This document shows, piece after piece, positions 1 through 35,550 of a stretch of DNA of 35,550 nucleotides. Made by a program: the position numbers and the translations under genes. Each line of letters opens with the position of its first letter. Positions within the stretch are counted from its first letter, which is position 1. The notes beneath the pieces are model-generated. The model searched no databases. It saw only the letters and a list, made by a program, of their open reading frames with translations, and was not told the DNA's origin. The DNA is from Paracoccaceae bacterium (lineage in GTDB: Bacteria; Pseudomonadota; Alphaproteobacteria; Rhodobacterales; Rhodobacteraceae): NCBI GenBank assembly GCA_009924775.1, contig RFQY01000006.1, positions 1 through 35,550 on the forward strand. Direction: 5' to 3'.

Positions 1-6
1 CCCCCG

Positions 7-960
7 CTAGCTGCGCGCCGCGAAAATGAAGCCCAGAAAGTTCAACAGCACCTGCGCTGCCAAAATGCTGGTAGACCCGGTGGGATCGTAATCTGGCGCC
101 ACCTCGACCAGGTCGATGCCCACAACCTCGTGGCGGCGCGCAACGACCTGCAGCATTTCCAGCACATCATAATATAGAAACCCACCATGGCTGGGCGTGC
201 CCGTGCCCGGCGCGATCGAGGGGCAAAAGGCATCGATATCGATCGTCACATAAACCCGCGCGCCAGTGGGGATATTGGCGATAACCCCCTCGGGGCCCAG
301 CGCGCGCGCTTGGCGCACCGACAAAATCGTTGATCCCATGGCGCGGGCATCGTCATAGCCCTCGCGCGCGGTCGAGCTGACGTTGCGAATGCCCACTTGG
401 GTCAGGCCCGTGACATAGGGTTTTTCCGCGGCGCGGCGCATTGGGTTGCCGTGGCCATAGCGCACGCCGTGGCGCTCGTCGACAAAATCGAGATGGGCGT
501 CGATTTGCAGAATGTGAATATCGCCTTGGTCGTCAAAGGCGTTGATGCAGGGAATATTGATCGAATGATCGCCCCCAATCACCACCGGCAGCGCGCCCGC
601 CGCCAGAATGGCGCGCACGCCCGCCTCGATATTGGCATGGCTGGTTTCGGTATCGGTATGCACGATATCGGCATCGCCGATGTCGACAATGCGCACATCG
701 CTGGGCAGATAAGTGGTGTCGTCTTCGTGGTCATAGGCGCCCGCATGGCCAAAGCTGAACAGGGTCGAGGCTTCGCGCACCCCACGCGGGCCAAACCGCG
801 CGCCTGCGCGCCACTGCGTGCCAAAATCAAACGGTGCGCCCATGATCGCCACATCGGCATCGATCGTGGCCCAATCTTCGACATAGGGGCGTTTGCCAAA
901 TGTAGAAATCCCCACAAAAGGCAGGTTCAAACGCCCGCTTTCATACCCATGCCCTGCCAT
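7..960 (-). CDS. Ureohydrolase (agmatinase/arginase family), substrate uncertain
   Basis: A 317-residue metal-dependent ureohydrolase that should split urea off a guanidino compound. All six expected metal ligands of the family are visible: His132 in GGDHS, Asp154/His156/Asp158 in DAHLD, and Asp241/Asp243 in DID, followed by APGTGTP. Length fits agmatinases (about 300-320). I chose the ATG at 960, giving MAGHGYESGR, because aaaaaggggtct lies just upstream and the extra 67 residues of the longer frame look non-coding. Two places differ from common agmatinases: the usual DxDxxDP reads DIDAFCP with Cys246, and the PExGG segment after the GTGTP loop reads PSHGG. These residues lie near the substrate pocket, so agmatine is not assured; guanidinobutyrate, guanidinopropionate or another guanidine are alternatives. 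It lies 79 nt behind a LuxR-type regulator on the same strand. Family very secure; substrate unknown. Confidence 0.9.
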   Translation of the reverse strand: MAGHGYESGRLNLPFVGISTFGKRPYVEDWATIDADVAIMGAPFDFGTQWRAGARFGPRGVREASTLFSFGHAGAYDHEDDTTYLPSDVRIVDIGDADIVHTDTETSHANIEAGVRAILAAGALPVVIGGDHSINIPCINAFDDQGDIHILQIDAHLDFVDERHGVRYGHGNPMRRAAEKPYVTGLTQVGIRNVSSTAREGYDDARAMGSTILSVRQARALGPEGVIANIPTGARVYVTIDIDAFCPSIAPGTGTPSHGGFLYYDVLEMLQVVARRHEVVGIDLVEVAPDYDPTGSTSILAAQVLLNFLGFIFAARS

Positions 961-1039
961 CGCAGACCCCTTTTTGCCTGTGTCTTTTTGCCTGTGTCCG
1001 GCCCCCGCAGAATGCCCCCGGCAGGCCCTTGGCGCCAGC

Positions 1040-2119
1040 CTAGGCTGATGTTGGGGGCTGTGCAATATCGCTTGCATCACCCGCGGCGGCTGGGGGCCAA
1101 AGGCCCGCACCATGCAGATGGCGCAGCAGGCCGGCCTGCCCATGCACACCCAGCTTGGCATAGATTGCTTTGGAACAACTGCGCGCGGTTTCTTCGGTCC
1201 AGCCCAGCTGGGTGGCCGCCTGTTTCAGGCGCACCCCATCGCCCAACACAGCCGCCAGCCGGGCCTCGCTGCGGCTAAGCCCAAGGCTGTGGGCCAGCCA
1301 AACGATATCAAGATCGGCCAGCTTGGGTGGCTGGCGCATCAGCACAATAACCGCGCGCTGGCCGCCATAGGGTTGGGCGCGCAGCAGCAAGGCAGGCAGG
1401 CCGGGGCGGGCCACCACACAGCCAAAGGGCGGCGCCTGATCGCCCAGCAGCGCCGCCATGGCGCGGCGCAGCTGCTGGGCCAACAGCGCATCCCCGGGTT
1501 CAAGCCGGGCCCGCAGGCGCGGGGCTGGGCCCAGGTCTGGCCCCCAATGCGCAAGGGCGCCAGATTGCGCCAAAATGGTGCCCACCGCATCGACAATCAG
1601 CCACGCCACGCCAAGGCCCGTCAGCAAACCGGCCTGTGCATCGCGCAGATCTTGGGCTTGGCGCAGGCGGCGCCACTGCCCAACGGCCTGCCCCAAAAAC
1701 GGGGCCAGCGCGCTAAGATGCTGGGCATCGATGCTGCGAAAATCCTGCCGATGGGGCGCACGGCCCAACGCCAGCACCGCCTCGCCTTGGCCGGGCCCCT
1801 GCACCGCACCGGGGCTGGGCAGGCGCGCTTTGATCAGGCGCAGCGGCGCGGGATGGGCGGGCGACACCTCGTCTTGGGCGTAAACACGATCGGCGCGCAA
1901 GGGCGCCAAGGCCACCGCATTTGGCAGGCTCAGATGCCCCGCGCGCCATGGGGCGGGCTGCAGCCCCTCGGGCAGGAAAATCTGCAAGGCGGCCCCATCG
2001 GCCTGCGCTTGGCGCGCCAATAGCTGCAAGAAGGCGGGCCAGTCTTCGCCCGCCCCGCCCCCCGCCGCTGCGGCAAACAAAGCACTTATAAGTTGAGATC
2101 TATCATCAAAATACGCCAT
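1040..2119 (-). CDS. LuxR-type helix-turn-helix transcriptional regulator
   Basis: A 359-residue protein whose last 80 residues form a GerE/LuxR-type DNA-binding domain: LSRSEARLAAVLGDG, then KQAATQLGWTEETARS and IYAKLGVHGQAGLLRHL, matching the usual recognition pattern (SEARxAxLLxxG...A..LGxxxxTxRxxxxxIxxKLGxxxQxxLxR). The N-terminal 270 residues are rich in Ala, Leu and Gln and show no receiver Asp motif, so it is not a standard response regulator; a weak PAS-like or ligand-sensing domain is possible but I cannot prove it. The ureohydrolase follows 79 nt downstream on the same strand and is a natural target or partner. It is divergent from cysD. The leader contains a strong hairpin that partly sequesters the only G-rich stretch that could act as ribosome binding site. 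Confidence 0.8.
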   Translation of the reverse strand: MAYFDDRSQLISALFAAAAGGGAGEDWPAFLQLLARQAQADGAALQIFLPEGLQPAPWRAGHLSLPNAVALAPLRADRVYAQDEVSPAHPAPLRLIKARLPSPGAVQGPGQGEAVLALGRAPHRQDFRSIDAQHLSALAPFLGQAVGQWRRLRQAQDLRDAQAGLLTGLGVAWLIVDAVGTILAQSGALAHWGPDLGPAPRLRARLEPGDALLAQQLRRAMAALLGDQAPPFGCVVARPGLPALLLRAQPYGGQRAVIVLMRQPPKLADLDIVWLAHSLGLSRSEARLAAVLGDGVRLKQAATQLGWTEETARSCSKAIYAKLGVHGQAGLLRHLHGAGLWPPAAAGDASDIAQPPTSA

Positions 2120-2132
2120 TTTTTCACTTTAT

Positions 2133-2152
2133 CCCCCATTTGGGGGGTTTTT
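2133..2152 (+). terminator. GC hairpin with T-run in the luxR-type gene/cysD divergent region
   Basis: CCCCC, loop ATTT, GGGGGG, then TTTTT on the + strand: the shape of an intrinsic terminator, 61 nt ahead of cysD with no + strand gene before it. It could act as an attenuator for cysD if transcription starts upstream of it. On the minus strand the same stem lies 13-27 nt ahead of the regulator ATG and would hide its G-rich ribosome binding region. The short stem makes either role tentative. Confidence 0.4.
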
Positions 2153-2212
2153 CCAGTGGGCAGAGGCGATAGGCCCGCAAAAAATACCCTGTCCGTTTTC
2201 AACGAGTAGCCC

Positions 2213-3118
2213 ATGACCGAAGCCCCCCTGACCCACCTGCAACGCCTAGAGGCCGAAAGCATCCACGTCCTGCGCGAAGTGGTGGCCGAGGCAGAAAACC
2301 CCGTGATGCTGTATTCTGTGGGCAAAGACAGCGCTGTGATGTTGCACTTGGCGCGCAAGGCCTTTTACCCCGCGCCGCCGCCCTTTCCGCTGCTGCATGT
2401 CGATACCACTTGGAAATTCCAAGATATGTATGCGCTGCGCGATCGCGCCGCCGCGGATGCGGGCATGCAGCTGATCGTGCACCAAAACCCGCAGGCGCTG
2501 GAGCAGGGCATAAACCCCTTTGACCATGGCCCGTTGCACACCGACATGTGGAAAACCGAAGGTCTGAAACAGGCCTTGGATTTGCACGGCTTCGATATGG
2601 CTTTTGGCGGTGCGCGCCGCGACGAGGAAAAAAGCCGCGCCAAAGAGCGGGTTTTTTCCTTTCGGTCGGCCAACCACCGCTGGGACCCAAAAAACCAGCG
2701 CCCAGAATTGTGGCGCCTTTACAATGCCCGAAAGGCCAAGGGCGAAAGCGTGCGGGTCTTTCCCATCTCGAATTGGACGGAACTGGACATCTGGCAATAT
2801 ATCCATCTAGAGGGCATCCAGATTGTGCCGCTGTATTTTGCCGCCCCACGCCCAACCGTTACCCGTGATGGCATGCTGTTGATGGTGGATGACGACCGCT
2901 TTCCCTTGCGCCCCGGCGAAGTGCCCGAAATGCGCTCGATCCGGTTTCGCACCTTGGGCTGCTATCCCTTGACGGGGGCCGTGGAAAGCCAAGCCAGCAC
3001 CTTGCCGCAGGTGATACAGGAAATGCTGCTGACCACCACATCCGAACGCCAAGGCCGCGCCATCGACCACGACCAAGCCGCCTCGATGGAGAAGAAAAAG
3101 CAAGACGGCTATTTCTAA
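2213..3118 (+). CDS. cysD: Sulfate adenylyltransferase subunit 2 (CysD)
   Basis: Small subunit of ATP sulfurylase; it makes adenosine 5'-phosphosulfate from ATP and sulfate in the cytoplasm with the CysN GTPase. The PP-loop [17 protein letters not shown] lies near residues 38-54, and [20 protein letters not shown] in the middle is typical of CysD. At 301 residues it matches the family length (about 300). The C-terminal [11 protein letters not shown] and KKKQDGYF are also family hallmarks. The cysNC gene follows after 64 nt on the same strand. The ribosome binding site is weak (aacgag). A terminator-like hairpin sits in the leader. No CysB-like operator was recognised. Confidence 0.97.
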
Positions 3119-3182
3119 ACGCTGCCCGCCTGCCCCCGTGCCTGCCAAATGTGCCAGTTGCCGCGCCAAAACGGATAATGTG

Positions 3183-5084
3183 ATGACCAACCAAACCTAC
3201 CGCACCGACAGCCTGATTGCCGAAGATATCGACGCCTATTTGCAAGCCCACCAGCACAAAACCATGCTGCGCTTTATCACCTGCGGGTCTGTGGATGATG
3301 GCAAATCTACCCTCATCGGGCGGCTGTTGTATGACAGCAAGATGATTTTCGAAGATCAGCTGGCCTCGCTAGAGGCCGATAGCAAAAAGCTGGGCACCCA
3401 AGGCGGAAATATCGATTTTGCCCTGTTGGTCGATGGCTTGGCAGCCGAGCGCGAGCAAGGCATCACAATCGACGTGGCCTACCGGTTTTTTGCCACGGAA
3501 AAACGCAAATTCATCGTGGCCGACACCCCCGGACACGAACAATACACCCGCAACATGGTAACCGGTGCCTCGACCGCCGATTTGGCGGTCATCTTGATCG
3601 ACGCGCGCAAAGGCGTGCTGACACAAACCCGGCGGCACAGCTACTTGGTACATCTTTTGGGCATTCGCCACGTGGTTTTGGCGGTGAACAAGATGGATTT
3701 GGTGGGCTATGACGAGGCGGTGTTTCAGGCCATCGTGGCCGATTATCGCAGCTTTGCCGACAGTATCGGCATCAGCGATTTCACCGCCATTCCAATTTCG
3801 GGGCTGGCGGGCGACAATATCACCAGCACCAGCCTGCAGACCCCATGGTATCAGGGGCCAACCTTGCTGGCCCATCTGGAACAGGTGCCTTTGAACAGCA
3901 CAGCCGCCCAAACCGCACCCTTCCGTATGGCCGTGCAATGGGTAAACCGCCCCAACCTAGATTTCCGCGGTTTCGCCGGGCTGGTGGCCAGCGGCACGCT
4001 GCGCCCCGGCGATGCGGTGCGGGTGCTGCCCTCGGGCAAAACCTCGAAGGTGGCGCGTATCGTGGCGCTTGGCGGCGACAAGGCCATGGCCGTAGCGGGC
4101 GAAAGCATAACCCTGACCCTGACAGACGAGATTGATTGCTCGCGCGGGCAGGTGATCGTGGCCGCGCAATCCCCCCTCGAGGTGGCAGACCAGTTTGAAA
4201 CCACCATCGTTTGGATGGATGACACAGAAATGGTGCCCGGGCGCGCCTATTGGCTGAAGATCGGGGCGCAAACCGTATCGGCCACGGTGCAGGCGCCGAA
4301 ATACGAAGTAAATGTCAACACACAGGAACATCTGGCCACCAAAACGCTGGATCTGAACGCCATTGGCGTGGCCAATATCACCACCGACCGCGATATTCCC
4401 TTTGCGCCCTATGCCGAAAACAGCGATCTGGGCGGGTTTATCCTGATCGACAAAATCACCAACCGTACGGTGGCGGCTGGCATGATCCATTTTGCCCTGC
4501 GCCGGGCGCAAAATATTCATTGGCAAGCCACCGAAATTTCGCGCGAAGACCATGCCGCGATGAAAAATCAAAAACCCTGCGTGCTGTGGCTGACGGGTTT
4601 GTCTGGGTCTGGAAAATCAACCATTGCCAATGTGTTGGAACGCAAATTGGCGCGGATGAACCGGCATACTTTCTTGTTGGACGGCGACAATGTGCGCCAC
4701 GGGCTGAACAAGGATCTGGGCTTTACCGAGGCCGACCGCGTGGAAAATATCCGCCGCGTGGGCGAGGTGGCCAAGCTGATGACAGACGCCGGGCTGATCG
4801 TGATCACCGCCTTTATCTCGCCCTTCCGCAGCGAGCGTGACATGGTGCGCGCAATGATGCAGCCGGGCGAATTTTTAGAGGTATTCGTCGATACCCCGCT
4901 GGAACATGCCGAAGCGCGCGACGTAAAGGGCCTTTATGCCAAGGCGCGGGCGGGTGTGCTGAAAAACTTTACCGGCATCGACAGCCCCTACGAGGCGCCC
5001 GAACAGGCCGAAATTCGCATCGACACCACCCAAACCACGCCCGAGCAGGCAGCAGATATGATCATCGCGCGGCTTATTCCCTAA
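3183..5084 (+). CDS. cysNC: Bifunctional sulfate adenylyltransferase GTPase subunit / APS kinase (CysNC)
   Basis: A 633-residue fusion. The N-terminal part is the CysN GTPase, with P-loop GSVDDGKS at 35-42, [12 protein letters not shown] at about 114-125 and NKMDL at 169-173, followed by EF-Tu-like beta-barrel domains. From about residue 460 begins the APS kinase CysC, with P-loop GLSGSGKST at 472-480 and [15 protein letters not shown]. The protein couples GTP hydrolysis to APS formation with CysD and then phosphorylates APS to PAPS. CysN and CysC are fused in many alphaproteobacteria. I chose the ATG at 3183 because [16 protein letters not shown] fits homologues; an in-frame GTG at 3138 would add 15 residues. 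Operon with cysD. It ends 28 nt from the convergent dehydrogenase gene. Confidence 0.97.
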
Positions 5085-5112
5085 GCCGCGCAATGCGCCT
5101 TGAAACCGGGCC

Positions 5113-6075
5113 TTAAACCAGCCGGTCTTTGGGGGCTTGGCCTGCGAAAAACGCGTCGATATTGTCCAGCGCACGAAAGCCCATCGCATCGCGCGTGGCC
5201 CGTGTGGCAGACCCGATATGGGGCAGCATGAACACGTTGTCATGGGCCGCAAAAGCGGGGTTGCCGCCCGGTTCGGTTTTAAAGCAATCCAGCCCCGCGG
5301 CGGCCACGTGGCCTTGGGCCAATGCCTGCAGCAACGCCGCCTCGTCCACCAATGCCCCGCGGGCGGTGTTCACCACCACCGCGCCCATTGGCAGCATGGC
5401 CAGCGTTTTTGCGTTCAGCAGATCCACGGTTTCGGGCGTGGCCGGGCAATGCAGCGACAAAAAATCTGCCTGCGGCAACAGCGTTTCCAAGCTTTCGTGA
5501 AACACCGCGCCCTGTTCCAGATCTGCGGGCAGGCGGGTGCGATTGTGATAGTGGATCTGCATCCCAAAGCCGCGCGCCTTGGTGGCAAAGGCGCGCCCCA
5601 CGCGCCCCATGCCCACAATACCGATACGCGCACCCGTGACCTGCTTGCCCACCATGAACGAGGGCGACCAGCTGTCCCATGCCCCCGTGCGCACCAGCCT
5701 GTCGCCCTCTACCGCGCGCCGGGCCGCGCCCAGCATCAGCAGCATGGCAATTTCCGCCGTGGCATCCGACAGCACATCGGGCGTGTTGGTCACCACGATA
5801 CCGCGCGCCCCCAGCGCCTGCAGGTCGCAATGATCATACCCCACCGAATGGTTGGCAATGATTTTCAACCGTGGATCCAGCTGCGCCACCACATCGGCGG
5901 TAAACAGTTCCGAATGGCAGGGCAGCATGGCATCGGCCTGTGCGCTCATCGCGATAATCTCGGCGGCGGTGCCGGGGGTGTCGGTGTCTTTGGTGATCAC
6001 CTCGTAATCGCGCTGCGCGCGGGCCAAGGTGGCATCGGATACGCGGCGCGGTATCCACAAAACGGGGCGCGACAT
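5113..6075 (-). CDS. D-isomer-specific 2-hydroxyacid dehydrogenase (glyoxylate/hydroxypyruvate reductase-like)
   Basis: A 320-residue NAD(P)H-dependent dehydrogenase that interconverts 2-oxoacids and D-2-hydroxyacids. Visible features are the Rossmann motif GMGRVG (Gly155, 157, 160) and the catalytic triad Arg239 (VNTARG), Glu268 (KTEPG) and His286 (LPHIGSAT). The segment NHSVGYDHCDL near 75-85 is typical of the D-glycerate/glyoxylate reductase subgroup, so hydroxypyruvate or glyoxylate is the likely substrate. The ATG at 6075 gives MSRPVLWIPRR; the longer frame has no family support. It is the last gene of the minus-strand TRAP/amidase operon, 4 nt after the small membrane protein, so it may process the acid released there. 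The coenzyme (NADH or NADPH) cannot be assigned with certainty. Confidence 0.9.
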   Translation of the reverse strand: MSRPVLWIPRRVSDATLARAQRDYEVITKDTDTPGTAAEIIAMSAQADAMLPCHSELFTADVVAQLDPRLKIIANHSVGYDHCDLQALGARGIVVTNTPDVLSDATAEIAMLLMLGAARRAVEGDRLVRTGAWDSWSPSFMVGKQVTGARIGIVGMGRVGRAFATKARGFGMQIHYHNRTRLPADLEQGAVFHESLETLLPQADFLSLHCPATPETVDLLNAKTLAMLPMGAVVVNTARGALVDEAALLQALAQGHVAAAGLDCFKTEPGGNPAFAAHDNVFMLPHIGSATRATRDAMGFRALDNIDAFFAGQAPKDRLV

Positions 6076-6079
6076 AGGC

Positions 6080-6238
6080 TTAATCCTTTTTGCGGGTGGC
6101 GCTGAAGAAATCATAACCCGCCAAACCAAGGGTCAGCAGCACCACGACCCACAGATCAAACGTGGCAACCTTCACTGCCAAAATCAGCAAGAAAACCGCC
6201 AGCACAGCAAGTGCAAGGAAGGGCAGAAATTTGGTCAT
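6080..6238 (-). CDS. Small two-helix membrane protein, unknown function
   Basis: A 52-residue hydrophobic protein beginning MTKFLPFLALAVLAVFLLI. Two membrane segments can be drawn, about residues 4-24 and 27-44, followed by a charged tail ending TRKKD. The start at 6238 has the ribosome binding site aggac seven bases upstream. It is tightly packed: 4 nt after the amidase stop and 4 nt before the dehydrogenase start, which supports a real translated gene. I do not recognise the family. It might be an accessory membrane protein of the transport/hydrolysis operon. It is easily missed because a longer, unlikely start exists inside the amidase. Confidence 0.7.
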   Translation of the reverse strand: MTKFLPFLALAVLAVFLLILAVKVATFDLWVVVLLTLGLAGYDFFSATRKKD

Positions 6239-6242
6239 TCGT

Positions 6243-7601
6243 TTAGTCCTTTCCTTCGTCCGTGGCTGTTTCCAGCCAACGATAAATCCAGTTGGCATTG
6301 CGCAGCAAGCGCCCGTCTTGGCCGCGCGGGCCCACCAGTTGCAGCCCCATGGGCAAGCCATTTTCTGCCGTAAAGGCGGGCACGGTCACAGCCGGTGTGC
6401 CCAGCAATGTCCAAAGCCCGTTAAAAATGGCATCGCCCGTATACTCCAACCCTTGCGGAGCGGGGCCAGTGGCTGCAGGGCACAAAATAGCGTCGCAGCG
6501 CGCGAATATCTCGTCCAGCCCGGCGTATAACACATCGCGCCAGTCCAATGCCGCCAGATAGTCGCGTGCCAAGATCGCTTCGCCCTTTTCCAGCGCCTCG
6601 TTGGTGCGCGGGCCCAACACATCGGCGCCATCGCGGCGGTAGCGATAGTAATAGCGCGCCATTTCCGCAAAGTTGATCCGCTCGCGGATTTCGGCCGCCT
6701 GATCAAAAATGCTGGGCAATTCAACGCTAAAGCACTGCTCGCCCAGCGCTTCGGCCAATTCGGCAAAGGCTGCGTGCAGCTGCGGGTCTGCCCGGTCCCA
6801 GCCGGGGGGCTGGACCATGGCAAACACGGGCTTTACCGGCGGCGTGGCGGTGGCGGTGGCATATAGCTGCGGCTGCGGGGCGGTTTGGGTGGCAGGATCG
6901 GCGCTGTCATAGCCAAAAAGCACCTCGGCCAGCATCGCCGCATCGCTGGGGCTGCGGCCGAACACACCCATCGTATCAAGGCTGTGCGACTGCATCAAAA
7001 CGCCCCGGCGCGGAATGGCGCCAAAGCTGGGCTTGAACCCTGTCACCCCGCAAAACGAGGCGGGGCGGATCACCGAACCGCCGGTTTGGGTGCCCACGGC
7101 CAATGGCACGTGCAAATCGGCCACCGCCGCCGCCGAGCCCGAAGACGAGCCCCCCGGCGTGTGCCCCGGGTTGTGGGGGTTGCGGGTGCCACGGGCCTGC
7201 ATAAAGGCCAATTCGGTGGTCACGGTTTTGCCCATCAACACCGCGCCCTCGGCTTTCAGGCGCTCTACCACATAGGCATCGCGGCTGGGCACCCGGCCTG
7301 CATCCAATGGGCAGCCGTTTTCTGTGGGGATCTTGGCTGTATCGATCACATCTTTCAGCCCCACCGGCAAACCGTGCAGCCGCCCCAAGGGGCGGCCTGC
7401 CTTGCGCTGCGCATCCAGATGTTGTGCCTGCGCGCGGGCATAGTCTGGGTCGATCCACGCCCAAGCCCCCACATCTGCCTCGCGCCGGGCGATCTGGGCC
7501 AAATAGGCCTCGGTCACCTCAACCGCGGAAAGCGCGCCTTGCGCCAGACGCGCCCGTAAATCGGACGTGTCCAGCGCCAATATATCTGCGTTATTTGCCA
7601 T
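6243..7601 (-). CDS. Amidase signature-family hydrolase
   Basis: A 452-residue amidase (GatA/FAAH superfamily) that hydrolyses a carboxamide to acid and ammonia. The Ser-cisSer-Lys triad is visible: Lys83 in GLKDVIDT, the Gly/Ser-rich loop GGSSSGSAAAV at 150-160 holding the cis-Ser, and nucleophile Ser176 in TQTGGSVIRP. GFKPSFG follows as in other members. The ATG at 7601 (MANNADILAL) overlaps the dctM stop by 11 nt, so translation is coupled to the transporter. It is not GatA of the tRNA amidotransferase: no gatC or gatB is nearby. The substrate is unknown; the TRAP system upstream suggests an imported organic amide or amide acid. No signal peptide, so the reaction is cytoplasmic. Confidence 0.92.
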   Translation of the reverse strand: MANNADILALDTSDLRARLAQGALSAVEVTEAYLAQIARREADVGAWAWIDPDYARAQAQHLDAQRKAGRPLGRLHGLPVGLKDVIDTAKIPTENGCPLDAGRVPSRDAYVVERLKAEGAVLMGKTVTTELAFMQARGTRNPHNPGHTPGGSSSGSAAAVADLHVPLAVGTQTGGSVIRPASFCGVTGFKPSFGAIPRRGVLMQSHSLDTMGVFGRSPSDAAMLAEVLFGYDSADPATQTAPQPQLYATATATPPVKPVFAMVQPPGWDRADPQLHAAFAELAEALGEQCFSVELPSIFDQAAEIRERINFAEMARYYYRYRRDGADVLGPRTNEALEKGEAILARDYLAALDWRDVLYAGLDEIFARCDAILCPAATGPAPQGLEYTGDAIFNGLWTLLGTPAVTVPAFTAENGLPMGLQLVGPRGQDGRLLRNANWIYRWLETATDEGKD

Positions 7602-9009
7602 ACATGGCCTCGGGCAAATAGAACACGATCTGCGGGAAGGCATACATCAACGCCATCGAGATGATCACGCAGACAAGGAAGGGCATGACGCCTGCAAAAA
7701 TCTGCGTCAGCTTAATTTCCGGCGGCGCAATGCCTTTGAGGTAATAGGCAGACATGGCCATAGGCGGGGTGAGGAAGCTGGTTTGCAGGTTCAACGCCAC
7801 CAAGATGCCAAAAAACAGCGGATCGATGTTGAAGAACGCCAAGAGCGGCAAGAAAATCGGCACGAAAATGATAATAATCTCGGACCATTCCAGCGGCCAG
7901 CCCAGCAAGAAGATGATCAGCTGCGCCAAGATCAAAAATTGCCAAGGCTCTAGGCTAAGCCCTTGCACAAAATCCGAGATCAAGTGCTCGCCGCCCAGAT
8001 ACGAGAACACAGCCGAGAATGTGTACGAGCCGACAAACAGCCAGCACACCATCGCGGTGGTGCGCACGGTCAGGTAGACCGACTCGCGCATGCGCTGCCA
8101 CGTCATGGCGCGGTAGATGAAGGCCAGCAAAATGCCGCCCAGCGCCCCAATCGATGCCGCCTCGGTGGGTGTGGCAAGGCCCAGCAAGATAGAGCCAAGC
8201 ACCGCCAAGATCAAAAATGCCAGCGGCAAGAACGATGTCACGATCATGCCAAAAAGCTTGGCAAAGGGCACATCGGGTATGTCTTCTTTGCTGGGGCGCG
8301 GGGCCACCGAGGGCTGCAAAATGGCGCGCCCAATCACATAGACCAGATACAGGCCCACCAGCGTCAGCCCCGGCAACAGCGCCGCCGCGTAAAGGCGCAC
8401 GATCGATACGTTCGAGGCGGCGGCGTAAACGATCAGCATGATCGAGGGCGGAATAAGAATGCCCAGCGTGCCACCCGCGCAGATGATGCCCGATGCAAAA
8501 GACGGGCTGTAGCGCGCCTTCAGCATGGCCGGCAGCGCCAGCAAGCCCATCAGCGTTACCACCGCGCCCACAATGCCCGTGGCGGTGGCAAACAGCGCAC
8601 AGGTGATCAGGGCTGCCACCCCCATAGACCCCGGCATATTGCGCGAGGCCACGTTGAGCGTGGAAAACAGCCGGTCCACGATATTGGCACGTTCCACGAT
8701 ATAGCCCATGAACAAGAACAGCGGCACCGCGGTCAGCACTTCGTTCGACATCACCGTGAAGGTTTGGTTCACGAATAAGTCGAATATTCGGTTATTAAAT
8801 AACCCCTCTATCCACAGGCTGGTTTGGTCCCACCAACTGGCATCATCGGCCAGCCGGTCATATCCGCGCCACATGCGGCGGGCATCGAAATAGGCGTAAT
8901 AGCCAAAGCCGATGCCCATTGCCATCAGGGTAAAGGCAATAGGAAAGCCCAAAAACACAAAAATAATGAACAGCCCCAGCATCATCAGGGCGATTTGGGG
9001 GTCGGTCAT
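7591..9009 (-). CDS. dctM: TRAP transporter large permease (DctM)
   Basis: A 472-residue integral membrane protein with about twelve hydrophobic segments; the membrane subunit that uses the Na+ gradient to move an organic acid bound by DctP. Typical marks are MGLLALPAMLKARYSPSFASG, GGTLGILIPPSIMLIVYA and LGLATPTEAAS. It is longer than classic DctM (about 425) because of an insertion near residues 42-85 between the first helices, as in the subfamily labelled mannitol/chloroaromatic or 2-oxoacid transporters. It starts at an ATGA overlap with dctQ and overlaps the amidase start. Substrate cannot be read from the sequence. Confidence 0.95.
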   Translation of the reverse strand: MTDPQIALMMLGLFIIFVFLGFPIAFTLMAMGIGFGYYAYFDARRMWRGYDRLADDASWWDQTSLWIEGLFNNRIFDLFVNQTFTVMSNEVLTAVPLFLFMGYIVERANIVDRLFSTLNVASRNMPGSMGVAALITCALFATATGIVGAVVTLMGLLALPAMLKARYSPSFASGIICAGGTLGILIPPSIMLIVYAAASNVSIVRLYAAALLPGLTLVGLYLVYVIGRAILQPSVAPRPSKEDIPDVPFAKLFGMIVTSFLPLAFLILAVLGSILLGLATPTEAASIGALGGILLAFIYRAMTWQRMRESVYLTVRTTAMVCWLFVGSYTFSAVFSYLGGEHLISDFVQGLSLEPWQFLILAQLIIFLLGWPLEWSEIIIIFVPIFLPLLAFFNIDPLFFGILVALNLQTSFLTPPMAMSAYYLKGIAPPEIKLTQIFAGVMPFLVCVIISMALMYAFPQIVFYLPEAMYGK

Positions 9010-9590
9010 GGGTGGGCATCCTTTTCAGCTTGCGCGGCCTTTTGCAGCAAGATGTCTTCGGTTTCCAAAACGTCTTCGTCGGCGGCCAGCCACTCGTTCG
9101 TGCGCATCGCCAACACACAGCGGCAGACCTGCGCAATACCTTGAATGAACAGCAAAATACCTGCCGCCACGATCACCGCTTTGAATTGGTAAATGGGCAC
9201 GCCAGCGGGGCTGTTCACCGACACCTCGCCATATTGCCACGAGCGGGCGGCGTATTTCCAACCCGTCAGGACCAGCGCCAAAACACCGGGAAAGAAGAAA
9301 AGTATATACAGCACCAGATCAACTTTGGCCTGGGTTTTGGGCTGCCACAGGCGATACAGGAAATCGCCGCGCACATGGCCGCCACGCGACAGCGTATAGG
9401 CACCACCCATCATGAACAAAGTGCCATACATGATGAAGGACACGTCCAGCGCCCAAGCGGTTGGGCTGTTGAGAACGTAGCGCACAAAAACCTCGTAGCC
9501 CGTGCCTGCGGCCATCAAAACGATCAGCCAAGCGAAGGACTTGCCAAACCATGCCGACAGAGCGTCGGCAAAACGGATAAACCTGATCAA
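9006..9590 (-). CDS. dctQ: TRAP transporter small permease (DctQ)
   Basis: A 194-residue four-helix membrane protein, the small permease partner of DctM. Family marks include EVFVRYVLNSPTAWALDVS and YTLSRGGHVRGDFLY. The best start is TTG at 9590, with aaaggggagc a few bases upstream; no ATG in the frame would keep the conserved first helix. It overlaps dctM by 4 nt and follows dctP after 76 nt, in which an RNA hairpin lies. The C-terminal 40 residues are charged and rich in Glu, Asp and Ala, longer than the usual DctQ tail (about 160-180 residues total). Confidence 0.93.
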   Translation of the reverse strand: MIRFIRFADALSAWFGKSFAWLIVLMAAGTGYEVFVRYVLNSPTAWALDVSFIMYGTLFMMGGAYTLSRGGHVRGDFLYRLWQPKTQAKVDLVLYILFFFPGVLALVLTGWKYAARSWQYGEVSVNSPAGVPIYQFKAVIVAAGILLFIQGIAQVCRCVLAMRTNEWLAADEDVLETEDILLQKAAQAEKDAHP

Positions 9591-9613
9591 GGTGCTCCCC
9601 TTTCGTTGCCAGA

Positions 9614-9642
9614 AGGCCCCGGCGGAAAAACCGCCGAGGCCA
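9614..9642 (-). other. Intercistronic hairpin between dctP and dctQ
   Basis: A stem CGGCGG / CCGCCG around an AAAAA loop, with further GGCC / GGCC pairing outside. No T-run follows on the minus strand, so it is not a complete terminator. Such hairpins after the binding-protein gene often protect the upstream message and keep DctP in excess over the permeases. That role is inferred here. Confidence 0.55.
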
Positions 9643-9666
9643 GTGCCATCTATAGATGAGATCCGA

Positions 9667-10794
9667 TTACAGGCTCAGACGACCGGGGAAATAGTGGTCA
9701 TAGGCCAGGGCATAATCGGGGGCGTTCATGATTTCGTAATAGGTCACTTGCTCGACCCAGGCGCGCTGGCTGTCCAGGCATTTTTTCATGAACGGGTCTG
9801 CTTCCAGCGTCGGGATCAGTTTATCCCATGCCTCGATCTGGGCGGCCAGAATTTCTTTCGAGGTGCGGCGCACGGAAACGCCGGCCTCTTCTTGCAGCCA
9901 CTTCAAATCTGCCGAATAGCGGCGCATCGCCTTGGCGGTGTTGGCGGTCGATGCCGCCTCGACGCCGTATTTCAGGATGGCGCGCAGATCATCGGGCAGA
10001 TCTTCCATGGTCAGGCGGTTGAACAGGAACTCGAAGCTTTCCGACGCCTGGTGATAGGACGACAGGTAGTAGTTTTTGGCCACGTCATGGGCGCCGAAAT
10101 CTTTGTCCGACGAGGGGTTGTTGAACTCGAACGCGTCGATCACACCACGCTCCATGGCGGGAACGATCTCGCCGCCGGGCAGCTGTGCCACGGACATGCC
10201 CATGCTTTGCAGCAGGTCCGCAGCCAAGCCAACGGTGCGATATTTGAACCCCTGCAGGTCGGCCACGGTGTTGACCTCTTGCTTGAACCAGCCAAAGGGC
10301 TGGGCAAACATCGGGAAGCCCATGTAGCCATCCACATCAAGGCCCATGATATCGCGGGTCAGTTCGTCGTACAGGGCCTTGCCGCCACCTTCGTAGAACC
10401 ACGACAGCATCGTTGTGGCCGAACCACCGAACACGGGGCCGGTGCCAAACAGCGAGGCTGCTTTGTTTTTGCCATACCAGTACACCGGCACCGAATGCGC
10501 GGCATCCAGAACGCCGTCGTTCACTGCGTCCAGCACCTGGAAGGCAGCCACAACCGCGCCTGCGGGCAGCACGTCAATCTTCAGGCGGCCACCCGACATT
10601 TGCTCGACACGGTCGGCATAATCTTGGGCCATTTCCTGCCAAATATTGCCTGCGCCCCACGAGGTTTGCATTTTCAGCACGATCGGCGCCTGCGCCAAAA
10701 CGGCGGGGGCCGCCAGCGTGCCAGCAACCGCGCCACCACCCAATGCGGTGCGCTTCAGAAATGAACGGCGGTTCATCTTAGGTTTCTCAGTCAT
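9667..10794 (-). CDS. dctP: TRAP transporter periplasmic substrate-binding protein (DctP/TakP-like)
   Basis: A 375-residue periplasmic binding protein. The N-terminus carries a twin-arginine signal (NRRSFLKR at 8-15, hydrophobic stretch, cleavage near residues 34-36 around AVLAQA), so it should be exported folded through Tat. The mature part starts IVLKMQTSWGAGNIWQ and holds the DctP pattern GLDVDGYMGF ... FKYRTVG ... LPGGEIVPAMERGVIDAFE. The Arg of KYRTVG normally pairs with the ligand carboxylate, so the ligand is expected to be an organic acid. The overall pattern recalls TakP, which binds 2-oxoacids, but the ligand is not certain. The ATG at 10794 has a strong ribosome binding site, gggagga. 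First gene of the TRAP/amidase operon. Confidence 0.95.
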   Translation of the reverse strand: MTEKPKMNRRSFLKRTALGGGAVAGTLAAPAVLAQAPIVLKMQTSWGAGNIWQEMAQDYADRVEQMSGGRLKIDVLPAGAVVAAFQVLDAVNDGVLDAAHSVPVYWYGKNKAASLFGTGPVFGGSATTMLSWFYEGGGKALYDELTRDIMGLDVDGYMGFPMFAQPFGWFKQEVNTVADLQGFKYRTVGLAADLLQSMGMSVAQLPGGEIVPAMERGVIDAFEFNNPSSDKDFGAHDVAKNYYLSSYHQASESFEFLFNRLTMEDLPDDLRAILKYGVEAASTANTAKAMRRYSADLKWLQEEAGVSVRRTSKEILAAQIEAWDKLIPTLEADPFMKKCLDSQRAWVEQVTYYEIMNAPDYALAYDHYFPGRLSL

Positions 10795-11150
10795 CAATAA
10801 TCCTCCCAAAACGCGCCAAAGCTGTATGACAAGGGCCAAACTGCAAATAGCAGCAAGCCGGCCGTCCGCAGCGCTTTGGTGAAATTAGCTTACCAATTCA
10901 GACATTCAAGTAAAATTACCTTGCGCGGCCGCTACCAAGCATCACTGAAGTTTTGTTAACATAAACAATGAAATAGCGCGGCCCCGCAGCCAAAACCCAA
11001 TTCGCACGCAGATGGTTTGGTCTGAATTTTTGGCCGAAACCGCCAAGAAAGCCCAAGCCCACGCCCCGGCGATGTGGTGGCGCGACACAACCATAAATTC
11101 AGCCGCCCCTGTGCTGCCCCCCGGAAACCACGGGCCACGCGCGCCCTGCT
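10795..11150. other. Non-coding 356-nt region upstream of the TRAP operon
   Basis: No convincing gene; open frames here lack ribosome binding sites and family sense. The region must hold the promoter of the minus-strand dctP operon. A weak candidate reading leftward is TTGAAT, 16 nt, TAATTT (about 10908-10881). An inverted repeat TTGTT-N6-AACAA lies at 10953-10968. At 11143-11157, GCCCT-GCTTT-AGGGC straddles the TetR stop codon but lacks a T-run, so it is at best a weak terminator. Confidence 0.5.
10953..10968. repeat. Inverted repeat TTGTT-N6-AACAA, possible operator
   Basis: TTGTTAACATAAACAA has perfect 5-bp arms and lies about 160 nt ahead of dctP and 183 nt after the TetR gene. It could be a binding site for the adjacent TetR-type protein or another regulator of the TRAP operon. 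The motif does not recur in the TetR/flavoprotein intergenic region, which weakens the link. Confidence 0.25.
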
Positions 11151-11771
11151 TTAGGGCAATTGCGCGTAAAACCGGGCCATTTCGGCCTTGGTTGGGGGGC
11201 GGCCACAGAAGGTTTCTACATAGGCGGGCACGCGGCTTAGGCGCAACTCCATGCTTTCTTGGACCTGCATGGAAATATACCCGATCTGGGTTAAATAAAC
11301 CGTGCGCGCGCGCACATCGGCCAAGGCTGGCGCATAGCCAAACCGCTGAAACATATTGCAAATTGCGGACAGCCGGGCCTCGTCGGCCTGATGCACGCGG
11401 GCCGTGACACGCGCGCTTTGATGGGCCCAGCTGCGCACAGCGAAATCCAGCTGCGGTTCGAATTTCTCTTCGGAATAAAACATCGCAATCAAGCTCAGCA
11501 CCGCCTCGGCGATACTGTCGGCATATCCGCCACAGGCCTGCACGAAAGCGCCCGTGTTTTTCGCCTCCCACGCGGCCAAAAGCGCGTTCAGCAGATCGTC
11601 ACGATCTTTGAAAAACCAATAAAAACTGGTGCGCGAAATCTGCAGTTGCTGGGCCAGCGGCTGAATTTTCACCGCATCCACGCCCCCCGCCAACAGCGCC
11701 TGCCGGGCCGCCGCCAACCACCCCTCGCGCGAGCCGCGCCACCCAGCTGATTTGTCTTGATGCCCGATCAT
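11151..11771 (-). CDS. TetR/AcrR-family transcriptional regulator
   Basis: A 206-residue regulator. The N-terminal helix-turn-helix is clear: GGVDAVKIQPLAQQLQISRTSFYWFFKDRDDLLNALL at about residues 29-65, with the typical SRTSFYWFFKDRDDLL block. The C-terminal 140 residues form the ligand-sensing, dimerising helical part. It is divergent from the flavoprotein/racemase operon with 116 nt between starts, so it probably controls that operon and itself; the TRAP operon, next downstream in the same direction, is a second possible target. The ligand is unknown. The ribosome binding site ahead of the ATG at 11771 is weak. Confidence 0.9.
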   Translation of the reverse strand: MIGHQDKSAGWRGSREGWLAAARQALLAGGVDAVKIQPLAQQLQISRTSFYWFFKDRDDLLNALLAAWEAKNTGAFVQACGGYADSIAEAVLSLIAMFYSEEKFEPQLDFAVRSWAHQSARVTARVHQADEARLSAICNMFQRFGYAPALADVRARTVYLTQIGYISMQVQESMELRLSRVPAYVETFCGRPPTKAEMARFYAQLP

Positions 11772-11834
11772 AGCCCAGTTTTATGCGCCACCCGCGGGCC
11801 GCAGCAAGAAAAATATACATCCATGAACCTGTTA

Positions 11835-11840
11835 TTGACA
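11835..11840 (+). promoter_or_regulatory. Consensus -35 box TTGACA for the flavoprotein operon
   Basis: A perfect TTGACA lies 47 nt ahead of the flavoprotein ATG. It forms the right half of CTGT-TATTG-ACAG, a short inverted repeat that could let the divergent TetR protein block RNA polymerase. No good -10 hexamer is seen at 16-18 nt, so the promoter call is tentative. Confidence 0.35.
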
Positions 11841-11887
11841 GCTATGCACATTTTCACAAAACTCGCCCCAGAAACCCGGAGCATCCC

Positions 11888-13933
11888 ATGTCGAACGACC
11901 CGCTTTTGCAGCCCTTTCAGCTAAAACACCTGACATTGCGCAACCGCATCATGACCACCAGCCACGAGCCGGCCTATCCAGAAGACGGCATGCCAAAAGA
12001 GCGCTACATCGCCTATCATGCGGCGCGCGCCAAGGCGGGTGTGGCGCTGGCGATGACGGCAGGTTCGGCCACGGTTTCAAAAGACAGCCCGCCCGTGTTC
12101 AACAACGTGTTGGCCTATAAAGACGAGGTTGTGCCGTGGATTCGCCGTCTTACCGACGCGCTGCACGAACATGGCTGCGCGGCGATGATCCAGCTGACGC
12201 ATCTGGGCCGGCGGACCGCGTGGAACAAAGGCGACTGGCTGCCCTCGGTCTCGTCGTCGCGCCACCGCGAACCGGCGCATCGTGCCTTTCCAAAACTGGC
12301 CGAAGACTGGGATATCGCCCGCATCATCACCGATTTTGCCGATGCCACCGAACGCATGAAAGAGGGCGGCATGGATGGCATCGAATTGCAGGTCTACGGG
12401 CATTTGCTAGATCAATTCTGGTCCCCCCTGACCAATGATCTGCAAGGGCCCTATGGCGGCCAAACGCTGGATAGCCGCATGCAGCTGCTGTTGGATGTGC
12501 TGGCAGCGATCCGCGCGCGCGTGGGCAATGAATTCATCATCGGCCTGCGCTATACCGCAGACGAGGCGCAGGCCGGCGGCATAACTGCGGCCGAAGGGCT
12601 GGAAATTTCAAAAAAGCTGGCCGCAACCGGCATGGTGGATTTTCTCAATGTCATCCGTGGGCGCATTCATACCGACCCTGCCATGACCGATGTAATCCCG
12701 GTGCAGGGCATGGCCAACGCCCCGCATCTGGATTTTGCCGGCGCCGTGCGGCAGGCCACCGGCATGCCCACCTTCCATGCGGCCAAAATCCCCGATCTGG
12801 CCACAGCCCGCCACGCGGTTGCCAATGGGTTGCTCGATATGGTGGGCATGACGCGCGCCCATATGGCCGACCCGCTGATCGTGCAAAAGCTGCTGGCCGG
12901 GCGCGAACACGATATCCGCCCCTGCGTGGGCGCCACCTATTGCCTTGATCGCATCTATCAGGCGGGCGAGGCGCTGTGCATCCACAACCCCGCCACGGGG
13001 CGCGAACAAACCATGCCGCATGTCATTACCCCGGCACCCGCACGCAAAAAGGTGGTTGTTGTGGGGGCCGGCCCCGGCGGGTTAGAGGCCGCCCGCGTAG
13101 CCGCAGAACGGGGGCACGATGTGACCGTGTTCGAAGCCCAGCCAGACCCGGGTGGGCAGGTGCGGCTGACCGCGCAAAACCCGCGGCGCCGCGAAATGAT
13201 CTCGATCATCGATTGGCGCATGGCCCAATGCGCCGCGCGCGATGTGGCGTTTCGCTTCAACACATGGGCCGAGGCGGCAGATGTCATGGCGCTGGCGCCC
13301 GATGTTGTGGTGGTGGCCACCGGCGGGCTGCCCAATATGCAGCTTTTTGAAAACCCAGATGAAAACCCGCTGCTGACCAGCGGCTGGGATCTGATTTCGG
13401 GCGATGCAAAGCCCGGCCAAAATGTGCTGATCTATGACGAAAGCGGCGATCACCCCGCGCTGATGGCCGCCGAAGTTGCCGCCGCTGCAGGCGCGACAGT
13501 GGAAATCATGACACCCGATCGCAGCTTTGCCCCCGATGTGATGGCGATGAACCTTGTCCCCTATATGCGCAGCTTGCAGCAAAAGGATGTTACATTCACC
13601 GTGGCCCGGCGCCTGCTGGGTGTCAGCCCGCAGGGAAACCGCCTGCAGGCGGCAATTGGCACCGATTACAGCGATTTCGTCAGCCACAAAACCTATGACC
13701 AAGTGGTGATCAATTACGGCACGATGCCGCTGGATGATTTGTATTTCGCCCTAAAGCCCCATTCCAGCAATGGCGGCGCGGTAGATTACACCGCGCTGAT
13801 CGACGGCACGGCACAAAGCGTGGCAGGCAACCCGCAGGGGCGTTTTCAGCTGTTTCGCATTGGCGATGCCGTCAGCGCGCGCAACACCCATGCCGCCATA
13901 TACGATGCGCTGCGGCTGATGAAAGACATCTAA
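11888..13933 (+). CDS. OYE-family flavoprotein, N-methylproline/dimethylglycine demethylase-like
   Basis: A 681-residue two-part flavoprotein of the 2,4-dienoyl-CoA reductase/trimethylamine dehydrogenase type. Residues about 1-370 form an FMN TIM barrel ([40 protein letters not shown]). From about 388 there is a dinucleotide fold, [17 protein letters not shown]. The whole recalls proteins assigned to demethylation of N-methylated imino acids such as N-methylproline from proline betaine. Relatives carry a [4Fe-4S] cluster held by CxxCxxCx(11-12)C; here the pattern is Cys346, Ala349, Cys352, Cys364, so the second ligand is missing or replaced. The ATG at 11888 follows cggag. The racemase-family gene starts 2 nt after the stop, so the two act together. 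Substrate inferred from family and neighbour only. Confidence 0.85.
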
Positions 13934-13935
13934 AG

Positions 13936-14964
13936 ATGCGCTCGGTCAAAACGGTGCATGTGATTTCCGCCCATGCCGAAGGCGAGGTGGGCGATGTGAT
14001 CGTGGGTGGCGTGCTGCCGCCCCCGGGTGACACCTTGTGGGAGCAAAGCCGCTTCATCGCCCAAGACGACACGCTGCGCCGTTTCATGCTGAACGAACCG
14101 CGCGGCGGTGTGTTTCGCCATGTCAACCTGCTGGTCCCCCCAAAGCACCCGCAGGCCGACGCGGCCTTTATCATTATGGAACCAGAAGACACGCCGCCCA
14201 TGTCAGGCTCAAACAGCATCTGCGTGGCCACCGTGCTGCTGGATGGTGGGCTGGTGCCCATGACCGAGCCTGAAACCCACCTATTGCTTGAGGCGCCGGG
14301 CGGGCTGGTGGCGGTGCGCGCCACATGCGCAAACGGCAAGGCCACGCGTATATACGTGCAAAACCTGCCCTCTTTTGCCACCCGGCTGGGTGCCACGCTG
14401 GATGTGCCGGGGCTGGGGGCCATAGAGGTTGATTGCGCCTTTGGCGGGGATAGTTTCGTTATTGTCGATGCCGCGGCCTTGGGCTTTGCCTTGGTCGCAG
14501 ACGAGGCGCACAGCTTAGCGCGGCTGGGGGTGGCGATCACCAATGCAGCCAATGCGCAATTGGGCTTTGCACACCCCGAAAACCCCGACTGGCGCCATAT
14601 TTCGTTTTGTTTGTTCGCCGGGCCCATTGCGCCCGGCCCCAACGGGCTGCACAGCCGCGCAGCGGTGGCCATTCAACCCGGCAAAATAGACCGCTCGCCC
14701 ACGGGCACGGCGCTTTCGGCGCGCATGGCCGTGCTGCATGCCCGCGGGCAGATGGCTGTTGGCGCGCAATTACACGTCAAATCGCTGATTGGATCGGAAT
14801 TTTCGGGCAAGATCTTGGGCACAACAACGCTGGGCACCACCCCCGCCATTTTGCCCGAAATCTCTGGCCGCGGGTGGATCACCGGCACCCATCAACACAT
14901 GCTGGACCCAGACGACCCTTGGCCCTTGGGCTACCGGCTGTCGGATACTTGGGGCGCGCGCTGA
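13936..14964 (+). CDS. Proline racemase-superfamily protein (hydroxyproline epimerase/dehydratase-like)
   Basis: A 342-residue member of the proline racemase fold. True racemases and 4-hydroxyproline epimerases use two catalytic residues, usually Cys/Cys or Ser/Cys; trans-3-hydroxyproline dehydratases use Cys/Thr. Here the first position is Ser90 in MSGSNSIC and the second is Thr256 in DRSPTGT, a Ser/Thr pair. Without a second thiol base a two-base racemisation seems unlikely, so dehydration or another one-base reaction is more plausible. The gene is translationally coupled to the demethylase-like flavoprotein (2-nt gap), suggesting that the flavoprotein makes a free imino acid which this enzyme handles. 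Its 3' end overlaps the convergent rarD by 34 nt. Fold certain, reaction open. Confidence 0.85.
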
Positions 14965-15854
14965 CGGGCGCGCATTTGGCGCAGCATCGTAAAGGAATAC
15001 AAGATCAGGGCCGCCCAAATCATCGGAAAGGCGATCATCCGCGCTTGGCCAAATGGTTCGTCAAAAACGAAGACCGCGCACAGGAAAATCATCGTCGGGG
15101 CGATATATTGCAAAATCGCAATCGTGGTCAGGCGCAGCCGCTTGGCCCCGTTGGCATACAGCATCAAAGGAATAGCCGTGACCGCGCCACAACCAAACAA
15201 CAGCCAGTTGTCACGCGCGACCCCCACCAGAAAATGCCCCTGCCCCTGCGCAGACAACCACGCCATATAGGCCAAGGCCGGTCCAAGCAGGATTAACACC
15301 TCCAGCAGAAACCCTTGGTTTGGGCCCACGGGCAGCTGTTTTTTGCACAGCGCATAAAAACCCCAGCTGACAAACAGGCCAATAGCCACCCAAGGCAGGC
15401 TGCCCGCCGCCACTGTCAACACCACAACCGCCGACACCGCCAGCGCAATGGCCACCATTTGCAGCGGGCTTGGCCGCTCGCCCAACAGCAAAGCCCCAAG
15501 CGCCACGCTAAACAGCGGATTGATATAATATCCCAACGCCGCGTCCAGCGCATGGCCCGCGCCGATGGACCACACATAAATGCCCCAATTGATCGAAATC
15601 AGCCCCGCTGTCAGCACCCCCATCGCCAAGGTGCGCGGGCTGGTAAGCGCCGCGCGCAGATCAGCGGTGCGCCCAAGCGCCACCAGCACCGCGCCCGCAA
15701 TGGGCACAGACCACAGCACGCGGTGGGCCACCACCTCGGCTGCGGGGATGTGGTGCAGCAATTTCATATAGAGGGGCAAAAAGCCCCACAGCACATAGGC
15801 AGAAACGGCATAGGCCAGCCCGGCGGGCGTATCACGGTTTTCGGGGTTTTCCAT
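14931..15854 (-). CDS. rarD: RarD-type EamA permease
   Basis: A 307-residue drug/metabolite transporter with ten hydrophobic segments in two EamA halves. The N-terminal [20 protein letters not shown] and the [15 protein letters not shown] motif mark the RarD subgroup (about 295-305 residues). The natural substrate is unknown; the name comes from a chloramphenicol-sensitive phenotype in other bacteria. It starts 30 nt after the stop of the Lrp/AsnC regulator on the same strand, so the two are probably co-transcribed, and amino acid or metabolite export is a reasonable guess. The 3' end overlaps the convergent racemase-family gene. Confidence 0.9.
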
Positions 15855-15884
15855 AGGCCCCAGCTACCCGATTGGCGCGCACGG

Positions 15885-16361
15885 TCAAGCCCCCCCAGCA
15901 CCTAGGTCCAGTTCGGGCTGGTCTTTCAGCGTTTTTAGCACGAAATCGCTTTGCACGTGGCCCACCTGCGGGCGGATCATCAATTGCTCGTGCAGGAAAT
16001 CGGCAAAGGCATCCAGATCCTCGGCGCGTACGTCCAGCACGTAATCGGCGCTGCCAGACACAGAAAAAGCCGCCTGCACCTGCGGCTGGCCATCCAGCCA
16101 GCGGGAAAAGTTTTGGTGATCTTCCCGGGTGTGGGTGCGCAATGTGACCCGCACCAGCACCCGCAGCCCCAACCCCAAGGCCTGCGCATTGAGCCGCGCA
16201 TGATACCCACGGATCAGCCCTGCCGCCTCTAGCGCCAAGCGCCGGCGCGAGCATTGCGATGGCGACAGCCGCACAATTTCAGACAAGGCGCCATTGGTCA
16301 ACGCCCCGTTCTTTTGCAGCGCCGCCAGAATGCGGCGGTCATATTGGTCAAGATCGGCCAT
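15885..16361 (-). CDS. Lrp/AsnC-family transcriptional regulator
   Basis: A 158-residue regulator. The N-terminal winged helix reads LDQYDRRILAALQKNGALTN and LSEIVRLSPSQCSRRRLALEAAGLI; the Lrp family normally has LDxxDxxIL and LSxxxCxxRxxxLExxGxI, so the fit is close. The C-terminal RAM ligand-binding half includes VQAAFSVSGSADYVLDVRAEDL. I chose the ATG at 16361 (MADLDQYDRR); the longer frame adds a Cys-rich stretch with no family support. It is divergent from the ThDP enzyme gene (142 nt apart), the usual layout for an Lrp-type regulator and its target, and it is followed by rarD. Effector probably an amino acid; not identifiable. Confidence 0.92.
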   Translation of the reverse strand: MADLDQYDRRILAALQKNGALTNGALSEIVRLSPSQCSRRRLALEAAGLIRGYHARLNAQALGLGLRVLVRVTLRTHTREDHQNFSRWLDGQPQVQAAFSVSGSADYVLDVRAEDLDAFADFLHEQLMIRPQVGHVQSDFVLKTLKDQPELDLGAGGA

Positions 16362-16401
16362 GACACCCGTGCACGGCATGTGCATATTTTTGCAATTATT
16401 A

Positions 16402-16454
16402 CACACTCTACGCATTAATCGGCGCTAGTGACAACCATTTTGCACACTATGCGC
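16402..16454. promoter_or_regulatory. Spaced direct repeat CACACTnTnCGC in the asnC-like/ThDP gene intergenic region
   Basis: CACACTCTACGC (16402-16413) and CACACTATGCGC (16443-16454) share 10 of 12 bases and lie 41 bp apart, about four helical turns, between the divergent starts. Lrp-type octamers often bind several sites on one face of the helix, so these are candidate operators. The AT-rich stretch 16384-16400 between the genes could hold a promoter. Inferred only. Confidence 0.3.
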
Positions 16455-16503
16455 GGTCTAGGCGCGATATGCTGAACAAATCATCCCCAACCCCGAGGTT
16501 GCC

Positions 16504-18129
16504 ATGACCCAGCCGCAAATCCCGATGTTTCACTCTTTGGCGCAGGCCATCGCTGATCATGGCACCGACACGCTGTTTGGGCTGATGGGCGATGCCAACC
16601 TCTTTATGGTGGATCACTACGTGCGTGGGTGCGGGGGCCGGTTTGTGCCCGCCGCCCACGAAGGCAGCAGCGTGCTGATGGCCTTGGCCTATTCCTATGT
16701 CAGCGACCGCGTGGGCGTGGCCACCATTACCCACGGCCCTGCCCTGACCAATTGCATGACCGCCCTAACCGAGGGCGCGCGCGGCAACCAACCCATGGTG
16801 CTATTGGCGGGCGACACGCCCGTTTCCAACCCCCGCCACCTGCAAAGCATCGATCAGCGTGCGGTGGTCAAGGCCACCGGCGCCGGGTTCGAGCAGCTGC
16901 GCAGCCCCGAAACCGCCAGCGCCGATTTGGCCCGCGCCTTTTACCGCGCACGGGTGGAACGGCGGCCTGTTGTGTTGAACATTCCTGCCGATTTCATGTG
17001 GCAAAACGTGGTGCATCACACCCGCGTTCTGAACGTGTTCGACAGCCCCGGCGCACCGGCCCATAGCGATGTGCTGGATCAGGCCGTGGGCATGCTGGCA
17101 TCGGCGCGCAGGCCCTTGATCTTGGCAGGCGGCGGCGCCATTGGCGCGCGGGAACAGATCTTGCGCTTGGCCGAACGGCTGCAGGCGCCCGTGGCCACCA
17201 CCCTAAAAGCCAAGGGGCTGTTCACCGGGCACCCGCAAAACATGGATATTTTCGGCACGCTCAGCACGCCCGCCGCCTACGAGGTGATTGCCAAGGCCGA
17301 TTGCGTGCTGTGTTTTGGCACCGGCCTGCATGATTTCACCACCGATCGCGGCAAACTGATGCAGAAAAAGCGCATCATTCAGGTGGATATCACCCCCACC
17401 GCCATTGGTGGCGGCGTGCATCCCGATGCCGCCCTTGTGGCAGATGCCGGGCTGGCGGCCGAGACCATTTTGTACTGGCTGGATCAGGCAGAAATCCCCG
17501 CCAGCGGCTTTAGCCTTGAATTGCAGCCCGATACGCTGACGCGCCACCCGGTTGAAGGGGGCAAAACCGCGCCGGGTTTTGTAAATTTTGTCGCCGCGTT
17601 GGAACGGTTAAACGAAGCGCTGCCACAAAACCGCCTGCTGGTCACAGATGGTGGCCGCTTCATGACCGAGGTGTGGTGCCGCGTGGCGGTGCCTGATCCA
17701 AAAAGCTTTCTGGCCCCGGTCTATTTCGGCTCGATCGGATTGGGGTTGCAACAGGCGATAGGCGCGGGGCTGGCGCGGCCAGATCGCACCGTGGTGCTGT
17801 TTAGCGGCGATGGCGGGTTCATGATGGGCGGTATAAACGAGTTTAACACCGCCGTCCGGCTGGGCCTGCGCATGATCGTTGTGGTGGCCAATGACAGCGC
17901 CTATGGGGCCGAACATATCCAGTTCCGCGACCGCCAGATGGACCCCAGCCTGACCCAATTCAACTGGCCCTCGTTTGCTGAAATGGCGGTGGCCATGGGC
18001 GGCTATGGAGTGATTGTGCGCAGCGCCGAAGATCTAGAGGGGGCGATTGCAAAAATCGAGGGGGCAAACCGCCCGCTGCTGATCGAGCTGTGCCTAGACC
18101 CGGAAAATGTGCCGCGTATGCGCGCGTAA
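16504..18129 (+). CDS. Thiamine diphosphate-dependent enzyme, acetolactate synthase-like
   Basis: A 541-residue ThDP enzyme with the three-domain layout of acetolactate synthase, benzoylformate decarboxylase and relatives. Glu53 (AAHEGSSVLMA) matches the catalytic glutamate that activates ThDP, and the cofactor/Mg site GDGG-FMMGGINEFNTAV begins at Gly435. A middle domain with LILAGGGAIG follows the family. It is not the housekeeping IlvB: it is shorter, has no ilvN partner nearby, and the pocket sequence differs. Substrate and reaction (decarboxylation, carboligation or C-C lyase) are unknown. The ATG has gagg upstream. It is divergent from an Lrp/AsnC regulator and ends at a strong terminator shared with cycA. 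Family secure, function open. Confidence 0.85.
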   Translation: MTQPQIPMFHSLAQAIADHGTDTLFGLMGDANLFMVDHYVRGCGGRFVPAAHEGSSVLMALAYSYVSDRVGVATITHGPALTNCMTALTEGARGNQPMVLLAGDTPVSNPRHLQSIDQRAVVKATGAGFEQLRSPETASADLARAFYRARVERRPVVLNIPADFMWQNVVHHTRVLNVFDSPGAPAHSDVLDQAVGMLASARRPLILAGGGAIGAREQILRLAERLQAPVATTLKAKGLFTGHPQNMDIFGTLSTPAAYEVIAKADCVLCFGTGLHDFTTDRGKLMQKKRIIQVDITPTAIGGGVHPDAALVADAGLAAETILYWLDQAEIPASGFSLELQPDTLTRHPVEGGKTAPGFVNFVAALERLNEALPQNRLLVTDGGRFMTEVWCRVAVPDPKSFLAPVYFGSIGLGLQQAIGAGLARPDRTVVLFSGDGGFMMGGINEFNTAVRLGLRMIVVVANDSAYGAEHIQFRDRQMDPSLTQFNWPSFAEMAVAMGGYGVIVRSAEDLEGAIAKIEGANRPLLIELCLDPENVPRMRA

Positions 18130-18158
18130 AACGGCAGGGCCAATACCCTGCCGTTTTT
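18129..18158. terminator. Bidirectional intrinsic terminator between the ThDP gene and cycA
   Basis: An 11-bp stem AAACGGCAGGG / CCCTGCCGTTT with loop CCAATA and T-runs on both strands. It overlaps the stop codon of the + strand ThDP gene and lies 13 nt beyond the cycA stop on the minus strand, so it can end both transcripts and marks the 3' end of the photosynthesis superoperon. Confidence 0.88.
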
Positions 18159-18171
18159 GAAAAAGCGCCGA

Positions 18172-18600
18172 TTACTGCGTGATCGAGGCCAGATAGGCCG
18201 CGATGTTGTTCGCGTCTTCTTCTTTGCGCAGCTTGAACGCCATCTTGGTTTTCGCGCGCTTGTCGTCCAGCTTGGTTTTCAGAAAATCGCGCGGATCTTG
18301 CACGTAAACGGCCAGCTCTTCAGCCGTCCAGACAAAGCCGCCTGCACCCAGCTTCACCAAATCATCCCCGTATTTATTGCCAAAATCGGCGTCAGTGCCC
18401 GCCTGACGGCCGACCACGCCATAAAGGTTGGGGCCTGTTTTGGTGTTTTCGCGCCCTGCAATCACATTGCCAGCATCATCTTGGATGCGGTGGCAATTCT
18501 TGCACTGCTTTTCAAACACCTCTTGGCCTGCCCCTACGTCGCCCGCAAGAACCGGGGCGGCGGCGGTGACAAAACCGACAATCAGTAGTTTCTTCAGCAT
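18172..18600 (-). CDS. cycA: Cytochrome c2
   Basis: A 142-residue periplasmic class I c-type cytochrome. The signal peptide is residues 1-19 or 20 (LLIVGFVTAAAPVLA). Haem attaches at Cys33-x-x-Cys36-His37 and Met120 in KTKMAFKL is the expected sixth ligand. The blocks TGPNLYGVVGRQAGT and NNIAAYL are typical of cytochrome c2, the carrier that reduces the photo-oxidised reaction centre and also serves the bc1/cbb3 chain. The ATG at 18600 has a very strong ribosome binding site, aaaggaggaag. It is the last gene of the minus-strand photosynthesis series, 53 nt after hemA, preceded by an inverted repeat and followed by a terminator. Confidence 0.96.
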   Translation of the reverse strand: MLKKLLIVGFVTAAAPVLAGDVGAGQEVFEKQCKNCHRIQDDAGNVIAGRENTKTGPNLYGVVGRQAGTDADFGNKYGDDLVKLGAGGFVWTAEELAVYVQDPRDFLKTKLDDKRAKTKMAFKLRKEEDANNIAAYLASITQ

Positions 18601-18614
18601 TACACTTCCTCCTT

Positions 18615-18638
18615 TGACCATTGGATTACGTATGGTCA
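18615..18638. repeat. Inverted repeat TGACCAT-N10-ATGGTCA between hemA and cycA
   Basis: Perfect 7-bp arms lie directly ahead of the cycA ribosome binding site. In RNA they would form a hairpin in the hemA-cycA message that may affect processing or stability and help set the high cytochrome level. As DNA it could be an operator for a cycA-specific promoter. Neither role is proven. Confidence 0.45.
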
Positions 18639-18653
18639 TTCATCTTGGATCAC

Positions 18654-19865
18654 TTATGCCACGGCTTTTGCCAAGGCGCATTGCGCCCACAGCGATGTCA
18701 GCGCCACCACAAGGCGGTCAATATCGGCATCCGAATGCAAAGGGCCGGGTGTGATGCGCAAGCGTTCGGTGCCTTTGGGCACAGTGGGGTAGTTGATGGG
18801 CTGCACGTAGATACCCCAGTCGCGCAGCAAAATATCCGAAACCATCCGGCATTTGACCGGGTCGCCGATATGCACCGGGATGATGTGGCTGTCATTGCGC
18901 ATATGGGGAATGCCCGCCTCGTCCAGCCGCGCGCGCAGCCGCGCCACGCGGTCGCGTTGGGCCATACGTTCGCTTTGCGACGTTTTCAAATGGCTGATCG
19001 ACGTCATCGCCGAGGCCGCAATCGCGGGCGGCAGGGCGGTTGTGAAAATAAACCCCGAGGCATAAGAGCGGATGAAATCACACAGCGCATGGCTGCCGGT
19101 GATATAGCCCCCCATCACGCCATAGGCCTTGCCCAGCGTGCCCTCGATCAGGCTGATCCGGTCCGCCAGCCCACGTTCTTCGGACACGCCGCCGCCGCGC
19201 AGGCCATACATGCCCACCGCGTGCACCTCGTCCAGATAGGTCAGCGCGCCATGGGCTTCGGCCACCTCGACGATTTCGCGCATGGGGCAAATATCGCCAT
19301 CCATGGAATAAACGGATTCAAAGGCCACAATTTTGGGCCGGTCGCCAACCGCCTTTAATTTACGGTCCAGATCGCGCCAATCGTTGTGCTTCCACAGCAC
19401 TTTATCGGCACGGCTGTGGCGGATGCCTTCGATCATGCTGGCATGGTTCATCTCGTCCGACAAGATCACCGCGCCGGGGATGCGCGCGCCCAAGGTAGAC
19501 AAAGCCGCCCAATTCGACACATAGCCCGAGGTAAACAGCAGCGCCTGCTCTTTGCCATGCAGATCGGCCAGTTCCTGTTCCAGCAGGCGGTGCAGGTGGT
19601 TATTGCCCGAAATGTTGCGCGTGCCCCCTGCCCCGGTGCCACAGGCCTGCGCCGTGCGTACCATGCTGTCGATCACGTCGGGGTGGTGGCCCATGCCCAG
19701 ATAATCGTTCGAGCACCACACAGTGACATCTTGAACACCGTCATCGTTGAAATGGCGCACTTGTGGGAATTGCCCGCATTTGCGCTCTACTTCCGTGAAC
19801 ACGCGATAATTGCCCTCTTGGCGCAGCTGGTCCAATTGGCCGCTGAAAAAATCATCAAAGTCCAT
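18654..19865 (-). CDS. hemA: 5-Aminolevulinate synthase
   Basis: A 403-residue PLP enzyme that condenses glycine and succinyl-CoA to 5-aminolevulinate, the first step of the C4 tetrapyrrole route of alphaproteobacteria. PLP-binding Lys246 lies in [20 protein letters not shown] at 211-221 is the cofactor-ring Asp region; [11 protein letters not shown] and [12 protein letters not shown] are family motifs. Length is normal. The start at 19865 ([11 protein letters not shown]) has agagga upstream and overlaps the puhE stop by 11 nt, so translation is coupled. Its place within the photosynthesis series means ALA supply rises with pigment demand. A second ALA synthase gene elsewhere in the genome is possible, as in Rhodobacter sphaeroides. 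Confidence 0.97.
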
Positions 19866-20694
19866 GTTCAGTCCTCTTTGTAATCGTTGTCTCGACAGTG
19901 TGGGCGCGGCGGCGGGCGGCGGGGCCAATCATCCAGCTCCACAACCGATCGTCGCGAAAGCGCCACACCATGAACCAATGTTCCAACAGCGCCAGCGCGG
20001 TTAAGATGCTCAGCAGCAAAAAGCCCAACAAGGCCCCCTGCGTCTGGGCGGAATGCGCGGCCATAAGCCGCTCTAGAAAACAGCCCAGACCTAGGGCCAA
20101 CAGGGTAACCGATACCGGGAAAAATGCGGTGATCGGGCCGGTGCGAAAGTAACTGGCCAGATGCGATATGGGTTTGGGCAGGAAATGCACATTGATGCGC
20201 GGCACGCCCAAAAACAGGTTCAGCTTGGCCGAGATGCGCGCCCCAAAAAGCACCGCAAAGGTCCAAAAGGCGAAACTGTTTTCCGCCCCCTTGGATGCAT
20301 AGGCCAAAACCGCCAGCGCCAGCGCCAACAGCAATTCGTGCCATGCCACGGCCAAAAAGGCTGCGCGAAACCGTCCTTGGCCATCCAGCCCCTGCGGGCA
20401 AGGCGCCTTGTTTGGCCCGGTGATCACGCCAGACAAAAACGCCAGCTCCGCCCACGCCCAGATCATCATGGCCGACAAAAACGCCACCCACACGCCAAAG
20501 CGCCCGGTATCGTCCAAGGAATGCGCCACGCCATAGCCGCCCAATACCAATAACGGCAGGGAATACAGCACCGAATTGAGGTGCTGATCGGCATCGCCGC
20601 GATCTGCGCGATGCACGCGCCACAGCAAAATGCCGGTGGCAAACCACCACAGGAACAGCGCGGCCGGGGCTGCGATCCAGTGTGCTTGCCACAA
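19855..20694 (-). CDS. puhE: Photosynthetic complex assembly protein PuhE
   Basis: A 279-residue membrane protein with about seven hydrophobic segments, recognised as PuhE by its place between acsF and hemA and by motifs such as [12 protein letters not shown] at the start and [22 protein letters not shown] in the middle. PuhE in Rhodobacter affects reaction-centre and light-harvesting assembly or bacteriochlorophyll supply; the exact activity is not known. The start codon is TTG at 20694, supported by aaggag seven bases upstream; a downstream ATG would delete most of the protein. The C-terminus is basic and overlaps the hemA start. Confidence 0.9.
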
Positions 20695-20745
20695 ATCTCT
20701 GCTCCTTCATCGGGGGCGCCTGCCGTGGCAAGCGCCCGGGTTACA

Positions 20746-21840
20746 TCAATACATCGGCTGCAGCCGCACCGAGGCGGGCAGTTCGTTTTTGCGCACAGGC
20801 AGCGTGTAGAGGCGCAAAAATGCCAGCCCCGCCTGCGCACCGCCCGTCACCTTGGACAGCCAGCCGCCGAAACCGCCACGGGCATGGCCCGCCTCGATTT
20901 TGCGAAAGGCCCGTTCGATCCGTTTTAGGTTGGGGATCCATGCGGGATGGTCGATATCCAGCTCTACCGGGAACACCTGCCGGGCAATGGCCGAGGTTTT
21001 GCGAAACACCTCTTGGTCATACCAATCGATATCCACACCCAGCGCATTGTGGAAATGCACCCGCGCATGATCGCGCACCCACATGGTGGAATAAACCGCC
21101 ACCAAAAAGAACCGGATCCACAGCTTGTTGACAAAGCTTTCGGTAATCTTGGGGTCGGTGCGCATCAGCAGCGCGAAGGCCTCGCCATGGCTGAACTCGT
21201 CATTGCACCATTCTTTGAACCACTTGAAAATTGGGTGGAACCGCTGCTCGGGGTTGGCTTCGAGGTGGCGATAGATGGTGATATAACGCGCGTAGCCAAT
21301 TTTTTCCGACAGGTAGGTGGCGTAATAGATAAATTTGGGCCGGAAATAGGTGTATTTTTTGGCCTTGGTCAAAAAGCCCAAGTTCACCGCCACGCCCGCC
21401 TCGCGCAGGGCATCATTGATAAAGCCTGCATGGCGGGCCTCGTCGCGCGACATAAGCGAGAACAGCTCGCAGATATCGGGGTTGCTGCCGCGGCGCTTCA
21501 TTTCTTTGTACAGCACGCAGCCCGAAAATTCGGCGGTGCAGCTGGAGACCAGAAAATCGATGAATTCGGCGCGCAACTCTGGGTCCATGCCTTCCCAATC
21601 GATTTTGTCCCAATCGGCGTTTTTCTTGAAATGGCCCTTGTTGGGATCGCTGCGCATTTGGTCCAGCAACACATCCCAATCTTGACGCACCGGGCTGACA
21701 TCGATGCGGTCCAGCTCGTCGAAATCGGTGGTGTAGAAGCGCGGGTTCAGCAGCGTTGTATCCGTGGCCATGGCCGTGGTGTCGAACCGGTCGGAAATTT
21801 CTGCGTGCAATTCATCGTGGGTGGTGGCGTGCATGTTCAT
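20746..21840 (-). CDS. acsF: Mg-protoporphyrin IX monomethyl ester oxidative cyclase
   Basis: A 364-residue di-iron membrane-associated enzyme that uses O2 to form ring E of bacteriochlorophyll, giving protochlorophyllide. Two ExxH iron-binding motifs are visible: Glu134-x-x-His137 (RDEARHAGF) and Glu215-x-x-His218 (DEFSHGEAF). NPRFYTTDFDELDRIDVSP near residues 32-50 is typical of AcsF. The first ATG (21840) is favoured because gaggag sits eight bases upstream. It overlaps bciE by 4 nt (ATGA), linking enzyme and partner. No anaerobic bchE lies in this window, so this route needs oxygen unless bchE is elsewhere. Confidence 0.97.
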   Translation of the reverse strand: MNMHATTHDELHAEISDRFDTTAMATDTTLLNPRFYTTDFDELDRIDVSPVRQDWDVLLDQMRSDPNKGHFKKNADWDKIDWEGMDPELRAEFIDFLVSSCTAEFSGCVLYKEMKRRGSNPDICELFSLMSRDEARHAGFINDALREAGVAVNLGFLTKAKKYTYFRPKFIYYATYLSEKIGYARYITIYRHLEANPEQRFHPIFKWFKEWCNDEFSHGEAFALLMRTDPKITESFVNKLWIRFFLVAVYSTMWVRDHARVHFHNALGVDIDWYDQEVFRKTSAIARQVFPVELDIDHPAWIPNLKRIERAFRKIEAGHARGGFGGWLSKVTGGAQAGLAFLRLYTLPVRKNELPASVRLQPMY

Positions 21841-22133
21841 ACTGTCATCTCCTCGGAGAACGAGAATTCACACAGTTCGATGAATTCCAGGTCCCCTGTC
21901 AGGCGGGTCCATAGGCGTTCCAAAGCGCTGGCGCGGGTAATTTGGGCTGTGCGGCGCTCTTCAATCACCTCGCCCCATGCCGCCAAAACCGGCGGCCCCT
22001 CGACCAACACCTCGTCACCGGGGTGAATGACGGAACCATCGTCAAAGCGCACATGGGCATGCAGGCTTTCGAAACGGTGGCTGACTTCAACGGTACAAGG
22101 CACCTTTTCGATACGTTTTCTAAATAGTGACAT
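21837..22133 (-). CDS. bciE: BciE-like small subunit of the oxidative cyclase
   Basis: A 98-residue soluble protein beginning MSLFRKRIEKVPCTVEVSH. BciE, about 100 residues, is the partner needed by the alphaproteobacterial type of AcsF; members lie immediately upstream of acsF. Position, size and the DDGSVIHPGDEVLVEGPP block near residues 31-48 fit. Its stop overlaps the acsF start in an ATGA, so the two are made together. The ribosome binding site is gggag, six bases ahead of the ATG. I identify it mainly by context, because I cannot align it to known BciE sequences here. Confidence 0.8.
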   Translation of the reverse strand: MSLFRKRIEKVPCTVEVSHRFESLHAHVRFDDGSVIHPGDEVLVEGPPVLAAWGEVIEERRTAQITRASALERLWTRLTGDLEFIELCEFSFSEEMTV

Positions 22134-22163
22134 TGTTTTCTCCCGATTATTTTTGCTTTTGGG

Positions 22164-22661
22164 TCAGTTCTGCGCCGGCACGTTGGCCGCCAGCAGGCGC
22201 TCGAAAGCGGCTTGGTTATCCGTGCCAAAAGCAGTCAGCTCGACGCGGAATTCGGTGTAATCGTCCAAGGCGGCCAAACGGCCGTTTTCAAATTTGACGA
22301 TGCGAATGGGCAGGGTGGGGTCTATGCCGTGGCGGCGGCGCATTGTGGCCAGCCCGTTTTGCACCACGGTGATGAACCCACCATGGGGCAGATCGGCCAG
22401 AAGCCGGCCATCGATGTCTTGCACCACAACAGATTGCGCATCGCCGCCAATCAGCCGCAAGGGCCATTCTGCCACAATCGGCGCCTGCGCGGGCACGGCG
22501 ATTTTGGGTTGACCCGTGAAGCTGGCATAAGAGACCAGCGCCAAGGTGATCGCGGCCAGGCCAAACATAGCGCGCACCAAACCCAGTGGGATCATATCGT
22601 TTTGATCGGCCCGCTTAAAGGCGGGGCGGCGGGGGCTGTTTTGGGTGTCGATACTGGCCAT
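22164..22661 (-). CDS. puhC: Photosynthetic complex assembly protein PuhC
   Basis: A 165-residue protein with a cytoplasmic basic N-terminus, one membrane helix at about residues 25-45 (MIPLGLVRAMFGLAAITLAL) and a periplasmic C-terminal domain. PuhC helps organise or assemble the reaction centre-LH1 core in Rhodobacter. The block QDIDGRLLADLPHGGFITV near 81-99 and the FENGRLAALDDYTEFRVEL segment are typical. It lies 21 nt after puhB and 30 nt before bciE on the minus strand, within the superoperon. The ribosome binding site is aaggac. Identification rests on order and domain layout. Confidence 0.9.
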   Translation of the reverse strand: MASIDTQNSPRRPAFKRADQNDMIPLGLVRAMFGLAAITLALVSYASFTGQPKIAVPAQAPIVAEWPLRLIGGDAQSVVVQDIDGRLLADLPHGGFITVVQNGLATMRRRHGIDPTLPIRIVKFENGRLAALDDYTEFRVELTAFGTDNQAAFERLLAANVPAQN

Positions 22662-22682
22662 GGCTTGTCCTTTGCGCGCGCG

Positions 22683-23336
22683 TTATTCGGCGGCCACCAT
22701 CCCACCTTCGGGGCGGGCGGCGGTGTTGGGTGTGATTTTGGCCAAAACCGGCTGGGCCACGCGGGCCTCGGCGGCATCGGCCAAGATCTGGGCCACGGCC
22801 TGGGCATCGGGGATGGCGCGCAGCGCGGGCTGTGTGCGGCTGACATGCCAAGGCCTGCAATGGGGCCACAACACCAGATAAGAAAACCGTGTTTCCCCCA
22901 GCGTTTGCAGCGCGATCGTGCCCACACCGCCGCGTGTTTCGCTAAGATCTGCCGCGGCCAACTGCCGAAACGGAATGTTCAGCGTGACATTGAGCGCGGC
23001 ACCAATACGCATGGCGACGCGGGCAGTGGTGATGGTGTAAACGGTGCTGCGGGCCTGCACCCATGCCAGCCCCAGCACAACCGCCGCCGCCGCCGCCCAT
23101 AGCAGCGCATAAGGCAGCCCATAAGCAAAGCCGCCCGCCACACCGCCTTGGATCACCCCAACGCTAAAGCGCCAGGCGATGACCACCAAGAAATAGGCGC
23201 TGATCCAGCCCAGCTTGAATGCCTCGCGCGCCAAGCGCCATGTATCGGGCCGGCCCTGCCATAAAATCTGCTCGTCCATGGGGGGCTGTTCTGGCAGCCC
23301 CTTTACGGGTTCGAAGGCAAAATCATCATGTGGCAT
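22683..23336 (-). CDS. puhB: Photosynthetic complex assembly protein PuhB
   Basis: A 217-residue membrane protein with a pleckstrin-homology-like fold typical of PuhB. The N-terminal DEQILWQGRPDTWRLAREAF is the PH-like entry motif, followed by hydrophobic segments at about 43-65 and 75-93 and the cytoplasmic STVYTITTARVAMRIG region. PuhB is a dimeric assembly factor of the reaction centre. The ATG at 23336 has aaaaggag six bases upstream. It sits 36 nt after puhA and 21 nt before puhC. Confidence 0.92.
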   Translation of the reverse strand: MPHDDFAFEPVKGLPEQPPMDEQILWQGRPDTWRLAREAFKLGWISAYFLVVIAWRFSVGVIQGGVAGGFAYGLPYALLWAAAAAVVLGLAWVQARSTVYTITTARVAMRIGAALNVTLNIPFRQLAAADLSETRGGVGTIALQTLGETRFSYLVLWPHCRPWHVSRTQPALRAIPDAQAVAQILADAAEARVAQPVLAKITPNTAARPEGGMVAAE

Positions 23337-23372
23337 AGCCGGCTCCTTTTGTTATTGTCTTGGGTCAGCAGC

Positions 23373-24170
23373 TCAAACCGGGCTGGACAGAACCTGCCCC
23401 AAGGCTTTCAGCTTCGAGGGGCGTTTGTCGGCGGTGTACATGTACCCACCCGCCACAAAGGCCGAGATCTTCTCTTCCTCAAGCTTGGTGACCTGCGCAT
23501 CAGATGCGGTGGTGGGAATGTCGACAAACGACACCGAATCCAGCGCATTCACGATGACTGCATCGGATTTGATCCGCACCATCGGCATCGGCACAAGCCG
23601 CGTGCCACCACCGGTAAGCGTGACCTCAAGGTAGCGCACCAGCTGTTCGGGCACATCAACCCAGATATCGCTGACCACACCGGGCGATTGCAGATCGTGG
23701 CATTTCACCGGCAAACCGCGCGGGTCGCGCCCGGCGGCCACGCTAAAGCCGCCCAGTTTGGACATTGGCTGAATTTTTGCGTGGCCGTGGCCATCCAGTT
23801 CCGCCTCGTCGCGGCGGGCAGCCCAAGCCGCCGGGCCCACGCCGTCGCGCAGGGCATCGCCCGTTGGCGCATAGGGAAACCCGCCCGAACCTGCGGTGGG
23901 CGCCAAGGCCAATTCCCGCGCCTCGCGCTGGTAGTCTGGCACGGTATAGGTGCCGCGCGCGTGGGGCAGATCAAAGGTTTTCTGCTCGGGAAGCGAAAAG
24001 AACGACTGCGCAGCGCTGCCGTCTTCATTTTCCAGCGGGTAGCCTTCGCGCATGTTTTCGCGCTGGATGTAGTAGATCAGCCCCGCGAAAAACAGCCAAA
24101 ACAGGTAAAGTGCTACCTGCGCCAGATCGACATTTGCAAAGAAAATCCAACCATATGGGGTATCCATCAT
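23373..24170 (-). CDS. puhA: Photosynthetic reaction centre subunit H
   Basis: A 265-residue H subunit of the type II reaction centre. It has one N-terminal membrane helix (about residues 11-32, [20 protein letters not shown]) followed by [19 protein letters not shown], the classic H-subunit signature, and a cytoplasmic PRC-barrel domain that shields the quinone site and guides proton uptake. Length matches the family (about 255-265). Two adjacent ATGs begin the frame; with aaggaggact directly upstream the second (24167) may be the real start. It lies 14 nt after lhaA and heads the puhABC group. The strong ribosome binding site agrees with the need for stoichiometric amounts. Confidence 0.98.
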
Positions 24171-24184
24171 AGTCCTCCTTCAGG

Positions 24185-25621
24185 TCATGTCGGAAAATCG
24201 GCCAAGCCGATCCGACGGTTCGTTGTTTGGTTAAGTTTGTGAATGCGGTTGCGAACAAGCGGGCCCAACACCAAAAGCGTGAGGAACAGCAGCCCAATTT
24301 CCAGATGATACACGACGGAATAGCCGGTTTCCGGCCCGGTCAGCGCCGGGCCCAAACGGCCCATATCGGCCAAGCCCTGCACCACGTCGCGCAAGGTGCC
24401 ACCAATGATGGTGGACAGCCCCGCCGCTGTGGCCTGCGCAGCACCCCATGCGCCCAGCGCAAGCCCGCCGCCCACGATGCCCAAACGCGGTATTTCCATT
24501 GCCGCCGTCAGGGTCGAGACAGAAAACAGCCCAAGGCCCAAGCCCACACCAAATGCGCCAAAGAAAAACACCGCCGATTGCGCCAAGGGGGCCGAGAAAA
24601 TAACTGCCGAAAACGCCGCGATACCCACCAAGATACCGCGCGCCGCGATGCGATAGGGGTCTGTCGCGCGGGCCAGCCAGCGCGCGGCCATGCCAAAGCC
24701 CAAAAGCGCACCAACCGACCAGATCGCCGTCAGCGCGGTTGTGGCGGCCACTGGCAAGCCCAGCACCTCGCCGCCATAGGGTTCTAGCAACACGTCTTGC
24801 ATGTTGAACGCCAGACCCCCAAAAAACACCACCGCCAACAGGCGGCCCGCTTGGCCACCGGCCAGATAATCGGCCCAAGCGGCCTTGAAGGCCGGGCGCG
24901 GTTCAGCCCTTTGGTTTTTGGGTTGCGGCACCAGTTTTTCTTGTTTCCACAAGGCCACGATGTTCAGCAACAAGGTGGCCAAGGCACTGCCCTGCACAAC
25001 GCGGATCAACTGCAATTCGCTGAAATCACGCAGCAAAAAGCCAACAATCAGCGACGAAATGGCCATGCCCACCAAAAAGGTAACGTAAAGCAATGCCACC
25101 ACGCGGGGGCGGTTTTCGTCGTCGGCGCGATCAGCGGCCAAGGCAATGCCCGCGGTTTGGGTCATATGCAGGCCAAGGCCCGTCATCAAAAACGCCAAGG
25201 CCACCAGCACCTCACCGGCAAAGGCCAATTCGTGCACATTGTCACCGGTCAAAACGATCAGCGCGAAAGGCATCACCGCAAGCCCGCCAAATTGCCACAG
25301 CGAGCCGAACCACAAATAAGGCACCCGTTTCCACCCAATGGCCGAGCGGTGGGTGTCCGAACGAAAGCCCAAAAACGCCCGGAAGGGCGCCACCAGCACC
25401 GGCAGGGCGATCATGGCGGCCACCAACGAGGCGGCAATCGACATTTCCACAATCATCACCCGGTTCAGCGTGCCCAGCAGCAATACCGAGGCCATCCCGA
25501 CCGAGATCTGAAACAGGCTTAGCCGCAAGATCTGCGACAGCGGCAGCCCTTCGCTGGCGGCATCGGCAAAAGGCAACCAAGACGTGCCCAAAGACTGCAA
25601 AAGGCGCTTGGATAAGATCAT
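24185..25621 (-). CDS. lhaA: LhaA light-harvesting 1 assembly protein (PucC family)
   Basis: A 478-residue membrane protein with about twelve helices, of the bacteriochlorophyll-delivery PucC/LhaA family distantly related to MFS carriers. Recognised by PVLVAPFRAFLGFRSDTH at about 74-91, IGWKRVPYLWFGSLWQFGG and TQTAGIALAADR, which are family signatures. It aids assembly of LH1 around the reaction centre. The start ATG at 25621 overlaps the bchM stop in an ATGA; an open frame running further upstream is bchM read in the wrong frame. It is followed by puhA after 14 nt. In this family the position between bchM and puhA points to LhaA rather than PucC. Confidence 0.95.
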   Translation of the reverse strand: MILSKRLLQSLGTSWLPFADAASEGLPLSQILRLSLFQISVGMASVLLLGTLNRVMIVEMSIAASLVAAMIALPVLVAPFRAFLGFRSDTHRSAIGWKRVPYLWFGSLWQFGGLAVMPFALIVLTGDNVHELAFAGEVLVALAFLMTGLGLHMTQTAGIALAADRADDENRPRVVALLYVTFLVGMAISSLIVGFLLRDFSELQLIRVVQGSALATLLLNIVALWKQEKLVPQPKNQRAEPRPAFKAAWADYLAGGQAGRLLAVVFFGGLAFNMQDVLLEPYGGEVLGLPVAATTALTAIWSVGALLGFGMAARWLARATDPYRIAARGILVGIAAFSAVIFSAPLAQSAVFFFGAFGVGLGLGLFSVSTLTAAMEIPRLGIVGGGLALGAWGAAQATAAGLSTIIGGTLRDVVQGLADMGRLGPALTGPETGYSVVYHLEIGLLFLTLLVLGPLVRNRIHKLNQTTNRRIGLADFPT

Positions 25622-26291
25622 CGCCGCACCTCGAGACATTCGGAAATGTAAAAACCGCTGGAAATGCGCCCAACCCGGCCAAGCCCCTGCACCTGCAAAC
25701 GCCGCCAGTCTTGCGGCACCATCCGCGGCGAGCGGTCCGCGCGCGGAAAGGCCTTGCCGGCGTGCCACATCAGCTGCAACAGCGGCGTGCGCGGCGCCAC
25801 GGTAAACACAACATGCGGCGCGCGCGCCGATAGCGCCTGCAACGCCTGCTGCAAATCGGGGCGGGTGTAGTAAATCAGGCTGTCCATCGCGACGACATAG
25901 TCGAACTGGCCCAAATCGCTGGCCAGCATGTCGCCTGCGCGCAGATCTACCCGGCCGGGCAGGCCTGCCGGCATGCGGCGCTGCGCGATTGTCACCAGTT
26001 TGGGCGAGATATCGATGCCCAGCACATCGGCCCCCCGTGCCGCCAGCGCCTCGCAGGCGGCGCCGGTGCCACAGCCAGCATCCAGCACCCGTGCCCCGGT
26101 TAGATCCGCAGGCAATTGCGCCAGCATCAGGCTGCGCATGCCATCGCGGCCCGCACGCACCGTTTGGCGAATGCGGCTGACCGGGGCGTCGGATGTCAGG
26201 CGTTCCCACACGCGGGTTGCGGTGCCATCGAAATACCCGGCCACTTGGGCGCGCGTGGTCTCATAGCTGTGGGTGGCAGGCAGCTTGTGCA

Positions 26292-26292
<1 letters not shown>
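25618..26292 (-). CDS. bchM: Mg-protoporphyrin IX O-methyltransferase
   Basis: A 224-residue S-adenosylmethionine-dependent methyltransferase that esterifies the ring-C propionate of Mg-protoporphyrin IX, making the substrate of AcsF. The SAM motif I is VLDAGCGTGAACEAL at about residues 69-83; SLIYYTRPDLQQAL and HVVFTVAPRTPLL are typical of BchM. The ATG at 26292 overlaps the bchL stop (TGATG); the TTG just before it is less likely. Its stop overlaps the lhaA start. Length fits BchM (about 225-230). Confidence 0.96.
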
Positions 26293-34196
<7,904 letters not shown>

Positions 34197-34199
<3 letters not shown>

Positions 34200-34215
34200 C
34201 TTTGCCGCAAAGTGT
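34197..34215. repeat. Perfect 19-bp palindrome beside the bchF operator
   Basis: ACACTTTGC, one central base, GCAAAGTGT: nine-base arms without mismatch. It shares its first three bases with the ACA end of PpsR operator 1 and falls between the -10 box and the expected -35 of bchF. Its polarity (ACA...TGT) is opposite to a PpsR site, so another dimeric regulator, or PpsR cooperativity across half sites, could be involved. Confidence 0.6.
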
Positions 34216-34324
34216 CAGGCGCTGCAACCACACTGTGTAACGCAGATATTCTCTACCTAAACTTCTGTTTTTAATTATTTTTTAATGAATATCTCACGCC
34301 GCCACCCCCATCAGGCGCGCGTAA

Positions 34325-34342
34325 TGTAATTTTTCTTTGACA
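34325..34342. promoter_or_regulatory. PpsR/CrtJ operator 2 (ppaA side)
   Basis: TGTAATTTTTCTTTGACA is a second perfect TGT-N12-ACA, 143 bp centre-to-centre from operator 1. Its last six bases TTGACA (34337-34342) make a consensus -35 box pointing to ppaA; the -10 at 17 nt (GACACT) is poor. Occupancy by PpsR would block ppaA, giving repression of its own antirepressor, and the two sites could be looped together. Confidence 0.75.
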
Positions 34343-34433
34343 AATTCGCGCCGCGCATAGACACTGATCTTGACGTTACGTCCACCCATGCAGGGGCTTG
34401 GTGTTGGACCGCGTGCAGATAAGGAGATCTGCC

Positions 34434-35231
34434 ATGCCCTGTTTGATGGAAGCCCCAAAGCTGGCGCCACAAGGCGATCAGCAGCTGGTGCAGCGCTTGG
34501 CGCTGCGCGTGGTATCAGAGCTGACGCGCAACAGCTGCCCCCCCAACGCAGCCCCCAATGCCGAGTTTCGCACGCTTTTGGTCCAGCTGGCCTATCGCGG
34601 CGATGCCGACACTGCCGCCCAGGTTTTCGATTACATGAAACGCCGGCGCATGTGCGCCGAAGCCGTTGTCGACATCTATCTGCCCGCCGCCGTGCACCAG
34701 ATTGGCACCGCGTGGCATGATGGCGAGCTGAACATTCTAGATGCCACGCTGGCGATTTCGCGCCTGCAAGTGCTGCTGCGCGATATCAGCAGCAACTGGA
34801 GTTCCGACAAAACCGGCCGCCACAACAGCGGGCGCGTGCTATTGTTGCTGCCCCCGGGCGAACAGCACAGCATGGGCGCCATGGTGGCTGCCAGCCAAAT
34901 TCGGCGGGCGGGGGTTTCGGTAAAAGTGGGGCTTTTGCCCGACATCAAGGCCATCTCCACCCTTATGGAAACATCGCGTTTCCAATCCGTGTTCATTTCC
35001 GCCTCGAACCAATCTGTTATTGCAGAATGTAGCCAAATGATCGCCACCATCCGCGCCTCGGCGCATCCCGCTGTTCCCATTGTTTTGGGGGGCGGTTTAG
35101 CCGTTGCCAACCACACCCAAGCAGCACATGAATTGCTAAGAAAACAGACACGTGCTGACCATGTCACCGCAGATGTAAAAACAGCGCTGCAAATATGCGG
35201 CTTGGTGAATGCGGCGGTTGCCGCGGGTTGA
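34434..35231 (+). CDS. ppaA: PpaA/AerR B12-binding antirepressor of PpsR
   Basis: A 265-residue regulator with a helical domain and a C-terminal cobalamin-binding Rossmann domain. GTAWHDGELNIL (91-102) is akin to the W-x3-E-H motif that covers the upper face of B12 in CarH-type receptors, here W-x3-E-L. His145 in PGEQHSMGAM falls at the position of the cobalamin-ligating His145 of Rhodobacter capsulatus AerR. These proteins bind adenosyl- or hydroxocobalamin and modulate PpsR/CrtJ repression with light. The ATG at 34434 has aaggag seven bases upstream. It is divergent from bchF and 100 nt ahead of ppsR, the order known in purple bacteria. An upstream GTG/ATG extension is not supported. Confidence 0.93.
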   Translation: MPCLMEAPKLAPQGDQQLVQRLALRVVSELTRNSCPPNAAPNAEFRTLLVQLAYRGDADTAAQVFDYMKRRRMCAEAVVDIYLPAAVHQIGTAWHDGELNILDATLAISRLQVLLRDISSNWSSDKTGRHNSGRVLLLLPPGEQHSMGAMVAASQIRRAGVSVKVGLLPDIKAISTLMETSRFQSVFISASNQSVIAECSQMIATIRASAHPAVPIVLGGGLAVANHTQAAHELLRKQTRADHVTADVKTALQICGLVNAAVAAG

Positions 35232-35331
35232 CATTTGCTCTAAGCGTTTATGCCACAGCGGCCGATTGGCACCCTCAAAGAGCCGCACTGCTTAATTTAA
35301 AAACTGCTTGCGAAAGGAAGCGGTCATTCAG

Positions 35332-35550
35332 ATGAACGCATCATCCGCTTTGCTTGAGGATTCCTTCCTAGGGGCCGTTTTGACGAGCTTCGCAGATGTG
35401 TGCGTTGTCATTTCTGCCGATGGTTTGGTTGTGTCGGCGCTGGCCAAATCCGAAACTTTCAGCCCAGATCTATGCGCCAGCTGGGTTGGCACGCCCTTGG
35501 CAAACCAGCTTGGCGCCGCATCCGCCCGCAGGCTGACCGAAAAGCTAGAG
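35332..35550 (+). CDS. ppsR: PpsR/CrtJ photosynthesis repressor, N-terminal fragment cut by window end
   Basis: The frame starts at an ATG preceded by gaaaggaag and runs open for 73 codons to the end of the window. The protein begins MNASSALLEDSFLGAVLTSF and continues ADVCVVISADGLVVSAL and SWVGTPLANQLGAASARRL, which resembles the N-terminal segment and N-PAS region of PpsR (VAD-x-VV-S-x-G then W-x-G-x-P-x-x-x-L). Position right after ppaA is the usual one. PpsR is the tetrameric, redox-sensitive repressor that binds TGT-N12-ACA; the PAS domains and C-terminal HTH would follow outside the window. The call rests on context and a short resemblance. Confidence 0.8.
   Translation, partial: MNASSALLEDSFLGAVLTSFADVCVVISADGLVVSALAKSETFSPDLCASWVGTPLANQLGAASARRLTEKLE

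Follow-up and report, generated by a model that had tools for sequence, protein, structure and literature searches.

Genes and predicted PpsR sites between bchF and ppaA

The window (the whole 35,550-nt stretch of DNA that was analysed) carries bchF and, transcribed away from it, ppaA/aerR, followed by the start of ppsR (Table 1). Contig 140 from this genome carries, before bchE, a C-terminal part of ppsR; this part matches TIGR02040 (PpsR-CrtJ) with 386 bits and contains PAS domains and a Fis-type helix-turn-helix (HTH). The bchF-ppaA intergenic region holds two PpsR sites, one proximal to bchF and one on the ppaA side. The proximal operator has the consensus arrangement, a TGT and an ACA half-site with 12 bp between them, and is predicted to bind PpsR; its right half, TTGACA (34182-34187), stands where relatives have the -35 of bchF. 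A small palindrome, GACGT-T-ACGTC (34374-34384), is also present ~50 nt before ppaA and is kept in the sister genome, the second of the two genomes of this genus that were compared.

Table 1. Features of the bchF-ppaA region, in window coordinates.
Feature	Position	Strand	Basis or remark
bchF, 2-vinyl bacteriochlorophyllide hydratase	33621..34130	-	Runs leftwards from 34130
171-bp block identical to sister genome	34048..34218	-	Pairwise comparison
Family -10 position of bchF, here TTACTG	34158..34163	-	Conserved A2 and T6 missing
Proximal PpsR operator TGTAAATTATAATTGACA (TGT-N12-ACA)	34182..34199	-	TGT and ACA invariant in 68 promoters, from loci selected by those letters
Candidate upstream promoter CTGACA-N17-AATTAT	34190..34218	-	Palindrome mostly in its spacer
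Perfect 19-bp palindrome ACACTTTGC-N-GCAAAGTGT	34197..34215		Direct sequence check, Markov expectation
Extra half-site H1, CTGACACTTTGC, upstream arm of palindrome	34207..34218	-	Third-best half-site in window; possible -35
Degenerate upstream PpsR-like site TGG-N12-ACA, TGGTTGCAGCGCCTGACA	34213..34230	-	Left half not scoring as half-site
Distal PpsR site TGTAATTTTTCTTTGACA, ppaA side	34325..34342	+	Second PpsR site of the intergenic region
ppaA/aerR, B12-binding co-regulator of PpsR	34434..35231	+	B12-binding domain E 1e-7; same place beside bchF in relatives
ppsR start, cut by contig end	35308..35550	+	Open frame

A perfect palindrome overlapping the PpsR operator

The perfect 19-bp palindrome reported by a first-pass annotation of this DNA is real: it reads ACACTTTGC-C-GCAAAGTGT, and its arms are 100% complementary. 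It is the sole palindrome with arms of at least 9 bases in the window, for which a first-order Markov model of the window predicts 0.35 odd-centred palindromes, or 0.7 odd- and even-centred ones, per 35.5 kb. A single such palindrome per window is ordinary, and its place rather than its length is noteworthy; for any one promoter of ~90 bp, the chance of containing one is roughly 0.2%. This particular palindrome sequence has an expectation of 0.01 in the window even when three mismatches are allowed. It does not abut the proximal PpsR site, as the annotation had it, but overlaps that site by three bases.

The order of its elements is everted (ACA-N13-TGT), so the palindrome is not itself a TGT-N12-ACA PpsR/CrtJ operator. 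The FnrL motif TTGAT-N4-ATCAA has no match with at most two mismatches near the palindrome. An intrinsic terminator was considered and rejected; the palindrome has no T run and is not among the terminator-like sites.

Architecture of the bchF promoter

Scanning genomes with BchF yielded 80 loci. Besides the window and the sister genome, 66 of them could be aligned at a proximal PpsR site; ten records of plasmid-borne gene clusters were left out of the promoter counts. The right PpsR half is TTGACA in nearly all of these 66 relatives, and a conserved TAnnnT hexamer follows 18 nt further on, which makes TTGACA the likely -35 of bchF. Both genomes of the window's genus lack TAnnnT at this family -10 position, where they are among the lowest scores of the 68 promoters. 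The genus has lost the family -10 and kept the -35/PpsR half TTGACA, and a promoter shift may have occurred. CTGACA at the corresponding upstream position was found only in this genus, in both genomes. The palindrome had been placed between the -10 and -35 regions. That placement fits the candidate CTGACA-N17-AATTAT and fails for the family promoter, where the palindrome lies upstream of the -35; because the family -10 is missing in the genus, the original placement may still be correct.

Resemblance of the palindrome arms to PpsR half-sites

Relatives show a bias in the bases that flank the PpsR half-site on its outer side, with G before TGT and C-T-T-T after ACA, and ACACTTTGC occurs exactly at the right PpsR half in 8 of 66 relatives (expected frequency given ACA, 0.0011, or 0.11%). 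Judged by these promoters, the arm ACACTTTGC is what naturally flanks a PpsR half-site on the outside. In the bchF sense the downstream arm reads GCAAAGTGTAA and consists of the left half and outer flank of the resident operator. A canonical PpsR tandem with a similar flank, aaaaagTGTAA, is found at bchC in the same genome.

A 15-base half-site matrix was trained on the 66 other species, with the window and the sister genome left out. Among 71,070 window positions it puts the two resident halves in the first two places and the upstream arm, CGCCTGACACTTTGC (H1), in third place, a rank that is partly circular because the symmetry of the palindrome makes this arm a copy of the resident half-site. 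Independent of the symmetry is the outward continuation of the match as TGACA, of which only TG lies outside the palindrome; H1 runs on beyond the palindrome as CTGACA, which is nearly the half-site TTGACA. For two PpsR halves taken from different species, the probability of sharing six flank bases is 0.0023, ten times the random rate. This value is still low, so the complete symmetry (over CTTTGC) is only partly explained by the arms being PpsR halves. The 18-mer upstream, TGG-N12-ACA, has a left half (the partner of H1) that scores -9.7, and so falls short of the second site of a tandem PpsR pair.

Extra half-sites upstream of bchF in relatives

In 21 of 66 relatives, which are not independent of one another, TGTMA is present as a direct half-site 12-15 nt upstream of the operator, compared with a mean of 0.5 and a maximum of 4 in 2000 trials with shuffled flanks. 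When 198 whole genomes were scanned, the direct arrangement occurred at 20 places in 19 genomes, 18 of them directly upstream of bchF, and the reversed pattern gave 0. One relative, for example, has TGTCAACTTTAATG-TGTAAG. Such a solitary third half-site (TGTCA/TGTAA, direct, at a distance of 12-16 nt on the upstream side of the -35-overlapping PpsR site) is almost peculiar to bchF, and a limited literature search returned no published description of it. The genome of the window has the direct arrangement at its crtA/crtI promoter (TGTAAAGCGCTTTG-TGTAAG), and at bchF it has a half-site in the other orientation instead. A scan for this other orientation recovered full tandem sites as well as solitary CTGACA elements, the latter lying upstream of bchF in other genera.

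Gaps between sites in relatives cluster at 7-8 bp, with some at 17-18 bp, and a gap of 13 bp was found only in the window's genus. Tandem pairs have gaps of about 8-9 bp, and widening the gap from 8 to 9 bp is enough to alter redox-dependent binding in Rubrivivax (PMC4452267). Compared with the usual gaps, 13 bp amounts to a shift of about half a helical turn, which would put a canonical tandem dimer on the opposite helix face and argues against a standard cooperative pair.

A composite of PpsR half-sites as the favoured reading

We favour the reading that two PpsR-type half-sites, placed back to back, make up the palindrome as a lineage-specific variant, and assign it a probability of about 0.5. 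The first-pass annotation had offered an additional dimeric regulator or a second layer of PpsR/AerR binding, and the latter is better supported: both arms of the palindrome resemble a PpsR half-site with its flank, and relatives commonly have additional half-sites at bchF. The genome also encodes both PpaA and PpsR with its HTH, consistent with a role for PpsR.

In the proposed arrangement, a PpsR dimer would hold the resident operator, and H1 would be contacted by an additional PpsR subunit or dimer, perhaps together with the neighbour-encoded B12 protein PpaA/AerR. This contact would carry the complex further upstream, into a stretch where the -35 of a relocated bchF promoter may lie; H1 may double as that -35 box, because the genus has lost the family -10. 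We infer the binding of PpsR to H1, and any effect on bchF expression, from sequence. CrtJ/AerR binding extends beyond TGT-N12-ACA at R. capsulatus bchC (PMC5362033), and by analogy with the extended CrtJ contacts that AerR brings about there, a solitary half-site is plausible as a contact.

A more specific proposal, which we regard as doubtful, is that bchF has a three-half-site operator. PpsR would then also read a back-to-back pair 13 bp apart, and the third half-site, direct in about one-third of relatives and flipped in this genus, would be contacted only by PpsR-PpaA and would set the light or B12 response. If the favoured composite reading is correct, PpsR operators at bchF often carry a third half-site missed by the TGT-N12-ACA consensus, and the change that AerR/PpaA makes in PpsR binding, from repressing to activating, would gain a concrete DNA element. 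As regards the palindrome, the result is mostly deflationary: a new regulator is not needed.

Conservation of the palindrome and the case for chance symmetry

The exact palindrome is kept at the same place in the sister genome. It was found in none of the 392 other family genomes (394 scanned, including the two genus members) and is absent from the bchF promoters of the 66 relatives; matches with one or two mismatches occur in nine of the 392, in surroundings that are unrelated as far as examined. Within the genus, a 171-bp block is identical between the two genomes, whereas bchF as a whole is 89% identical and the rest of the intergenic region (the next 215 bp) 74% identical. The block includes the first 83 bp of the bchF coding sequence, unchanged even at third positions, and could be a recombination tract, a slow region or a constrained 5' region. 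Since the identity spans coding sequence, conservation of the palindrome is suggestive only and not independent evidence of constraint.

These data bear on a rather unlikely, though far from negligible, alternative: that the symmetry arose by chance, one arm coming from a PpsR flank and the other from unconstrained sequence, and that the palindrome as such has no function. The 0.7 palindromes of such size expected per window would fit this account, as would the occurrence of the palindrome in a single genus represented by two genomes, its location within an identical and possibly recombinant or slow block, and its lack of a regulon. Chance accords less well with a palindrome that sits exactly at the operator and promoter, and with an identity block whose edge falls 3 bp outside the palindrome, just before the diverged 215 bp.

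A possible relocated -35 box

The upstream arm could instead be mainly a -35 box, the bchF promoter having moved upstream to CTGACA-N17-AATTAT, so that the resident operator covers the -10, H1 covers the -35 and the palindrome is largely spacer. We consider this unlikely as the main explanation; it is compatible with the back-to-back PpsR half-sites favoured above. The loss of TAnnnT and the presence of CTGACA upstream in both genus genomes point towards it, as do the start of the identity block exactly at CTGACA and a geometry similar to that described for R. capsulatus bchC. Against it, the candidate -10, AATTAT, is poor on the family -10 matrix (-5.6), and a perfect TATAAT lies 20 nt from CTGACA.

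Search for a regulon and a separate dimeric regulator

Pattern searches of the window's own genome gave no second site with at most two mismatches. With three mismatches there are two other sites (about one expected, by our own estimate), one lying in a glutathione transferase gene and the other ahead of a gene with a uvrB domain; the latter site, though present in both genus members, was rejected as imperfect and unrelated to photosynthesis. The core CTTTGCNGCAAAG was found only once more, inside a helicase-like reading frame. Five viral contigs match, all with one identical and apparently coding sequence around the match. No regulon-like set of sites emerged from the own genome, the genus, the 394 family genomes or the viral contigs. 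The search before other bch and crt genes that the annotation had proposed showed the palindrome to be absent from the bchC, crtA/crtI, bchG and ppsR/bchE promoters of the own genome. The bchG promoter has a perfect palindrome of its own, TTGCGAG-A-CTCGCAA, directly after a PpsR site and before TTGACA, and this is kept in the sister genome.

The suggested additional dimeric regulator of photosynthesis genes is thus not supported, given the lack of a second genomic site and of conservation outside the genus. If bchF were under a separate dimeric regulator (such as one of Rrf2, TetR or LacI type), its operator would account for a 19-bp perfect symmetry that is typical of such operators and exceeds the needs of PpsR half-sites. 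A precedent exists in R. sphaeroides, where the operons of bchF and bchC are directly repressed by the Rrf2 protein MppG (PMC4263372); the mark of MppG would thus be expected at bchC too, where the own genome has no palindrome-like site. With the perfect site also absent from 392 other family genomes, and no recurrence found at other promoters or at a regulator's own gene, we judge this explanation to be quite improbable.

Comparison with known systems

One of the closest known systems is the bchF-ppaA promoter of Dinoroseobacter shibae, which shares with the window the same intergenic region and a PpsR site that covers the predicted bchF -35 (PMC10890935). The promoter has four candidate PpsR motifs, and PpsR repression was demonstrated with bchF-lacZ, mutation of the half-sites derepressing bchF. 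Unlike in the window, a second motif lies downstream, over the -10 and start site, and the accessible part of the description contains no 19-bp palindrome. The extended binding of AerR-CrtJ resembles our proposal in that PpsR contacts DNA beyond the consensus together with a B12 co-regulator, and differs from it in being located at bchC, mainly downstream, and without a palindromic element (PMC5362033). In known CrtJ/PpsR pairs both members are full palindromes, spaced by 8-9 bp or lying far apart, whereas the second site in the window is a half-site whose partner is degenerate, and the spacing is 13 bp. The tandem operators of R. capsulatus bchC are nevertheless like the window in half-site sequence, in promoter overlap and in their setting in a photosynthesis gene cluster with the PpsR and AerR/PpaA genes alongside.
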